Positions 1-64,000 of a DNA stretch of 64,000 nt are shown in pieces; positions within the stretch are counted from its first letter, which is position 1, and each line of letters starts with the position of its first letter. The translations under genes and the position numbers were made by a program. A model generated the notes under the pieces. The model saw nothing but the letters and a program-made list of their open reading frames with translations. It had not been told where the DNA came from and did no database searches. Location of the stretch: NCBI RefSeq assembly GCF_000807775.2, contig NZ_CP047385.1:2976001-3040000 (forward strand), written 5' to 3'. Source of the DNA: Pandoraea fibrosis (lineage in GTDB: Bacteria > Pseudomonadota > Gammaproteobacteria > Burkholderiales > Burkholderiaceae).

Positions 1-32
1 CGGCGGCAAGTGCGGATGGCCGTGCACGGCGC

Positions 33-1454
33 TCAGTCCGGCAGTACCTTGCCGGGATTCATCAGTCCGAGCGGATCGAACGCGTTTTTCAGCGTCCGCA
101 TCAACGCCAACTCGACCGGCGACTTGTACTTCGCCGAGGTGTCGCGCTTGAGTTGGCCGAGGCCGTGCTCTGCACTGATGGTGCCGCGATGCGCATGCAC
201 GCTGTCGTGGATGGCGGCGCTCACCGTCGACTGATATTGCGTGAGGAATGCGGCGGGATCGACGCCTTCGGGCGCCATTACGTTGTAGTGCAGATTCCCA
301 TCGCCCAGATGGCCGAAGGTGACCATGCGCGCGCCCGGCGCCACGCGTTGGACAATGGGGTCGGTGGCGTCGAGAAACGCAGGCACCTGCGACACCGGCA
401 CAGCGATGTCGTGCTTGATGTTGAGTCCGGTGGCCGATTGCGCGAGCGGAATGCTTTCCCGCAGATGCCAGAGCGCGTTCGATTGCGCGAGGCTGTTCGC
501 GACGATGGCGTCGCGCGCGATGCCTTGTTCGACGGCGGCGCTGAGCAGGCGCTCCAGCAGATCGCGGGCATGGGCCTCGCTCTCGCTGTCGGAGAGTTCG
601 AGCAGCACGGCTTGGGCGTAGTGATGGGCGAACGGGTAGCGCTGCTGAGGGAAGACTTGCGCCACGAGCCGGAGGCAAAAGTCCGACATCAACTCGAAGC
701 CGGTGAGCAGGGGGCCCGCCATGCGTTGCGCCAGATTAAGCAGCGCGAGTGCTTTTGCCGGGCTGTCCAGCGCGGCGAGCGCTGTCGTGCGGGCGGCCGG
801 TTCTGCAAAGAGTTTGAGCGTTGCTGCGGTGATGAGGCCGAGCGTGCCTTCCGCACCGATGAACAGATCGCGAAGGTCGTAGCCGGTGTTGTCCTTGCGC
901 AGTCCACGCAACCCATCCCAAAGTTCGCCTTGCGGCGTGACGACTTCCAGCCCGAGACACAACTCGCGCGCATTGCCGTAACGCAGGACCGCGGTGCCGC
1001 CTGCGTTCGTCGCGAGATTGCCGCCGATGGTGCAACTGCCTTCTGCGGCAAGGCTCAGCGGGAACAGCCGCTGCGCCGCCGCGGCCGCCGTCTGCACATT
1101 CGCCAGCAGGCAACCGGCTTCGGCGGTCAGTGTCATGTTCTCGGCGTCCACCTGCCGGATACGGTCGAGACGACGCAGACTGATGACAACCTGACGCCCG
1201 CTCCGGTCGGGCGTTGCACCACCCGCGAGGCCGGTATTGCCCCCTTGCGGCACCATCGGCACGCCGTGCGCGACACACAGACGCACGAGTGAGGCGACCT
1301 GCGCGGCATCGGCGGGGCGCAGTACGGCCAGCGCATGTCCGGTATAGCGCTTGCGTTGGTCGATGAGGTAGGCGTCGGTGTCGGCGCGCTCAAGCAGCAC
1401 ATGATCGCGGCCCAGCAGGTCGCGACATGCGCTCAGAAAGGGGGCGCTATTCAT
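33..1454 (-). CDS. FAD-binding oxidase, GlcD / D-2-hydroxyacid dehydrogenase family
   Basis: A 473-residue flavoprotein of the VAO/PCMH fold, the usual full length for this family. The N-terminal FAD-binding domain carries the glycine-rich stretch VPQGGNTGLAGGA (about residues 67-79) and the IGGNLATNAGG loop (about 145-155). The C-terminal FAD-oxidase domain carries GHLGDGNLHYNV, whose histidines bind a divalent metal in D-2-hydroxyglutarate and D-lactate dehydrogenases, and SAEHGLGQLKRD. The family oxidises D-2-hydroxyacids and passes electrons to the respiratory chain or to ETF. The exact substrate cannot be read from sequence. An ETF:ubiquinone oxidoreductase lies about 10 kb away, but the two are not an operon. 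Confidence 0.9.
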   Translation of the reverse strand: MNSAPFLSACRDLLGRDHVLLERADTDAYLIDQRKRYTGHALAVLRPADAAQVASLVRLCVAHGVPMVPQGGNTGLAGGATPDRSGRQVVISLRRLDRIRQVDAENMTLTAEAGCLLANVQTAAAAAQRLFPLSLAAEGSCTIGGNLATNAGGTAVLRYGNARELCLGLEVVTPQGELWDGLRGLRKDNTGYDLRDLFIGAEGTLGLITAATLKLFAEPAARTTALAALDSPAKALALLNLAQRMAGPLLTGFELMSDFCLRLVAQVFPQQRYPFAHHYAQAVLLELSDSESEAHARDLLERLLSAAVEQGIARDAIVANSLAQSNALWHLRESIPLAQSATGLNIKHDIAVPVSQVPAFLDATDPIVQRVAPGARMVTFGHLGDGNLHYNVMAPEGVDPAAFLTQYQSTVSAAIHDSVHAHRGTISAEHGLGQLKRDTSAKYKSPVELALMRTLKNAFDPLGLMNPGKVLPD

Positions 1455-1521
1455 GGCAGGAGGGCAGCATGGCGGAAGGGTTTTGCACCGATCGTGCAGT
1501 TCGCGAAAGCGGCGCGCGTGA

Positions 1522-2007
1522 CTAGCGTGCCGCTGCGGCGCGGGCTTTTGCCGCCCGCTTGAAGGGCCGCAGATAAAAGATCGTCGAGAAGAAAAACACG
1601 ATGGACAGTGCCGTCTCGATCCATGCGAGCGAGGCCGACGGCCCGGTATCCGTCATGCCGCGTACTACACCTTCTGCGAGAAACAGCAGGATGAACATGC
1701 TCGACCATTGCAGCGTGTACAGATTGCCGCGCAGCACACCGCGTAATGGCAGCAGCAGGAGTAGCGCCTTGAGGACGAGCCAGGAGCCCCCGGGACGCAA
1801 CGGTGCGAGCCACAGCTCCCACGCGACCGACAGCACGATCAGCGCGAGCAGACTTGCAATGCTCAGCCTGCGCAGCCCTTGCGCGCCGTGGGGCGCTGCC
1901 TGGGTAGCGGGGATGGGGGGCGATTGCGGCGTCTGATGTGTGTGATGCGACATTCCCGCGTCGTAGGCATCGGCCCCTTGGGGCAGGTCGGGCGGTGTGG
2001 CAGTCAT
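1522..2007 (-). CDS. DUF2069 family membrane protein
   Basis: A 161-residue protein with a hydrophilic N-terminus of about 45 residues followed by four hydrophobic segments (roughly 47-65, 78-90, 101-115 and 130-146). The WELWLAPLRPGGSW-LKALLLLLPLRG pattern is typical of DUF2069, small inner-membrane proteins of unknown function in beta- and gammaproteobacteria. It sits between wrbA and the FAD oxidase on the same strand with short gaps, so the three may be co-transcribed. A second ATG at codon 19 (1953) could be the true start, because the first 18 residues are low-complexity and neither start has a strong ribosome-binding site. Function unknown. Confidence 0.75.
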   Translation of the reverse strand: MTATPPDLPQGADAYDAGMSHHTHQTPQSPPIPATQAAPHGAQGLRRLSIASLLALIVLSVAWELWLAPLRPGGSWLVLKALLLLLPLRGVLRGNLYTLQWSSMFILLFLAEGVVRGMTDTGPSASLAWIETALSIVFFFSTIFYLRPFKRAAKARAAAAR

Positions 2008-2076
2008 GGGCTTGTCTCGTGGGCCGGAACTACTGCAAGGGAGGCGTGCGTCACGCGCGGTGCGTGACGCAAACGC

Positions 2077-2808
<732 letters not shown>

Positions 2809-2821
2809 TCAGGAGCCCGAT

Positions 2822-4243
2822 TTGTTCAAACTGTCCCGCATCAATTGGAATAACGTTCGCCAACTGCTGAGATACGCGCTTGCGCGGGCTCAGGACGACC
2901 GGATTCCGCAAGTGGCGGGTAGTCTGACGTTCACCTCGATCCTGTCGATCGTGCCGCTGTTCGCCGTGACATTCGCCTTGTTCACGGCCTTCCCGATCTT
3001 CAATTCGTTTCGCGACGCCTTGCAGGGGTTCCTGCTCGAACACCTGATGCCCGAGAGCGTTAACGCGCAGATTTTCAACTACCTGAATCAGTTCGCCTCG
3101 AAGGCGAAAAGCCTGACGGCGTTCGGTCTGATTGGTTTGCTGGTGACATCGGTGCTCACGTTGATGACCATCGAGTCGGCGTTCAATGTGATCTGGCGCG
3201 TGCCGCGCCCGAGACCGCTTGCGCAACGGCTGCTCATTTACTGGAGCTTGCTGACGCTCGGTCCGTTGCTGTTTGGCGTGAGTCTGTCGATCAGTTCCTA
3301 CGTGTTCACGCAGTCGATGTCGTTGGTGAGCACGCTGCCGCCGGTGGTGGCGTCGTTGCTCAGCCTGATTCCGCTCGCGCTGACCGGCGTGGCCTTTATG
3401 CTGATGTATGTCTACATGCCAAACTGCAAGGTTGACTGGCGCGATGCGTTGGTCGGCGGCATTGTGGCGGCGCTGGCGTTCGATCTGACCAAGCGTGGCT
3501 TCGGCATGTACATTCGTCAGTTCCCGACTTACACGGCGGTGTATGGCGCATTTGCGGCGGTGCCGATTTTCCTGCTCTGGGTCTATCTGTCATGGCTGGT
3601 CGCGTTGCTCGGGGCGACGATCACATCGGTCCTGCCTGCGTTGCGTCTCGGCCATTTTCAATATCCCCGGTTTCCGGGCAGCGATCTGCTTGACGGCCTG
3701 ACGCTCATCCACCTGCTCAATCGCGATCGTGAAAACGGAGGCAGCGGGCGAACGACGGCGCAATTGGCGCGCACCATGCGCACGAGCCTAGATCACGCCA
3801 ATGATCTGCTGACCCGGCTCGAGCGCATGGCATGGGTGGGTCGGTTGACCCTGCAGCCGCCGGCTGAACGTTGGCTGTTGCTCGCCAATCCGCGCACGAC
3901 TACATTGGCCCCGCTTGTCGCGCAGCTTGCGCTTAACGTCGACGAGTTGGCGCGGCAAATGGAACGCCATGCGCTCGACGGCGCCCACGTTGCCGAGATG
4001 CTGCGCGAAGGCAAATGGGACGTACCGCTCGCCGACGCACTGCCGCGCGCCGTCACGTCGGACGATGATGGGGCGGACGCGCTGGCCGAGGCCGAGGCGG
4101 GGAGTCGGGAAGCCCCGGCGGGCCATCCGGATCAGGCAGGTTCCGACGGACAGGATGGAAGGGACGGAAGGGACGGAAGCGACGGACGTCGCGGACCTGA
4201 TGGACCTGGCGGACGTCAGGGTCGCGAGAGCGCTAGAGCTTGA
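2822..4243 (+). CDS. YihY/UPF0761 family inner-membrane protein with collagen-like C-terminal tail
   Basis: A 473-residue protein. Residues about 10-280 match the YihY family (formerly misnamed RNase BN): several membrane segments, AGSLTFTSILSIVPLFAVTFALF near the N-terminus and YGAFAAVPIFLLWVYLSWLVALLGA near residue 255. A cytoplasmic part follows with a winged-helix look (RTTAQLARTMRTSLDHANDLLTRLERM). The last about 34 residues are ten uninterrupted Gly-X-Y triplets (440-469), which is unusual. The start is the TTG at 2822, preceded by AGGAG six bases away; an in-frame GTG at 2774 lacks a ribosome-binding site. The 3' end overlaps the convergent gene by 11 bp. Confidence 0.85.
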   Translation: MFKLSRINWNNVRQLLRYALARAQDDRIPQVAGSLTFTSILSIVPLFAVTFALFTAFPIFNSFRDALQGFLLEHLMPESVNAQIFNYLNQFASKAKSLTAFGLIGLLVTSVLTLMTIESAFNVIWRVPRPRPLAQRLLIYWSLLTLGPLLFGVSLSISSYVFTQSMSLVSTLPPVVASLLSLIPLALTGVAFMLMYVYMPNCKVDWRDALVGGIVAALAFDLTKRGFGMYIRQFPTYTAVYGAFAAVPIFLLWVYLSWLVALLGATITSVLPALRLGHFQYPRFPGSDLLDGLTLIHLLNRDRENGGSGRTTAQLARTMRTSLDHANDLLTRLERMAWVGRLTLQPPAERWLLLANPRTTTLAPLVAQLALNVDELARQMERHALDGAHVAEMLREGKWDVPLADALPRAVTSDDDGADALAEAEAGSREAPAGHPDQAGSDGQDGRDGRDGSDGRRGPDGPGGRQGRESARA

Positions 4244-4556
4244 TGCGCCCCAGACAGATGTCCCGGAACATCACCCAGTCGCCCATCAGACTGTAGAGCG
4301 GGTGACGAAACGTCGCGGGCCGATTCTTCTCGAAGAAGAAATGGCCCACCCACGCGAACGCATAGCCGCAAACGACAGCCGCGAGCAGCCACCATGCGTT
4401 GCCAGTCACGGCGAATGCCACCAGAAAGGCGATCACTCCCCACGAGCCGACGAAATGCAGGCGGCGGCAGACGGGATTGCGGTGCTCACCGAGATAGAAC
4501 GGATAAAAGTCGGCAAACCGGCGAAATGTCGGTGCACCATCGTGCGTATCTCGCAT
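4233..4556 (-). CDS. Mpo1-like / DUF962 membrane protein
   Basis: A 107-residue protein containing FADFYPFYLGEHRNPVCRRLHFVG and WVGHFFFEKNRPATFRHPLYSLMGD. These are the conserved blocks of the DUF962/Mpo1 family, whose yeast member is an iron-dependent dioxygenase of 2-hydroxy fatty acids. The histidines in HRNP, RRLHFVG and VGHFFFEKNRP are the ones expected to hold iron. Two hydrophobic segments lie at about 40-64. The start at 4556 has an AGGAGG ribosome-binding site. It is the third gene of a likely metY - hydrolase - Mpo1-like operon (33 bp after the hydrolase). The bacterial role is not established. Confidence 0.85.
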   Translation of the reverse strand: MRDTHDGAPTFRRFADFYPFYLGEHRNPVCRRLHFVGSWGVIAFLVAFAVTGNAWWLLAAVVCGYAFAWVGHFFFEKNRPATFRHPLYSLMGDWVMFRDICLGRIKL

Positions 4557-4588
4557 GACAAGCCTCCTCGTTAGCGAAGGTGACGCGC

Positions 4589-5404
4589 TCAGTGTCGCAT
4601 GAATTTCACGAGGGCATCGAGCAGCGCGTCCGGCTGTTCCGTCATGATCGCGTGCCCGGAATCCACGACCTCCACCGTCACCGGTGCACCGGCCGCGCGT
4701 AGCGCATCGAGCAGTGATTGTGCGGCACGCGGCGGTGTCATCTGATCGCGCTGTCCCAGCACGGCAAGCACCGGGCATTTGACGTGCGCGGCAGCTTCCG
4801 TCCCCTGATCGTAGCGATTACACGCCTCGAAGTCGGTGAGAAACACCTTGGCGGGATTGCGCTGTGACACCCGTTCCATCAGTCGTTGGTTACCACCCCA
4901 AGTCCAGAAACCCGGGCCGGGCGCCGAGGGCTTGGCTGCGAGTGTGCTGTGCGACCACGCGTTAACCAGCGCGATGGCCTCGGGTTCGCGCTCGGCGGCC
5001 GCTTCGAGCAGAACATCGGAGACCTTCATCGGGTAAGCGGTGCCCACGAGGGCGATCCGCGACACGCGCGCGGGATGGCGTGCGGCGGCGTCGAGCGCGA
5101 TCAGCGACCCCATGCTGTGCCCGACCCACGCGGCATTGCCGACGCCGGCAGCGTCGAGCACGGCCACCACACGGTCGGCCATGTCGCCAATCGTCTTCAA
5201 GGGCGCACCCGTGCTGCGGTGGTGGCCCGGCAGATCCAGTGCGAGCACGTTCATGCCATGATGGGCAAGGTATCGGCTCTGCAATCCCCACACACTGTGA
5301 TCGTGTTGCGCGCCGTGCAGAAAGACAACCGTGGGCTGGCCAGGGTCGATCGACTTGCCGGCGGTATAGGCATAAACGGTATGGCCTGCAATGTCGAATT
5401 TCAT
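4589..5404 (-). CDS. alpha/beta hydrolase
   Basis: A 271-residue alpha/beta-hydrolase fold protein. It shows the oxyanion region FLHGAQHDHSVW (about 28-39), the nucleophile elbow GHSMGSLIALDAA (Ser about 96), an acid candidate in GQRDQMTPP and the catalytic His in DSGHAIMTEQP near the C-terminus. The substrate is not predictable. Its ATG overlaps the metY stop codon (ATGA), so translation is probably coupled to metY. That pairing recalls MetX-like acyl-homoserine chemistry, but this protein lacks the length and motifs of MetX, so I infer only co-expression. Confidence 0.85.
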   Translation of the reverse strand: MKFDIAGHTVYAYTAGKSIDPGQPTVVFLHGAQHDHSVWGLQSRYLAHHGMNVLALDLPGHHRSTGAPLKTIGDMADRVVAVLDAAGVGNAAWVGHSMGSLIALDAAARHPARVSRIALVGTAYPMKVSDVLLEAAAEREPEAIALVNAWSHSTLAAKPSAPGPGFWTWGGNQRLMERVSQRNPAKVFLTDFEACNRYDQGTEAAAHVKCPVLAVLGQRDQMTPPRAAQSLLDALRAAGAPVTVEVVDSGHAIMTEQPDALLDALVKFMRH

Positions 5405-6708
5405 CGGGCTTGTCCCCTGGACGAAGGTTTGATCGCCGCTTTCAGGCCGCGCTTGAGATCCTGAATCAGGTCGTCGGGGTCTTCCAGACCAATCGACAGG
5501 CGTACCGTGCCTTCCCCGATACCGGCGGCGGCGAGTGCCGCGGCGTCCATGCGGAAATGGGTAGTCGATGCCGGGTGAATGACAAGCGAGCGGGCGTCTC
5601 CGACGTTGGCCAAGTGGGAAAAGAGTTGCAGCGACTCGATAAAACGACGTCCTGCCGCGCGGTCTCCGTTCAGGTTGAAACTGAAGACGGCGCCCGCCCC
5701 CCGTGGCAGCAAACGTTTGGCCAGCGCGTAATCGGGATGCGATGGCAACTCGGGGTAGGCCACGCTCGCTACGGCTTCATGCCCGGCCAGGAACTCCACC
5801 ACTCGACGGGCATTGTCGACGTGACGTGCCATGCGCAGCGGTAGCGTTTCAATCCCCTGCAGCAACTGCCATGCTGCCTGCGGATGCAGGCAGGCGCCAA
5901 AGTCCCGCAAGCCCTCGCGACGAGCGCGTAGCAAAAATGGCGCGACGGAATTTTCTTCCGCGAACACCATGCCATGGAAGCCGTCATAGGGCTCGGTCAG
6001 TTCGGGGAATTTGCCGCTTTTCTCGAAATCGAATGTGCCGCCGTCGACCAGAATGCCGCCGATGGTCGTGCCGTGCCCGCCAAGGAATTTGGTGGCGGAG
6101 TGATACACGAGGTCGGCGCCGTGATCGAAGGGGCGAATCAGCCACGGCGTGGTGAATGTGCTATCGACCAGCAACGGCACGCCGGCGTCGTGGGCAATCT
6201 GGGAGACCTGCGGAATGTCGAGGACATCGAGCCCCGGATTGCCAAGCGTCTCGCCGAAGAACAGCCGGGTCTCAGGGCGCACGGCGGCGCGCCAGCCCTC
6301 CAGATCGCCCGGGCGGACAAACGTCGTCTCGATGCCGAAACGTCGCAAGGTGTAGTGCAGCAGATTGTGCGAGCCGCCGTACAGCGCACTCGACGCCACG
6401 ATGTGTGCGCCGGCCCCCATGAGCGTGGCAATGGCCAGATGCAGCGCAGCCTGACCGCTCGCCGTCGAGATCGCGCCGGCGCCATTTTCCAGTGCTGCCA
6501 TGCGCTCTTCGAAGACGGCATTCGTTGGATTGGAGATGCGCGAATAGACATGCCCTGCGCGCTCCATATTGAAGAGCGCGGCTGCCTGATCCGAATCGGA
6601 GAAGACGAACGACGTGGTCTGATAGATCGGGGTCGCTCGCGCACCGGTGACGGGGTCGGGGGCGGCCCCGGCGTGAAGGGCGAGTGTATCGAAGTGCGGG
6701 ACTGACAT
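5401..6708 (-). CDS. metY: O-acetylhomoserine sulfhydrylase / aminocarboxypropyltransferase
   Basis: A 435-residue enzyme of the Cys/Met-metabolism PLP family. It has YSRISNPTNAVFEERMAALE (phosphate-binding Tyr and Arg), DSTFTTPWLIRPFDHGADLVYHSATKFLGGHG with the PLP lysine in SATKFLGGHG, and the C-terminal STTHFR block. It replaces the acetyl group of O-acetyl-L-homoserine with sulfide or methanethiol to make homocysteine or methionine. The family length is about 430. The start at 6708 gives the family-typical N-terminus; an upstream in-frame GTG at 6750 would add 14 residues. It heads a three-gene operon. I looked for a SAM riboswitch upstream and did not recognise one. Confidence 0.9.
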   Translation of the reverse strand: MSVPHFDTLALHAGAAPDPVTGARATPIYQTTSFVFSDSDQAAALFNMERAGHVYSRISNPTNAVFEERMAALENGAGAISTASGQAALHLAIATLMGAGAHIVASSALYGGSHNLLHYTLRRFGIETTFVRPGDLEGWRAAVRPETRLFFGETLGNPGLDVLDIPQVSQIAHDAGVPLLVDSTFTTPWLIRPFDHGADLVYHSATKFLGGHGTTIGGILVDGGTFDFEKSGKFPELTEPYDGFHGMVFAEENSVAPFLLRARREGLRDFGACLHPQAAWQLLQGIETLPLRMARHVDNARRVVEFLAGHEAVASVAYPELPSHPDYALAKRLLPRGAGAVFSFNLNGDRAAGRRFIESLQLFSHLANVGDARSLVIHPASTTHFRMDAAALAAAGIGEGTVRLSIGLEDPDDLIQDLKRGLKAAIKPSSRGQAR

Positions 6709-7120
6709 GTCGGAGAGGGCCTCGCGGTTGGCTTGACGTTGACTTGGCACTGACTCGTGATGCGGGCTTTACGTATACGGCAATCCTAGCACCACCTTCG
6801 TGCGCTCCGACAGGCTTTGCAGACGTCATCAGGGAAATTGCGGTGTTGTCCGACGGGTAAGGTGCGGCAATGTCCGAACACTCACAAGGAATCGGCCGAA
6901 AACCCGCGCCATACGGACATGTGCGCGTCTTGCGCCTTTCCTTTTCAGGCGCTTTCCGATAGCATCCTTTGAACATGTTCTAATCACTAACTACGCGGAG
7001 ACAACGGCGTGCGTGCCAGTGATCCGTCTCGCAAGGCGAAGTTTGGCGGAAGTCTGGCAATGCGTCCGGCGGCAGCGTTCTGCCACGATTGCCCGAGCAA
7101 CACAAAGAGGAGTGTGTGCC
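6709..7120. other. Divergent intergenic region, metY / CBS-protein gene
   Basis: About 410 bp with no convincing gene. Promoters for both flanking genes should lie here. A perfect 10-bp palindrome, GAACATGTTC, sits at 6971-6980, a possible but unassigned protein-binding site. The open frame running through the right half into the CBS gene lacks coding character before 7121. Confidence 0.5.
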
Positions 7121-7576
7121 ATGCGTGTGTCTGACATCCTGAAAGTAAAGGGCAACACCCTTTTCACCGTGACCCCGGAGACGTCGCTGGCCGATGCTGT
7201 CGACACGATGGCGGAGCACGACATCGGTTCGCTCGTCGTGATGGAGTACGGCGATCTCGTGGGCATGCTCACGTTCCGTGAAATCATCAATACGATCAGC
7301 AAGAACGGCGGTACCGTGGGCAGCTCCACGATTCGCAAGGTGATGGACGATCATCCGCTCACCTGCACGCCCGAGACGGACGTCAACGAAGTACGGCGCA
7401 TGATGCTCGAGCGTCACGCCCGCTATCTTCCGGTGATGGACAACCGCACGCTCATGGGCGTGATTTCTTTCTACGATGTGGCGCGCGCGGTCGTCGAGGA
7501 GCAATCCTTCGAAAACCGCATGCTCAAGGCCTACATTCGTGACTGGCCGGCCGAGGAAGCGGAAAACGCGAAGTGA
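7121..7576 (+). CDS. CBS-domain protein
   Basis: A 151-residue protein made almost entirely of one CBS pair (Bateman module): repeat 1 at about 8-60 (TVTPETSLADAVDTMAEHDIGSLVVME) and repeat 2 at about 75-130 (TCTPETDVNEVRRMMLERHARYLPVMD). Such stand-alone modules bind adenine nucleotides and act as sensors or regulators of partner proteins. The ATG at 7121 has AAAGAGGAG just upstream and starts directly on MRVSDILK, a very common N-terminus for this family. Its stop overlaps the GTG start of the transporter/acyltransferase gene, so the two are probably translated together. Confidence 0.9.
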   Translation: MRVSDILKVKGNTLFTVTPETSLADAVDTMAEHDIGSLVVMEYGDLVGMLTFREIINTISKNGGTVGSSTIRKVMDDHPLTCTPETDVNEVRRMMLERHARYLPVMDNRTLMGVISFYDVARAVVEEQSFENRMLKAYIRDWPAEEAENAK

Positions 7577-9492
7577 GTGAGGCCAGCCAGCGCGGGGCAC
7601 GCGGCGAGGGCCACCAATCACGTCTGCTGAAGGAACGGCGCTTCGCGCCGTTCTTCTGGACGCAGTTTCTGGGCGCGATGAACGACAACGTGTTCAAGAT
7701 CGCGTTCACGTCGCTTGTCACCTACCACGCATCGCTATTCCAGAACGTCGACGGTAAGACCGCGGCGTTCCTGATTTCGGCCATCTTCATTGCGCCGTTT
7801 CTCCTGTTTTCCGCGACCAGCGGCCAGATTGCCGACAAGTGGGACAAGGCGCGCCTGATCCGCTTCGTCAAGTCGCTGGAGATCGCGATCATGGCCGTCG
7901 GCGCGGCCGGCTTCCTCTGGACGAGCGCGCCCTTGCTCTTCGTCTGCACGTTTTTGATGGGGCTGCACTCCACGCTGTTCGGCCCGGTGAAGTATGCGTA
8001 TCTGCCACAGCATCTCGCCAGTCACGAATTGGTGGGGGGCAACGGCCTCGTTGAAATGGGCACCTTCGTGGCGATTCTGATCGGCACGATCGTCGGCGGA
8101 GAGATTGCCGGCGCAGGGGCGGGGTCGTTGCCATGGCTCGGCGGCGTCTGCCTTGGGCTGGCGTTGTTGGGACGCCTGGTGTCGACGTGGGTGCCGCAAA
8201 CGCCGGCTGCCCAGCCGGATCTGCGCATCAACTGGAATCCCTTCACCGAGACGTGGCGCAATCTTCGGATCGCGCGCACCGACCGCGCGGTGTTCCAAAG
8301 CCTGCTCGGTATTTCCTGGCTTTGGTTCCTGGGAGCGACCTTTCTCGCGTCGTTCTTCAATTTCGCGCATGACGTGCTGAGCGCTGACCCGGACGTCGTC
8401 ACGCTGCTGCTCGCCATGTTCTCCGTCGGTATCGGCGTTGGCTCGTTGCTGTGCGAGCGACTCTCGTCCGGCAAGGTGGAAATCGGGCTGGTGCCGTTCG
8501 GCTCGATCGGCATGACCGTATTTGCTGTCGATCTGTATTTTGCGAGCCGGGGCGGGGCTGGCGGTGCCGCACTGCAAACGGTCGGACAGTTCATCTCTCA
8601 ACCGGCCCATTGGCGAATTCTCGCGGATCTGTTTCTGCTGGCCATGTTCGGCGGGTTCTACAGCGTACCGTTGTACGCGTTGATTCAGAGCCGCAGCAAG
8701 CCGTCGCATCGTGCGCGCATCATCGCCGCGAACAACATTCTCAATGCGTTGTTCATGATCGTGTCCGCGCTCATGGCGATGGCGCTCACGCGCGCCGGAT
8801 TCAGCATCGATCAGTTGTATCTGGTGACCGGCATTCTCAATGCGCTGGTCGCGGTCTATCTCTACACGTTGCTCCCGGAATTCCTGATCCGATTCGTCAT
8901 GTGGTTGCTGCTGCACACCATCTACCGTATCGACGTCAAAGGGGCCGACCAGATTCCGGACGAGGGGCCGTGCGTGCTGGTTTGCAATCACGTGAGCTTC
9001 GCTGACGCGGTGATCATCGGGGCATCGATCCGGCGGCCGGTTCGCTTCGTGATGGACCATCGAATTTTCCGCATCCCCGTGTTGTCCTGGTTCTTCCGAA
9101 CGGTCGGTGCGATTCCGATTGCGCCGGCGCACGAGGATGCAGGGGGGCTCAACAAGGCCTACGAGCAGATCGCAAAGGCGTTGGAGGCAGGCGAGGTCGT
9201 CTGTATTTTCCCCGAGGGGAAACTCACGGCGTCGGGTGACGTGCAGGTTTTCCGTCAGGGCGTGCAGCGCATTATCGAGCGCAGTCCCGTGCCGGTCGTG
9301 CCAATGGCGCTGCGCGGACTGTGGGGGAGTTTCTTCTCGCGACACGGCGGCGCGGCAATGACGCGCCCGTTCAAACGCGGCATCCTGAATCGACTGGAGC
9401 TTGTCATCGGGGAACCGGTGGCGCCCGCCCAGGCTACCCCCGAGGCGCTGCGCGAAAAGGTGCTCAAACTGCGCGGCCCGTGGCCAGTCTGA
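7573..9492 (+). CDS. MFS transporter fused to 1-acyl-glycerol-3-phosphate acyltransferase (LplT-PlsC type)
   Basis: A 639-residue fusion. Residues about 15-425 form a 12-helix major-facilitator domain with an LplT-like beginning (RFAPFFWTQFLGAMNDNVFKIAF). Residues about 445-635 form a PlsC acyltransferase domain with the catalytic HX4D box in CNHVSFADAVIIG and the glycerol-phosphate box FPEGKLTASGDVQVFRQG. The closest architecture is the LplT-Aas system, which imports and re-acylates lysophospholipids, here without the acyl-ACP synthetase part of Aas. The start is the GTG at 7573, overlapping the CBS gene stop. Inner-membrane location. Confidence 0.88.
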   Translation: MSEASQRGARGEGHQSRLLKERRFAPFFWTQFLGAMNDNVFKIAFTSLVTYHASLFQNVDGKTAAFLISAIFIAPFLLFSATSGQIADKWDKARLIRFVKSLEIAIMAVGAAGFLWTSAPLLFVCTFLMGLHSTLFGPVKYAYLPQHLASHELVGGNGLVEMGTFVAILIGTIVGGEIAGAGAGSLPWLGGVCLGLALLGRLVSTWVPQTPAAQPDLRINWNPFTETWRNLRIARTDRAVFQSLLGISWLWFLGATFLASFFNFAHDVLSADPDVVTLLLAMFSVGIGVGSLLCERLSSGKVEIGLVPFGSIGMTVFAVDLYFASRGGAGGAALQTVGQFISQPAHWRILADLFLLAMFGGFYSVPLYALIQSRSKPSHRARIIAANNILNALFMIVSALMAMALTRAGFSIDQLYLVTGILNALVAVYLYTLLPEFLIRFVMWLLLHTIYRIDVKGADQIPDEGPCVLVCNHVSFADAVIIGASIRRPVRFVMDHRIFRIPVLSWFFRTVGAIPIAPAHEDAGGLNKAYEQIAKALEAGEVVCIFPEGKLTASGDVQVFRQGVQRIIERSPVPVVPMALRGLWGSFFSRHGGAAMTRPFKRGILNRLELVIGEPVAPAQATPEALREKVLKLRGPWPV

Positions 9493-9676
9493 ACTGGCCT
9501 TAGGACTTAGGAGAAACGCGTCGCGTCGTCGGATGTTTCCGAAGCCGGGGGTGGGCATTGCTCAAAATGCGGTGATTCGGGCGTCCGACGTCACGGTATG
9601 CCGCACAGGGCGGGGCGGGGCGGCGGGATCGCTGGCATAATAGGGCCTTCCCGTCTCACCCGAACCTGATCCCCGT

Positions 9677-10780
9677 ATGTCTGGCAATACGCTTGGAACC
9701 CTGTTTACCGTCACCACTTTCGGCGAATCGCATGGCCCGGCCATTGGCTGCGTCATCGATGGCTGTCCGCCGGGAATGGCGCTCACGGAAGCCGACATTC
9801 AGGTGGAGCTGGATCGCCGCCGTCCTGGCACGTCGCGTCACGTCACGCAGCGAAATGAGCCTGACGCCGTTGAGATCCTCTCCGGCGTATTCGAGGGCGT
9901 TACGACAGGCACGCCGATCGCGCTGCTTATTCGCAATACCGATCAGCGCAGCAAGGATTACGGCAACATCGTTCAGACGTTCCGTCCCGGCCACGCCGAT
10001 TACACCTATTTGCAAAAGTACGGCGTTCGCGACTATCGCGGTGGCGGTCGCTCGTCGGCGCGTCTGACGGCACCGGTTGTGGCCGCCGGCGCGGTCGCCA
10101 AGAAGTGGCTGGCCGAACGATATGGCGTGCAGGTGCGCGGTTGCATGACGCAGCTCGGCGACATCGAGATCCCGCAGACCGATTGGTCGCAAGTGTCGCA
10201 GAACCCGTTCTTCGCGGCCAACGCCGACGTGGTGCCGCAACTTGAAACCTATATGGATGAGCTTCGCAAGGCCGGAGATTCCGTCGGAGCGAAGCTGCGT
10301 GTCATTGCGTCCGGTGTTCCGGTCGGGCTGGGTGAGCCGTTGTTCGATCGCCTGGACGCAGACATTGCCCATGCCATGATGGGGTTGAACGCGGTGAAGG
10401 GAGTGGAGATCGGGGCTGGTTTCCGTAGCGTCACCCAGAAGGGCTCGGAGCATGGCGACGAACTGACCCCGGAAGGCTTTGTCGGGAACAATGCCGGTGG
10501 CATTCTCGGCGGCATTTCCACGGGGCAGGATATCGATGTCTCGATCGCGATCAAGCCCACGTCGAGCATTCGGACGCCGCGTCGCTCGATCGATGTCACG
10601 GGCCAACCGTCGTCGGTGGAGACTTTCGGTCGTCACGACCCTTGCGTGGGTATCCGCGCAACGCCGATTGCCGAAGCGTTGCTGGCGCTTGTGCTGATCG
10701 ATCATGCGTTACGCCACCGCGCGCAGTGTGGCGACGTGCACGTGAGCACGCCTGTCATCCCGGCACGTGTGCCGGAGTAA
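9677..10780 (+). CDS. aroC: Chorismate synthase
   Basis: A 367-residue enzyme, the usual length, converting 5-enolpyruvylshikimate-3-phosphate to chorismate with reduced FMN. It carries all three classical signatures: [18 protein letters not shown] near residue 15, [21 protein letters not shown] near 125 and [22 protein letters not shown] near 320. It starts [20 protein letters not shown], the canonical N-terminus. Monocistronic by position, with a strong bidirectional terminator downstream. Confidence 0.98.
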
Positions 10781-10841
10781 ATACGCTGGACTGACGACGA
10801 TGCGCGCGACCCGCAGCGAGTGCTGTCAGTTGCGCAAACCA

Positions 10842-10874
10842 AAAACGCCAGACGAGTTGTCTGGCGTTTTTTTT
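10842..10874. terminator. Bidirectional intrinsic terminator, aroC / mliC-like gene
   Basis: A perfect 12-bp stem (10842-10853 with 10859-10870) around a 5-base loop GAGTT. It has a T run on the 3' side and an A run on the 5' side, so it can end transcription from both convergent genes. It lies about 60 bp after the aroC stop and 5 bp from the end of the opposing gene. Confidence 0.92.
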
Positions 10875-10879
10875 ACGTC

Positions 10880-11194
10880 CTACTCCTTGCATTGCGTGAT
10901 CGGGCGTTCGTCCTTCGCGGTGTAGAGCGTGCCTTCCGGTCCTTTGCTCCACCAGACGAGTGTCGATCCGACATGTTTCTCTCCGCTCGCTGCGCGCGCG
11001 GGCTTGAGGACCTCCCGCTTGCCCATCCAATACAGCGTAACGTTACCGCCCAGATTGTGATCGTCATAGACGACCAATGCGACGTGCGCGTTGTCACACA
11101 AGTACGACACCGACTTTGCCTGCACGGCGCCACCGGTGAGCGCGAGCGCGCCCGTCAGTGCGACACCCGACAACCTGATGGAAGTTCTCGACAT
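10880..11194 (-). CDS. Periplasmic c-type lysozyme inhibitor, MliC family
   Basis: A 104-residue protein with a signal peptide of about 25 residues (SGVALTGALALTGGAVQA followed by KSV) and a MliC/PliC domain. The domain shows YLCDNAHVALVVY, then TLYWMGKREVLKPARAASGEKHVGSTLVWWSKGPEGTLYT, matching the family blocks around the SGxxY-like loop and the tryptophans. There is no lipobox cysteine, so I call it periplasmic rather than a lipoprotein. Two adjacent ATGs occur (11197 and 11194); the second is better spaced from AAGGAGG. Such proteins protect the cell wall against host lysozyme. Confidence 0.82.
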   Translation of the reverse strand: MSRTSIRLSGVALTGALALTGGAVQAKSVSYLCDNAHVALVVYDDHNLGGNVTLYWMGKREVLKPARAASGEKHVGSTLVWWSKGPEGTLYTAKDERPITQCKE

Positions 11195-11286
11195 CATGCC
11201 TCCTTGCCATTGGCGTTGATCCGACATCGATATGACGGCGATTGCGTGAGCGAGTTGCGAAATGGCGCGTCATCTATGGCTTGCAA

Positions 11287-11312
11287 ACAAAAACCGCCGG
11301 ACGAGCCGGCGG
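11287..11312 (-). terminator. Intrinsic terminator of the ETF-QO gene
   Basis: Read on the minus strand, a GC-rich stem GCCGCCGG/CCGGCGGT with a four-base loop is followed by TTTTTGTTTG, starting about 10 bp after the ETF-QO stop codon. Confidence 0.85.
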
Positions 11313-11322
11313 CAATACGACA

Positions 11323-12993
11323 TTACATGTTCGGGTAGTTAGGCCCGCCACCGCCTTCCGGCGTGACCCACACGATATTCTGCGTCGGGTCCTTGATGTC
11401 GCACGTTTTGCAGTGCACGCAGTTCTGTGCGTTGATTTGCAGACGCTCCGAGTCGTCGTCGTTCTTCACGAATTCGTACACGCCCGCCGGACAATAGCGT
11501 TGTTCGGGGCCCGCGTATTCGGCCAAATTGATCCCGACCGGTACGCTCGGGTCCTTGAGCGTCAGGTGAGCAGGCTGGTTTTCTTCGTGGTTGGTGTTCG
11601 AGATGAAAACCGACGACAGACGGTCGAATGTGAGCTTGCCGTCCGGCTTCGGATAGACGATCGGCTGGCATTGCGCGGCCGGCAGCAGGCTTTCGTGATC
11701 GGCCTTCTTGCGATGGATTGTCCACGGCATTTTGCCGCCCAGCAGCTTCTGCTCGATGCCGGTCATGAGCGTGGCGACGGTCAAGCCCTTCTTGAACCAT
11801 TGCTTGAAGTTGCGCGCCTTGTTCAGCTCTTCGTGCAGCCACGACTGCTCGAATGCTGCCGGGTAGGCAGTGAGTTCGTCGCGTTGACGCTCGGCGCTCA
11901 GCGCGTCGAAAGCGGCATCGGCCGCCATCATGCCGCTCTTGATGGCCGCGTGACTGCCCTTGATGCGACTCACGTTGAGGAAGCCCGCCTCGCAGCCAAC
12001 GAGCGCCCCTCCCTTGAATACGAGCTTCGGCAGCGCCAGCAACCCACCCGCCGTAATGGCGCGGGCACCATACGAGAGGCGCTTGCCGCCCTCGAGGAAG
12101 TGGCGAATCGACGGGTGCGTCTTATAGCGCTGGAATTCCTCGAACGGGGACAGATACGGATTGCTGTAATCCAGACCGACGATGAAGCCCACGGCGACCT
12201 GATGGTTCGGCAGGTGGTAGAGGAACGACCCGCCGTAGGTCTGCGCATTGAGCGGCCAGCCGGCCGTGTGGATCACCAGGCCTTCCTTGTGCTTGGCCGG
12301 ATCGATTTCCCACAATTCCTTGATGCCCAGACCGTAAGCCTGCGGATCGCGGCCTTCATCGAGGTTGAACTTGCGCATCAACTGGCGCCCGAGGCTGCCG
12401 CGTGCACCTTCCGAGAAAATCGTGTATTTGGCATGCAGTTCCATGCCGAGCTGGAAGTTCTCGGTCGGCTCGCCGTCTTTGCCAACGCCCATGTTGCCGG
12501 TCGCCACGCCCATGACCGCGCCATCGTCGTCGTACAGGATCTCGGCGGCCGGAAAGCCAGGGAAGATCTCGACGCCCAGCGCTTCGGCCTGCTGGCCGAG
12601 CCAGCGCACGACGTTGCCCAGACTGATGACGTAATTGCCGTGGTTCTGGAAGCAGGCCGGCAGCAGCCAGGACGGGGTGGGGGTGGCGCCCGTCTCGTTC
12701 AGGAACAGGAAACGGTCTTCCACGACGGGGGTGTCGAGGGGGGCACCGAGTTCCTTCCAATTGGGGATGAGTTCGGTCAGCGCACGCGGGTCCATGACGG
12801 CGCCCGACAGAATATGAGCACCGATTTCCGAGCCTTTTTCCAGCACGCAAACGGAAATTTCCTTGCCGGCTTCCTGCGCACGTTGCTTCAAACGGATAGC
12901 CGTGGACAGGCCGGCCGGACCGCCGCCAACAATGACGACGTCATATTCCATCGACTCCCTCGGGCCGTACTGCTCAAGCAGCTTGGGATCCAT
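11323..12993 (-). CDS. Electron-transfer flavoprotein:ubiquinone oxidoreductase
   Basis: A 556-residue flavoprotein with an N-terminal FAD motif (YDVVIVGGGPAGLSTAIRLKQ, about 17-37) and the ETF-QO ubiquinone-binding middle. The C-terminal ferredoxin-like domain has cysteines in RYCPAGVYEF and NAQNCVHCKTCDIKDP that ligate one 4Fe-4S cluster. The length matches bacterial and mitochondrial ETF-QO. It passes electrons from fatty-acid and amino-acid dehydrogenases via ETF to ubiquinone at the inner membrane. The start at 12993 has AGGAGC upstream; the longer open frame upstream has no family similarity. Divergent from the SDR gene. ETF subunits are not in this window. Confidence 0.95.
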   Translation of the reverse strand: MDPKLLEQYGPRESMEYDVVIVGGGPAGLSTAIRLKQRAQEAGKEISVCVLEKGSEIGAHILSGAVMDPRALTELIPNWKELGAPLDTPVVEDRFLFLNETGATPTPSWLLPACFQNHGNYVISLGNVVRWLGQQAEALGVEIFPGFPAAEILYDDDGAVMGVATGNMGVGKDGEPTENFQLGMELHAKYTIFSEGARGSLGRQLMRKFNLDEGRDPQAYGLGIKELWEIDPAKHKEGLVIHTAGWPLNAQTYGGSFLYHLPNHQVAVGFIVGLDYSNPYLSPFEEFQRYKTHPSIRHFLEGGKRLSYGARAITAGGLLALPKLVFKGGALVGCEAGFLNVSRIKGSHAAIKSGMMAADAAFDALSAERQRDELTAYPAAFEQSWLHEELNKARNFKQWFKKGLTVATLMTGIEQKLLGGKMPWTIHRKKADHESLLPAAQCQPIVYPKPDGKLTFDRLSSVFISNTNHEENQPAHLTLKDPSVPVGINLAEYAGPEQRYCPAGVYEFVKNDDDSERLQINAQNCVHCKTCDIKDPTQNIVWVTPEGGGGPNYPNM

Positions 12994-13171
12994 TGATGCT
13001 CCTGTTATAAACGTTAGAATTCGTGGGTGCGGCCATTTTCCGGGAATGGGGAACACCTCGCAACCGCATATTAATAGCACGATCGTTCGGTTTGGTAGGT
13101 AGGAAGCTCTAGCGGCGAGCCTTGCGGCGGTGCCGTTTTTCAACAGGTGTTTGGGGTTGAGGGAGACGACG

Positions 13172-13948
13172 ATGGGGCGTTCGCTGAATCTGGAAGGCAA
13201 AGTGGCGATGGTGACGGGAGCATCGAGCGGGCTCGGCATGCAGTTTGCCAAGGTGCTCGCCCAGGCCGGGGCCAAGGTCGTGCTTGCCAGCCGCCGGGTG
13301 GAGCGGCTCAAGGAGTTGCGCGCGGAGATCGAGTCGCAGGGTGGGGCAGCCCACGTCGTACCATTGGACGTGACCGACTACGACAGCATTCGGGCGGGTG
13401 TCGCGCATGCCGAGACCGAGGCCGGGGCCATTGACATTCTCATTAACAATTCGGGCGTGTCGGCGCAGCAGCGGCTGGTCGATGTGACGCCTCAGGAGTA
13501 CGACTACGTTCTCGGCACGAATACGCGAGGCGCTTTTTTCGTGGCGCAGGAAGTCGCCAAGCGCATGATCCGTCGTTCGAAGGGGGATCCGCAGCGTCAG
13601 CACAGAATCATCAATGTGGCGTCGGTTGCGGGGCAACGCGCCATTTCCATGCTCGGCGTGTATTGCGTCAGCAAGGCCGCGGTCATCCATATGACGCGAG
13701 CAATGGCACTGGAGTGGGGGCGTTTCAACATCAATGTGAATGCGCTGTGTCCGGGCTATATCGACACCGAGATCAACCACGAACATTGGCAGACCGAGGC
13801 GGGTCGCAAGTTGATTCAGATGTTGCCGCGTCAGCGGGTGGGGGAACCAAGCGATCTCGATGGACTGATTCTGCTTTTGGCCTCGGACGATTCTCGATTT
13901 ATCAATGGCTCGATCATGACCGTCGACGATGGTCTGGCGGTGGGATGA
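13172..13948 (+). CDS. SDR-family NAD(P)-dependent oxidoreductase
   Basis: A 258-residue classical short-chain dehydrogenase. It shows the nucleotide-binding motif TGASSGLGMQFAKVL (about 15-29), an NNSG variant of NNAG (ILINNSGVS), the catalytic Ser in NVASVAGQ, YCVSK as the YxxxK motif, and the PGYIDTEIN loop. The start at 13172 follows a GGGAG ribosome-binding site. The substrate is not predictable. Divergent from ETF-QO across about 180 bp, which hints at acyl-CoA or fatty-acid metabolism. Confidence 0.9.
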   Translation: MGRSLNLEGKVAMVTGASSGLGMQFAKVLAQAGAKVVLASRRVERLKELRAEIESQGGAAHVVPLDVTDYDSIRAGVAHAETEAGAIDILINNSGVSAQQRLVDVTPQEYDYVLGTNTRGAFFVAQEVAKRMIRRSKGDPQRQHRIINVASVAGQRAISMLGVYCVSKAAVIHMTRAMALEWGRFNINVNALCPGYIDTEINHEHWQTEAGRKLIQMLPRQRVGEPSDLDGLILLLASDDSRFINGSIMTVDDGLAVG

Positions 13949-14127
13949 GCCATTTCAAGCCGAGTGCCGCGATGATTCCGTCGATTGCGCAGGCCGGGTG
14001 CGATGCGGCAATCGGGGATTGCCCGAGGCAGTCAGCCGCGTGAGCACGGGCGCATAATTTGTCGATGCTCACGGGGTCGTGACGGGTGTTGCGTTGACGT
14101 CGGACCCCGAATCATCTTGAGGACAAC

Positions 14128-15192
14128 ATGCGTAATCCAGGCTGGCGGGGGCTCATCGGAGTCGCGCTTGCCCTCGCCGTTACTGCGCTGCCCGTGGCCG
14201 CGCAACCCTATAAGGCCGAATACTCGCTGTCGATCGTGCCGGACGCCGGCACGCCGTGGGGCAAAGGCACACAGCTCTGGGCGGACATGGTGCGCGAGCG
14301 CACTCGCGGGCGCATCAACATACGGTTACACCCGGGCGCCATGCTTGTCGGTGGCGATCAGACGCGCGAGTTCACCGCATTGCGCCAGGGCGTGATCGAC
14401 ATGGCGGTCGGCTCGACGATCAACTGGTCGTCGGCAATCCCCGAATTCAACGTCTTCTCCTTGCCGTTTCTGCTGCGCGGCTACCGGTCGCTCGACGCGC
14501 TCACACAAGGCGACGTTGGGCGTGAGCTGTTCCGCCGCGTGGAGGAGCAAGGGGTCGTGCCGTTGGCGTGGGGGGAAAACGGGTTCCGACAACTGAGCAA
14601 TTCGCGTCGTCCGATCCGTGCGCCAGAAGATATGCGAGGCCTGCGTTTCCGCGTTGTCGGGTCATTGCTGTTCAACGACATCTTCACGGCGCTGGGCGCA
14701 GTGCCCACGCAGATGACATGGAACGAAGCCATTCGGGCGATACGCACACGCAAGATCGATGGTCAGGAAAATCCGATCACGATCTACAACAATGTGCGAC
14801 TCGATACGCTGGGGCAACGCTACATCACGGTGTGGGATTACGTGGCAGATCCTATTCTGTTCGTCGTCAACCGTCAGGTCTGGGAGAGTTGGTCGCCACA
14901 GGATCGTGACATCGTGCGCGAGGCGGCGATGGAGGCCGCACGCTTCGAGGTCACGCTGGCCCGGGAAGATCTTCTGAGCACCGGGCGCGGCACCTGGGAG
15001 GATCTGGAGGCGCGCGGCGTCAAGGTCACGCGACTCACGCCGGATCAGCGTCAGCGCTTTGTCGATTCGACGCGCGCCGTCTATACGAAATGGAAGGCGC
15101 TGGTCGGGCGCGATCTGGTCGAAAAGGCCGAAGCAGCGGTGAAAGACGACGCGTCGCTCAACAAGCCGAACGATATGAGCGTGCGCAAGTAA
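14128..15192 (+). CDS. TRAP transporter solute-binding protein, DctP type
   Basis: A 354-residue periplasmic protein with a signal peptide (GVALALAVTALPVAA-QPYKAEY, cleavage near 25). Its DctP-family core includes the PLAWGENGFRQLSNSRRPIRAPEDMRGLRFRV block and the conserved arginine in the FRV region, which binds the carboxylate of organic-acid ligands. A second block is ENPITIYNN. No DctQ or DctM membrane genes lie next to it, so it is an orphan binding protein here. Upstream ATG with GAGGA ribosome-binding site. Confidence 0.9.
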   Translation: MRNPGWRGLIGVALALAVTALPVAAQPYKAEYSLSIVPDAGTPWGKGTQLWADMVRERTRGRINIRLHPGAMLVGGDQTREFTALRQGVIDMAVGSTINWSSAIPEFNVFSLPFLLRGYRSLDALTQGDVGRELFRRVEEQGVVPLAWGENGFRQLSNSRRPIRAPEDMRGLRFRVVGSLLFNDIFTALGAVPTQMTWNEAIRAIRTRKIDGQENPITIYNNVRLDTLGQRYITVWDYVADPILFVVNRQVWESWSPQDRDIVREAAMEAARFEVTLAREDLLSTGRGTWEDLEARGVKVTRLTPDQRQRFVDSTRAVYTKWKALVGRDLVEKAEAAVKDDASLNKPNDMSVRK

Positions 15193-15375
15193 TCGCGGAG
15201 GACGTGGGTTCGGAAATGTCCGAGGTACCACGCTCACGTCGTCCGAAAAACCTGCCGGTTCAGGCAAATCACGGCGTGGTGCCACACGCCCATCCATCCG
15301 AAGCGCTACACTTTATCCCCATGGCGCCCTGTCATCGCACGACGGGGCGTTGATTTTCAATATGGGGAATTTGCA

Positions 15376-15789
15376 GTGTCGTCAGAATACAAAGAAGTCT
15401 TTCGCATGAGCATGCCTATTCGCTGGGGCGATATGGATGCGTTCGGGCATGTCAATAACACCGTGTACTTTCGCTACATGGAGCAGGTGCGGATCTCCTG
15501 GCTGGAGTCCCTGAACATTGCGTCGGAAGAGAGTTCGACGGGCGAAGGGCCGGTCATTATCAATGCGAACATGACGTTCTTGCGCCAATTGCGCTATCCG
15601 GGCGATATCGATTGCCGCATGTTCGTCGGTGCTCCAGGACGTAGCAGTGTCGACACCCGATTCGAGTTACGCCGTGCCGATACGCCCGACGTGGTCGTTG
15701 CCGAGGGCGGCGCGAAGATCGTCTGGGTGAACTACAAGGAGGAGAAGTCGGTGCCGCTGCCGGAAGCCGTGCGGGCGCTGATGGCGTGA
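15376..15789 (+). CDS. Acyl-CoA thioesterase, 4HBT hot-dog family
   Basis: A 137-residue single hot-dog-fold protein with the 4-hydroxybenzoyl-CoA thioesterase active-site block IRWGDMDAFGHVNNTVYFRYMEQ; the aspartate in GDMDAFGHV is the usual catalytic residue. The start is a GTG at 15376; an internal ATG at codon 11 would cut into the first strand. It hydrolyses an acyl-CoA of unknown chain length. It converges on the PAS-LuxR gene with a 55-bp gap. Confidence 0.88.
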   Translation: MSSEYKEVFRMSMPIRWGDMDAFGHVNNTVYFRYMEQVRISWLESLNIASEESSTGEGPVIINANMTFLRQLRYPGDIDCRMFVGAPGRSSVDTRFELRRADTPDVVVAEGGAKIVWVNYKEEKSVPLPEAVRALMA

Positions 15790-15844
15790 GATCGCTGCCG
15801 GGGCATGAGGAGCGCGTCGTATGCGCTGCGCATTCTCTCGCGGT

Positions 15845-16390
15845 TCAGTTGCCGAGCAGTCGCTGAACGAGTTCGGTGGCCGTGCCTGCGCCGTACTTCT
15901 GCATCAGACGTGCGCGATAGATATCGACGGTGCGCGGGCTGATGTCGAGGATCTTGCCGATCTGTTTGCTGGTCTTGCCTTGCACGAGTTGCGCGGCGAT
16001 TTCGCGTTCGCGGGCCGTCAGAGCTACGGCGACCCGGCGCGTAGCGGACATATCTTCGAAGGTCCAGAGGCCCGCGGCATGGGGATCCTGAACGTCGAGC
16101 GAGCGCCCTGTTACGTGGCACCAGAATAGCTCGCCGTTGGCGCGACGCATGATGCGCTCGTCAGCGTAGACCCCTTGAGTGCTCATGATCGGGGGGATAC
16201 GTTCGCCGATGCGCTCGAACTCCTTCGGCGATGGATATAGCACTTGAAATGACTGGCCGATAAGGGATTCGTGCTCGTAGCCGAAGATTTTGCCGAGCTG
16301 ACGATTGCAGTCTTCGATGATGCGCTGGCGAGAAATGACCAGGCCGACTGGCGCGATGTGAAAGGCTGTCTGGTAGTCGAACGTCGGCAT
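15845..16390 (-). CDS. PAS - LuxR-type HTH transcriptional regulator
   Basis: A 181-residue regulator with a PAS domain at about 5-115 (FHIAPVGLVISRQRIIEDCNRQLGKIFGY) and a LuxR/FixJ helix-turn-helix at about 122-178 (LTAREREIAAQLVQGKTSKQIGKILDISPRTVDIYRARLMQKY). It has no receiver domain, so it probably senses a ligand or redox cue directly through PAS. It is transcribed away from the CoA-transferase operon across a 226-bp spacer and is the natural candidate for its regulator. That link is inference from position. Confidence 0.9.
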   Translation of the reverse strand: MPTFDYQTAFHIAPVGLVISRQRIIEDCNRQLGKIFGYEHESLIGQSFQVLYPSPKEFERIGERIPPIMSTQGVYADERIMRRANGELFWCHVTGRSLDVQDPHAAGLWTFEDMSATRRVAVALTAREREIAAQLVQGKTSKQIGKILDISPRTVDIYRARLMQKYGAGTATELVQRLLGN

Positions 16391-16616
16391 GGGGGGCGGT
16401 GCGGGTCCGGTCAGGCCGCGTGCCGGTGCTGCGCGATGGCGGCTCGATACGCGGGGAGATATGTAATTTCACGTATTGTGCCCCATTTGCCCGCCACCGT
16501 AAGCTCTATGATTGCATGAGGTGCATTGTCCTGGCGGTTGGCGGGGCGGCGCAAGCCTCGCAACGCGTGAGAGCGCGGCATAATTTCAATTCTCAACCGA
16601 GGGAAAGGGACAAACG

Positions 16617-17315
16617 ATGAACAAGGTATACGCCAGCGCCAAGGAGGCGCTTGCCGGTGTCGTCGCAGACGGGCAAACGCTCGCCGTCGGTGGCTTCGGC
16701 CTGTGTGGCATTCCGGAGGCCCTGATCGCCGCGTTGCGCGACTCGGGCGTCAAGGGGCTCACCTGCATCAGCAACAACGCCGGTGTCGACGGCTTTGGTC
16801 TGGGTCTGCTGCTCGAGACGCGTCAGATCAAGAAAATGATTTCCTCGTACGTTGGCGAGAACAAGGAATTCGAGCGCCAGTATCTGGCTGGCGAACTCGA
16901 ACTCGAATTTACGCCGCAAGGCACGCTGGCAGAGAAGCTTCGCGCCGGTGGTGCGGGCATTCCGGCGTTCTTCACGAAGACCGGTGTGGGCACCGTGGTC
17001 GCCGAAGGCAAGGAAACGCGCGAGTTCGACGGCGAGACATACGTGATGGAGCGCTCGCTGCGCGCCGACGTCGCGCTGGTGAAGGCTGCCAAGGCGGATC
17101 GTGCCGGTAACCTTGTGTTCAATCGCACGGCGCGTAACTTCAACCCGATGGCCGCCATGGCCGGCAAGATCACGATCGTCGAAGTCGAAGAACTGGTCGA
17201 CACCGGTTCGATCGACCCGGACGACGTGCACCTGCCCGGTATCTTCGTTCAGCGCATCGTGCTGAACGCGCATCCGGAAAAACGCATTGAACAGCGCACG
17301 GTACGTGCCAAGTAA
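16617..17315 (+). CDS. scoA: 3-oxoacid CoA-transferase subunit A
   Basis: A 232-residue family-I CoA-transferase alpha subunit. It has [25 protein letters not shown] (about 15-40), the CoA-transferase signature region [15 protein letters not shown], and [20 protein letters not shown]. With subunit B it moves CoA between succinyl-CoA (or acetyl-CoA) and acetoacetate or a related 3-oxoacid. It is preceded by a strong GAGGGAAAGGG ribosome-binding site and followed 23 bp later by subunit B. The A/B pair faces a 3-hydroxybutyrate dehydrogenase, which supports an acetoacetate substrate. Confidence 0.92.
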
Positions 17316-17338
17316 GCGCCGAGATCAAGGAGATAACC

Positions 17339-17977
17339 ATGGCATGGAATCGTGATGAAATGGCTGCGCGCGCGGCGCGTGAGCTCGAAGACGGCTTTTA
17401 CGTCAACCTCGGCATCGGTTTGCCCACGCTGGTGGCGAACCATGTGCCGGCGGGCATGGAAGTGTGGCTGCAATCGGAGAACGGCCTGCTCGGTATCGGC
17501 CCGTTCCCGACGGAAGACGAAGTCGATGCCGACATGATCAACGCAGGCAAGCAGACGGTCACCACGCTGCCGGGCTCGTCGATCTTCTCGTCGGCGGACT
17601 CGTTCGCGATGATCCGCGGTGGTCACATCAACCTGGCGATCCTCGGCGCCATGCAGGTCAGCGAGAAGGGCGATCTTGCGAACTGGATGATTCCGGGCAA
17701 GATGATCAAGGGCATGGGCGGTGCGATGGACCTCGTTGCCGGCGTGGGTCGCGTGGTCGTGCTCATGGAGCATGTTGCCAAGGGCGATGCCCACAAGATC
17801 CTCAAAGCTTGCGATCTGCCGCTCACGGGCGTTGGCGTGGTCAACCGCATCATCACCGACCTCGGGGTGATCGATGTCACGCCGGATGGCCTGAAAGTGG
17901 TTGAGCTGGCGTCGGGTGTGACGAAAGAAGAAATTTCGCAGAAGACCGGGGCGCCGCTCGATACGAGCGCTGTCTGA
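17339..17977 (+). CDS. scoB: 3-oxoacid CoA-transferase subunit B
   Basis: A 212-residue beta subunit. The stretch [14 protein letters not shown] holds the catalytic glutamate (SENG motif) that forms the glutamyl-CoA thioester, and [17 protein letters not shown] is the conserved N-terminal block. It pairs with the A subunit just upstream, with ribosome-binding site AAGGAG. A strong terminator ends the operon about 115 bp downstream. Confidence 0.93.
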
Positions 17978-18090
17978 GGTCAGGGTGAGGTGTCAGTCGG
18001 CTCCTGTTGCAATCGCGCAGAGGCCTCCTGACACGCGGTGTTGCTGAGGGTTGCCGTGGCCGTTGAACCCGGTGATCAGTGGAAGGCGAA

Positions 18091-18123
18091 ACGGGCGGGG
18101 AATTTCCCCGCCCGTTTTGTTTT
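18091..18123 (+). terminator. Intrinsic terminator of the CoA-transferase operon
   Basis: A perfect 11-bp GC-rich stem (18091-18101 with 18105-18115), a three-base loop and TTTGTTTTC downstream. It lies between the convergent scoB and 3-hydroxybutyrate dehydrogenase genes. Confidence 0.88.
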
Positions 18124-18190
18124 CAGGGTGTCGGCACACCCTCTGCGGCGTTTGCGTTCAGACGTTCGCCGAGCGTTGCAGGCGGGGCGG

Positions 18191-18982
18191 TTACTGCGCG
18201 ACCCAGCCACCATCCATGTTCCATGCCACGCCGCGGACCTGCGCGCCGGCGTCGCTGCACAGGAAAACGGCTAGCGCGCCAAGCTGTTCCGGCGTCACGA
18301 ACTCGCCCGACGGCTGCTTTTCGCCAAGTAGCGACCGCTTTGCCTCATCGCCCGAAAGATGCTCGCGTGCGGCGCGATCGTCGATTTGCTTTTGCACGAG
18401 CGGTGTGAGAACGAAGCCCGGGCAGATCGCATTGGCTGTTACGCCTGTCTGCGCGTTTTCCAGTGCGGTGACTTTTGTCAGGCCGACGATGCCGTGTTTG
18501 GCGGCGACGTAGGCCGATTTGCCAGCCGAGCCCACGAGCCCATGGACCGAGGCGATATTGATGATCCGTCCCCAGTTGCGCTGGCGCATGCCGGGCAAGG
18601 CGAGCCGCGTGGTATGAAACGCCGAGCTCAGGTTGATCGCGATGATCGCGTCCCATTTGTCCGTCGGAAAATCCTGAATCTCGGCAACGTGCTGAATGCC
18701 CGCGTTGTTGACCAGAATGTCGACGCCGCCGAATTCCGATTCGGCGTATTGCATCATCGCTTCGATCTCGCTGGCGCGGCTCATGTCGGCGCCGTGATAC
18801 CCGATCAGCGTGCCGGTGTGCCCCGCCTTGGCCGCCGTTTCGGCAATGGCCCTGCGCGCTGCATCGGCGTCACCGAAGCCGTTTGTGATGAGATTGGCTC
18901 CCTGTGCCGCGAGTGCCTGTGCCATACCGAGACCAATGCCGCTGGTCGAGCCGGTCACGAGGGCGATTTTTCCTTTCAACAT
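18191..18982 (-). CDS. bdhA: 3-hydroxybutyrate dehydrogenase
   Basis: A 263-residue SDR matching the BDH branch. It has VTGSTSGIGLGMAQALAAQGANLITNGFGD, NNAGIQHVAEIQDFP, SVHGLVGSAGKSAYVAAKHGIVGL (YxxxK with the catalytic Ser) and ICPGFVLTPLVQKQIDDRA. The QHV and LTPLVQKQI blocks distinguish BDH from other SDRs. It interconverts 3-hydroxybutyrate and acetoacetate with NAD. It converges on the CoA-transferase operon, so together they can take 3-hydroxybutyrate to acetoacetyl-CoA. Confidence 0.9.
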   Translation of the reverse strand: MLKGKIALVTGSTSGIGLGMAQALAAQGANLITNGFGDADAARRAIAETAAKAGHTGTLIGYHGADMSRASEIEAMMQYAESEFGGVDILVNNAGIQHVAEIQDFPTDKWDAIIAINLSSAFHTTRLALPGMRQRNWGRIINIASVHGLVGSAGKSAYVAAKHGIVGLTKVTALENAQTGVTANAICPGFVLTPLVQKQIDDRAAREHLSGDEAKRSLLGEKQPSGEFVTPEQLGALAVFLCSDAGAQVRGVAWNMDGGWVAQ

Positions 18983-19145
18983 TGCATGGTCTCCGTGCGG
19001 ATGAAGGGTGGGGGATTTGCCCGCAATCGATGAGCACGTCCGCGAACTGCGGTTTGATGCGGTTCATAAGTCGCCTCATTCTAGCTTACGGTTCCGGGCA
19101 GGCGCGGTAGAATTCGGGTCTGGAAACCGATCCGATGAGTCTGCC

Positions 19146-20024
19146 ATGTCGAGCCACGTGCCACGTCTGTCGAACGTTCAGTGTCTGAGTCCCTCCGGTT
19201 TGCATCGGATGGCGTACACGGAATGGGGCGACCCCGAGAATTCACGTGTGCTGATTTGCGTGCACGGACTCACACGGTGCGGTCGCGATTTTGACGCGCT
19301 GGCGAAGGCCTTCGCGAACGACTACCGTGTCATCTGTCCCGATGTGGTCGGCCGAGGGCAATCCTCGTGGCTGACGAATCCCGCGGGTTATGTTGTGCCG
19401 CAGTATGTCGCCGACATGGTGACGTTGATTGCGCGACTCGGTGTGTCGTCGGTGGATTGGTTCGGCACTTCGATGGGCGGTTTGATCGGCATGGGGCTGG
19501 CAGGTTTGCCGGATACACCGATTCGCAGTCTGTTGCTCAACGATGTGGGGCCGCATATCGATGCCTCTGCATTGGCTCGCATCGGTCAATATGTAGGGAT
19601 TCCGAAGCGATTTGCATCGTTGGACGAGGGGGCGGATTACCTTTGGTCGATTTCTTCGGCGTTCGGACCGCATACGCGTGAGGAGTGGCTCGCGCTGTGC
19701 GAGCCGTTGCTCAAGGCCGAAGGCGACGGTTACGTATTGCGCTACGATCCTTCCATCGGTGCTGCATTTACCGCAGTGCCGCCGGAGGCCATTGCGGCAG
19801 GCGAAGCGGTACTCTGGGCGTCGCTCGCCGCGTTTTCCGGGCGCACGCTGGTGGTGCGCGGGGAGCAGTCGGACCTGCTCTCGCGCACAACGCTCGAACA
19901 AATGCTGGCGCACGCACAACACGCGCGCGCCGTGGAAATCGTCGGCGTGGGACACGCGCCGACCTTTGTGCATGCGGATCAGATCGAGATCGCACGCCGA
20001 TTTTTTGACGGATACGCCGACTGA
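19146..20024 (+). CDS. alpha/beta hydrolase
   Basis: A 292-residue alpha/beta hydrolase: ICVHGLTRCGRDFDALAKAF (oxyanion loop), CPDVVGRGQSSWL, nucleophile elbow GTSMGGLIGMGLA (Ser about 116), acid in RGEQSDLLS and His in GVGHAPTFVHADQ. The substrate is unknown. I chose the ATG at 19146 (MSSHVPRLS); the longer frame upstream is not family-like. It is the first gene of a probable hydrolase - RidA-like - relA run. Confidence 0.87.
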   Translation: MSSHVPRLSNVQCLSPSGLHRMAYTEWGDPENSRVLICVHGLTRCGRDFDALAKAFANDYRVICPDVVGRGQSSWLTNPAGYVVPQYVADMVTLIARLGVSSVDWFGTSMGGLIGMGLAGLPDTPIRSLLLNDVGPHIDASALARIGQYVGIPKRFASLDEGADYLWSISSAFGPHTREEWLALCEPLLKAEGDGYVLRYDPSIGAAFTAVPPEAIAAGEAVLWASLAAFSGRTLVVRGEQSDLLSRTTLEQMLAHAQHARAVEIVGVGHAPTFVHADQIEIARRFFDGYAD

Positions 20025-20087
20025 CACTCGCCGGATGGCGCAGTGCAGGGTGGTCCGAAGTGAGAAGAACACGAGGAGTCTTACATC

Positions 20088-20444
20088 ATGGCAGTACAAC
20101 GTTTCTACGTCGAAAAGCGCTGGTCGGACATGGCCGTACATAACGGCACCGTTTATCTGGCCGGTCAGACGCCCGATGACCGCTCGCAGGATATGGCGGG
20201 GCAAACGCGTCAGGTCCTTGCGCATATCGACCGTCTGCTGGCGGAAGCGAACAGCGACAAGTCGCTGATTCTCTCCTGTCAGATCTTCATTTCCGATATG
20301 AAGTACTTTGGTGAGATGAATCAGGTGTGGGATGAGTGGGTGCCTGCCGGCAATGCGCCCCCGCGCGCCACGGTGCAGGCGTTGCTCGCCGATCCTGCCA
20401 TGCTCGTTGAAATCGTGGTCGTGGCGGCGCAGCGCGAAAGCTGA
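20088..20444 (+). CDS. RidA/YjgF-family protein
   Basis: A 118-residue Rid-family protein with NGTVYLAGQTPDD, QTRQVLAHIDRLLAEANSDKSLILSCQIFI and NAPPRATVQALLADPAMLVEIVVVAA. The arginine in PPRATV is the position that binds substrate carboxylates in RidA deaminases. Rid proteins hydrolyse reactive enamine/imine intermediates released by PLP enzymes. This one belongs to an RidA-like subgroup rather than canonical RidA, because its N-terminus (VEKRWSDMAVHNG) differs. 48 bp ahead of relA. Confidence 0.88.
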   Translation: MAVQRFYVEKRWSDMAVHNGTVYLAGQTPDDRSQDMAGQTRQVLAHIDRLLAEANSDKSLILSCQIFISDMKYFGEMNQVWDEWVPAGNAPPRATVQALLADPAMLVEIVVVAAQRES

Positions 20445-20491
20445 GTTCCCGACCCGCATCATCAGGGGCGCTCGTCGCCCCGTGTTCCGAC

Positions 20492-22789
20492 ATGAACCAA
20501 CATCAAGCACCGACATCCGCAGGCACTCATTCGACAACGGCGCCCGGTGCTACGAATTCGGCGGCGGGCGGCAGTGAGCCGCCATTGCCCGCTACGCTGA
20601 GCGACGCCCTGGCGTTTGCCGAGAAGCTGTGCGCGGCGCATGTGCTCTCGTCCGGTGAGCCGATCATGGCGCATGCGCGAGGCATGCTTGCCATTCTCGA
20701 CACGCTGCGCGTGGACGAGGCCACCCATCAGGCCGCAGCGCTGTTCTCGGCGGCCGAGTTCCTGCCGGACGCACAAGCCACGCTGACTCAGACCTTCGGT
20801 GCCGAAGTGGCCGCGCTCGTCATTGACGTGCGCAAGTTGCAAAGGCTCTCCGGGGCGGGCTCGCGCGCTGCGCAGGCCATGCCTTCCGACGGTCGCGATC
20901 GCGACGCCTCGGCCGAGCGCAAGTCGCAGGTCGAAGGGTTGCGCAAGATGCTGCTTGCGTTCGCGCAGGACATCCGTGTCGTGATGATCAGGCTGGCATC
21001 GCGTCTGCAATCGCTGCGCTGGTATGCGGCAGAGAAAAAGACGCCGCCCGAGGACATGCCGCACGAAGTGCTCGAGATCTACGCTCCGCTCGCGAACCGG
21101 TTGGGGATCTGGCAATTGAAGTGGGAGCTCGAAGATCTCGCGTTCCGCTTCCTTGAGCCGGTGACCTACAAGCAGATCGCGAAGTTGCTCGAAGAGAAGC
21201 GCGTCGAGCGTCAAACGTTTATCGAAGGGGCAATTCAGCGACTTCAGGACGAATTGGCGCGAGCCGGGGTGAAGGCCGAGGTTTCCGGCCGACCGAAGCA
21301 CATCTACAGCATCTGGAAGAAGATGCGCGGCAAGGCGGTCGACTTTGCCGAGCTGTACGACGTGCGGGCGTTTCGCGTCATCGTCGACGACATCAAGGAT
21401 TGCTACACGGTGCTGGGCATTGTCCACAACCTGTGGCAGCCGATTCCGAAAGAGTTCGACGACTACATCTCGCGTCCGAAGCCCAACGGTTACAAGTCGC
21501 TCCATACCGTAGTGATTGGCGACGATGGGCGGGCGTTCGAAGTGCAGATTCGCACCCACGAAATGCACCACTTTGCCGAGTACGGCATCGCTGCCCACTG
21601 GCGCTACAAGGAAGCGGGGCAGCGCGGCTACGGCGGCGCGTTTTCTGCGAGCGAGGCTTACGACGAGAAGATCGCATGGTTGCGTCAGTTGTTGGCGTGG
21701 AAGGACGACGTTGCCGACACGGTGGGCGCGGAAGGTGCCGTGCAGCCGTGGGAGCAGCTCAAGCGCGCGACCATCGACGACCACATCTACGTGCTGACGC
21801 CGCAGGCCCGCGTGATTTCGCTGCCACAAGGCTCGACGCCGGTCGACTTCGCCTATCACTTGCACTCGGAACTGGGGCACCGGTGTCGCGGCGCGCGCGT
21901 CGATGGGGCGATGGTGCCGCTCAACACGCCGTTGCAGAACGGGCAGACGGTCGAGATCGTGACCGTCAAGCAGGGGGGGCCGTCGCGCGACTGGCTCAAT
22001 TCGCAACTGGGGTATCTGCAGAGTCATCGGGCACGCCAAAAGGTGCGCCAGTGGTTCAATGCCATCGACCTTGAGGAGACGATTGCCCACGGGCGCACGC
22101 TCATCGACAAAACGTTGCAGCGCGAAGGCAAGACGTCGGTCAATCTGGAGGAACTGGCGGCTCGCCTGGGTTTCCGGACGCCGGACGATCTTTATGCGTC
22201 CATCGCCAAGGATGAGTTCAGTCTGCGGCACGTCGAGCAGGCGCTTTCGGGCAACTTGCCGGGGCCGGAGCCTCGTGACGAGGACACACTTGTCGCGAAG
22301 AAGAGCCTTGATACGAGTGTCGCTCAGGGGGCGAAGAGTGGGGTGCTGGTTGTCGGCGTCGGCGCGTTGCTCACGCAGTTGGCCAAGTGCTGCCGGCCAG
22401 CGCCACCGGACACGATCGTGGGATTCGTTACTCGGGGCAAGGGCGTTTCGATTCACCGTCAGGATTGCGCGAGTTTTCAATCCATGAAAGCGCGTTCGCC
22501 TGAGCGGGTGATTCAGACTGCCTGGTCGGCAGATGTGCTCGAAGGGCGCGGTGTGGCAGCGTATCCGGTGAATATCCAGATCGAGGCTACGGACCGTCAG
22601 GGGCTATTGCGCGATATTTCGGAAGTGTTCTCGCGGGAGAAGCTCAACGTGACCGGCGTCAGTACTCAGTCGCGCGGGGCGCAGGCATTCATGCAGTTCA
22701 CCGTGGAAGTGAGGGACGGCGGGCAATTGCAGCGTGCGCTTGCCCAACTCACCGGGGTGGCGGGCGTGGTGTCGTCGCGTCGGCGGTAA
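20492..22789 (+). CDS. relA: (p)ppGpp synthetase RelA
   Basis: A 765-residue RelA/SpoT homologue. The N-terminal HD hydrolase region (about 45-200) has lost its metal-binding HD: FSAAEF stands where the family has LHDxxE. The synthetase domain (about 265-385) includes EFDDYISRPKPNGYKSLHTV, and the EFDD form marks Mg-dependent, monofunctional RelA rather than SpoT. A TGS domain (about 429-490) and a C-terminal ACT domain (about 690-765) follow, the parts that contact the ribosome and uncharged tRNA. It makes the alarmone during amino-acid starvation. Two genes upstream are co-oriented and closely spaced. Confidence 0.96.
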   Translation: MNQHQAPTSAGTHSTTAPGATNSAAGGSEPPLPATLSDALAFAEKLCAAHVLSSGEPIMAHARGMLAILDTLRVDEATHQAAALFSAAEFLPDAQATLTQTFGAEVAALVIDVRKLQRLSGAGSRAAQAMPSDGRDRDASAERKSQVEGLRKMLLAFAQDIRVVMIRLASRLQSLRWYAAEKKTPPEDMPHEVLEIYAPLANRLGIWQLKWELEDLAFRFLEPVTYKQIAKLLEEKRVERQTFIEGAIQRLQDELARAGVKAEVSGRPKHIYSIWKKMRGKAVDFAELYDVRAFRVIVDDIKDCYTVLGIVHNLWQPIPKEFDDYISRPKPNGYKSLHTVVIGDDGRAFEVQIRTHEMHHFAEYGIAAHWRYKEAGQRGYGGAFSASEAYDEKIAWLRQLLAWKDDVADTVGAEGAVQPWEQLKRATIDDHIYVLTPQARVISLPQGSTPVDFAYHLHSELGHRCRGARVDGAMVPLNTPLQNGQTVEIVTVKQGGPSRDWLNSQLGYLQSHRARQKVRQWFNAIDLEETIAHGRTLIDKTLQREGKTSVNLEELAARLGFRTPDDLYASIAKDEFSLRHVEQALSGNLPGPEPRDEDTLVAKKSLDTSVAQGAKSGVLVVGVGALLTQLAKCCRPAPPDTIVGFVTRGKGVSIHRQDCASFQSMKARSPERVIQTAWSADVLEGRGVAAYPVNIQIEATDRQGLLRDISEVFSREKLNVTGVSTQSRGAQAFMQFTVEVRDGGQLQRALAQLTGVAGVVSSRRR

Positions 22790-22985
22790 GCGGTTGTCTG
22801 AGGAGGGGGGCGGCTGGCGGGTGCTGGTGGTTTCAGCGGTATCAGCGAGTTGCGTGGAATCGGTGGCTGACCGATGTCAGGTTGGCTAACCAAAATTGGG
22901 CAACGTACTGACGTAAAGCCGTGTGAGGGAATACGCGCAAACGCCTTGTTTAATGCGGTTTTTCGTCGGCAGGCACAATAATCGC

Positions 22986-23014
22986 TTGGCGACTCGCTGA
23001 AACCTTGCTAGAAT
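22986..23014 (+). promoter_or_regulatory. Sigma-70 promoter for tRNA-Val
   Basis: TTGGCG at 22986-22991 and TAGAAT at 23009-23014, separated by exactly 17 bp. The -10 box ends 16 bp before the mature 5' end of the tRNA. This is a good match for a stable-RNA promoter, and may also supply transcripts that read into the thrS leader. Confidence 0.75.
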
Positions 23015-23030
23015 CTCGTTCTCTTGCAGT

Positions 23031-23107
23031 AGGCTCGTAGCTCAGCTGGTTAGAGCACCACCTTGACATGGTGGGGGTCGTTGGTTCGAGTCCAATCGAG
23101 CCTACCA
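23031..23107 (+). tRNA. tRNA-Val (anticodon GAC)
   Basis: A full cloverleaf: acceptor stem AGGCTCG paired with CGAGCCT, D-arm GCTC-AGCTGGTTA-GAGC, anticodon stem CCACC/GGTGG around TTGACAT, variable loop, T-arm GTTGG-TTCGAGT-CCAAT, and an encoded ACCA end (23104-23107). Anticodon GAC reads valine GUC/GUU codons. Confidence 0.97.
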
Positions 23108-23168
23108 ACGAATTTGATGCATTACAGTCCGCGAGACCCCGCAGACACAGGCGCTGGAAAAAACACTC

Positions 23169-23216
23169 ATGTTCATGATCGCCCGAACTTTCACAGTGGT
23201 GAAGGTGCGACGTTAA
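23169..23216 (+). CDS. Candidate thrS leader peptide (15 codons)
   Basis: A short reading frame encoding MFMIARTFTVVKVRR, ending in TAA at 23214-23216. It has two threonine codons close together (codons 7 and 9). Its stop codon directly abuts GTCGAGG (23217-23223), which is complementary to CCTCGAC in the 5' arm of the downstream terminator. The arrangement is that of a ribosome-mediated attenuator for thrS. No strong ribosome-binding site precedes the first ATG (GGAAAAAAC only), and an internal ATG at codon 3 is possible. I infer translation; I have not seen it described. Confidence 0.5.
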   Translation: MFMIARTFTVVKVRR

Positions 23217-23288
23217 GTCGAGGGTGTTTTTCGTCTGGATGTAAGGAATGAAGAGACGGCCTCGACAACAGTCGAGGCCGTTTTTTTT
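23217..23288 (+). terminator. Intrinsic terminator / probable attenuator ahead of thrS
   Basis: Perfect 10-bp stem: 23257-23266 with 23271-23280, loop AACA, followed by eight T residues (23281-23288), 57 bp before the thrS start. GTCGAGG at 23217-23223 can pair with CCTCGAC at 23260-23266, inside the 5' arm, giving an alternative antiterminator hairpin that excludes the terminator. Only 57 bp lie between the T run and thrS and I see no promoter there, so thrS probably depends on read-through of this site. Confidence 0.8.
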
Positions 23289-23345
23289 CGTGGTTTGCCG
23301 CGTGGCATTGGCCGCGCGTGACGTTTTTGCGCATGGGAGTGCGAC

Positions 23346-25253
23346 ATGATTTCGGTACGTTTGCCTGATGGTTCGCAACGCCAGTACGAAGCCCCGCTGA
23401 CGGTGGCGCAAGTCGCCGGTTCGATCGGTGCGGGTCTGGCCAAGGCTGCCCTGGCGGGCCGCGTTGACGGCAAGCTCGTCGATACGTCTTATCTGATCGA
23501 GCACGACGTGAGTCTTGCCATCGTGACGGACAAGGACGCCGACGGCCTGGACATCATCCGTCACTCGACGGCCCACTTGCTGGCCTACGCCGTCAAGGAG
23601 CTGTTCCCTGAGGCGCAAGTGACGATCGGCCCGGTGATCGAGAACGGCTTTTACTACGATTTCTCGTTCCATCGCGCTTTCACGCCGGAAGATCTCGCCG
23701 CCATTGAGAACAAGATGCACGAGCTGGCCAAGAAGGACGAGCCCGTGACGCGCGAGGTGCTTTCGCGCGACGACGCCGTGCGCCTGTTCATGTCGATGGG
23801 CGAAAAGTACAAGGCGGAGATTATCAAGTCGATCCCGGCAACGGATGAAATCGGTCTGTACCGCGAAGGCAAATTCGTGGATCTCTGCCGTGGCCCGCAC
23901 GTGCCCTCTACGGGCAAGCTCAAGGTCTTCAAGCTGATGAAGGTCGCTGGCGCCTATTGGCGCGGCGACGCCAAGAACGAGCAACTTCAGCGCATCTACG
24001 GCACGGCCTGGACGAAGAAGGAAGATCAGGACGCGTACCTGCACATGCTCGAAGAGGCGGAAAAGCGTGATCACCGCAAGCTCGGTCGCGCGCTGGACTT
24101 CTTCCATATGCAGGAAGAGGCGCCGGGCCTCGTCTTCTGGCACCCGAAGGGCTGGACGCTCTGGCAGCAGGTCGAGCAGTACATGCGCCGCGTCTATCGC
24201 AACAACGGTTACCAGGAAGTGAAGGGGCCCCAGATTCTCGACCGTTCGCTGTGGGAGAAGTCGGGCCACTGGGATAACTACAAGGACAACATGTTCACGA
24301 CGGAATCGGAGAACCGGGCGTACGCGCTCAAGCCGATGAACTGTCCGGGGCATGTCTTGATTTACAACTCGTCGCTGCATAGCTACCGCGATCTGCCGCT
24401 TCGCTACGGCGAATTCGGCCAATGCCACCGTAATGAGCCGTCGGGTGGCTTGCACGGCCTGATGCGCGTGCGAGGCTTCACGCAAGATGATGGCCACATC
24501 TTCTGTACGGAAGACCAGATTCTCGACGAATGCGTGAACTACACGGCCCTGCTGCACGCTGTGTACAAGGATTTTGGCTTCACGGACATGATCTACAAGG
24601 TTGCAACGCGTCCTGAGCACCGTGTCGGGTCGAACGAGAATTGGGATAAGGCCGAATTTGCGCTGATGGAGTCGCTGCGCCGTTCGAATTGCGAATTCGT
24701 CATTGCCGAGGGCGATGGCGCGTTTTATGGCCCGAAGATCGAATACACGCTCAAGGATGCGCTCGGCCGCCAGTGGCAGTGCGGCACGATGCAGGTCGAC
24801 TTCTCGATGCCGGAGCGCCTGAACGCCGAATACGTGACGGAGGAAAATGGCCGCAAGCGCCCGGTCATGCTTCACCGTGCGATTTTGGGTTCGCTTGAGC
24901 GTTTCATCGGCATTTTGATCGAGCACCATGCTGGTGCAATGCCGGTCTGGCTCGCGCCGGAGCAGGTAATTGTGATGAATGTCGCCGAAAAAACGGCCGA
25001 TTACGCTCAAGAAGTGACGAAAAAGTTGAAAGAACAAGGGCTTAGGGTCCGGGGCGATTTGCGCAACGAGAAAATTAGCTATAAAATACGCGAGCACTCG
25101 CTGCAGAAAGTTCCCTATCTCGTTGTAGTGGGGGACAAGGAGCAGGAGGCGAATACGGTAGCCGTGCGTGCCCGTGGCGGCGTGGATCTGGGTGTGATGC
25201 CCGTTGACGCGCTCATCGAACGTCTTGCGCAGGAATGCGCAACGTTCCAATAA
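23346..25253 (+). CDS. thrS: Threonyl-tRNA synthetase
   Basis: A 635-residue class II synthetase with all ThrRS parts in order: TGS domain (1-62), editing domain with [11 protein letters not shown] (about 76-86) and [12 protein letters not shown] (near 182), the catalytic core with motif 2 ([26 protein letters not shown]) and motif 3, including the zinc-binding Cys in MNCPGH, and a C-terminal anticodon-binding domain (about 540-630). Start [15 protein letters not shown] with ribosome-binding site GGGAG. First gene of the thrS-infC-rpmI-rplT block and apparently under a leader attenuator. Confidence 0.98.
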
Positions 25254-25305
25254 CGCCTGTCGGACAGCGCGGCTAAATTTTTGACTTTTTTCGAGGATAA
25301 GCAAC

Positions 25306-25824
25306 ATCGCTACCGATAAGTCGCATCGCATTAACGGCGAAATTACAGCGCCTGAAGTGCGTCTAAATGGCGTCGACAATGAGCCACTCGGCATTGTGAA
25401 ACTGGCAGAGGCTTTCCGTCTGTCCGAAGAGGCTGATGTCGATCTGGTGGAAATTGCACCGACCGCGAATCCGCCGGTTTGCCGTTTGATGGATTACGGC
25501 AAATTCAAGTACTCGGAACAGAAGAAGGCGCACGAGAACAAGCTGAAGCAGAAGGTTGTTCAGATCAAGGAAGTCAAATTCCGACCTGGCACCGACGATG
25601 GCGACTACAACGTCAAGTTGCGCAATCTGAAGCGGTTCCTCGAAGACGGTGACAAGACCAAGATCACGCTGCGTTTCCGCGGTCGTGAGATGGCCCACCA
25701 GGAAATCGGCGCTCGTATGCTGGAACGTCTGAAGTCCGATCTCGAAGAGTTCGGCCAGCCGGAACAGATGCCGAAGATGGAAGGCCGTCAGATGATCATG
25801 GTCATCGCGCCCAAGAAGAAGTAA
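25306..25824 (+). CDS. infC: Translation initiation factor IF-3 (non-canonical ATC start)
   Basis: A 172-residue IF-3. The family N-terminus ([22 protein letters not shown]) begins at an ATC codon at 25306, preceded by GAGGA eight bases away. No ATG, GTG or TTG exists at the family-correct position; the next in-frame GTG (25357) would remove 17 conserved residues. IF-3 discriminates against non-AUG starts, so a rare ATC start is the expected autoregulatory device, like the AUU start of E. coli infC. The N- and C-domains ([19 protein letters not shown] linker) are intact. It follows thrS by 52 bp. Confidence 0.93.
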
Positions 25825-26000
25825 TGCCGCGGCGGTGTCGAATGACACCGCCGGGTGGTAAGGAATTGCCGTCATTGCCCGTCAGGGCGTGACAGCGATG
25901 CAGGGTGCAGTCTGACCCTGAACACAAGTGATCCCGGGTTCTACAAGGGGCGCGATTTTGGCGTCACACCTGTGATCATGTTAAAAACTCGGAGTTTTTC
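25825..26000 (+). promoter_or_regulatory. Structured infC-rpmI spacer, candidate L20 leader
   Basis: A 176-bp spacer with three inverted repeats: a perfect 10-bp stem CGGCGGTGTC/GACACCGCCG (25830-25853) with no T run, CAGGGT/ACCCTG (25901-25920), and AAAAACT-CGG-AGTTTTT (25983-25999). The third traps part of the rpmI ribosome-binding site GGAG. Ribosomal protein L20 represses rpmI translation through a leader RNA in other bacteria, so this is a plausible control region. The L20 assignment is inference. Confidence 0.5.
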
Positions 26001-26198
26001 ATGCCTAAGATGAAAACCAAGAGCGGTGCCAAGAAGCGCTTTCGCGTGCGTCCTGGCGGTACCGTTAAGCGTGGTCAGGCCTTCAAGCGTCACATTTTGA
26101 CGAAGAAGACCACCAAGAATAAGCGTCACCTGCGCGGTGCCGTCGGCGTTCATGAGTCTGATCTGAACTCCGTACGCGCAATGCTGCCCTTCGCTTAA
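26001..26198 (+). CDS. rpmI: 50S ribosomal protein L35
   Basis: A 65-residue basic protein, [20 protein letters not shown], full family length. Its GGAG ribosome-binding site lies inside a 7-bp hairpin just ahead of the start, suggesting translational control. 25 bp before rplT. Confidence 0.98.
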
Positions 26199-26223
26199 AC
26201 CCCGACTTAGATAGGAGAGAAAT

Positions 26224-26583
26224 ATGCCTCGAGTCAAACGTGGGGTCACCGCACGGGCCCGCCATAAGAAAGTCATCGCAGCAGCCAAGGGTTTCCGCGG
26301 CCGCCGCAATAACGTCTTCCGCATCGCCAAGCAAGCGGTTATGCGCGCTGGGCAATACGCCTATCGCGATCGCCGCAACAAGAAGCGCGTGTTCCGCGCT
26401 TTGTGGATTGCGCGTATCAATGCAGGTGTGCGTCAGCACGGTATGACTTACAGCGTGTTCATCGCTGGTCTGAAGAAGGCCTCGATCGAACTCGACCGTA
26501 AGGTGCTGTCCGACATGGCCATCAACGACAAACCGGCATTTGCCGCGATTGTCGCTCAGGTGAAAGCCGCCGTCGCAGCCTAA
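26224..26583 (+). CDS. rplT: 50S ribosomal protein L20
   Basis: A 119-residue protein, [38 protein letters not shown], complete. An assembly protein of the large subunit and, in other bacteria, the autorepressor of the rpmI-rplT message. AGGAGAG ribosome-binding site. Confidence 0.98.
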
Positions 26584-26630
26584 GCTGTAAATAGCGTATA
26601 GCGCGTTTTACCGCGCGCCATTCGCCAGGA

Positions 26631-26662
26631 GGGGGCTCTCATCGGAGCCCCCTTTTGTTTTT
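26631..26662 (+). terminator. Intrinsic terminator between rplT and pheS
   Basis: Stem GGGGGCTC (26631-26638) with GAGCCCCC (26645-26652), six-base loop, then TTTTGTTTTT. It lies 48 bp after rplT and 53 bp before pheS, so pheST must use read-through or a very short promoter region. No phenylalanine-rich leader frame precedes it. Confidence 0.85.
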
Positions 26663-26714
26663 CGCTCGCCTTTTCATGCGGCCATCTCGACCGCCTAACT
26701 TGAGTCTGTAGCAT

Positions 26715-27728
26715 ATGGATCTGGAACTTATCGTCAGCGATGCGCAGCGTGCGTTCGCCGCCGCTCCCGACGCCGCCGCGCTGGAAAACGAGAAAGCCCG
26801 CTTTCTCGGCAAGACCGGCCAACTGACCGAGTTGCTCAAAGGCCTCGGCAAGCTTGATCCCGAAGCGCGCAAGAGCGAAGGCGCACGGATCAATGCGGCC
26901 AAGCAACAGATCGAAGGCGCCCTGCAGGCGCGCCGCCAGGCCATGGCCGACGCGTTGCTCGACGCGCGCCTGTCCGCCGAAGCCATCGACGTCACGCTGC
27001 CCGGCCGAGGCCTGGGCGCAGGCAGCCTGCACCCCGTGCTCAACACCTGGGAGCGCGTTGAACAGATTTTCCGTTCCATCGGCTTCGACGTGGCCGACGG
27101 CCCCGAAATCGAAACCGATTGGTTCAACTTCACGGCACTGAACAGCCCCGAGAACCACCCGGCGCGCTCCATGCAGGACACCTTCTATGTCGAAGGTAAC
27201 GACGATGCGGGCAAGCCGCTGCTGCTGCGCACGCACACGAGTCCGATGCAGGTGCGTTACGCGCGCATGAACAAGCCGCCCATCAAGGTGATTGCACCGG
27301 GCCGCACGTATCGTGTCGACTCCGACGCCACGCACTCGCCGATGTTTCATCAGGTCGAGGGGCTGTGGATTGCCGAAGACATCAGCTTCGCCGATCTGAA
27401 AGGCGTCTACACCGATTTCCTGCGCAAGTTCTTTGAGCGCGACGACATTCAGGTGCGTTTCCGCCCGTCGTACTTCCCGTTCACGGAACCGTCCGCCGAA
27501 ATCGACATGCAGTTCGAAACCGGCAAGAACGCCGGCAAGTGGCTGGAAATTTCCGGTTCGGGGCAGGTGCACCCGTCGGTGGTGCGCAATATGGGGCTCG
27601 ACCCCGAGCGCTACATCGGCTTTGCGTTCGGCTCGGGACTTGAGCGTCTGACGATGCTGCGCTACGGCGTTCAGGATCTGCGCCTGTTCTACGAGAACGA
27701 CCTGCGCTTCCTGCGCCAATTCATGTAA
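26715..27728 (+). CDS. pheS: Phenylalanyl-tRNA synthetase alpha subunit
   Basis: A 337-residue class II synthetase subunit. An N-terminal coiled coil (about 10-85, the tRNA-binding arm) precedes the catalytic domain with [19 protein letters not shown], motif 2 ([25 protein letters not shown]) and motif 3 ([18 protein letters not shown]). Family N-terminus and length. The ribosome-binding site before 26715 is weak. Confidence 0.97.
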
Positions 27729-27813
27729 TCGATGCCGATGGCCCCGGGCTGGCGCGCAAAGTCGCTGCCACCGGGCCTCGGAAGTGAAGACTTAACTGCG
27801 AGCGAACTGATCC

Positions 27814-30252
27814 ATGCAATTCTCTGAATCGTGGCTGCGTACCCTGGTCGACCCGGATTTGTCGACGGACGCGTTGGCGCACGCCCTGACGATGTCCGGG
27901 CTCGAAGTCGAGGAAACCGACCCGGTCGCCCCGCCGTTTGCGGGCGTGGTCGTGGCCAAGGTGCTCGAAGTCGCCCGTCATCCGGACGCTGACCGTCTGA
28001 ACGTCTGTCAGGTCGACGCCGGCACTGGCGAGACGCTCACCATCGTGTGCGGTGCACCGAACGTGGCGCCGGGCATCAAGGTGCCTTGCGCGACCGTGGG
28101 CGCCGCCTTGCCTCCGGCCGAAGCCGGTGGTGCGCCGTTCCAGATCAAGATCGGCAAGCTGCGCGGTGTGCAGAGTTTCGGCATGCTGTGTTCTGCACGT
28201 GAGCTGAAGCTCTCGGAAGACCACGCCGGTTTGATGATCCTGCCGGACGATGCGCCCGTCGGCATGAATATCCGCGAGTATCTCGATCTGGACGACACGG
28301 TATTCGTCGTCAAGCTCACCCCGAACAAGGCCGATTGCCTGTCGCTGCTCGGTATCGCTCGCGAAGTCGCCGCGATTACCGGCGCGCCGCTCAAGGATCT
28401 GCCGGGGCAGGGGGCTCAGGCGGCAACGATCGCCGACACGCTGCCGGTGCGCATCAGTTCGCCGGAAGGCTGTGGACGTTTCGGTGGCCGCATCATTCGG
28501 AATGTGAACGCTGCCGCGCCGTCGCCGCGCTGGATGGTGGAGCGCCTCGAGCGAGCCGGTCAGCGCAGCATTTCCGCACTCGTCGATATCACCAACTACG
28601 TGATGCTCGAGCTCGGTCAGCCGTTGCACGTCTATGACCTGAACCGTCTGCAAGGCGGTATCGATGTGCGCTTTGGCCGCGCGGGCGAGACGCTCAAGTT
28701 GCTCAACGAACAGACCGTGACGCTCGACGAGAGCGTGCTCGCGATTACCGATGCCAGCGGCCCGATCGGTCTGGCCGGCATCATGGGCGGCGACTCGACC
28801 AAGGCGGGGCTGGAAACACAGAACATCTTCCTCGAAGGTGCGTTCTTCTTCCCGCAGGCGATTCAGGGCCGTGCGCGAAAGTACAACTTCACCAGCGATG
28901 CGTCGCACCGTTTCGAGCGCGGCGTCGACTTCGCCGGAAACGTGCGTGCCCTTGAGCGCGCCACGCAACTCGTGCTCGAGATCTGCGGCGGCCAGGCGGG
29001 TCCGCTGGAAGATCACGTCGCGAAGTTGCCGGAGCGCCAGCCGGTGAAGATGCGCGTCGCACGTGCGATCAAGATTCTGGGTGTACCGGTTTCCGAGCAG
29101 GAGATGAGCGCTATCTTCACGCGTCTCGGTCTGCCGTTCACCCTGCAAGACGGCGTGTTCGAAGTCACGCCGCCGTCGTATCGCTTCGACATCGAGATCG
29201 AAGAAGATCTGATCGAAGAAATTGCCCGCATTTACGGTTTCGATCGTATTCCTGCCAATCCGCCGGTTGCCGCAAGCGCCATGCGCCCGACGCAGGAAGG
29301 CCGCCGGTCGCAGCACGCCGTGCGCCATGCCGTGGCGGCGCGCGATTACCATGAGACGGTCGGCTTCAGCTTCGTCGATGTCGAGTGGGAGGCGGACTTT
29401 GCCGGTAACGACAACCCGATCAAGCTGCTCAATCCGATCGCCAGCCACCTTGCCGTGATGCGCTCGACGCTCATCGGCAGCCTGATTGCGGCCACCCGTT
29501 ACAACCTGAATCGCAAGGCATCGCGCGTTCGCGTGTTCGAAATTGGTCGTACCTACCATCGCGACAACACGGTGGCTTCGGGCGAACTGAGCGTCGGTGG
29601 TTATCGCCAGCCGTTGACCGTGGCGGCGCTGGCTTACGGTCCGGTGTTCGAGGAGCAGTGGGGGGCTACTACGCGTCAGGTCGACTTCTTCGATGTGAAG
29701 GGGGATCTGGAAGCGCTGTTGGCGCCGCGCACGGCACGCTTCGTGAAGGCCGAACACCCGGCGCTGCATCCGGGACGCAGCGCGGCCATCGAAGTCGACG
29801 GCAAGCGTGTGGGCTTCATTGGCGAGTTGCACCCGCGTTGGCAGCAAAAGTACGATCTGCCGCACGCACCGGTGCTGTTCGAGATCGAGGCAGAGGCACT
29901 CTTCGTGCGCGACGTCGCGAGCTACGAGGACATCTCGAAGTTCCCGCCGGTCACACGCGATATCGCCCTCGTGGTCGATCAGGCGCAGCCGGTACAAGGG
30001 CTGATCGATGCCATGCTGGCCGCCCGCGATGAAGACCCGGCGTGCAGCGTGGTGCAGTCGGTACGGTTGTTCGACGAGTTCCGGCCGAAGGCTGGCACGG
30101 CATCGGGCTCGCTTGGCGCGCAGGACAAAAGCGTGGCGTTTCGTGTTACTCTGCAAGACCCCTCGGGTACGTTGCAGGACGAGACGGTCCAGGGCGCCAT
30201 TAACGCACTGGTACAACGGGTAGAAGGGTTCGGCGCACGTTTGCGCGCCTGA
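27814..30252 (+). CDS. pheT: Phenylalanyl-tRNA synthetase beta subunit
   Basis: An 812-residue beta subunit. It starts [16 protein letters not shown], with an EMAP/OB tRNA-binding domain at about 40-150 ([24 protein letters not shown]), the B3/B4 editing domain, B5, the inactive catalytic-like domain and the C-terminal FDX-ACB anticodon domain ([16 protein letters not shown]...). Follows pheS by 85 bp. Confidence 0.97.
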
Positions 30253-30315
30253 AACTCACTAAAAGATCCGGTTGCGAGTTGGTCATCGCACTGTCATCGC
30301 CATCGCGTGGGACGT

Positions 30316-30708
30316 ATGAACGAAATGAATCCTGGTGAATTTGAAGCCATGCTTGCAGCGCAGCGTATCGCGCTGGGACGCAGCGAAGTGAACGAGGTCT
30401 CGACCGAAGCGCCGACGCTGACCAAGGCCGAACTGGCCGAGTTGCTGTTCGAGCACGTTGGTCTGAACAAGCGCGAAGCGAAGGATATGGTCGAGGCATT
30501 CTTCGAATCGATCCGCGACGCGCTTGAGTCGGGCGACAGCGTCAAGCTGTCCGGCTTCGGCAACTTCCAGTTACGCGATAAGCCGCAACGACCAGGGCGT
30601 AATCCGAAGACCGGCGAGGCGATTCCGATTGCCGCACGTCGCGTCGTCACCTTCCACGCCAGCCAGAAGTTCAAGTCGATCGTTGAGTCTGGCGCAGTGA
30701 GCAAGTAA
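30316..30708 (+). CDS. ihfA: Integration host factor alpha subunit
   Basis: A 130-residue protein: a 35-residue N-terminal extension, then the HU/IHF fold ([36 protein letters not shown]), the beta-arm [14 protein letters not shown] whose proline intercalates into DNA, and [15 protein letters not shown]. The extension is common in Burkholderiales and absent from E. coli IhfA. I chose the ATG at 30316; a GTG at 30307 would add three residues. It follows pheT as in many proteobacteria. Confidence 0.94.
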
Positions 30709-30712
30709 ATCC

Positions 30713-30746
30713 CGGCCGCCGCATTCTGTGGCGGCCGCTGGTTTTT
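30713..30746 (+). terminator. Intrinsic terminator after ihfA
   Basis: Stem CGGCCGCC (30713-30720) with GGCGGCCG (30730-30737), then CTGG and five T residues, placed 5 bp after the ihfA stop and 42 bp before the merR-type gene. Confidence 0.75.
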
Positions 30747-30787
30747 CGTCCGCAATCTAACCGTCGTCCGACTCCGCTAACGCCGCG

Positions 30788-31180
30788 ATGGATCACGTTG
30801 CCTTGCCGCCGATTCCCGCCAAGCGTTACTTCACCATCGGTGAAGTGAGCGAACTGTGTGGCGTCAAGCCGCACGTCCTGCGCTATTGGGAGCAGGAGTT
30901 CACGCAACTCCGCCCAGTCAAACGGCGCGGTAACCGGCGGTACTACCAACATCATGAAGTCCTGCTGATCCGGCGTATCCGGGAGTTGCTCTATGAGCAG
31001 GGCTTCACCATCAATGGCGCGCGTAACCGCCTCGAAGCCGACACGCCGCGTGGCGGTCGCGCCTCGGCGGGGGCTGCCGCAGAAGGTGGCGTGCCGCCAG
31101 CGGCCGAAGCCGACGCCGCGCTCGACGTCGGCGACTTGCGCCGCCGTCTCGAATCTCTCCTCGATCTGCTCAAGTCCTGA
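30788..31180 (+). CDS. MerR-family transcriptional regulator
   Basis: A 130-residue regulator with an N-terminal MerR winged helix (YFTIGEVSELCGVKPHVLRYWEQEFTQLRPVKRRGNRRYYQHHEVLLIRRIRELLYEQG, about 15-73). A short alanine-rich linker and a C-terminal helix (DLRRRLESLLDLL) for dimerisation follow. It has no cysteines for metal binding. It belongs to the small MerR group that follows ihfA throughout the beta- and gammaproteobacteria; its targets are unknown. Confidence 0.9.
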   Translation: MDHVALPPIPAKRYFTIGEVSELCGVKPHVLRYWEQEFTQLRPVKRRGNRRYYQHHEVLLIRRIRELLYEQGFTINGARNRLEADTPRGGRASAGAAAEGGVPPAAEADAALDVGDLRRRLESLLDLLKS

Positions 31181-31555
31181 GTCACCGGTCGCGTCGATGT
31201 CCGACGCGTTCGCTTTTTCGCTATCGAATCGCCACGGTCACCCCTATCCAGGGCGAAGGGGGCACGTCATTTGACCGGGCCACCCTACCTCGGGATTCTC
31301 CTAATGCGGGGGCGGCCGAATTGTCCGTAATCCGAGATATGGCTCGGCTAGGGCAGGGAGGTGCTCGTCTGGCATGATGAGCGGCATACATTCCCCGATT
31401 GAGGCGACGTCAGACGACTTCCGGGGGCGCTTCGATTGCCTTACACTTGCCGGAAACGATGGCGTCCGTTAGCGATGCCCCTTGGATCCTATTGACGATC
31501 AGGCCAACACCGACCTTCTTGCGCGGGGGCGCAAAGGCTGAAAGGATCTCGACCT
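31181..31555. other. Intergenic region, merR-type gene / GGDEF-EAL gene
   Basis: 375 bp without a supported gene. No tRNA cloverleaf is visible, although a tRNA-Pro follows this MerR gene in some relatives as far as I recall. Short frames here continue as shadows into the next gene. The GGDEF-EAL ribosome-binding site AAAGGA is at 31541-31546. Confidence 0.5.
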
Positions 31556-33826
31556 ATGGCGGAACCGAGCACGACGGGAGCGCGGCGCTGGCGTTGGGCG
31601 ACGTCTTATCGTTCAATCGTCGCGATTCTGATTTTCGGTTTCCTGATTCTGGTCCTCGTCTGGACCGCTGTGCTTTGGCGCATCGCCATCGAGCACAAAG
31701 CCATTCTGCGCGACACGGCAGCTTCTGCATCCACCGTCGCCACCGCACTCGAGCAGCAGACGCTGCGCGCCATCCGTCAGGTCGATCAAATCGCGCGTTT
31801 TGTGAAGTATGAGTACGAGCGGCGGCGCGGCGATTTCGAGCTGACGCGCACGCTGACCGAAGGCATCGTCACGGATCGCTTCATGGTGTTGGTCAGCGTG
31901 GCGGATGCGAAGGGGGATGTCATCGCCGCGACGATGCCCGGTGCTGCCGGCGTGAACATCGCTGACCGGGAGCACTTCCGGGTGCATCTGGACAATGCGA
32001 GTGACGGCCTGTTCATCAGCCATCCCGTGTTCGGGCGGGTCTCGCACAAGTGGGTCCTCCAGTTCAGCCGGCGACTGAATACTCCCGACGGTAGTTTCGC
32101 GGGCGTGGTCGTCGTATCGCAGGAACCGAGTTACTTCACGACCGACTTCTACACGAACGCCGTGCTGGGCCAGTACGGCCAGATCGCCGTGATCGCCGAC
32201 GACGGCGCACTCCTCGCACGCAGTACCGGTGCCAGCGTTGCCATCACCGGCACGGGAGAGTTGCCGCCGTTCGCGGCCGAGCAGCGGAATTCCGGTGTCC
32301 ATCGCGATCCCATCGATGGTGTCGAGCGCATCGTGGCGTACCGCCATTTGCGTGACTACCCGCTGGCAGTGCAGGTCGGTTTGTCGATGGATGAGGAGCT
32401 GGCCGAGTATCGCCACGTCGAGCGCGTGTATCTGACGATGGCGACCTTCGTGTCGGTGGCGCTCGTGGTGTTTTTCGCGCTCATTGCCTATCTGATGCAG
32501 CGGCTTATCGGTCGCGACCAGCAACTGACGCGTCTGATCTCCTACGACGCGCTGACCGGACTTCCCAACCGCTATGCCCTGATGGAATCGCTGCGACGGG
32601 CCTTGGCCGATCCCGATCAGGTTGGCAAAGTTGCGTTGCTGCACATCGATCTCGACAACTTCAAGAGCGTGAACGACACGTTGGGCCACGCGCAGGGCGA
32701 CGAGATCATTCGGCAGGTGGCCGAGCGGTTTGCACCGCGCATGCCGCCGGGGGCGATGCTGTCGCGTTTCGCGGGCGACGAGTTCATGGTGCTGCTCGAA
32801 GGCGACAGCGCGCCGTCGCAAGCCGAGCCACTGGGCGAGACCCTGCTCGCTGCGCTCAAGGCGCCGATGGTGGCAGACGGCACGTCGTTTGCGCTGCACG
32901 CGAGTATCGGTGTGACGTTCTGGTCGAAGGCGGACGAGACCGAGGCGGATCTCATCAAGAAGGCGGATCTTGCGATGTACTCCGCGAAGGAAGCTGGCAA
33001 GAGCGTCGTCCGCGTCTATTCGCAGCAGATGACGTATCAGGCGCATCAGCTTGTCGTATGGGAACGGCAGATGGAGCAGGCGCTGGCCAACGGCGAGTTC
33101 TTTCTCGCTTACCAGCCCATCGTGGCGCTCGAGTCCGATTGTGTGCGCGGCGCGGAGGCGTTGATTCGCTGGCGCCACCCCGAGCGCGGCGTGCTGAGTG
33201 CGGGGGAGTTCATCCCGCTGGCGGAGACGACCGGGCAGATTGTCGCCATCGGCGAGTTCGTGTTGACGCAGGCATGCCGTCAACTCAAAGCCTGGCGAGG
33301 CACACCGATGGCGTCGCTGCGGCTTGCCGTGAATGTTTCGTCGGTGCAGTTCTGGCGCGGCGACATCGGTGAGCTGGTCGAGCGGCTCATGAAGGAATAC
33401 GAGATTGAGCCGAACCGTCTCGAACTCGAAATTACCGAGTCGGTGATGGTCAAGAATCCGGCGCTCGTGGAAATGAAGATCGAGCAATTCAAGCGCGTGG
33501 GTGTGCGTATTGCGCTCGACGATTTCGGTACCGGTTATTCGTCGTTGTCCTATCTGACGCGTTTTCCAGTCGACACGCTCAAGGTCGATCGTTCGTTCGT
33601 GGAGTCGATTCCCGATTCGTCGCGATCGTGTCTCATGATTTCGAACATCGTCAATATTGCGCGCTCGTTGGGGATCGAATTGATTGTCGAGGGGGTGGAG
33701 AACGAACGGCAGCTCGATTGGCTACGTCATTTCGTGCCGTTGTGTGCTCAGGGTTATTTGTTTTCCCGGCCGGTGGAAATCGAACTGCTAGATTCGGTAA
33801 TCGCGCGTTTCGGTATTTGCCGATAA
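31556..33826 (+). CDS. Membrane GGDEF-EAL protein (c-di-GMP cyclase/phosphodiesterase) with Cache sensor
   Basis: 756 residues: membrane segment at about 20-42, a periplasmic double-Cache-like sensor (about 45-285), a second membrane segment (about 290-315), GGDEF domain (about 330-490) and EAL domain (about 505-745). The cyclase signature is FAGDEF, an allowed A for G, with no RxxD inhibitory site five residues upstream. The EAL domain keeps all catalytic residues: GAEALIRW, NVSSVQF, LEITES, DDFGTGYSS, LKVDRSF and EGVE. It should at least hydrolyse c-di-GMP; the balance of activities is unknown. Confidence 0.93.
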   Translation: MAEPSTTGARRWRWATSYRSIVAILIFGFLILVLVWTAVLWRIAIEHKAILRDTAASASTVATALEQQTLRAIRQVDQIARFVKYEYERRRGDFELTRTLTEGIVTDRFMVLVSVADAKGDVIAATMPGAAGVNIADREHFRVHLDNASDGLFISHPVFGRVSHKWVLQFSRRLNTPDGSFAGVVVVSQEPSYFTTDFYTNAVLGQYGQIAVIADDGALLARSTGASVAITGTGELPPFAAEQRNSGVHRDPIDGVERIVAYRHLRDYPLAVQVGLSMDEELAEYRHVERVYLTMATFVSVALVVFFALIAYLMQRLIGRDQQLTRLISYDALTGLPNRYALMESLRRALADPDQVGKVALLHIDLDNFKSVNDTLGHAQGDEIIRQVAERFAPRMPPGAMLSRFAGDEFMVLLEGDSAPSQAEPLGETLLAALKAPMVADGTSFALHASIGVTFWSKADETEADLIKKADLAMYSAKEAGKSVVRVYSQQMTYQAHQLVVWERQMEQALANGEFFLAYQPIVALESDCVRGAEALIRWRHPERGVLSAGEFIPLAETTGQIVAIGEFVLTQACRQLKAWRGTPMASLRLAVNVSSVQFWRGDIGELVERLMKEYEIEPNRLELEITESVMVKNPALVEMKIEQFKRVGVRIALDDFGTGYSSLSYLTRFPVDTLKVDRSFVESIPDSSRSCLMISNIVNIARSLGIELIVEGVENERQLDWLRHFVPLCAQGYLFSRPVEIELLDSVIARFGICR

Positions 33827-34287
33827 AGCGGTGATAAACGAAAAGAAGACATTCTGCTAGTTAATAGATTAAATAGGCATTCGTAATAAATCGAACGCAT
33901 GCCGTTTTTTCGTACGGATTCATCGTCGGAGTGCTATAGAATTAACGGGTTTTCGCGATGATGCCAAGCGATGTGTGTGGATGGCTGCGAGCCGTTGCCA
34001 GCGGTGCTTGAAAGCGAGGATGGCAGGTTGTCAACAGCTTGCAATTGTCGGGGTGGACAATGCAGGGTGATCAGGGTCCGAAGGCGCGGGGCGCGACATG
34101 CCGGGGATCGGGAACGAGGAAAAGAGTTTGACGCGCAGACCAGAATTGGCGGGAATTCGCCGGCACGATGGATGCCAGTTGCGACCAGAGCTTCTGTCCG
34201 GGGAAAAGACAGAACGCGACTCGAATGAGGCGGATACTTTGCCAACGTAAGAAATGAAAAATATTAGAACGAGCGTTTGATTTTCGG
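33827..34287. other. AT-rich intergenic region upstream of a GGDEF gene
   Basis: 461 bp with no supported gene. The first about 120 bp (33840-33960) are clearly richer in A+T than the surroundings, including GTTAATAGATTAAATAGG. This suggests a promoter or nucleoid-protein region, or foreign DNA. Two short overlapping frames in the right half (33934-34245 minus, 33971-34228 plus) lack coding character. Confidence 0.5.
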
Positions 34288-35871
34288 ATGAGGATAAGGC
34301 ATTGGCTTTATGCCGCCTGTATCTCGGTCGGCGTGCTGGTCGCCTGCTGGGTTGCGGCGGACAGGACTGCCACGTCGCTGGTCGGCGACAAGCTTGCACA
34401 GAGTGTCGACGCCGGGCAAACGGTGGCCGACCGGGTGGCCGACGGCATGATTCACGCGATCAATACGGATCTGGCGATGGTGCGGGCCATCCCCTCCACG
34501 TTGGCCGAGGTGGACCTGCTGCGCGACGTCCTGCGTCCGGAGAGCGGCGGCACGGCTCAGGCAGAGGTCGTGGATCGTGCCAATGAGTTTCTACGTGGGG
34601 CGCAGGGGTATTTCGGCGTCGACCGCGTATGGGTGATCGACACCCGCGGCGTGTGTGTTGCCGCAAGCAACTTCCGCGACGCACCGTCGCCCATCGGCCA
34701 GTCGGTCGCCGACAAGCCCTACGTCACCAATGCCTTGTTGGGCGCGCGTTTCGAGAGTTACGCGGCCGGTTGGGAGCATCAGGCGCCCGGCCTTTATTTC
34801 AGTGCCCCGGTATATCGTGAAGGCGCGCTGATCGGTGTCGTGATGACCAAGATCGGGCTCACACGCCTGCGTCATTGGGTCGGCAGCGGCGAGTCGTTCG
34901 TCACCGACGGCAACGGCGTAGTCATCATGGCCAACGATCCGCGTTTCGAGAATCGCTTCATGCTGGACGGCAAGGTCGGGGCGCTGTCCGACGCGCAGCG
35001 TCAGGCGCTTTACCAGCGCAATGACTTCGCCCGCATGCCGATCACCCAGTTCAAGCGCGCGCCGGGCCGCTCTAACGCCTGGGTGCCGCAGGAATTGCTC
35101 GACCGGATGTCGGAGTTCGACGAGTTCCGCAAACCGTTTGTCATCACCTCGCGGCCAAGCTCAAGCAACGATCTGATCGTCTATGCCGTGGAGCAGGTCG
35201 ACGCCTGGGAAGCGCTCACGCGAGAGCACGCCAAAGACTTTGCCTTGTGTTTCCTGCTGTATCTGGGGGGTGTCGTCATCGTGATGCTTGCCGGCTGGAC
35301 GTACTGGCGCGAGCGTGTGCAGCATCGCGAGACACGTCAGTCGAACGAAGAACTGCGTGCGGTGAACAATCAACTGGCGTTCGAAGCCAGTTACGACGAA
35401 TTGACGGGGAGCCTCACGCGTCGTTATTTCTTCCATCGCTTCGACCAGTTGCTGGAAGCCGCACAACGCAAGAATGAGCCGATGAGCCTCATCGTGGCCG
35501 ATCTCGATCACTTCAAGTCGATTAACGACACGTATGGGCATGCCATCGGCGATCAGGTGCTGTGCCGTTTCGTGCTCGTGTGTTCGTCGACGTTGCGGGG
35601 CGATGATCTGATCGGCCGTATCGGAGGCGAGGAGTTCGCGATTCTGCTGCCGGGGGCAAGCGAGCGCGATGCGCTGCGAGTGGCGGATCGTATCCGTGAG
35701 CGTTGCAAGCGTGAATCGCTCGAAGGCAGCGAACCGCCGCTGCGCTTCTCGGCGAGTTTCGGCATCACGGAATGGCAGGATGAAGATTCCCCGATGAACA
35801 TGGTCGAGCGCGCCGATATGGCCTTGTACCGCGCCAAGCGCGCCGGTCGTGACCGCTGCTGGGTGTTCTGA
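34288..35871 (+). CDS. Membrane diguanylate cyclase with Cache sensor
   Basis: 527 residues: membrane segment at about 5-25, periplasmic Cache domain (about 35-310; DRVWVIDTRGVCVAASNF, SYAAGWEHQAPGLYFSAPVYREG), membrane segment (about 322-342), coiled linker and GGDEF domain (about 365-527). The active site is GRIGGEEFAILLP, with an RGDD inhibitory I-site just upstream, so it is a feedback-regulated diguanylate cyclase. The start has only a weak ribosome-binding site. Confidence 0.93.
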   Translation: MRIRHWLYAACISVGVLVACWVAADRTATSLVGDKLAQSVDAGQTVADRVADGMIHAINTDLAMVRAIPSTLAEVDLLRDVLRPESGGTAQAEVVDRANEFLRGAQGYFGVDRVWVIDTRGVCVAASNFRDAPSPIGQSVADKPYVTNALLGARFESYAAGWEHQAPGLYFSAPVYREGALIGVVMTKIGLTRLRHWVGSGESFVTDGNGVVIMANDPRFENRFMLDGKVGALSDAQRQALYQRNDFARMPITQFKRAPGRSNAWVPQELLDRMSEFDEFRKPFVITSRPSSSNDLIVYAVEQVDAWEALTREHAKDFALCFLLYLGGVVIVMLAGWTYWRERVQHRETRQSNEELRAVNNQLAFEASYDELTGSLTRRYFFHRFDQLLEAAQRKNEPMSLIVADLDHFKSINDTYGHAIGDQVLCRFVLVCSSTLRGDDLIGRIGGEEFAILLPGASERDALRVADRIRERCKRESLEGSEPPLRFSASFGITEWQDEDSPMNMVERADMALYRAKRAGRDRCWVF

Positions 35872-36105
35872 TCGGCCCACCGGGCTAAGGCCCCGGCATT
35901 CGCCGGGGGCCGCCAATCTCACGATATTCCGTCGCCGTTACCAATGTCACGTTTGGTAACCAAAGAACGGGCACTCCATTCCGCATTTCACGGGAACTCA
36001 GCGGTCTAACGAGTCAGGCAGGCGCGGTAAAGATCGACGACATGCGGAGATCCGGTACCGATCGCGCTGCGCGAGACTCGAATAGCTCATGCGGGAGGTT
36101 TCATC

Positions 36106-36381
36106 GTGAAACGCATACTCATGCTGGCAGGCGGTGCCGCCGTCGCTGTGATGATGGCCGGTTGTGTGGCCGTGCCGTATGGCGCACCTGCCTACGGTGG
36201 CGGCTACTACGACAGTTATGGCTACGCCCCGGGATACGACGCCGGATACGCGGGGTACGCGCCCGGCTATGCGGTAGCCCCCGCGCCGGTGGTCACCTTC
36301 GGGGTATCCAGTGGCTACTACGGCGGCAGATACTACCGGGGATGGCATGGCCGTGGCCGCGGTTGGGGCTGGCATCACTAA
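36106..36381 (+). CDS. Small Gly/Tyr-rich lipoprotein
   Basis: A 91-residue protein. A type II signal peptide has the lipobox VMMAGC (Cys at about 20). A mature part rich in Gly, Tyr, Ala and Pro follows (PYGAPAYGGGYYDSYGYAPGYDAGYAGYAPGY), ending RGWHGRGRGWGWHH. The start is a GTG with GGGAGG seven bases upstream. It is a member of a loose group of proteobacterial YxPGY lipoproteins with no assigned role. The His/Gly-rich end could bind metal; that is speculation. Confidence 0.8.
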   Translation: MKRILMLAGGAAVAVMMAGCVAVPYGAPAYGGGYYDSYGYAPGYDAGYAGYAPGYAVAPAPVVTFGVSSGYYGGRYYRGWHGRGRGWGWHH

Positions 36382-36433
36382 TGCGACGCCGGTGGCTCAG
36401 GCTGCGGCGTCCGGCGCGTTGTGGTGGCCGGGC

Positions 36434-36628
36434 TCAGAACTCGGACAGCGCGAAATCTTCCTTCGAGACGTCGCATTCCGGGCAGCGCCAGTCCGTGGGG
36501 ACGTCGGCCCAGCGAGTGCCGGGGGCAAGGCCGTCATTGGGTGCGCCTTCGGCTTCGTGATAGATCCAGCCGCAGATCAGGCAGATCCAGCTCTTGAATT
36601 CGGTCGGGGTGTCCAGCGTGGTGGTCAT
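36434..36628 (-). CDS. Rubredoxin
   Basis: A 64-residue rubredoxin. The two knuckles CLICGWIY (about 16-23) and CPECDV (about 49-54) give the four cysteine ligands of a single Fe. The core contains EGAPNDGLAPGTRWADVPTDWRCPECDVSKEDF. A small cytosolic electron carrier, usually for an alkane or fatty-acid hydroxylase or for oxidative-stress enzymes, none of which is adjacent. Confidence 0.95.
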   Translation of the reverse strand: MTTTLDTPTEFKSWICLICGWIYHEAEGAPNDGLAPGTRWADVPTDWRCPECDVSKEDFALSEF

Positions 36629-36839
36629 GGTGTCGGGTCAACTGGGAAAACTTATGCGACCCGCATTGTAAGGCACGCGCATGGCGGCGCACCGCTCGCG
36701 GGCGATGCCTCGTACGCAAAGTTAATCCAGATCAATTTGAGGGGGAAGTCTGCGCGGGGTAGGCCGGGTGGCCACGACGGCGGGGGCAGCAGAGCCAACG
36801 TGGGAGCGCGCGCGCCGGTAACCACCGGCGCGAGAGCCA

Positions 36840-37157
36840 TTACCAGTGAATCTGGTTGAGGAAGATCGGCGCCATCTGCGCAAGCGAATTGAGCAGCGAC
36901 ATAGCGGTGTCGCGATGCGACACTTCCCGCCACAGCCGGCTTTCCTTGACCACGCGCTCGCGGTCTTCCGCCGTTTTCACCTCGGGCGAACGCAGCTCCT
37001 TGATCAGGTCGATGACGGACGCGCGATCGACGGTTTCCGTCACGGAGTGATGGGCGAGCAGATCGTCCAGATGCACACGCTCCGCTTCGGTAAGGGGCGT
37101 GTCGGCAGGCGAAGACTGGGTGGAAGGGGTAACGGACGGTTTGTCGGATTGGGTCAT
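36840..37157 (-). CDS. Hypothetical protein (105 residues)
   Basis: A 105-residue acidic soluble protein. A disordered N-terminus rich in Ser/Thr/Pro (about 1-22) is followed by a helical part, LTEAERVHLDDLLAHHSVTETVDRASVIDLIKELRSPEVKTAEDRERVVKESRLWREV. I do not recognise the family. A GGGAG stretch lies 10 bp before the start. No neighbour suggests a role. Confidence 0.6.
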   Translation of the reverse strand: MTQSDKPSVTPSTQSSPADTPLTEAERVHLDDLLAHHSVTETVDRASVIDLIKELRSPEVKTAEDRERVVKESRLWREVSHRDTAMSLLNSLAQMAPIFLNQIHW

Positions 37158-37594
37158 ACGAGACGTTCTCCCGAAGTCACTGAAAAGCGAAACAGCCGCT
37201 GAATGTCAGACCTTGCAAGGGTCTGAGGTCATGCATGGCGAGGTATCGCGTGACTCCATCATAGGCCGATTCGCTTGCGCTGCGAACCCTTACCCGAGCG
37301 CGGCGTCTCGCGATTTCGCGCAAACCGGCAGGTGATTTCCCGCCGGTTTTCCGCATGTCAAAGCCATGACATCTCCGCACAGAAGCGAGGCGAAACGTCA
37401 AGCGTAAAAAATTTATCCAAGGCTGATGCCGAAACGGGCAATCCTCTTGACAACGTGTGTTGGCGGGCGTTTCGACGGGGTGTCGCCGGGTTATCCAGTG
37501 GGTTATCCACAGAAGCTGTGGGTAACTCATCGAGTCAGGGGCTGCGGCGTAACGGTGCCGGTAGGTGTCAGCGCCGTGACCTGCCGATGAACCG
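37158..37594. other. Intergenic region with paired DnaA-box-like sites
   Basis: 437 bp without a supported gene. TTATCCACA at 37503-37511 equals the consensus DnaA box, and TGTGGGTAA at 37517-37525 is an inverted near-consensus box. A third, TTATCCAGT, is at 37491-37499, and an AT-rich patch with TTTATCCAA lies about 80 bp to the left. An inverted repeat TCAGACC/GGTCTGA at 37206-37226 lies near the left gene. Confidence 0.5.
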
Positions 37595-37924
37595 TCACCG
37601 GAACAGCGGGCGCAGCATCAGCAGCGCGAAGAAGAGCGCAACACCTACCGGCAACAGACCGGTGAAGAACGCGGGCCAGGGCATACGGCCCCGACGGCGT
37701 GCGCCGAACGATGAAATCAGGCCGGCACAAAGACACAGTACGCCAACGCCCCACGTAGGATGCGGACTCTTGAGCACCCACGCCGCAGCCGCCAACAATC
37801 CGACCCAGGCGAGCGGCATGGCGCCGGGCGGCGGCGGTGCGACCTTGACCGGTGCGGCTTTGGCGTGACGTGATTTGTCGGACGAAGTGGGCGAGTCGGG
37901 GGTGTTGGGCGTATTGGCTGGCAT
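37595..37924 (-). CDS. Small membrane protein, hypothetical
   Basis: A 109-residue protein. A polar N-terminus rich in Pro, Thr and Lys (about 1-35) is followed by two or three hydrophobic segments (PLAWVGLLAAAAWVL, GVGVLCLCAGLISSF and PAFFTGLLPVGVALFFALLML) with a basic RRRGRMPW loop. I do not recognise a family. The ATG at 37924 is preferred over a GTG 11 codons upstream. The gene is preserved against frequent shadow frames by its clear membrane pattern. Confidence 0.55.
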   Translation of the reverse strand: MPANTPNTPDSPTSSDKSRHAKAAPVKVAPPPPGAMPLAWVGLLAAAAWVLKSPHPTWGVGVLCLCAGLISSFGARRRGRMPWPAFFTGLLPVGVALFFALLMLRPLFR

Positions 37925-38011
37925 TGAGATTCCGGTAAATCGGGGCGTGCGCAGCACCGGATCGGGTGGGCACGCGAAAGACGCAGCATAACAAACGTCG
38001 ACTGCGACCGC

Positions 38012-38455
38012 TCAGGACGTCAGGCCATGCCAGATGCTCGCCCCGGGCGACGGTGAGGTCGCGTAACTGTCGCGAGCCGGGGCGTCCACGTACCAAACGT
38101 TCGTCGAGTCGGTGTCGCGCGTGGGTGCGAAGGCCGGGGGCGTGGCACAGCGGTCGTCGAGGTCGACGTATTGCTTGTGGACGATGCGATTTCGCGTCGA
38201 GAGGGGAGGTGTCGCGGGCATCGCGAAGCTGCGAGGCGCTTCGACCGTCGTCGGGGAGGCTTTCACGGCAACACACGATTGATGGAACGGATCGGTGGGG
38301 GTTGCGACGCCCGGGGGCATCGATTGCGCGTGAACGCGAGCGACCCCGGACGCCATGAGCAGGCAGCAAGCGATGAGAGTACACCGCAACGAGGCGATGG
38401 CATGTGGCGCAGGCAGACCCTGGGGCGTGGCGTGTCTCGGGTGTCTCGGCGGCAT
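38012..38455 (-). CDS. Putative secreted protein, hypothetical
   Basis: A 147-residue protein with a long n-region, then a signal-peptide core (LRCTLIACCLLMASGVARVHAQ, cleavage near 45) and a mature part of about 100 polar residues with two cysteines. The start has GGAG upstream. I do not recognise a family. The opposite strand is also open for much of this length, so the call is moderate. Confidence 0.5.
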   Translation of the reverse strand: MPPRHPRHATPQGLPAPHAIASLRCTLIACCLLMASGVARVHAQSMPPGVATPTDPFHQSCVAVKASPTTVEAPRSFAMPATPPLSTRNRIVHKQYVDLDDRCATPPAFAPTRDTDSTNVWYVDAPARDSYATSPSPGASIWHGLTS

Positions 38456-38708
38456 GGCGGGCTCCGTCGGGGCGGTCGTGGGGACGTCGGCAGCTTGAGT
38501 ATGGAAAGCTGCGGTATGACGTTTCCCAGACCCTTAAGCCAATATCGTGCCGGAATCCCTAAGTGGATGATTTTTTTGGGATAGTGAGCGGGAAGCGAAG
38601 GGGGCGCGCGGTTTGCCCATCATGAAGTGTTGCAGTTCCGAAACGTGCGCCTGAGAATCGAGCCATGCGCGCAGCACAATGAGACGCGAATTTCAGAGTG
38701 CTTCGATA

Positions 38709-38724
38709 CTGTATATAATCACAG
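38709..38724 (+). promoter_or_regulatory. LexA box over a -10 element, upstream of the DUF3717 gene
   Basis: CTGT-N8-ACAG with an all-A/T core except one C (CTGTATATAATCACAG), a canonical proteobacterial LexA site. A TATAAT -10 hexamer (38714-38719) lies inside it, so bound LexA would block the promoter. It is 31 bp before the ATG. Confidence 0.82.
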
Positions 38725-38755
38725 TATTTCCCTCCACGGCGAGACAGAACCTCTC

Positions 38756-38989
38756 ATGAAAGCCAATTATTCCATCGCCGAAATCGAGCAGGCGATCAAC
38801 TACTGGACGGGCCGTCAGGCTGCCGACAGCCACTGGTCGCTCTGTCAGTCGGCGCGCGTGCTGGCCAACGTTTATGGCGAGATGATTTATCGCCGCGAGA
38901 CGAGTATCGCGGCCGACACACTCGATGCGGAACAGAGTCAGGCCATCGAGACGGCGCTGTACCAGATGGAGCTGGGCCTCGCGCCGTGA
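38756..38989 (+). CDS. DUF3717-family small protein, probably SOS-regulated
   Basis: A 77-residue protein, MKANYSIAEIEQAINYWTGR followed by a mostly helical part (SLCQSARVLANVYGEMIYRR), resembling DUF3717. Function unknown. The LexA box 31 bp upstream, sitting on a TATAAT box, indicates induction by DNA damage. The stop is 1 bp from the convergent GGDEF-EAL gene end. Confidence 0.8.
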   Translation: MKANYSIAEIEQAINYWTGRQAADSHWSLCQSARVLANVYGEMIYRRETSIAADTLDAEQSQAIETALYQMELGLAP

Positions 38990-38990
38990 T

Positions 38991-41627
38991 TCAGGAGGGA
39001 ACGGGGTTCGGCGAGCGTTGGTGTGCCGAGCGCTGTTCGAGCCAGTGTTCGAGATCGCCTGCCGACAGCGCGGGCGAGAACAGATACCCTTGCGCTACGC
39101 GATAGCCCTGAGCGACGAGCAGATCGCGCTGGGCTTCGTCTTCCACCCCTTCCGCCACTACCGTCAAATGCAGATTGCGGCCGATGCTGATGATCGCGTT
39201 GGTCAACGCGCGCACCGTTTCGTCGCGAGTGATGTCGTGTACGAAACTGCGGTCGAGTTTGAGTTCCGAGACGGGCAGCCGGCGCAGATAACCCAGACTC
39301 GAGTAGCCGGTGCCGAAGTCGTCCAGCGACAGGCGCACACCCATGTTGTGGACTTCATCGATGATGCGCAGCGTGCTCGGGTTGTGATCCATCAGCACGC
39401 TTTCCGTGATCTCGATGGCCAGACAACTCGGCGGCAATTCATGATCGGCGAGGGTTTCGGCAATCAGGCGCGGCAGATCGTGATCGTGGAAATTGGTCGG
39501 TGAAAGGTTGACCGACACGTTCGGGATGCCGATACCGCGCCGCCGCCAGTCTGCCAGTTGACGGCACGATTCGCGCAGCGTCCACATTCCCAGTTCGCCG
39601 ATCAGGCCGCATTCTTCCGCCAGCGCGATAAAACGCGACGGTGGTACCTCGCCGTGTTGCGGGTGTGTCCAGCGGGTGAGCGCCTCGGCGCCATACACGG
39701 AGTCGTCGAGCAGGTTGATCTGCGGTTGATAGAAAAGCTGAAGCGTTTCGCACCGCAGGGCATCGCGCATGGCGGTCTCCAGTTCGAGACGCTCCTGCGC
39801 GTGGATATTCATGTCTTCGTTATAGAAGCGCGCACTGCCCGGGCTGGTCATCTTCGCCTGATACATCGCCATGTCGGCCCGTTGCAGCAGCAGGTCGAAC
39901 GCGTTGCCGTGGTTCGGGTACAGGCTGATGCCGAAGCTCCCCGAGGGGACCAGCGTCACACCATCGACCTGACATGGTGCGGTCAGTGCGCTGCGCATGC
40001 GTTCGACGGCGATGTCGAGGCGTTCGGGATCGCACTCGGTGAGCACGGCCACGAACTCGTCGCCCGACAGGCGCGCCACGATATCCGCACCGCGCAGTGC
40101 GCGTCGCAGGCGCTGGGCGATCGTGCGCAGCAGCACGTCGCCGGCCTGATGCCCGAGCGAGTCGTTGACCTGTTTGAAACGGTCCAGATCGATGAAGATG
40201 ACGGCCATGCGCGTGTTCAACTCATGCGCGCTGGCAATCGCCTGCGCGGCGAGCACGCCGAGCATGCTTCGGTTGGGCAGGCCGGTAAGGCTATCGGAGA
40301 AGGCCAGTTGGCGGATGCGCGTGCGCGATTCGTCGCGCTCGAAGGCCAGCTTGCAAAGATGCACGCACACGTCGACGAGCCGCTCGTGCAGGGCGTCCGG
40401 GCCGCGCGGCGTTCGGTAATAGAACGCCAGCACGCCGAGCACCCGGCCGTCGTTCGCAATGATCGGCATGGCCCACGAAGCGGCCAGCCCGAATTCGGCT
40501 GCCATGGTGCGGAAATCGGCCCAACGCGGGTCGTTCGCGATGTCGGTGACGATGACCGGCCGCGCCTGGAAGGCCGCTGTGCCGCAAGTGCCGACATTCG
40601 GGCCGATCGCCACGCCGTCGATGATCTGGTGATATTTCGCAGGCAGGCTCGGCCCCGCCTGCGGCCGCAGCCGGCCCTCGGCATCGACCCGCACGACCGA
40701 GGCCATGACTTCGGGGGCAATCTGTTCCAGTTCCCGACAGACGAGCGTGAGCACTTCTACGAGAGGGGCGTCGCGCACCATCGCGGCGAGCGCCTTGTGT
40801 TGCAGCACCTCCTGAATCTTCGACTGCGTGATGTCGGTAAACAGCACCACGGCGTTGAGCAACTTGCCGTTCGCGTCGAGAATCGGGTTCGTCACGACCG
40901 AGACCCACAGCGGCTGATGTTGTGCGGTGTGCACGAGCACTTCGCAGTGCGAGCTTCGGCCATCGCGGGCCATCACGAGGCAGCCTGCGAGCGCTTGCTT
41001 GACGTCCACGGCCGGTGCGCCATCGGCAAGTTCGCCAACAGAGGGCTCACCAAACGGGACGTGAACGGACTGGCCAATCACTTCGTTTGCCGCGTAGCCG
41101 AGCATGCGTGTGAAGCCGGCGTTGATGTAGCAAACGTGGCCGTTCGCATCGGTGATGAGCACGGCATTATCGGTCTCGTCGACCCCGAGCGAGAGCAGGT
41201 GCAGGCGGGCGCTGTCGGCCGCCTGACGCTCTACGCGGGCAGTGACGTCGACCGCGAGCTTGATGACGAAATCGAGCTTGCCGGCCTCGTCGAATACCGG
41301 GTTGTAGGTGGCTTCGAGCCAGACGGCGCTGCCGTCGTGGCGACGACGGCGAATCTGTCCGGTGTGCGAGCGTTGTGTGCTGAGGACTTGGGCGAGGGCG
41401 TCACCGCAGGTGGGATCGTCCGGTTCGCACAGCATGGCGTGCGGCTTGCCGATCAGGTCGGCGCGCGTGTACCCGAAGACCCCGAGCAGTTTGTCGTTGA
41501 CGTCGACGATGGTGCCGTCGGGCGTGAGCGTGAGCGTGCCCAGCGAGCGGTCGAGCGCTGCCAGCAGCGCCTCGCGCCCGGGGGCCAGGGCGGTGTCGGC
41601 GAGGGGCGGTGAACCGGGCACGACCAT
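38991..41627 (-). CDS. PAS-PAS-GAF-GGDEF-EAL protein (DosP-like layout)
   Basis: 878 residues, cytoplasmic. Two PAS domains (about 15-130, with WLEATYNPVFDEAGKLDFVIKLAVDVT as in BdlA/Aer-type PAS, and about 140-260), a GAF domain (about 275-435; GPNVGTCGTAAFQARPVIVTDIANDPRW), GGDEF (about 445-605) and EAL (about 615-865). The cyclase motif is LSGDEF with an RGAD I-site; the first-position Ser makes activity uncertain. The EAL domain is complete (EALTRW, NLSPTNF, EITES, DDFGTG, LKLDRSF, EGVE). I use the ATG at 41627, which has AGGAGG; the frame opens further upstream with a GTG. Confidence 0.92.
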   Translation of the reverse strand: MVVPGSPPLADTALAPGREALLAALDRSLGTLTLTPDGTIVDVNDKLLGVFGYTRADLIGKPHAMLCEPDDPTCGDALAQVLSTQRSHTGQIRRRRHDGSAVWLEATYNPVFDEAGKLDFVIKLAVDVTARVERQAADSARLHLLSLGVDETDNAVLITDANGHVCYINAGFTRMLGYAANEVIGQSVHVPFGEPSVGELADGAPAVDVKQALAGCLVMARDGRSSHCEVLVHTAQHQPLWVSVVTNPILDANGKLLNAVVLFTDITQSKIQEVLQHKALAAMVRDAPLVEVLTLVCRELEQIAPEVMASVVRVDAEGRLRPQAGPSLPAKYHQIIDGVAIGPNVGTCGTAAFQARPVIVTDIANDPRWADFRTMAAEFGLAASWAMPIIANDGRVLGVLAFYYRTPRGPDALHERLVDVCVHLCKLAFERDESRTRIRQLAFSDSLTGLPNRSMLGVLAAQAIASAHELNTRMAVIFIDLDRFKQVNDSLGHQAGDVLLRTIAQRLRRALRGADIVARLSGDEFVAVLTECDPERLDIAVERMRSALTAPCQVDGVTLVPSGSFGISLYPNHGNAFDLLLQRADMAMYQAKMTSPGSARFYNEDMNIHAQERLELETAMRDALRCETLQLFYQPQINLLDDSVYGAEALTRWTHPQHGEVPPSRFIALAEECGLIGELGMWTLRESCRQLADWRRRGIGIPNVSVNLSPTNFHDHDLPRLIAETLADHELPPSCLAIEITESVLMDHNPSTLRIIDEVHNMGVRLSLDDFGTGYSSLGYLRRLPVSELKLDRSFVHDITRDETVRALTNAIISIGRNLHLTVVAEGVEDEAQRDLLVAQGYRVAQGYLFSPALSAGDLEHWLEQRSAHQRSPNPVPS

Positions 41628-41831
41628 CGAAAGGGCCTCCTCGGACGTCCTTCGGTCATTGTCGGGGGTGACTTGAGCTGACACGCCAAAAACGCTTTCA
41701 AGTATAGCGACCTGCGGCGGCAGGCTCACATGGGAGAAACCGGGAGAGCGTCAGACGATGGCGCCATGCCGGGCAGACAACACGAGCTTGGGTGAGGTGT
41801 GCGGGCCGGTGTTGGGCCGGGCCCGCCGGCT

Positions 41832-42050
41832 TCAGGCTGCCTTGACGCGAATTCGCACGCCATCGACCGATACGGTCTGACCGGCGCGGATCTTGCAGGT
41901 TTTGCGGGTTTCGATCTGGCCGTCGACGCTGACCGCGCCGTTGGCCACCATGACTTTGCCCGCGCCGCCCGAATCCACAACGCCGGTGAGCTTGAGCAAG
42001 TCGTTCAGGGCGACGAATTCGCCCGTGAGTTCAAAAGTTACGTTTTGCAT
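41832..42050 (-). CDS. S4-domain RNA-binding protein, YbcJ type
   Basis: A 72-residue protein that is one S4 RNA-binding fold: FVALNDLLKLTGVVDSGGAGKVMVANGAVSVDGQIETRKTCKIRAGQTV. This matches the E. coli YbcJ family, small RNA-binding proteins of unclear role, perhaps ribosome-associated. Complete length. Confidence 0.9.
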   Translation of the reverse strand: MQNVTFELTGEFVALNDLLKLTGVVDSGGAGKVMVANGAVSVDGQIETRKTCKIRAGQTVSVDGVRIRVKAA

Positions 42051-42129
42051 GATGGAGCGGATACTACGTAAAAACCCGATGCCCGTCGACTGTCGCGGCG
42101 CATCGCGCGAAAGAAGGCATCCCGTCGTC

Positions 42130-42711
42130 TCACGACTGGATCACCTGTTCGATCCGCCGATCGGGAATCAGCCACATGGCGGCAACCAGCGCGTACAGGG
42201 CGAGCGAGACGGCCGGCACCACGAAGGCCAGCCCGATGGCCAGCGCATAGGCCACCACCGACAGCTTGCCCTTGACGTCGCGCCCCAATGCGGCGGCGAG
42301 TTTCGCATTGCCGTCTTCTCCGTGCACGGCAAGCAGGGTGCGCGTGAGTAGGTAATACGCCACGGCCGCCATGAACAACACAATGCCGTAGAGCGCTGTC
42401 GGCCACGCGGTGAAATGATTGTCTCCCAGCCAGTGCGTGACGAACGGAATCAGCGACAGCCAGAAGAGCAGGTGCAGGTTGGCCCAGAGCACACCGCCCG
42501 AGACCCGCTGCACGACGTGAAAAAGATGGTGATGGTTGTTCCAGTACAGGCCGACGTAGACGTAGCTCAGGATATAGGTGAGGAACGTCGGCGCCACCGG
42601 CAGAAGGTCGGCCAGTTCGCTGCCGTGCGGTGCTTTCATCTCGAGCACCATGATCGTGATGATGATGGCGATCACACCATCGCTGAAGGCTTCCAGTCGG
42701 CTTTTGCCCAT
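42130..42711 (-). CDS. TMEM175-family (DUF1211) potassium channel homologue
   Basis: A 193-residue six-helix membrane protein with the family hallmark FSDGVIAIIITIMVLEMK near the N-terminus; in TMEM175 the FSD motif helix lines the pore. It also has YVYVGLYWNNHHHLFHVV. Bacterial TMEM175 proteins are tetrameric, weakly K-selective channels. Close upstream of the S4-domain gene (79-bp gap), same strand. Confidence 0.88.
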   Translation of the reverse strand: MGKSRLEAFSDGVIAIIITIMVLEMKAPHGSELADLLPVAPTFLTYILSYVYVGLYWNNHHHLFHVVQRVSGGVLWANLHLLFWLSLIPFVTHWLGDNHFTAWPTALYGIVLFMAAVAYYLLTRTLLAVHGEDGNAKLAAALGRDVKGKLSVVAYALAIGLAFVVPAVSLALYALVAAMWLIPDRRIEQVIQS

Positions 42712-42746
42712 CGTGCTCGTCGCTCGTTGTCAGTCGTGGTTCGGGG

Positions 42747-44216
42747 TCACAGTACCGCCACGCGGTTGCGGCCGGCTTGCTTGGCCGAATACAGCGCGCG
42801 ATCGGCGCGTTGCAGCAAGGTGCTGAATTCGACGTCGTCGGGCGCGAGGCTGCCGACACCGATGCTGGCGGAAAAACGCACCGGACCATTGGGACCTGGC
42901 ACGCTGGCATTGCCGATGGCGGCGAGCAGACGTTCGGACGCCTGCAGCGCGCGCTGCGCATCGGCCTCGGGCAACAGGACAGCGAATTCCTCGCCACCGA
43001 GACGGCCGATCACGGTGCCCTTGCGTAACGTTGCCCGCAAGACCAGCGTCAACTCGACGATGACCCGGTCACCCATCGCATGCCCCCACGTATCGTTGAC
43101 CCGCTTGAAGTGATCGATGTCGAGCATCAGTACCGACAGACGCCGCTGTTGCGTGCGGGCGGCGGCAAACAAACGGTCGGCCTGCATGAGGAAGGCGCGG
43201 CGGTTGAGTGCGCCGGTCAGACCATCGCGCATGGCCATATCGCCGAGCGCCTGATTGACACGACGCAGTTCGAGTGCGTCCACCACAAGCGCGGACAGAT
43301 CGGCGAGCAGGGCGCGCTTCTCGTCGTCGAGCGTGCGCGGCCGGCGGTCGATCACACACAGCGTGCCCAGACGATGGCCCTCCGGTGTGCGCAGCGGTGC
43401 GCCGGCATAGAAGCGGATGTTCGGCTCTCCCGTGACGAGCGGGTTGTCGGCGAAGCGTCGGTCGGCGCGGGCATCGGGCACAACGAAGACGTCGTTGCCG
43501 AGAATGGCGTGTGCGCAGAAGGCCATCGAGCGCGGCGTCTGCGAAGTATCGATACCTTTGTGCGCTTTGAACCACTGGCGCGTTTCGTCAATCAGCGAGA
43601 CGAGCGAGATCGGTGTGCCGAGCACGTAAGAGGCCAGCCGCACGATGCGATCGAACGCCGGTTCGGGGGGAGTATCGAGGATCTCATAGCGGCGTAATGC
43701 TGCGAGACGCTCCGCCTCGTTCAGACTGGCGGTCCCAGCCTGCGTCAGCCGAGGAGTGGGCGCGGGCACAGGCGTAATCGGTTCGTGTAGGTTGGTTCGG
43801 GATGCGGTCATGTCGTGGCGGGCGGGCAAGGCCCGGCGATGGGACGACAGCAGCGCCGCGGAGGCGGGCTCGGCCCACGCGTTCGGCGACTGCACGAAAG
43901 GCGATGCTGACTTCGCAGACGGCTCAGGCGATACGGGCGATTGGGTGTGCGACATCGGCGAGCCTCGATCGTTGTCGTCGACCAGGCCGAGGGGGTCGAA
44001 AACGCCCTTCACGCGAATAGTGCCGTCAATTCTGCCGCGCCTGTCGTCGCTTGGCAAATGCGGCGGCGTCACGCCGTCTGTAGCATTCGCCCCCTTCGCC
44101 CCCTTCGCCCCCTTCGCTCCGTTTGTGCGCCACAGCGCACGCGCGGCTTGCGCGATGTCGTGAGCGCTGTCGCGCATGGGGTCGACGTTGCCGGACGCGG
44201 GCAGAGCAGGGGTCAT
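42747..44216 (-). CDS. GAF-GGDEF diguanylate cyclase with low-complexity N-terminus
   Basis: 489 residues. The first about 150 are low-complexity and include a GAK triplet repeat from a 9-bp DNA repeat. A GAF domain (about 165-310) follows: LNEAERLAALRRYEILDTPPEPAFDRIVRLASYVLGTPISLVSLID, the common oxidative/redox GAF. The GGDEF domain (about 325-489) has GRLGGEEFAVLLPEAD and no I-site (RKGT replaces RxxD), so product inhibition is unlikely. The ATG at 44216 overlaps the flavin reductase stop (ATGA), indicating coupled translation. That start is better supported than the longer frame. Confidence 0.88.
   Translation of the reverse strand: MTPALPASGNVDPMRDSAHDIAQAARALWRTNGAKGAKGAKGANATDGVTPPHLPSDDRRGRIDGTIRVKGVFDPLGLVDDNDRGSPMSHTQSPVSPEPSAKSASPFVQSPNAWAEPASAALLSSHRRALPARHDMTASRTNLHEPITPVPAPTPRLTQAGTASLNEAERLAALRRYEILDTPPEPAFDRIVRLASYVLGTPISLVSLIDETRQWFKAHKGIDTSQTPRSMAFCAHAILGNDVFVVPDARADRRFADNPLVTGEPNIRFYAGAPLRTPEGHRLGTLCVIDRRPRTLDDEKRALLADLSALVVDALELRRVNQALGDMAMRDGLTGALNRRAFLMQADRLFAAARTQQRRLSVLMLDIDHFKRVNDTWGHAMGDRVIVELTLVLRATLRKGTVIGRLGGEEFAVLLPEADAQRALQASERLLAAIGNASVPGPNGPVRFSASIGVGSLAPDDVEFSTLLQRADRALYSAKQAGRNRVAVL
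44086..44117. repeat. 9-bp in-frame tandem repeat inside the GAF-GGDEF gene
   Basis: Three exact copies of TTCGCCCCC (44086-44112) and a partial fourth. On the coding strand they give Gly-Ala-Lys triplets. The unit is a multiple of three, so copy-number change lengthens or shortens the linker without a frameshift. Confidence 0.85.
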
Positions 44217-44779
44217 GATTTGACTTCGAATGCTTCGCCGGTTTCGAAGAAGTTGCCACCGGCAATGTAATGAAGACTGCGCGACACGCCGGGCTCGAAT
44301 TGCCAGTGCCCGTCGCGGAACGCGCGTGGATCGGCCCAGGCCGCGACGACCTCGCCGAGAAACAGATCGTAGCGATCCTGATTGTGCGGTTCGGGAATCA
44401 CACGGCATTCCAGCCACGCGAGGCATCCGTCGATGAGGGGCGCCGCGATGTGCGAACCGGCGAACGCCTGCACACCGGTGCCATCGGCGAACTTGTCGGT
44501 ATCGCGTCCGGAGATTGAGCCGACGGCCAACGTTTCACGAGCGATGGCGCGTGCGGGCACGTTCAGCGAAAACTCGCCGGAGGCTTCGACCAGCTCACGC
44601 GTGAGCGTATTGCGGTCGATCACGACGGCGACTTTCGGCGGTGAGAAATCCAGCGGCATCGACCACGCGGCGGCCATGACATTGCGGCGCGACTCGTGGG
44701 CGCTTCCCACCAGCACGGTCGGTCCGTGATTGAGCAGACGGTAGGCTTTCGGCAGTTCGACAGGCAGGCGTTCGGTCAT
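44213..44779 (-). CDS. Flavin reductase family protein
   Basis: A 188-residue FMN-binding split-barrel protein: PTVLVGSAHESRRNVMAAAWSMPLDFSPPKVAVVIDRNTLTRELVEASGEFSLNVPA, then GSISGRDTDKF and CLAWLECRVIPEPHNQDRYDLFLGEVV. The family uses NAD(P)H to reduce free flavin, or acts as a flavin-dependent sensor. It is translationally coupled to the GAF-GGDEF gene, suggesting a redox or flavin input to c-di-GMP. A short leader peptide and a terminator lie upstream. Confidence 0.88.
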   Translation of the reverse strand: MTERLPVELPKAYRLLNHGPTVLVGSAHESRRNVMAAAWSMPLDFSPPKVAVVIDRNTLTRELVEASGEFSLNVPARAIARETLAVGSISGRDTDKFADGTGVQAFAGSHIAAPLIDGCLAWLECRVIPEPHNQDRYDLFLGEVVAAWADPRAFRDGHWQFEPGVSRSLHYIAGGNFFETGEAFEVKS

Positions 44780-44873
44780 GGCGGGCACTCGGCAGGCGTG
44801 GTGTGATGTCAGGCGGCCAATGATAGCGTGGCCGGGAAAAACCGAGGGTGCCCATGACGAAGGCCGACATCCG

Positions 44874-44906
44874 AAAAAGGCGGCCCGCAGGGTGAGCTGC
44901 GGGCCG
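44874..44906 (-). terminator. Terminator in the leader of the flavin reductase operon
   Basis: Minus-strand hairpin CGGCCCGCAG/CTGCGGGCCG (44897-44906 with 44881-44890), six-base loop, then CC and five T residues (44878-44874), 95 bp before the flavin reductase start. Another perfect 7-bp inverted repeat CGGCACG/CGTGCCG (44913-44938) sits just upstream. It may end a small RNA or act as an attenuator. Confidence 0.75.
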
Positions 44907-44940
44907 AACAAACGGCACGGTGCGGGGAGCGCGTGCCGGA

Positions 44941-44964
44941 TCAGATGTGCCTGCAGTATTTCAT
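44941..44964 (-). CDS. Candidate seven-codon leader peptide MKYCRHI
   Basis: ATG-AAA-TAC-TGC-AGG-CAC-ATC-TGA, with AGGA seven bases upstream of the ATG. A hairpin begins 3 bp after the stop and an intrinsic terminator follows 35 bp later, ahead of the flavin reductase. CTGCAGGC within the frame could pair with GCCCGCAG of the terminator with one mismatch. Translation is inferred, not shown. Confidence 0.35.
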   Translation of the reverse strand: MKYCRHI

Positions 44965-45296
44965 GCGTTCGTCCTAGTCCGGTCCCCATGCTGTGGGGGA
45001 GTGCGACTCCTATGCTGAGGCGCTGAGGTGACAAGCGCTGCATCGTGCCGACGTTTTTCGCGCGGGGAACGCCCGCGAGTCTGTCGCGACCCCATGACAC
45101 GATCGAAGCATGCTCGCCATGACGGTCGGCAGGAAAAGCGGGATGGGGGCATTTTCAGTTCCCGGCGTGGCTGTCGGGCGATGCCGTTCCCCCGCAGTGC
45201 CATCAGCGGGCGCCGATGAAGTACCATTTTCGGTGACGCGACGGTGATGCCATGCCGTCCGCCCGCTTATCACAGACGATGGACTGGAGACACGAC
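44965..45296. other. Intergenic region upstream of the GST gene
   Basis: About 330 bp with no convincing gene. Several overlapping short frames on both strands show no family pattern. It should hold promoters for the minus-strand flavin reductase leader and the plus-strand GST gene. Confidence 0.45.
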
Positions 45297-45935
45297 ATGA
45301 CGACCGATCGGCGCATTACGTTCTTTCACGCTCCCAACACTCGTTCCTCCGGCGTGCTCGTGCTGCTCGACGAGTTGCAGGCCGAGCACGACCTTCACCT
45401 GCTGCGCTTCGCGACGGGCGAACAACGCGGGTCGGAGTATCTCGATCTCAATCCGATGGGAAAGGTGCCCGCCATTCGCCACGGCGATGCCATGATCACC
45501 GAACAGGCGGCCGTTTACATGTATCTGGCCGAGCTGTATCCGGAGAAAGGGCTGGCGCCCATGCCGGGTGATCCGCGTCGCGGGCCGTATCTGCGCTGGA
45601 TGGTGTTTTACGGTTCATGCGTCGAGCCGGCCGTCGTCGACAAGTCGCTCGGTCGCGAAGGGGCCGAGCGTTCGCGCTCCCCGTATGGCGACTACGATTC
45701 GGTGATGTGGACGCTGGAGCGGCACCTGTCGCGTGACGCGGGGCCGTGGTGGCTGGGCGAGTCATTTACGGCGGCAGACGCCCTGTGGGGCAACGCCATG
45801 CATTTCCTCACGCACTTCAAGCTTGTGCCTGAGACACCGTCCGTGAAGGCCTACGTGGAGCGCTTTCGCGCCCGTGAGTCGTTTGCACGCGCGCAAGCAC
45901 GCGATGCGGCGTTGGCGAAGCAGCTTGCCGCGTAA
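45297..45935 (+). CDS. Glutathione S-transferase family protein
   Basis: A 212-residue GST: thioredoxin-like N-domain (about 5-82) with TFFHAPNTRSSGVLVLLDEL, NPMGKVPAIRHGD (cis-Pro loop) and ITEQAAVYMYLAELYP; all-helical C-domain (about 95-205) with WWLGESFTAADALWGNAMHFL. The Ser/Asn near residue 14-16 is the likely catalytic region. Ribosome-binding site GGAG. The substrate is unknown. Confidence 0.9.
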   Translation: MTTDRRITFFHAPNTRSSGVLVLLDELQAEHDLHLLRFATGEQRGSEYLDLNPMGKVPAIRHGDAMITEQAAVYMYLAELYPEKGLAPMPGDPRRGPYLRWMVFYGSCVEPAVVDKSLGREGAERSRSPYGDYDSVMWTLERHLSRDAGPWWLGESFTAADALWGNAMHFLTHFKLVPETPSVKAYVERFRARESFARAQARDAALAKQLAA

Positions 45936-45973
45936 TCGGGTCGGTTCGGCCTGACGGGGGGGGCGGCCTGGGC

Positions 45974-46450
45974 TTAGTCCGGCAGAACGTCGATGCGTGG
46001 TTCGCAGTCGATGGGGAAGTTGACCGAGTTGGCGACGTAGCATTTGGCGTGCGCTTCGCGGTGCAGTTCAGCCGCCAACTCGGCATTGCCGCCTGCACGG
46101 ATCGTGACGTGCGGGCGCAGCAGAATGCGTGTGAAGCGGCCTTCCTGTGCCGTGTCGATCATGGTGCCGATGGCGTCGTCGGTGTACCGTTCGACGACAA
46201 CCCCGGCTTCGGCACAGAGGTGCAGATACCAGAGCTTGTGGCAGGCACTGGCCGCCGCCACCAGCAGATCTTCGGGATTCCAGCGCGCCGGATCGCCGCG
46301 AAAGGCAGGATCGGACGAGCCGGGGATGGTCGGTTTGCCGTCGGCGCGAATCTCGTGATTGCGTCCGTAGTCGCGATAACCCGACGTGCCGCTGCCTTGG
46401 TTGCCAGTCCACTCGACGCCGATTCGATACTGGTGTTCGCCTGATGCCAT
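45974..46450 (-). CDS. OsmC-family peroxiredoxin-like protein
   Basis: A 158-residue OsmC/Ohr-fold protein. NPEDLLVAAASACHKLWYLHLCAEAGV provides the first cysteine and AHAKCYVANSVNFPID the second, the pair that reduces organic hydroperoxides in this family. The start at 46450 has a GGAGAG site; the longer frame upstream lacks similarity. Closest to the OsmC branch of unassigned substrate rather than Ohr. Confidence 0.9.
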   Translation of the reverse strand: MASGEHQYRIGVEWTGNQGSGTSGYRDYGRNHEIRADGKPTIPGSSDPAFRGDPARWNPEDLLVAAASACHKLWYLHLCAEAGVVVERYTDDAIGTMIDTAQEGRFTRILLRPHVTIRAGGNAELAAELHREAHAKCYVANSVNFPIDCEPRIDVLPD

Positions 46451-46616
46451 GTCATCTCTCCGCAAAGGGGCGGTAGCCAGGGAAGTTGGGGAATTACCGG
46501 GCCCGCCCGTGATTCTCTCAATTGCGGACATTCCCGGCTGGCCATTTTCGGCCATCAATCGGTCCGATTCGGTCCCGCCTCTCCCGATCGATCCGGTGCG
46601 CCAGAGCGAGACGGCG

Positions 46617-47486
46617 TCAGGCCAGCGGCTCGGTCGTCAGTGCGCGCGTGAGGCCGTGCATCGGGCGACGCATCGCCACGTCGAACGGATTGGTTTGCGG
46701 CCCGATCAACTCGGCCTGACGGCGCAGCAACTCCACGACCATCGGCAGTCGATCCTGCGACAGCCGGGCGGCCAGCGTGCCCACGCTCAGCGCGGCGACC
46801 GCGTGCCCGGTGCGGTCGAAGACCGGCACCGCGACCCCTGCCATACCGTCGAGCACACCGCTATTGCTGCCGGCATAGCCCAACTGACGCACGCGTTCGA
46901 TCTCGGTGCGCAGATAGACCTCATCGAGCACACCGTAACCGCGCAGTCGCGGCACGTTGAAGCGAATGATCTCCTCGCGCTCGGCTTCCGGCAGGAAGGC
47001 GAGAATCGCCAGACTTCCCTGACCGACGCCCAGCGCCACACGTCCTCCGATGTCGCCGGTAAACGAACGGATCGGGAAGGGGCCCTCGCACATGTCGAGA
47101 CAGACCGCATCGAAGCTGCTGCGCACCAGCAGAAAGATGGTGTCGCCAAGGCTGGCGCAAAGACGTAGCAAGGATGGGCGGCACAGGGTGCGCATGCCGC
47201 TCGGGTTGCCGGCTTGCGCGGCCATGGCGAAGAAGTCGATGCTCAGCCGGTAGAGCTTGGACGTCTCGTCCTGCTCCACCACCTGCTCGGCGATAAGCGC
47301 GTGCAGAATCCGATGCACCGTCGCCTGGCTGAGACCAACCGCTTTGGCGATGTGGGTGACGCGCTCGCCTTCGGGCTTGGCGTCGCCCAGTGCACGAATG
47401 ACGGCAAAGGTGCGTTGCAGAATGCCCGCGCCAGCGGATTCCAGCGTCGACGACTTCGGCGCGCGGGGGGAATCGGAGGTGTTCAT
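46617..47486 (-). CDS. IclR-family transcriptional regulator
   Basis: A 289-residue regulator with an N-terminal winged helix (about 20-80; RVTHIAKAVGLSQATVHRILHALIAEQVVEQ) and the IclR effector domain (about 95-270; MCEGPFPIRSFTGDIGGRVALGVGQGSLAILAF). It is divergent from the ABC importer/oxidase operon. A 17-bp palindrome lies 13 bp upstream of its start and an identical copy lies ahead of the operon, so it very likely controls both itself and the operon. The start at 47486 gives the family N-terminus. Confidence 0.92.
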   Translation of the reverse strand: MNTSDSPRAPKSSTLESAGAGILQRTFAVIRALGDAKPEGERVTHIAKAVGLSQATVHRILHALIAEQVVEQDETSKLYRLSIDFFAMAAQAGNPSGMRTLCRPSLLRLCASLGDTIFLLVRSSFDAVCLDMCEGPFPIRSFTGDIGGRVALGVGQGSLAILAFLPEAEREEIIRFNVPRLRGYGVLDEVYLRTEIERVRQLGYAGSNSGVLDGMAGVAVPVFDRTGHAVAALSVGTLAARLSQDRLPMVVELLRRQAELIGPQTNPFDVAMRRPMHGLTRALTTEPLA

Positions 47487-47499
47487 CAGGGTCTCGAAT

Positions 47500-47516
47500 A
47501 TTCCGTCAAACGAAAT
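47500..47516. promoter_or_regulatory. Operator 1, probable IclR-family binding site
   Basis: ATTCCGTCAAACGAAAT, a near-perfect palindrome (ATTYCGT-N3-ACGRAAT). It lies 14 bp upstream of the regulator ATG, overlapping its leader, and is identical to operator 2 over 21 bp. Position suits autorepression. Confidence 0.75.
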
Positions 47517-47650
47517 ACTATCGTAAGCGGATGTCTCTTGAAAACTAGCGCGCTGCGTCGAAACTCGCAAAAACCACCAATATTCGCCATAAGTTAGGGA
47601 TTATCCCGAGTCGGTGATGCGAAATGAAACTGCTCGCCCATCCAACAAAT

Positions 47651-47667
47651 ATTCCGTCAAACGAAAT
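47651..47667. promoter_or_regulatory. Operator 2, probable IclR-family binding site
   Basis: Same 17-bp palindrome as operator 1, same orientation. It sits about 40 bp upstream of a possible promoter (TTGCGG at 47705-47710, 17 bp, TACTGT at 47728-47733). A related shorter palindrome ATTTC-AC-GGAAT is at 47686-47697. Confidence 0.75.
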
Positions 47668-47783
47668 AATCATAAAATTTATCTCATTTCACGGAATCGT
47701 TATCTTGCGGCAAGCAATTTGGCTCGCTACTGTTCGGTGCAATTGCATTTCTTGCGGCGTGCATGCGCCCGAAGGTAGTGACC

Positions 47784-48878
47784 ATGTCTTTCCTGACTTT
47801 GACGGATGTTTCCAAGACGTTTGGCGAGTTGAACGCCGTCTCGAACGTCAATCTCTCGGTGGAAAAGGGCGAGTTCGTCTCGCTGCTCGGCCCTTCGGGC
47901 TGCGGCAAGACCACCACGTTGCAGATGATCGCGGGCTTTGTCGAAGCCACGACCGGGCGCATAACGCTCGACGGGCGCGACATCACGCATATGCGCCCGA
48001 ACAAGCGCGGCCTGGGCATCGTGTTCCAGAGCTACGCGCTGTTTCCGCACATGACGGTGGCGGAGAACGTCGGTTTCGGTCTTGAGATGCGTGGGGTCGA
48101 CAAGGCGCAGCGTCAGGAGCGAATTCGCGAAGCGCTGGCCCTGGTGCGTCTGGACACCCTTGGCCATCGCTACCCGCGCGAACTCTCCGGTGGTCAGCGT
48201 CAACGCGTGGCCATCGCCCGTGCGGTCGTGATCGCACCGCCCGTGCTGCTGCTCGACGAACCCATGTCCAACCTCGACGCGAAGCTGCGCGAAGACATGC
48301 AGTTCGAGTTGCGCTCGATCCAGCGCAAGATCGGCACGACCACGATCATGGTCACGCACGATCAATCCGAAGCGTTGTCGATCAGCGATCGTGTGGTCGT
48401 CATGGAAGCCGGACGCATCACGCAGGTCGACACGCCGTACCGTGCCTACGAGCGCCCGGAAACGCCGTTCGTCTCGCAGTTCATTGGCAAGGCCAACATG
48501 CTGGCCGGCCGTGTCACCGCGCGTGACGACCAACATCTGCACATTGAACTGGGTGCACAACTGATGCAGCGCGCCGCGCTGGCGGAGCTCTCGCCCAGAG
48601 ATCGCGGCATGGCCGTGGGCGACGCCATCACCCTGTGCCTGCGTCCGGAAAAGGTGCGTCTGTGCGCGCCGTCGGCCGGCCGTCTGTCGGCCACAGTGAC
48701 GAGCCGCTTCTTCCTCGGCAGTCAGTGGCTGTACCGCGTCGACAGCCCGTTGGGCGAAGTGCTCGTGTGCTGCCAGAACGAAGGCGGCGAGCCGCTGAAC
48801 GAAGGGGTGCCGGTCGGGCTGGACTGGCAAGCGGAAGCGGTTCGCTTCGTCTCGGCAGGAGCCAGCGCAAATGGCTGA
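47784..48878 (+). CDS. ABC transporter ATP-binding protein, polyamine/opine type (PotA-like)
   Basis: A 364-residue ATPase: Walker A GPSGCGKTT (about 37-45), signature LSGGQRQRVAIARA, Walker B VLLLDEPMSNLDAKL, and a C-terminal TOBE domain (about 270-364), as in PotA and other importers of the polyamine/iron/thiamine group. I prefer the ATG at 47784 (MSFLTLTDVSKTF); one at 47763 adds seven residues. Energises the two permeases that follow; its end overlaps the first permease by 8 bp. First gene of a seven-gene operon. Confidence 0.93.
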   Translation: MSFLTLTDVSKTFGELNAVSNVNLSVEKGEFVSLLGPSGCGKTTTLQMIAGFVEATTGRITLDGRDITHMRPNKRGLGIVFQSYALFPHMTVAENVGFGLEMRGVDKAQRQERIREALALVRLDTLGHRYPRELSGGQRQRVAIARAVVIAPPVLLLDEPMSNLDAKLREDMQFELRSIQRKIGTTTIMVTHDQSEALSISDRVVVMEAGRITQVDTPYRAYERPETPFVSQFIGKANMLAGRVTARDDQHLHIELGAQLMQRAALAELSPRDRGMAVGDAITLCLRPEKVRLCAPSAGRLSATVTSRFFLGSQWLYRVDSPLGEVLVCCQNEGGEPLNEGVPVGLDWQAEAVRFVSAGASANG

Positions 48879-49776
48879 GACGCTGCAAGTTCCGCGTACC
48901 GAAGCGGCGCCCGTCACGCGTGCCCCCTGGCATGCGTATTTGCCGATGTGGGTCATGAGTGCGCCGGCCATGCTGCTGTTCGTGGCGCTCGTGCTCATCC
49001 CGCTGCTCATGACGCTGGCGCTCACGTTCTATCAGTTCGATCCGGCGAGCGGCCCGATTGCGGCGTTCCAGTTCGAGAACTATAAGGAAGTCCTGTTCGA
49101 CGCGTACTTCCACACGATCTTCCTGCGCACGTTCGGCATTTCGCTCACCGTCACCGCGGTGTGCGCGGTGGTGGGGACGTTCGAAGCCTACGTGCTGTCG
49201 CGCATGGGCGACCCGTGGCGCTCGCTTTTCCTGCTGGTGATTCTCTCGCCGCTGCTCGTGTCCATCGTGGTGCGCGCCTTTGGCTGGAGCATGTTGCTCA
49301 GCTCCGGGGGCCTGATCAATCAGGCGTTCGGCCTGCTCGGGATGGGCCCATACAAGATGGAGTACACCAACTTCGCGATCATCGTCGCGCTGGTGCATGT
49401 GATGCTGCCGTTCATGGTCATTCCGGTGTGGACGTCGCTGCAACGTCTCGATCCGCAGACGGAAAACGCCGCGTTGTCGCTGATGGCATCGCCCGCGACC
49501 ACGCTGCGCCGTATCGTGCTGCCGCAACTGGTGCCGGGCATTCTGTCGGGCAGCCTGATGGTGTTCGGTCTGTCGGCCAGTGCGTTTGCGATTCCGAGTC
49601 TGTTGGGCGGACGCCGTCTCAAGGTCGCCGCCACCGCCGTGTACGACCAGTTCCTGAGTTCGCTGAACTGGCCGCTGGGCGCCACCATCGCCGTGCTGCT
49701 GCTTGCAGCGAACCTGATCGTGATGCTGACGTACTACCGCCTGCTCGAGCGCCGCTATTCGCGCAGCATGGGTTAA
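48871..49776 (+). CDS. ABC transporter permease 1 (PotB-like)
   Basis: A 301-residue permease with six predicted membrane helices. The EAA loop that docks with the ATPase reads ENAALSLMASPATTLRRIVLPQLVPGI (about 201-227). MetI-like fold of the spermidine/putrescine class. Start overlaps the ATPase gene, so translation is coupled. Confidence 0.93.
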   Translation: MAETLQVPRTEAAPVTRAPWHAYLPMWVMSAPAMLLFVALVLIPLLMTLALTFYQFDPASGPIAAFQFENYKEVLFDAYFHTIFLRTFGISLTVTAVCAVVGTFEAYVLSRMGDPWRSLFLLVILSPLLVSIVVRAFGWSMLLSSGGLINQAFGLLGMGPYKMEYTNFAIIVALVHVMLPFMVIPVWTSLQRLDPQTENAALSLMASPATTLRRIVLPQLVPGILSGSLMVFGLSASAFAIPSLLGGRRLKVAATAVYDQFLSSLNWPLGATIAVLLLAANLIVMLTYYRLLERRYSRSMG

Positions 49777-49818
49777 GGCCAGGGCACGTCTCCCGCAGAA
49801 CAGAACCTATTCGCCATC

Positions 49819-50613
49819 ATGCGTAAAAACAGTCCTCTGGCGCTTGCGTTCCATACGCTCGTCATCCTTTTCGTCCTCGCGCCGATGATCATCGTCGTGC
49901 TGGTCGCGTTCACGCCGGAACAAACGCTATCGCTGCCCACACGCGGCCTGTCGCTGCGTTGGTTCCGGGCGATTCTCGACTACCCCGATTTCATCGCGTC
50001 ATTTTTCACCAGCCTGAAGCTGGCGTTCCTGTCGGCCACGATCTCGTTGGTGATCGCGTTGCCGGCGGCGCTCGCCATCGGTCGTTCGCGCTTTCCGGGC
50101 CGTAATTTTCTCAATGGTCTGCTGCTTTCGCCGCTGGTGATTCCGGGGCTCGTGCTCGGCATTGCACTGCTGCGCTTCTTCGCGATGCTCGGCGTGAGCG
50201 GCTCGTTCGCGGCGCTCACGTTCGCGCACATGATTATCGTGACGCCGTTCATCATGCGACTCGTGCTGGCGTCGATCAGCGGTCTCGATCGCAGCGTCGA
50301 ACATGCCGCGGCGTCGCTGGGCGCTGGCTCGTGGACGACCTTCCGGCGCGTGACCATGCCCATGATCCTGCCGGGCATTACCGGCGGCTGGCTGCTCGCG
50401 TTCATCAACAGCTTCGACGAACTGACGATGTCGGTCTTCCTCACGGCGCCGCAAACCGTCACGCTGCCCGTGCGTATGTACATGTACGCGACCGAATCGA
50501 TCGATCCGATGATGGCGTCCGTCTCGGCGCTGGTCATCGCGGTGACGCTCGGCGCGATGCTCTTGCTCGACCGTGTCTACGGCCTGAACCGCATCCTGAT
50601 CGGCCAGCACTGA
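49819..50613 (+). CDS. ABC transporter permease 2 (PotC-like)
   Basis: A 264-residue permease, six membrane helices, EAA loop EHAAASLGAGSWTTFRRVTMPMILPGI (about 156-182), followed by the PotC-typical FINSFDELTMSVFLTAPQTVTLPVRMY. With permease 1 it forms the heterodimeric channel. Confidence 0.93.
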   Translation: MRKNSPLALAFHTLVILFVLAPMIIVVLVAFTPEQTLSLPTRGLSLRWFRAILDYPDFIASFFTSLKLAFLSATISLVIALPAALAIGRSRFPGRNFLNGLLLSPLVIPGLVLGIALLRFFAMLGVSGSFAALTFAHMIIVTPFIMRLVLASISGLDRSVEHAAASLGAGSWTTFRRVTMPMILPGITGGWLLAFINSFDELTMSVFLTAPQTVTLPVRMYMYATESIDPMMASVSALVIAVTLGAMLLLDRVYGLNRILIGQH

Positions 50614-50636
50614 ACGCACGCGCAAAGAAGATTCTC

Positions 50637-51032
50637 ATGTCCCGCTCTTCCCATTCATCGCAAGACTTGCGCGCGCCGGGTCATCCGCAACTGGCGCGCG
50701 TGGCCGAAACGTCGCGCCCGACGGTAACGTTCTATCTGGACGGCGAGCCGGCGCAGGCGCTGGCGGGCGATACGTTGCTCACCGCGATCCTCACGCATCA
50801 GCGTCACGTGCGCATCAGCGAATTCAGCGGCACGCCGCGCGCGGGCTTCTGCCTGATCGGCGCGTGTCAGGACTGTTGGGTGCGATGCGAGTCCGGACCA
50901 TCCGGGCCATCTGCGGGGGGCGATGCACAGCTATCGCGCCTGCGCGCGTGCTCGACGCAGGTTCAGGACGGCATGCGCATCCTCACGCGTGCGGCTGAGA
51001 CCCACGAGGTGCACGGGGGCTCGCATGACTGA
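50637..51032 (+). CDS. Small 2Fe-2S subunit of a flavin amino-acid/opine oxidase (HcnA-like)
   Basis: A 131-residue protein with a Fer2-type domain: PTVTFYLDGEPAQALAGDTLLTAILTH, then FCLIGACQDCWVRC and LRACSTQV, giving the four cysteines of a 2Fe-2S cluster. Such small subunits go with a FAD/NAD-type and a DAO-type flavoprotein in HcnABC, opine oxidases and D-hydroxyproline dehydrogenase. Its TGA overlaps the next gene. Confidence 0.87.
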   Translation: MSRSSHSSQDLRAPGHPQLARVAETSRPTVTFYLDGEPAQALAGDTLLTAILTHQRHVRISEFSGTPRAGFCLIGACQDCWVRCESGPSGPSAGGDAQLSRLRACSTQVQDGMRILTRAAETHEVHGGSHD

Positions 51033-52449
51033 GCGTTCCGACATCGTCATCGTTGGCGCCGGCCCTGCGGGCATTCGCGCTGCGCAGACGCTTGTGGCGG
51101 CCGGACTGCGTCCCGTCGTGCTCGACGAGAACATTCGCTGGGGCGGGCAGATCTACCGTCAGCCGCCGGCGGGCGCCGGGTTCACGCGAACCAAACAGGC
51201 GTTGTACGGCTTCGAAGCCGCCAAGGCCGATGCCATTCACAGCACCATGGCGGCGTTGCTGCCGCAGGTCGACTATCGACCGGAGACCCTGGTGTGGGCT
51301 TGCGATCCAAAGCAACTCCATACGATGCACGGTGGCCGCGAAACGCCGGTGTCGTTCACGCATCTGATCATTGCGAGTGGCGCGACCGATCGCGTATTGC
51401 CGCTGCCGGGCTGGACGCTGCCGGGTGTATACACGCTGGGCGGTGCGCAAGTGGCGCTCAAGGCGCAGGGCTGTGCCATCGGCGAGCGTGTCGTGTTCGC
51501 GGGCACCGGGCCGCTGCTCTATCTCGTGGCGTATCAGTACGTGAAAGCCGGCGCGAACGTGGTCGCGGTGCTCGACACGAGTGCGTTCGCGAATCAGGTC
51601 AAGGCAACGCCGCGACTGCTGAATCAGCCGGCCACGCTTGCCAAGGGCCTCTATTACGTTGGATGGCTGCGGGCACGCGGGGTACGCATCGAACATGGCG
51701 TCACGCTGGCAGGCGTTGACGGTACGGCAGGCGTGCGGGCGATTCGCTGGCAGCGCGACGGCCGCGAGCACACGCTCGAATGCACTGCCGTGGGACTGGG
51801 CTTTGGCTTGCGCCCCGAGACGCAACTGGCTGATCTGGCGGGCTGCCGTTTTGTCTTCGATGATCTCAATCGTTGCTGGCTGCCTGAGCGCGACGCTGCC
51901 GGGCGCAGTTCGCAGCCCGGCATCTATCTGGCGGGAGACGGCGCGGGCATTGCCGGTGCCGATGCCGCCGAACTCGCGGGCCGACGCGCAGCATTGGCCT
52001 TGCTCGAAGATCTCGGCATCGCGGCACCGGCCATGGCCGGCGCACCCGATGCCATCGCCATCGAACGTCAGCTCGCCAGTATCCGCCGCTTTCGCGAGGG
52101 GATCGAGCAGGCGTTTGCGTTGCCGGAAGACCCATCGGTGCAATGGCCTGACGACATGCTCGTGTGCCGTTGTGAGGAGGTCGATGCCCGCACGTTGCGC
52201 GATTGCGTGCGCTATGACGGCGTGACCGAAATTAACCGGCTCAAGGCGCTGACCCGCGTGGGCATGGGGCGCTGTCAGGGGCGTATGTGCGGCGAAGCGG
52301 CGTGCCATCTGCTGGCGGAGGCGAGCGGGCAAACGCTTGCTCAGGTGGGACGCCTGCGTGCGCAGGCCCCGATCAAACCGATTCCGATTGCGCCGATGCT
52401 GTTCGACGAAAACGTTGCGGCCATCCCCGAGGAGGCACGCGATGAGTAA
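51025..52449 (+). CDS. FAD-dependent oxidoreductase, alpha subunit of opine-oxidase/HcnB type
   Basis: A 474-residue pyridine-nucleotide-disulfide-type flavoprotein: IVIVGAGPAGIRAAQTL (about 6-22), a second dinucleotide site VVFAGTGPLLYLVAYQY, and a C-terminal BFD-like 2Fe-2S region with CRCEEVDARTLRDC and GMGRCQGRMCG. The cysteines CxC...CxxxxC are conserved in HcnB and OoxA. Starts inside the previous gene's stop and ends inside the next gene's start, so three oxidase subunits are tightly coupled. Confidence 0.88.
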   Translation: MTERSDIVIVGAGPAGIRAAQTLVAAGLRPVVLDENIRWGGQIYRQPPAGAGFTRTKQALYGFEAAKADAIHSTMAALLPQVDYRPETLVWACDPKQLHTMHGGRETPVSFTHLIIASGATDRVLPLPGWTLPGVYTLGGAQVALKAQGCAIGERVVFAGTGPLLYLVAYQYVKAGANVVAVLDTSAFANQVKATPRLLNQPATLAKGLYYVGWLRARGVRIEHGVTLAGVDGTAGVRAIRWQRDGREHTLECTAVGLGFGLRPETQLADLAGCRFVFDDLNRCWLPERDAAGRSSQPGIYLAGDGAGIAGADAAELAGRRAALALLEDLGIAAPAMAGAPDAIAIERQLASIRRFREGIEQAFALPEDPSVQWPDDMLVCRCEEVDARTLRDCVRYDGVTEINRLKALTRVGMGRCQGRMCGEAACHLLAEASGQTLAQVGRLRAQAPIKPIPIAPMLFDENVAAIPEEARDE

Positions 52450-53578
52450 GACCTTGCATTACGACGCTGTCGTCGCCGGTGGCGGTCTGGTGGGTGCGTC
52501 GGCCGCGCGTGCGCTGGCCGAGCGCGGCCTGCGCGTGGCGCTGTTCGAGCGACGCTATTGCGGTGCGCAGGCCAGCGGTGTGAATTATGGCGGCGTGCGC
52601 TGCCAGGGCCGCCCGGAAGAACAACTGCCGCTCGCCATGCGTGCGCGCAAGCTCTGGGATCGCCTGCCGGCGTTGATCGGCATCGACGGCGAGTTCGTGC
52701 GCTCGGGCCATCTGCGTCTTGCGCGTCGCGAGAGCGATCTGGCGCCGCTCGATGCCTGGTCGGCGATGGCGAGCCGTTATGGACTGGACACAACGGTGCT
52801 ACGCGGCGCCGAATTCCGCCAGCGCTTTCCGTGGCTGGGTGACGGTGCGGTTGGCGGCTCGCTGTGCATGAGCGACGGCCATGCGAATCCGCGTCTGGTC
52901 TCGCCAGCGTTTGCGCGTGCGGCCCGTGCGCTGGGCGCCGACGTTCGCGAGCGCACCCCGATCACCTCGGTGGTTCACGACGGCGTGCGCTTCCAGCTCA
53001 CCGCGCAACCCGAGCAGGGCGACGCATTGCATGTCAGCGCCGACTGGCTGCTCAATACCTCCGGTGCCTGGGCGAACCACATCGCGGGCACGTTCGGCGA
53101 GCGTGTGCCGATGCATGCCATCTACCCGAACATGTGGGTCACGGAGCCGTTGCCGAAGTTCATCGGCCACAACCTCGGCGTGTATGGCGGTGGCGTGTAC
53201 GCGCGTCAGGTCGAGCGCGGCAACTGTGTGATCGGCGGCGGACGCGGCACCGGCGACGGCGAATACGCACAGCCATCGGCCGACACCACGCGTGCTGTGA
53301 TGCGCGAGGCGTGCGCCTTGCTGCCGGCGCTGCGCAATGCGTTGCTGATCCGCACATGGAGCGGCGTGGAGGGCGAGACCCCCGATAACAACCCGATCAT
53401 CGGCATGAGTCGCACGACACCGCGTCTGGTGCACGCCTTCGGCTTCTCGGGCGGCGGCTTCTTGCTGGCGCCGGGCGTTGGCGAGGTGCTCGCGGATCTG
53501 GTCGCCGACGGCGAGACAGCGACACCGATCGATGCGTTTGCCGTCGACCGGTTTGCGCCGGTGACGGCCGAGGCATGA
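52442..53578 (+). CDS. FAD-dependent oxidase, DAO family (HcnC/OoxB-like beta subunit)
   Basis: A 378-residue D-amino-acid-oxidase-fold protein: DAVVAGGGLVGASAARALAERGLRVALFE at the N-terminus and, near the C-terminus, TWSGVEGETPDNNPIIGMSRTTPRLVHAFGFSGGGFLLAPGVGEVLADLV, the FAD-closing block. It is the expected site of amine or imino-acid oxidation, with electrons leaving through the two iron-sulfur partners. It begins MSKTLHYDA, overlapping the previous stop by 8 bp. Confidence 0.9.
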   Translation: MSKTLHYDAVVAGGGLVGASAARALAERGLRVALFERRYCGAQASGVNYGGVRCQGRPEEQLPLAMRARKLWDRLPALIGIDGEFVRSGHLRLARRESDLAPLDAWSAMASRYGLDTTVLRGAEFRQRFPWLGDGAVGGSLCMSDGHANPRLVSPAFARAARALGADVRERTPITSVVHDGVRFQLTAQPEQGDALHVSADWLLNTSGAWANHIAGTFGERVPMHAIYPNMWVTEPLPKFIGHNLGVYGGGVYARQVERGNCVIGGGRGTGDGEYAQPSADTTRAVMREACALLPALRNALLIRTWSGVEGETPDNNPIIGMSRTTPRLVHAFGFSGGGFLLAPGVGEVLADLVADGETATPIDAFAVDRFAPVTAEA

Positions 53579-53657
53579 CAGGCAAACGATTCCCGCACGT
53601 TCGAAGTTCGTCCCAACACAACATTCCTGACATCCTGAAAACGCAAGGAGAACCACG

Positions 53658-54704
53658 ATGAAGCTCACCCGAAAGGTCGTCATGTGCGCTGCGGCGCTGG
53701 CATTGGGCGCGAGCAGCGCGGCCTGGTCGCAGTCCAAAACGCTCTACATCGGCATGAACGGCGGCCCGATGGAAAAGGCTTATACAAGCCAGGTGTTCCC
53801 GGAATTCGAGAAGGCCAATAACGTGAAGGTCGTGGTCGTGCCGGGCACGTCGTCCGATGTGCTGGCCAAGTTGCTCGCCAACCGCAACAGCCCGCAGATG
53901 CATGTCGTGTTCCTGGACGATGGCGTGATGGCGCGCGCCATCAGCATGGGCGTGTGCCAGAAGCTCGACGACTCGCCTGTGCTCAAGGAGCTGATGCCGT
54001 CGGCTCGCGTGAAGGACGACATGGGCGCCGGGGTGCAACTGGGCATGACCGGTATCGGCTACAACACCAAGCTGTTCAAGGAGAAGGGCTGGGCTGCGCC
54101 GACGTCATGGACCGACTTTGCCGATCCGAAGTACAAGGGCAAGGTGGTGTTCCAGTCGGCCTCGAGCAGCACCTTCGGTTTGCACGGCTTCCTCGCACTG
54201 AACCGCATCTGGGGCGGCAGCGAGACGAACGTCGAGCCGGGCTTTACCAAGTGGGCCACGACCGTGGGGCCGAACGTTGTCGAGTACATTCCGAACTCGG
54301 CCAAGCTCTCGGAAATGATCCAGACGGGCGAAGCGGCCATCTTCCCGCTGACCCCGACGGCCGTGAGCGATCTGCAGGACAAGGGCATTCAGGCCGGCTA
54401 TGTGGCGCCGAAGGAAGGCGCGGTGCAGTTGCTCGTGGACCTGTGCGTCGTGAAGAACAGCCCGGACAACGCCATGGCGCAGAAGCTCGCGCAATATCTG
54501 CTGTCGGCCAAGGGCCAGACGCTGGCGGCCGCCGCCGGTGCTTACATCCCGACCAACCCGCAGGCCACCGTACCGCCGGCGATGCAAAAGCGCCTGGGCA
54601 AGATCGACGAACTGGCCAAGAACCTCAAGACGGTGGATTGGGACGCCATCAATCAGCGTCGCGCGCAGTGGGATCAGCGCTGGAACCGTCAGATCGAGCA
54701 GTAA
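53658..54704 (+). CDS. ABC transporter solute-binding protein, polyamine/opine type (PotD-like)
   Basis: A 348-residue periplasmic protein with a signal peptide (MCAAALALGASSAAWSQ; cleavage near 25) and a type II binding-protein fold: YTSQVFPEFEKANNVKVVVVPGTSSDVLAKLLA, PTSWTDFADPKYKGKVVFQSASSS. It is the last gene of the operon, after a spacer of about 80 bp, as is common for highly expressed binding proteins. The ligand is presumably what the oxidase consumes. Confidence 0.92.
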   Translation: MKLTRKVVMCAAALALGASSAAWSQSKTLYIGMNGGPMEKAYTSQVFPEFEKANNVKVVVVPGTSSDVLAKLLANRNSPQMHVVFLDDGVMARAISMGVCQKLDDSPVLKELMPSARVKDDMGAGVQLGMTGIGYNTKLFKEKGWAAPTSWTDFADPKYKGKVVFQSASSSTFGLHGFLALNRIWGGSETNVEPGFTKWATTVGPNVVEYIPNSAKLSEMIQTGEAAIFPLTPTAVSDLQDKGIQAGYVAPKEGAVQLLVDLCVVKNSPDNAMAQKLAQYLLSAKGQTLAAAAGAYIPTNPQATVPPAMQKRLGKIDELAKNLKTVDWDAINQRRAQWDQRWNRQIEQ

Positions 54705-54761
54705 TCCGGACGCGGCGGTCGCACGTGTGCGCGTGAAATCGTTCGTGCGCCGTGTGAATGA

Positions 54762-54805
54762 ACAACGCCGGGCCCCTCAGGGTGGCCCGGCGTTGTCGTT
54801 TGTAT
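54762..54805 (+). terminator. Terminator-like hairpin after the ABC/oxidase operon
   Basis: A perfect 13-bp stem (54762-54774 with 54784-54796) around a nine-base loop, 57 bp after the binding-protein stop. The T run is weak (CGTTTGTAT), so termination efficiency is uncertain. Confidence 0.7.
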
Positions 54806-54841
54806 CGCTGTGTTCGCACAAGGCGCGTCGCTCAAGTGCCG

Positions 54842-55237
54842 TTACATCGCATCGGACGTGGCGGCGAGTGCGGCGAAGGCGCCCACGAGTTCGGCATGAT
54901 CGGCGGGGCTCGTGAAGGCATGAAGCGATTGGGCCGGCTCTTCCAGCATCAGGTAGCCCAGACTCCACGTGGAGAACGCCCCGAGGGTGTCCGGCGGGCC
55001 GTCGAGCAACACCTGAATGCCGGTGTGGTTACGCGACGCCTCGATGCGCTGACGGGCGTCGGCGAGCGCCACGCTGGGGCCTTCGATGTATTGGTAGAAC
55101 CTGGCGCCATCGAATAGCAACACGCCGGTAATGTCCTCGGCGGCGTTGAATCCGCGCGAGTTGACGATAATCTTCGAGAGTTCTCGCAAATCGAGATCGG
55201 GCACTGCGCGACTTAGGTAGGCATAGCACTCGATCAT
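54842..55237 (-). CDS. BLUF-domain blue-light sensor
   Basis: 131 residues, one BLUF domain: ECYAYLSRAVPDLDLRELSKIIVNSRGFNAAEDITGVLLFDGARFYQYIEGPSVALADARQRIEAS. The flavin-switch residues are present: the Tyr in the first strand (YAYLSR), the Asn in SRGFNAAE and the Gln in RFYQYIEG. BLUF proteins bind FAD and sense blue light through this Tyr-Gln network; short BLUF proteins act by protein contact. The ATG at 55237 is overlapped by the stop of a tiny upstream frame made by a local duplication. A GGDEF cyclase lies 0.9 kb away, but not in the same operon. Confidence 0.9.
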   Translation of the reverse strand: MIECYAYLSRAVPDLDLRELSKIIVNSRGFNAAEDITGVLLFDGARFYQYIEGPSVALADARQRIEASRNHTGIQVLLDGPPDTLGAFSTWSLGYLMLEEPAQSLHAFTSPADHAELVGAFAALAATSDAM

Positions 55238-55260
55238 CCGATTCGTCTCCGCTTAGTCAT
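55234..55260 (-). CDS. Short upstream ORF coupled to the BLUF gene
   Basis: ATG-ACT-AAG-CGG-AGA-CGA-ATC-GGA-TGA, encoding MTKRRRIG. Its TGA overlaps the BLUF ATG (ATGA). Both starts have the same ribosome-binding site GGAGACGAATCGG, because a 17-bp block is duplicated. The second copy of the site is coding sequence of the short frame. Translation is inferred. Confidence 0.45.
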   Translation of the reverse strand: MTKRRRIG

Positions 55261-55273
55261 CCGATTCGTCTCC
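55234..55273. repeat. 17-bp tandem duplication at the BLUF start site
   Basis: TCATCCGATTCGTCTCC occurs at 55234-55250 and 55257-55273, a 23-bp period. Each copy contains a ribosome-binding site and ATG on the minus strand. Confidence 0.95.
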
Positions 55274-55371
55274 TTTTAGGTAGGTCGTGTCCCGGTGCGC
55301 GACGTTGGCGTCGATGTCGCGTCAACGCGCATTAGAATACCCCATGTGCCAAGCCCGTGAGCTCAAGTGCC

Positions 55372-56121
55372 ATGCCGATCAACTACCTACGTGGATTCAC
55401 CCAGCCGGTGCGCACGGACGCGGCCAACCGGCGCCTGGGCTGCTCGCTCGCGTTTGTGGCGGGTGCGGCGAATGCGGGCGGTTTCCTTGCCGTCGGGCAG
55501 TACACGTCTCACATGTCGGGTATCGTCGCGGCGCTCTCCGACAATCTCGCGCTCGGACAAGTCCTTCTCGTGCTCGCCGGCCTCAGCGCTTTACTGGCGT
55601 TCCTGCTGGGCGCGGCGACCTCGTCCGTGCTGATCCTTTGGGGGCGACGTCACCATACCCATAGCGAATATGCCGCGCCGCTCATGCTCGAAGCGTTGCT
55701 GCTGTTGACGTTTGGCGCCATGGGCGCCAACCTCGAAGACCAGCGCGTGCTGTATGTGCCGGCGACCGTGGGCTTGCTGTGTTACGTCATGGGGTTGCAG
55801 AATGCCATCATCACCAAGATTTCCCGGGCCGAGATTCGAACGACACACGTGACGGGGCTGGTGACCGACATCGGCATCGAGCTGGGCAAGATGGGCTACT
55901 GGAACCGGCCCGGTATCACGGGCGAACTGCCGCACGTGGCGGGAGACCGGCAGAAGCTGCGATTGCTCTGTGCGCTGCTGGGAATGTTTTTTCTGGGCGG
56001 GCTGACCGGTGCGCTCGGTTTCAAGCACTTGGGTTTCTCGGCGACGATTCCGCTCGCCGTGGTGCTCATCATGTTGGCCATTGTGCCGTTGCTCGACGAT
56101 ATCGCACGACATCCTCACTGA
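55372..56121 (+). CDS. DUF1275 / YoaK-family membrane protein
   Basis: 249 residues with six or so hydrophobic segments. The family pattern is AFVAGAANAGGFLAVGQYTSHMSGIVAALSDNLALGQ near the N-terminus and MGLQNAIITKISRAEIRTTHVTGLVTDIGIELG in the middle. DUF1275/YoaK proteins are inner-membrane proteins of unknown function, loosely likened to transporters. An in-frame GTG at 55357 adds five residues; neither start has a clear ribosome-binding site. Confidence 0.85.
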   Translation: MPINYLRGFTQPVRTDAANRRLGCSLAFVAGAANAGGFLAVGQYTSHMSGIVAALSDNLALGQVLLVLAGLSALLAFLLGAATSSVLILWGRRHHTHSEYAAPLMLEALLLLTFGAMGANLEDQRVLYVPATVGLLCYVMGLQNAIITKISRAEIRTTHVTGLVTDIGIELGKMGYWNRPGITGELPHVAGDRQKLRLLCALLGMFFLGGLTGALGFKHLGFSATIPLAVVLIMLAIVPLLDDIARHPH

Positions 56122-56154
56122 TCTTGGCGCTGGCATCTCATCGGGCCATCGAAT

Positions 56155-57786
56155 ATGACCACACGCTCGGGTGTACCCCGTCTGCGGACGAGGGCTGGAA
56201 AGCGGTTACGCGCCTTATTCGACAAGTTCGACGACTATCCGTCGTTGGTCGGCGTTGTGGGGACGGTCATCGCGTTGGCGATTCTGATCGGGGTGGTGAT
56301 GCTGTTGTACGCCGATCGGCGGGCACGAGACGTGTACGCACTGGAGCGTGCCCAGAGCGTGGCATCCGTCGTGGCGACGAGTCTCGGCGGCAACATTGCC
56401 CTCTACGAGGCGCTGCTCAAAGAGATGGTGCGCGAGGCGGAGAATTCGAATACGCCGCTTTTTCCCGAGCGGGTGCGTGACCGCGTGCGCTTCGGGCAGG
56501 CACTGAGCCGCGATTTTCTCGACGATGCCTACATCGTGGACAAGACGGGGCAAATTGCCGCGCCGCTCGAGAGCACCGATGGCAAGCCAGTGAATGTTGC
56601 CGATCGCGACTATTTCCGCTCGCACGAGGCGAACCCATCGCTAGGCCTCTATGTCTCTCAACCCTACTCGTCGCGACTACACAAGGGGGTACTGTCGGTT
56701 GCGCTCACCCGGCGCATTGCCGGCCCCGATCATTCGTTTGCCGGTGTGGCAGTCATCGCGTTGCGGCTCGACCGGCTGAACGCGCAGATGCACGATGTCG
56801 ACTTCGATGACCTCAAGAGCATCAGCGTCGTGGAAGAGAAGGGGACGGTACTCGCGTGCAAGCCATGCGCGCAAGGTCAGCCGGGGACGTTGGTCAAATT
56901 GCCGGGCGACGCGACACGCTATCGGAATCTGACGACGGCGTTGTCGTTTCCGGCAGGGGCTCGTGCCGTGGACTACCGATCGGTGCGCGTGCCGGGTGTC
57001 TCGATGTTCGTGGTGGTGACGCCTTCGACACAGGCGCTCATCAGTGGATGGCGCCGTCACGCGGTGCTGCTTGGCCTGATTGCGGCCACGTGCGCAGCCA
57101 CGCTTATCGCAGGCTCATGGCTGCTCGTAGCGGCGATCCGCACACGTGCCAGTACGGCGGCGCAACTCGTGAGCCTGTCCGTGACCGATGGCCTCACGGG
57201 GCTGAGCAACCGACGTGCACTCGACGCCAAGCTCGCGAGCGAATGGCGTCGGGCAAAACGCTCGGGCAACCCGCTCTCGGTGCTGTTCGTGGACATCGAT
57301 CACTTCAAGCACTTCAACGACAAATACGGCCATTTGACCGGCGACGATGTTTTGCGTGCTGTCGCGAAGAATATCGGGGGGCATACCCGCCGCGACACCG
57401 ATATGGTTGCGCGATATGGCGGCGAGGAGTTTGCGGTGGTTCTGCCCGATACGGACGCTGTGACTGCGGCTGCCATGGCCGAGCAAGTCCGCCGTGACGT
57501 CGAGCGACTGCATATCGCGCACATAGGCAGCACGACCGGCATGGTGACGGTCAGCGTCGGCGTGGCCACGGGCGTCGCGGGGGAATGCGATAGCGCAGAG
57601 GCCGTTCTGAAGGCTGCCGACGAGCAGCTTTTCGTCGCCAAGCAAAGTGGCCGAAATCGCATCAGCATCATCGTGCTGCGCAAGCCGGAAACGTCCGGCG
57701 ATGGCTTGGGGAAGTCGGGGCCGGCGGGTAGCGCAGGTGGAGCGGGTGGAGCGGGTGGAGCGGGCGGCACGGACAACGCAAAGTGA
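56155..57786 (+). CDS. Membrane diguanylate cyclase with Cache sensor and Gly-rich tail
   Basis: 543 residues: basic N-terminus, membrane segment (about 32-52), periplasmic double-Cache sensor (about 60-300; DDAYIVDKTGQIAAPLESTDGKPVNVADRDYF), membrane segment (about 302-325) and GGDEF domain (about 340-505). The active site is ARYGGEEFAVVLPDTD with an RDTD I-site. The last 30 residues are Gly/Ala-rich (SAGGAGGAGGAGG) from a 9-bp DNA repeat and are probably disordered. It follows the YoaK-like gene by 33 bp. Confidence 0.92.
   Translation: MTTRSGVPRLRTRAGKRLRALFDKFDDYPSLVGVVGTVIALAILIGVVMLLYADRRARDVYALERAQSVASVVATSLGGNIALYEALLKEMVREAENSNTPLFPERVRDRVRFGQALSRDFLDDAYIVDKTGQIAAPLESTDGKPVNVADRDYFRSHEANPSLGLYVSQPYSSRLHKGVLSVALTRRIAGPDHSFAGVAVIALRLDRLNAQMHDVDFDDLKSISVVEEKGTVLACKPCAQGQPGTLVKLPGDATRYRNLTTALSFPAGARAVDYRSVRVPGVSMFVVVTPSTQALISGWRRHAVLLGLIAATCAATLIAGSWLLVAAIRTRASTAAQLVSLSVTDGLTGLSNRRALDAKLASEWRRAKRSGNPLSVLFVDIDHFKHFNDKYGHLTGDDVLRAVAKNIGGHTRRDTDMVARYGGEEFAVVLPDTDAVTAAAMAEQVRRDVERLHIAHIGSTTGMVTVSVGVATGVAGECDSAEAVLKAADEQLFVAKQSGRNRISIIVLRKPETSGDGLGKSGPAGSAGGAGGAGGAGGTDNAK
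57736..57767. repeat. 9-bp in-frame tandem repeat in the GGDEF gene tail
   Basis: Three exact copies of GGTGGAGCG (57736-57762) and a partial fourth, encoding Gly-Gly-Ala. Copy-number change keeps the frame. Confidence 0.88.
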
Positions 57787-57828
57787 CCAAGGCAACGGCG
57801 TGCCGGCGCTAGGGCGCCCCCTGCGCGG

Positions 57829-58917
57829 CTACGGTGTCAGCATGGCGGCAAGTCGTAGCAGTTCGCCTTGGCGATGGCAGCCGGTCTTGCGCAGTATCGC
57901 GGACAGTTGGGTGCGCAGTGTGCTGGTGCCGAGACCCAGGACTTCACTACATTCGCCAATGGTCAGTCCCGCCACGAGATGATGAAAGAGGCGGGCTTCG
58001 GCTTGCGTCAGGGAAAAGTGCTGGCGCAGGGCGGTTTCGGTCGGAACATTGAAGATGCTGCGCCGTTCGATTCGCACGCCGATTGCGGCGCGCAGACCGT
58101 GATTCATTGGGCTGCTTAGCGGGCGCAGCGTCATCCGGTACGCATGTCCCCAGGAGTCGGGCAGCACCAGCGATACGGGTTCGCGGCTGACGCCGACCTG
58201 CCTGAGGGAATGCACCAGGCGAGTTTGCCATTCGGGCTGACGATGCATCAGGCGGCGCTGCTTGAGCAGGAGCTGGCTGTCGTTGCCGCCCAGCAGCACA
58301 TCGAGCCCTGGCGCAAACTCCAGCACCCAGCCATCGGGCGACGCGATGAGAAAGCCTTCGCGCGCCGGATCGAGCATCTGGCTGAGTGCACCGAGGCTGG
58401 CGCGCGCGGCCGCGCGTCGGGCGAAGAACGCGGCGGCGAGCTGGCGTTCGTACTCGGCGATTTTGGACGCATGAGCGAACGACGGTTCAACGATATGCAT
58501 GCGCTGAATGCTCAGGGCGGTGAGGGCATCGTCGTCGTTGCAGATCACGACACCTACCAACTGCTGGAGTTGGTAGGGGCGCATGAATTCGTTCCAGAAC
58601 ACGCGGTCGTTCGGCGACTCGTGCTTCAGGGCGACGGACGAGTCGTACCAGGTGCCGGCAGGGGCGTCCCAGAAGCGGCGGGTTGAGTCGTCGTACTGGT
58701 AATAGCGCTGCGCGTACTCCTCGATCAATCGAGCTTCGTGCCCGGCCTGTTCGACGAAACGAACCGAGCGGCTCTGTTTGTCATGGCAAAGGAATGTCGC
58801 GGCGTCTGCGCCGAGAAATTCGCGCGCTGTCTGCACGACATCGAGCCAGTCCGCATCTCCCGCGCCGACTGCCCGGACCGCCTCCGATGCCCGCCGAAAA
58901 CTGACGTCGTTCGACAT
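57829..58917 (-). CDS. LuxR-type HTH transcriptional regulator
   Basis: 362 residues: a long N-terminal region (about 1-290) with a PAS-like part (EGFLIASPDGWVLEFAPGLDVLLGG) and a C-terminal LuxR helix-turn-helix (about 300-360; FSLTQAEARLFHHLVAGLTIGECSEVLGLGTSTLRTQLSAILRKTGCHRQGELLRLA). Members of this group are solitary regulators with unknown signals. Convergent with the GGDEF gene across 42 bp. Confidence 0.88.
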   Translation of the reverse strand: MSNDVSFRRASEAVRAVGAGDADWLDVVQTAREFLGADAATFLCHDKQSRSVRFVEQAGHEARLIEEYAQRYYQYDDSTRRFWDAPAGTWYDSSVALKHESPNDRVFWNEFMRPYQLQQLVGVVICNDDDALTALSIQRMHIVEPSFAHASKIAEYERQLAAAFFARRAAARASLGALSQMLDPAREGFLIASPDGWVLEFAPGLDVLLGGNDSQLLLKQRRLMHRQPEWQTRLVHSLRQVGVSREPVSLVLPDSWGHAYRMTLRPLSSPMNHGLRAAIGVRIERRSIFNVPTETALRQHFSLTQAEARLFHHLVAGLTIGECSEVLGLGTSTLRTQLSAILRKTGCHRQGELLRLAAMLTP

Positions 58918-59155
58918 GGAACTCCCCCGCTATCGCTTTATTTCTGCTGAGCCTGATGCCCGATTTTCGCGAAGTGTAGCAGAACGGGCTGTCGGATTTG
59001 AGAGGGGCGTCAACTGTGATTTGTGCAGGCGACAAGCTGTCGCGGCGCTGCGACAATGCAGCCATGTCGGGAAAGCCGCAGGCGACCGGGAATCATCGAT
59101 GCAAACGTATCCCGGCGCAGATTCAATACACTCAACACGTCATACGGGGAGCACC

Positions 59156-59515
59156 ATGCGCTATCGCCAATTCATTGCAGCTTGCCTGTGCCTGACAGGG
59201 GCACTGATGTTCGGCCAGGCGAACGCCCAGTCGTATCTGGGCGCGGGAGATCTGGGCAGCATCCGGCAGTCGAATCAGACACCGGCGCTCAGCCCGGCCG
59301 TGTCGGCGGTGAGTGGGCGTGCCGAGAGTGTGACCGATGCCCAGAGCGCCAGCGCGAGCATCAATCGCACGGCAAGCGAGCGCAACGGCCCGGCTACCGG
59401 GCCGAGCCAACAGGAGATGGCAGCAACGGCCCGTGCGCTCGATACGCGCGATCTTCAGCATCCGCGCCAGACTCGCACGTTTGACAGCCTTTCCCGGCCG
59501 TCGCGGCCGGAGTAA
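59156..59515 (+). CDS. Secreted protein, hypothetical
   Basis: 119 residues with a signal peptide (FIAACLCLTGALMFGQANAQ, cleavage near 25). The mature part is hydrophilic and Ser/Ala/Arg-rich with no cysteine, probably disordered. GGGGAG precedes the ATG. I do not recognise the family. Convergent with the next gene across about 20 bp. Confidence 0.65.
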   Translation: MRYRQFIAACLCLTGALMFGQANAQSYLGAGDLGSIRQSNQTPALSPAVSAVSGRAESVTDAQSASASINRTASERNGPATGPSQQEMAATARALDTRDLQHPRQTRTFDSLSRPSRPE

Positions 59516-59536
59516 TCCGCATTGCCGGGATGAGGC

Positions 59537-59782
59537 TTACTCCGCCATGGCGGGAATGGCACCTTCCTGGAACAGAATGCGCGGTGCGTCCATCGTGCCG
59601 TCTTCTGCATCGACCAGCACTTCGTAAGCGGCGATACCGGCGAACCCGGACGCCATCGATTGCGCAATGCGCACGGCGCCGAATTCGGTGCTCGCCTGAC
59701 GCAACTCGCCGGGCTGCAATACGCCGTCTTTGTTCTTGCGGTAGGGCACGACGATGTATTTGGTGGATTTGGCGTCGCTCAT
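59537..59782 (-). CDS. Conserved hypothetical protein (81 residues), probably SOS-regulated
   Basis: 81 residues: TKYIVVPYRKNKDGVLQPGELRQASTEFGAVRIAQSMASGFAGIAAYEVLVDAEDGTMDAPRILFQEGAIP. The layout of two strands, a helix and a strand, with AYEVLVDAE, looks like a small compact fold; I do not recognise a named family. A perfect LexA box lies 48 bp upstream, indicating induction by DNA damage. The start at 59782 is chosen because the upstream part of the frame is not protein-like. Confidence 0.75.
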   Translation of the reverse strand: MSDAKSTKYIVVPYRKNKDGVLQPGELRQASTEFGAVRIAQSMASGFAGIAAYEVLVDAEDGTMDAPRILFQEGAIPAMAE

Positions 59783-59830
59783 GGTGTCACTCACGATGAA
59801 GTTGTGATGATGGGGAATGTAGCATGAGTA

Positions 59831-59846
59831 CTGTATAAAAATACAG
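59831..59846 (-). promoter_or_regulatory. LexA box upstream of the 81-residue gene
   Basis: CTGTATAAAAATACAG, CTGT-N8-ACAG with a pure A/T core, close to the E. coli consensus. It lies 48 bp upstream of the ATG at 59782 on the minus strand. Palindromic, so it could also affect plus-strand transcription toward cysI, 330 bp away. Confidence 0.85.
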
Positions 59847-60175
59847 GCCTTTTTGTGCCATCCGACATGTCGTGAAACGGCGTCGATACCGCGTCGTGCC
59901 GCGGGCGTCGCGCCTGCCGAAAGGGGATGGGGGATGCAACAGCGCTGCAAAGGGTCTGCTCAGCCGACGCTGTGAGGCCTTTTTTGTGTGCGCGAGGTAA
60001 TTTTTCTCGGTCGGTTGAGGAGGGGATAGCGCTCCGTCTGGCGGGGCTGTCGAGCCCAAACAACGTCACGTAATGAGTAAATAACTACTAAATGGTCGTA
60101 TATTCCCGCCTCGCTTGATAGCCTGCCGGTCGACTCGCGACTTGCGACCAAAACGAAAAGCACTGAGAGCGTGGA
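59847..60175. other. Intergenic region upstream of the sulfite reductase gene
   Basis: About 330 bp without a gene. TATATT at 60099-60104, in AAATGGTCGTATATTCC, is a possible -10 for cysI, 72 bp before its start. The -35 region is poor, which would fit an activated (CysB-type) promoter, but I cannot assign a CysB site. Confidence 0.45.
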
Positions 60176-62182
60176 ATGACTGCAGGCAACCTGATTTCGG
60201 CAAACCGGCTACACGACGGCTTGGTCGTGTGGCTGGACAAGCAACACAACTGGGTGGACGACCTGACGCAGGCGCATGTGTTCGACGCGCAGGATCTCGA
60301 CCAGGCCCAGGCGGCTGCGCAGGCGGCGCAGACGGCCAATTTGATCGTCGATCCCGTACCGCGTCCTGCGCAAGTGGGCGATGCGGGCCCCATCCCGGTG
60401 GATTTTCGCGAGCAATTGCGCTCGCGCGGCCCGTCGGTTCGCGAAGACCTCGGCAAGCAGGCCGCCGAAGACACGTTGCAAGCGGCGCTGGCCCACGCTC
60501 CCGCATTGACCGTGGCACCGGAGCACGCCGGCATCTACCGCTATGACCCATCTGAGCGAGAGTTCCTCAAAGACCGTGCGAAGGAGTTCGGCCAGCAGGT
60601 CGCCCGTCGTCTGAGCGGCGAACTCAGCGAAGACGCGTTCAAGGTCTATCGCCTGATGAACGGCCTGTACCTGCAACTGCACGGCTACATGCTGCGGGTT
60701 GCCATTCCGTATGGCACGTTGAGCGCGGTCCAGTTGCGTCAGCTCGCCTATGTGGCGAATCGGTTCGACAAGGGGTATGGGCACTTCACTACGCGCCAGA
60801 ACCTTCAGTTCAATTGGCCGACGCTCACGGACTCGCCAGAGATCCTGTCGAAGCTCGCCGATGTCGATCTGCACGCCATTCAGACGAGCGGCAACTGCAT
60901 TCGGAACGTGACGACCGATCAATTCGCCGGTGCGGCGAAGGACGAAGTGGTCGATCCCCGCGTGTACGCCGAGATTCTGCGTCAATGGTCGACGGACCAT
61001 CCCGAATTCACCTATCTGCCGCGCAAGTTCAAGATCGCCATCACCGGCGGTCAGACCGACCGTGCTGCCGTGCGTTTTCATGACATCGGCATTCTCGCCC
61101 GCACGAACGACCGCGGCGAAGTCGGCTTCCAGATTTACGCGGGCGGTGGCCTGGGTCGCACGCCGATCGTGGGTACGTTGGTGCGCGAGTGGCTGCCCGA
61201 GGCGGATTTGCTGCGTTTCGTCGAAGCCATCCTGCGCGTGTACAACGCGCTGGGGCGTCGCGACAATATCTACAAGGCCCGCATCAAGATCCTGATCAAG
61301 GAGATGCAGCCTGCGAAGTTCATCGAGATGATCGAGGAAGAGTTTGCGCGCATTGCACTCTCGCATCGCCCGCTTGGCGACGACGTCATTGCCGCGATTC
61401 GCGATCGTTTCGTCGTGCCCGAATTCGAAACGTTGCCCGAGGTCTCGAGCGAGTTTGCGCAAGCCTACGAGCGCGACATCGAATTCCGTCGCTGGGTCGA
61501 CACCTGCACGCACGAGCACAAGGTGCCCGGCTATATCAGTGCGGTGGTCTCGCTCAAGCCGGCGGGCGGCATTCCGGGCGACGCCAGTTCGAAGGAAATG
61601 CTGCTGCTGGCCGATCTCGCCGAGCGCTATTCGTTCAATGAGCTACGCGTGACGCATGAACAGAATCTGGTGTTGCCGCACGTCAAGCGCGACGAACTGC
61701 ACGCGCTGTGGTCGCGCTTGAAGGAGGGCGGTTTGGCTACGCCCAACATTGGCCTGATTTCCGACGCGATTGCTTGCCCGGGGCTGGACTATTGCGCGCT
61801 GGCCAACGCGCGCTCTGTGCCGGTGGCGCAACGCATCGCGCTGCGCTTCTCGGAGGAGCAACAACGCGATATCGGGCCGGTGACGCTGAACGTGTCCGGC
61901 TGCATCAATGCCTGCGCGCATCACCACGTCGCCCATATCGGCATTCTGGGTGTCGACAAGGCGGGCAAGGAAAACTATCAGATCACGCTGGGCGGATCGG
62001 CCGACGAGAACGCTGCCGTCGGCAAGATTCTCGGCCCGGGCGTCACTTACGAGGCTGTGCCGCAGGTGATCGAGAACATTCTCGACCGTTACCGCGCGCT
62101 GCGTCACGAGGGCGAGCGCTTCATCGATACGTTGGGACGCGTTGGGGCAGAGGAATTCAAGGGAGCTTTGCATGTTGATTGA
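60176..62182 (+). CDS. cysI: Sulfite (nitrite/sulfite) reductase hemoprotein with N-terminal DUF2849-like domain
   Basis: 668 residues. Residues about 7-70 (NRLHDGLVVWLDKQHNWVDDLTQAHVFDAQDLDQA) resemble DUF2849, a small protein usually encoded separately beside cysI. Residues about 110-665 form the ferredoxin/NADPH-dependent siroheme reductase with two half-repeats. The siroheme/4Fe-4S ligands are ACPGLDYCALA and SGCINACAHHH (CX5C and CX3C). It reduces sulfite to sulfide in assimilation (nitrite is a possible alternative). The stop overlaps the DUF934 gene. The family length without the fusion is about 560. Confidence 0.92.
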   Translation: MTAGNLISANRLHDGLVVWLDKQHNWVDDLTQAHVFDAQDLDQAQAAAQAAQTANLIVDPVPRPAQVGDAGPIPVDFREQLRSRGPSVREDLGKQAAEDTLQAALAHAPALTVAPEHAGIYRYDPSEREFLKDRAKEFGQQVARRLSGELSEDAFKVYRLMNGLYLQLHGYMLRVAIPYGTLSAVQLRQLAYVANRFDKGYGHFTTRQNLQFNWPTLTDSPEILSKLADVDLHAIQTSGNCIRNVTTDQFAGAAKDEVVDPRVYAEILRQWSTDHPEFTYLPRKFKIAITGGQTDRAAVRFHDIGILARTNDRGEVGFQIYAGGGLGRTPIVGTLVREWLPEADLLRFVEAILRVYNALGRRDNIYKARIKILIKEMQPAKFIEMIEEEFARIALSHRPLGDDVIAAIRDRFVVPEFETLPEVSSEFAQAYERDIEFRRWVDTCTHEHKVPGYISAVVSLKPAGGIPGDASSKEMLLLADLAERYSFNELRVTHEQNLVLPHVKRDELHALWSRLKEGGLATPNIGLISDAIACPGLDYCALANARSVPVAQRIALRFSEEQQRDIGPVTLNVSGCINACAHHHVAHIGILGVDKAGKENYQITLGGSADENAAVGKILGPGVTYEAVPQVIENILDRYRALRHEGERFIDTLGRVGAEEFKGALHVD

Positions 62183-62645
62183 TCGAAACGGACTGCCTGC
62201 CGCGGACGTCTGGACTTATCGCGGCGCGGACGAGCCGGTCGCCACTGTCGCTCGCAGCAAGGACGTGTTGCCGCTCGACGCGTGGCTTGCCGCGAACGAA
62301 CAGGGCACGGCGCCTGCCGGCATCCGTGTGCAGGGCCATGACGATCCGGAACGCATTGCTGCGCTCTTGCCGCAACTTGAACTGATCGTGATCGAGTTTC
62401 CGAAGTCGCGTGATGGGCGGGGTTTCACGCTGGCGAAATTCCTGCGTGAGAAATGGCATTTCGAAGGCTCGATCCGCGCTGCGGGGCCGTTGCTGCCGGA
62501 TCAACTGGCGATGTTGTGGGCCTGCGGTTTCGACAGCCTGCTCTCACCCTCGGATGTGCCCACGGCGCGCTGGCACGAGGCCGCGCTGGCGGCGCAAGGG
62601 CGCGCAGCGCGACCCCGCACGCTGCTGGAACGTCTGAGCGCGTGA
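62172..62645 (+). CDS. DUF934 family protein, cysI partner
   Basis: 157 residues with EFPKSRDGRGFTLAKFLREKWHFEGSIRAAGPLLPDQLAMLWACGFDSL, the DUF934 block. This family is almost always encoded right after cysI in alpha- and betaproteobacteria and is inferred to help sulfite reductase function, though its activity is unproven. The ATG at 62172 overlaps the cysI stop by 11 bp. Confidence 0.88.
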   Translation: MLIDRNGLPAADVWTYRGADEPVATVARSKDVLPLDAWLAANEQGTAPAGIRVQGHDDPERIAALLPQLELIVIEFPKSRDGRGFTLAKFLREKWHFEGSIRAAGPLLPDQLAMLWACGFDSLLSPSDVPTARWHEAALAAQGRAARPRTLLERLSA

Positions 62646-62885
62646 TGCTCGCGCGTCGGGCTGGTTGTCCTTAGACGCAGGCGTGAACCGAACCACACGA
62701 TCTACCTGTCGGAATTCGCCAAGCAGTATATGGCGGTGTTGATACGACTAGCCCGCAGCAACGAGTGGGTACACCTCGCAGGCAGACCGATGGTTCGGTA
62801 CGCGCAAAGTCGGTCACGAAGCAAACAGGCGATGATTGCACGCGACCCCGGACCGCCATGGTGATGGCGCTCCGGGAGGCGGCAA
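62646..62885. other. Intergenic region after the cysI-DUF934 pair
   Basis: 240 bp; no gene, terminator or repeat that I can support. Base composition is slightly less GC-rich than the sulfur genes to the left. Confidence 0.4.
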
Positions 62886-63434
62886 TCAATACGTCAACGA
62901 AATATTGATAAGGTCATTGAATGCACCCGAGGTCACTGCCGACGAATCATCAGTCGCCAGATTCACGCCAAGCTTCAGTTTGACTGGAGTACTGGCCCCG
63001 ATCGAGGGGGCGGTCACGCCCGACATAGCGAAAATGTTGTCCCCGGCAGGGAGTTGCTGGCCGTCGGTCAGGCCAAACTGGGCGCCGGAAGAGACGATGT
63101 GGTACGAAAGATGCGACTTGCTCGACGTATAGTCGCCGGATGCCGGGTTCGAGTCGCCTTCGGCCGCGGACGGCTGCATGGTTAGCCCGACGGGTGTCGT
63201 TAGCGCGTTGCACGAAATGGTCAGGGACTGGACCTTCTTTGTGGCAGCGGCCGTGTTCAGGTCAGTGACGCTGACCTTCCCGAAGTCGATGGCCGGGCCG
63301 GCATCGATCGTGCAGCTAGGCTGAAGCACGTGCACGGTGTAGTGCATTTGCGGGCTATTGATCGTGGTGGTGGCGGCTATGGCTGGCATTGAGCAGACAG
63401 CGGCGAGCAGGAAAAGGGAGTGTTTCGTCTTCAT
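62886..63434 (-). CDS. Fimbrial/spore-coat-U-like secreted protein
   Basis: 182 residues: signal peptide (SLFLLAAVCSMPAIA, cleavage near 20), then a beta-rich domain with a cysteine pair (QPSCTIDAG... and LTISCNAL, about 30 residues apart) and the closing strand DLINISLTY. This resembles fimbrial subunits and SCPU/DUF1120-type proteins secreted by chaperone-usher systems. No chaperone or usher is inside the window, but the gene run continues past the right edge. Same strand and 9 bp after the upstream gene. Confidence 0.7.
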   Translation of the reverse strand: MKTKHSLFLLAAVCSMPAIAATTTINSPQMHYTVHVLQPSCTIDAGPAIDFGKVSVTDLNTAAATKKVQSLTISCNALTTPVGLTMQPSAAEGDSNPASGDYTSSKSHLSYHIVSSGAQFGLTDGQQLPAGDNIFAMSGVTAPSIGASTPVKLKLGVNLATDDSSAVTSGAFNDLINISLTY

Positions 63435-63443
63435 AGTCTATTC

Positions 63444-64000
63444 TCAGTACGTGATCGCGTATGTGGCACCCATCACGTAGTCGCCGGGCGGAGCGTTCCT
63501 GTGCACGAAAACCAGAACTGGCACGAAGTTCTGATAAGAACCATGGGCAGCGATGGAGATCGTTTCGCCGTTAGCTAGCACGTTTACCTCGCCTGGTACC
63601 TGCACCCCGCCGTTTGCTAACGGCGTCTTCCAAATATCGTCCCTCGTTGTATCCCATCCATCTACGGGGATTTGTGCTTGTATCTCGACGCCATGATCTG
63701 AATCGGGTGCGTACCAGGAAAAGCCCTGGACCTCGAGATCCGGCGCAGCGACGAGTTTTACGGCGGAGATGGTCGCTGGTGTCTCACAAGAGATTTTTAC
63801 GTGTGCGGCCGTCGGCACGTCTGGATTCGTTACCAGATCACCCGTCCCTCCCCCTATCGCTTCGGTACCCGTGACAGCGTTCAACTCATAGTCTGAATTG
63901 AGCATATTGGCGACACAGCCAGTGGTGACCTGCTCACCATGGATATGAAGAGTGCCTTTTGACGTTTCCTCTGCCCGCGACGGGAGCGCAAGCATCAAGG
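63444..64000 (-). CDS. Fimbrial-type secreted protein, 5' end beyond the window
   Basis: At least 184 residues. The visible N-terminus (MMLALPSRAEE) looks like the end of a signal peptide, so the true start probably lies past the window edge. A cysteine pair (TTGCVANM and VKISCETP) and the final strand GATYAITY match the neighbouring gene's pattern, consistent with a pilin or minor subunit. With the next gene it looks like part of a chaperone-usher cluster. Partial. Confidence 0.6.
   Translation of the reverse strand, partial: LMLALPSRAEETSKGTLHIHGEQVTTGCVANMLNSDYELNAVTGTEAIGGGTGDLVTNPDVPTAAHVKISCETPATISAVKLVAAPDLEVQGFSWYAPDSDHGVEIQAQIPVDGWDTTRDDIWKTPLANGGVQVPGEVNVLANGETISIAAHGSYQNFVPVLVFVHRNAPPGDYVMGATYAITY

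Follow-up and report, generated by a model that had tools for sequence, protein, structure and literature searches.

What is the spacer between tRNA-Val(GAC) and thrS in Pandoraea fibrosis for? In the 64,000-nucleotide stretch of DNA analyzed here (the window, whose coordinates are used throughout and refer to the plus strand unless noted), the order is a relA/spoT-like gene, tRNA-Val(GAC) (23031 to 23107), a spacer of 238 nucleotides, thrS, infC, rplT, pheS, and pheT, the protein gene names being ones that we assume from family knowledge and, for thrS, also from synteny. The putative regulated gene is thrS (23346 to 25253), an open reading frame that starts at ATG 23346 and would encode a threonyl-tRNA synthetase (ThrRS) of 635 amino acids. 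Further along, infC (25306 to 25824) seems to start at ATC, upstream of the first standard start codon in its frame; a nonstandard start is known for E. coli infC.

The original prediction placed a threonine attenuator in this spacer, and sequence comparison and computed folds lead us to regard it as very probably a ribosome-mediated transcription attenuator of thrS that senses charged tRNA-Thr. Ribosome-mediated attenuation is a classical mechanism. In the version that we infer here, RNA polymerase would transcribe the leader and a ribosome would translate a 15-codon peptide. With charged tRNA-Thr at hand, the ribosome would reach the stop codon at 23214 and cover the sequence GTCGAGG, allowing the hairpin at 23256 to 23281 to form and ending transcription before thrS. 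When tRNA-Thr is uncharged, the ribosome would wait at the seventh or ninth codon, GTCGAGG would stay free to capture the emerging 5' arm of the hairpin, and transcription would read through into thrS, perhaps from infC onwards as well.

A short reading frame and a predicted terminator upstream of thrS

The peptide frame of the leader, MFMIARTFTVVKVRR (23169 to 23216), reads ATG TTC ATG ATC GCC CGA ACT TTC ACA GTG GTG AAG GTG CGA CGT TAA, with the TAA stop at 23214 to 23216, and the predicted 15 codons with threonine at codons 7 (23187 to 23189) and 9 (23193 to 23195) can be read directly from it. These 2 threonines in 15 codons lie within CGA ACT TTC ACA (23184 to 23195), which comprises a conserved Arg-Thr pair and the two candidate threonine sensor codons. 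Upstream of the start codon is a weak GGA Shine-Dalgarno-like motif (23156 to 23158), and a second ATG at 23175 (MIARTFT...) aligns with the starts of MTARTFTEVKARR and MTPRTT... in relatives. A longer overlapping frame (23117 to 23251, 44 amino acids), originally offered as an alternative, was rejected, as from the homologous ATG it is intact in only 2 of 30 loci of the genus.

Directly 3' of the stop codon lies GTCGAGG (23217 to 23223; segment 2), the candidate 5' strand of the antiterminator, and its predicted complementarity to CCTCGAC (23260 to 23266) within the 5' arm of the terminator (segment 3, 23256 to 23266) was confirmed. The predicted intrinsic terminator (23256 to 23288) has a stem at 23256 to 23281 with a 4-nucleotide loop, a computed energy of -21.5 kcal/mol, and a T run at 23281 to 23288, 57 bp from the thrS ATG; the stem, T run, and spacing were found as described earlier, except that the stem is 11 bp, one pair longer. 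A simple terminator scan reported the hairpin on the minus strand only and not on the plus strand, which may be because 23250 to 23255 can pair into the T run. A second terminator-like hairpin, with a weaker T tail, lies between the T run and thrS (23299 to 23318). Folding also predicts a protector helix, in which segment 1 (23159 to 23171), which also spans the interval from the Shine-Dalgarno-like motif to the start codon, pairs with 23219 to 23231, masking part of segment 2 when the complete leader is untranslated.

As for where the transcript starts, the sole sigma70-like match in 22700 to 23700 is TTGGCG-17-TAGAAT (22986 to 23014), upstream of tRNA-Val. It is a consensus match only, at 9 of 12 positions, and possibly marks the start of a tRNA-Val/thrS leader transcript.

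Conservation of the leader in Pandoraea

The spacer is 96% identical to that of a Pandoraea anapnoica record, and the query leader was matched in 32 of 32 genomes of the genus. Thirty genus loci were compared in detail (L001 to L030), and in every one the frame is open from ATG to stop and Arg-Thr-Phe-Thr is retained. The peptide is MLKTARTFTVVKVRR in 20 of them, MFMIARTFTVVKVRR in six (window included), MFMTARTFTVVKVRR and MTTRTFTAVKGRR in one each, and MTARTFTEVKARR in two; an additional genome (G030, locus L288) has MTARTFTEVKARR too. In four genus loci the stop region is one base short, and TAG replaces TAA in frame. Among the 27 close loci, 21 have threonine at codon 4, written ACC, ACT, or ACG, so most congeners have three threonine codons and the window two; codon 4 is ATC in the window's group, whose peptide has thus lost one threonine. 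In G017, a 1.2-Mb genome of the same genus, the query matches only at the tRNA and thrS ends, and the leader may have been lost or replaced in this reduced genome.

Codon usage of this kind bears on an alternative in which the leader is bound by ThrRS, in the manner of the thrS operator of E. coli, and the peptide frame is a relic or of secondary importance. In E. coli, ThrRS represses translation of its own mRNA, a classic example of such feedback. The leader is also more structured than expected by chance, with a fold 4.1 standard deviations below dinucleotide shuffles and 0 of 200 shuffles equally stable, and self-regulation by the E. coli enzyme is described in the portion of PMC2965389 available to us. 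However, threonine is kept while its codons vary synonymously, which RNA binding by a protein would not require, and the distance from the T run to thrS places the hairpin for transcriptional control rather than control at the ribosome-binding site. We consider direct binding by ThrRS very unlikely and favor attenuation.

Threonine codons before thrS across Burkholderiales

The wider survey, a comparison of this spacer across the order as the original prediction had called for, covered 80 named loci located through ThrRS as well as 148 loci drawn from 148 genomes in 50 families. Upstream of thrS, the succession of peptide, antiterminator arm, and terminator is found again, and peptides at the same position in relatives include MTPRTTTT..., MFKRTTTTRTSR, MSFRTTTTGTLNQG, MTPRTTTTPTKV, MTPRTTTTTPTRV, MFRTSTTTQS, and MAVRTTTTHP. 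A terminator was found within 260 nucleotides of thrS in 102 of the 148 sampled loci and none in the other 46. Reading frames of 7 to 26 codons, clear of tRNA genes and ending 8 to 95 nucleotides before the terminator, contained at least three threonines in five codons in 28 of the 102 terminator leaders and at least four in 14; when each of the remaining 19 amino acids was tested in the same way, the maximum was 4 loci (leucine) for at least three and 0 for at least four. An earlier count over 149 loci gave 41 that reach three in five and 17 that reach four, compared with 4.8% plus 0.1% and 0.13% in shuffles. A looser criterion of two threonines in five codons takes in 53 of the 102 loci, which belong to 22 of the 39 families having a terminator, and some of these 53 will be chance; two of them (L137 and L199) were scored on a frame before a more distal terminator and not on their MTPRTTSEM leader. 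In Cupriavidus-like loci (L134 and L323 to L326), the peptide stops earlier (e.g., MTTRTTTAG) and the threonine run is retained.

By the same criterion, 49 of the 102 terminator leaders lack a qualifying threonine peptide, and four such leaders (L115, L136, L127, and L187) belong to families whose other members have one. A broken peptide beside a persisting terminator had been named in advance as evidence against attenuation; it does not occur in the 30 loci compared in the window's genus, where every frame is intact, and is partly realized outside the genus by these peptide-less leaders. Threonine attenuation of thrS is supported by the anatomy and its conservation, by order-wide threonine specificity, and by co-varying arms; the terminator loci without a peptide and the 46 loci with no terminator found count against it. 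Outside the order, among 29 loci that were the best ThrRS matches from 57 other genomes, 15 had a terminator, and a three-in-five threonine leader was found in 0 of these 15 from other gammaproteobacterial orders.

The same survey addresses a simpler explanation, that the hairpin is just the terminator of tRNA-Val, with thrS transcribed from a separate downstream promoter and the short frame present by chance. The hairpin is indeed a good terminator, and tRNA-Val adjoins the leader in the window and in 40 of the 53 positives. Yet in the other 13 (e.g., L047, L050, and L085), peptide and terminator precede thrS with no tRNA-Val found upstream, which argues that the terminator is not merely that of the tRNA, and the threonine specificity of the frame across the order speaks against chance. 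The original prediction had also listed a thrS promoter downstream of the T run as a finding that would weigh against it; no sigma70-like promoter was found in 23100 to 23400, a weak test. We consider a plain tRNA terminator unlikely. Upstream of some thrS leaders (L035, L039, L043, and L049), tRNA-Val(GAC) is present as two or three tandem genes.

A sequence-only model built from 28 MTPR-type leaders (R1) gave 50 matches in 49 of 120 family genomes, and all 30 of the matches that were followed to their locus sit 162 to 306 nucleotides upstream of thrS. The model found no match in the window or in most of the window's genus, so the case for homology of the Pandoraea leader is built on its position, on alignment, and on four intermediates (L028, L029, L030, and L032). 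Judged by these comparisons, the window's genus carries a pared-down version of the Burkholderiales threonine peptide.

Co-variation of the pairing arms

Compensatory changes between 23217 to 23223 and 23260 to 23266 had been proposed as decisive. In Burkholderiaceae, the 7-bp helix occurs at 114 pattern-matched loci in five forms: GTCGAGG/CCTCGAC (31 loci), GTCGAGG/CCTTGGC (31 loci), GTCGAGG/CCTCGAA, in which the outer pair is lost (30 loci), GTCAAGG/CCTTGGC (17 loci), and GTCGGGG/CCTCGGC (5 loci). In the form found at 17 loci, both partners have changed, from G-C to A-U, with a G-U intermediate in a neighboring genus. This double change appears to reflect a single event within one genus, and the 7-bp helix by itself is therefore only suggestive; the stronger argument is an order-wide comparison of each leader's own arms with permuted ones. 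Elsewhere in the order, the letters of the helix are wholly different, as in GTTCGCGC/GCGCGGAC and CTGAGCC/GGCTCAG.

For that comparison, six of 110 candidates (L067, L103, L153, L161, L207, and L212) were dropped for tRNA run-through or implausibility, though L212 contains RTPTRTTTW and may be real, and the remaining 104 were thinned to 78 representatives. Candidates had been picked by a threonine or Arg-Thr criterion with a small bonus for CGAAC, and for this reason threonine enrichment is argued only from the counts over 148 and 149 loci. The duplex of segments 2 and 3 averaged -13.30 kcal/mol for own pairs and -11.44 kcal/mol (standard deviation, 0.24) for permuted pairs. No permutation matched the energy of the own pairs, in 100,000 overall or in 20,000 within terminator classes, in a test that ignores kinship among species. 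Taken singly, 24 of the 78 loci beat 95% of segment 2 shuffles and 54 were matched by more than 5% of them. At the level of sequence, then, the arms co-evolve, with better predicted pairing within species than across them.

Such leaders could instead serve a different end, with the terminated leader acting elsewhere as a small RNA and the peptide incidental or additional. In Burkholderia cenocepacia, terminated leaders accumulate as short transcripts, according to the part of PMC5688073 available to us. Against a role in trans stand the constant linkage to thrS in all R1 matches followed and the freedom with which segments 2 and 3 change letters while complementarity is kept, which fits a switch in cis. 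We judge a small RNA of this kind very improbable next to cis attenuation.

Predicted folds and ribosome position

Attenuation further predicts that antiterminator and terminator exclude one another according to where the ribosome stands, and the computed folds behave in this way. With a ribosome assumed to mask 12 nucleotides, counted from the start of the A-site codon, upstream pairing of segment 3 was greater by more than 2 bp with the ribosome at the first threonine codon than at the stop in 45 of the 78 representatives and smaller by more than 2 bp in 1. A ribosome at the stop necessarily leaves less RNA available for pairing, and shuffles were used to control for this. Pairing of segment 3 rose by 3.24 bp from stop to stall, compared with 0.89 bp (standard deviation, 0.32) in shuffles, and by 2.98 bp from no ribosome to stall, compared with -0.65 bp (standard deviation, 0.26); over the 78 representatives, the predicted effect of the protector, in which segment 1 pairs with segment 2, is seen.

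In the window, the antiterminator is computed at -22.6 kcal/mol for a ribosome waiting at either Thr7 or Thr9 and at -5.6 kcal/mol for one at the stop. Once the hairpin is complete, the terminator fold (-31.8 kcal/mol) is ahead of the forced antiterminator (-27.9 kcal/mol) by 3.9 kcal/mol, so the switch would have to be kinetic. With no ribosome, the antiterminator is predicted to be preferred until the 3' arm is made, and segment 3 has 12.0 bp paired, compared with 12.9 bp when the ribosome is stalled. Because the antiterminator would form even in an untranslated leader, the protector step appears weak in the window.

Comparison with known regulators

The element resembles the E. coli thrL leader of thrABC in having threonine codons in a short frame, an intrinsic terminator, alternative hairpins, and proposed stalling at threonine. 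In contrast to the leader described here, thrL controls threonine biosynthesis and senses both threonine and isoleucine, and the thrS leader differs from it in gene, lineage, and its shorter peptide. The peptide of thrL (Rfam Thr_leader) has a long mixed run of threonine and isoleucine codons. A search of the locus against Rfam matched no leader family, and only the tRNA reached the gathering score; low-score matches were judged to be chance, the best being HPnc0260, on the minus strand and overlapping the tRNA, at 44.7 bits against a cutoff of 59.

In the pheM/pheST attenuator of E. coli, too, a synthetase operon is controlled through a leader peptide with many residues of its cognate amino acid, in that case phenylalanine. 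That system places phenylalanine codons before pheS, whereas the element here has threonine codons before thrS; in the window, pheST lies 3' of thrS-infC. The thrS gene of E. coli has a translational operator, in which ThrRS binds tRNA-like hairpins and blocks ribosomes. The outcome for the same gene, more ThrRS when it is needed, would be shared with the leader proposed here, but the operator needs no peptide or terminator. The accessible part of PMC2965389 covers hisS leader peptides and T-boxes in Firmicutes. The hisS leaders likewise join a synthetase gene to a leader peptide of its cognate amino acid, but the amino acid is histidine and the hosts are bacilli. T-boxes read tRNA directly and need no ribosome, unlike the proposed leader, and Rfam gave no T-box at the locus, either at the gathering score or among the low-score matches.

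In the literature that we searched, we found no report of a thrS leader peptide in Burkholderiales, though the list of 65 attenuated gene families in PMC2965389 or Table S3 of PMC5688073 may include thrS. The part of PMC5688073 available to us gives 82 short 5' untranslated regions in B. cenocepacia and names two tRNA-synthetase loci by tag. The available section of PMC4603805 mentions neither threonyl nor attenuation, and a term search within the accessible text of PMC7563307 gave no match on the subject. The best reading of these comparisons is that an established mechanism acts on a gene, and in an order, for which we found no earlier report, and that it is probably present in many Burkholderiales families. 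If this is true, a whole order counts threonine codons where E. coli ThrRS represses translation, which would be a clean case of one gene under unrelated sensors, and many unannotated short frames before thrS could be named. The attenuator would also be a compact one, with arms reinvented many times over, and so of use in studying how ribosome and polymerase keep pace.

The CGA-ACT dicodon

The Arg-Thr pair is almost always written CGA-ACT, despite the existence of synonymous codons. Among 68 representatives, 65 encode its arginine as CGA, compared with 20 of 81 arginines elsewhere in the same leaders, and its threonine is ACT in 60 of 68, compared with 37 of 209, counts that are slightly biased by the CGAAC bonus in the choice of candidates. 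The dicodon is explained only in part by base pairing between CGAAC and the region of the stop codon: a partner (GTTCG or AGTCG, 3' of the stop) was present in 35 of 66 leaders, compared with 11.9 (standard deviation, 3.1) in shuffles, and no single pairing of segments 1 and 2 was found that explains CGAAC everywhere. CGA is read by an inosine-containing tRNA. One tentative, rather doubtful idea is that a slowly decoded CGA in CGA-ACT parks the leading ribosome ahead of the threonine codons and synchronizes it there with RNA polymerase, which would make the switch kinetic by design.
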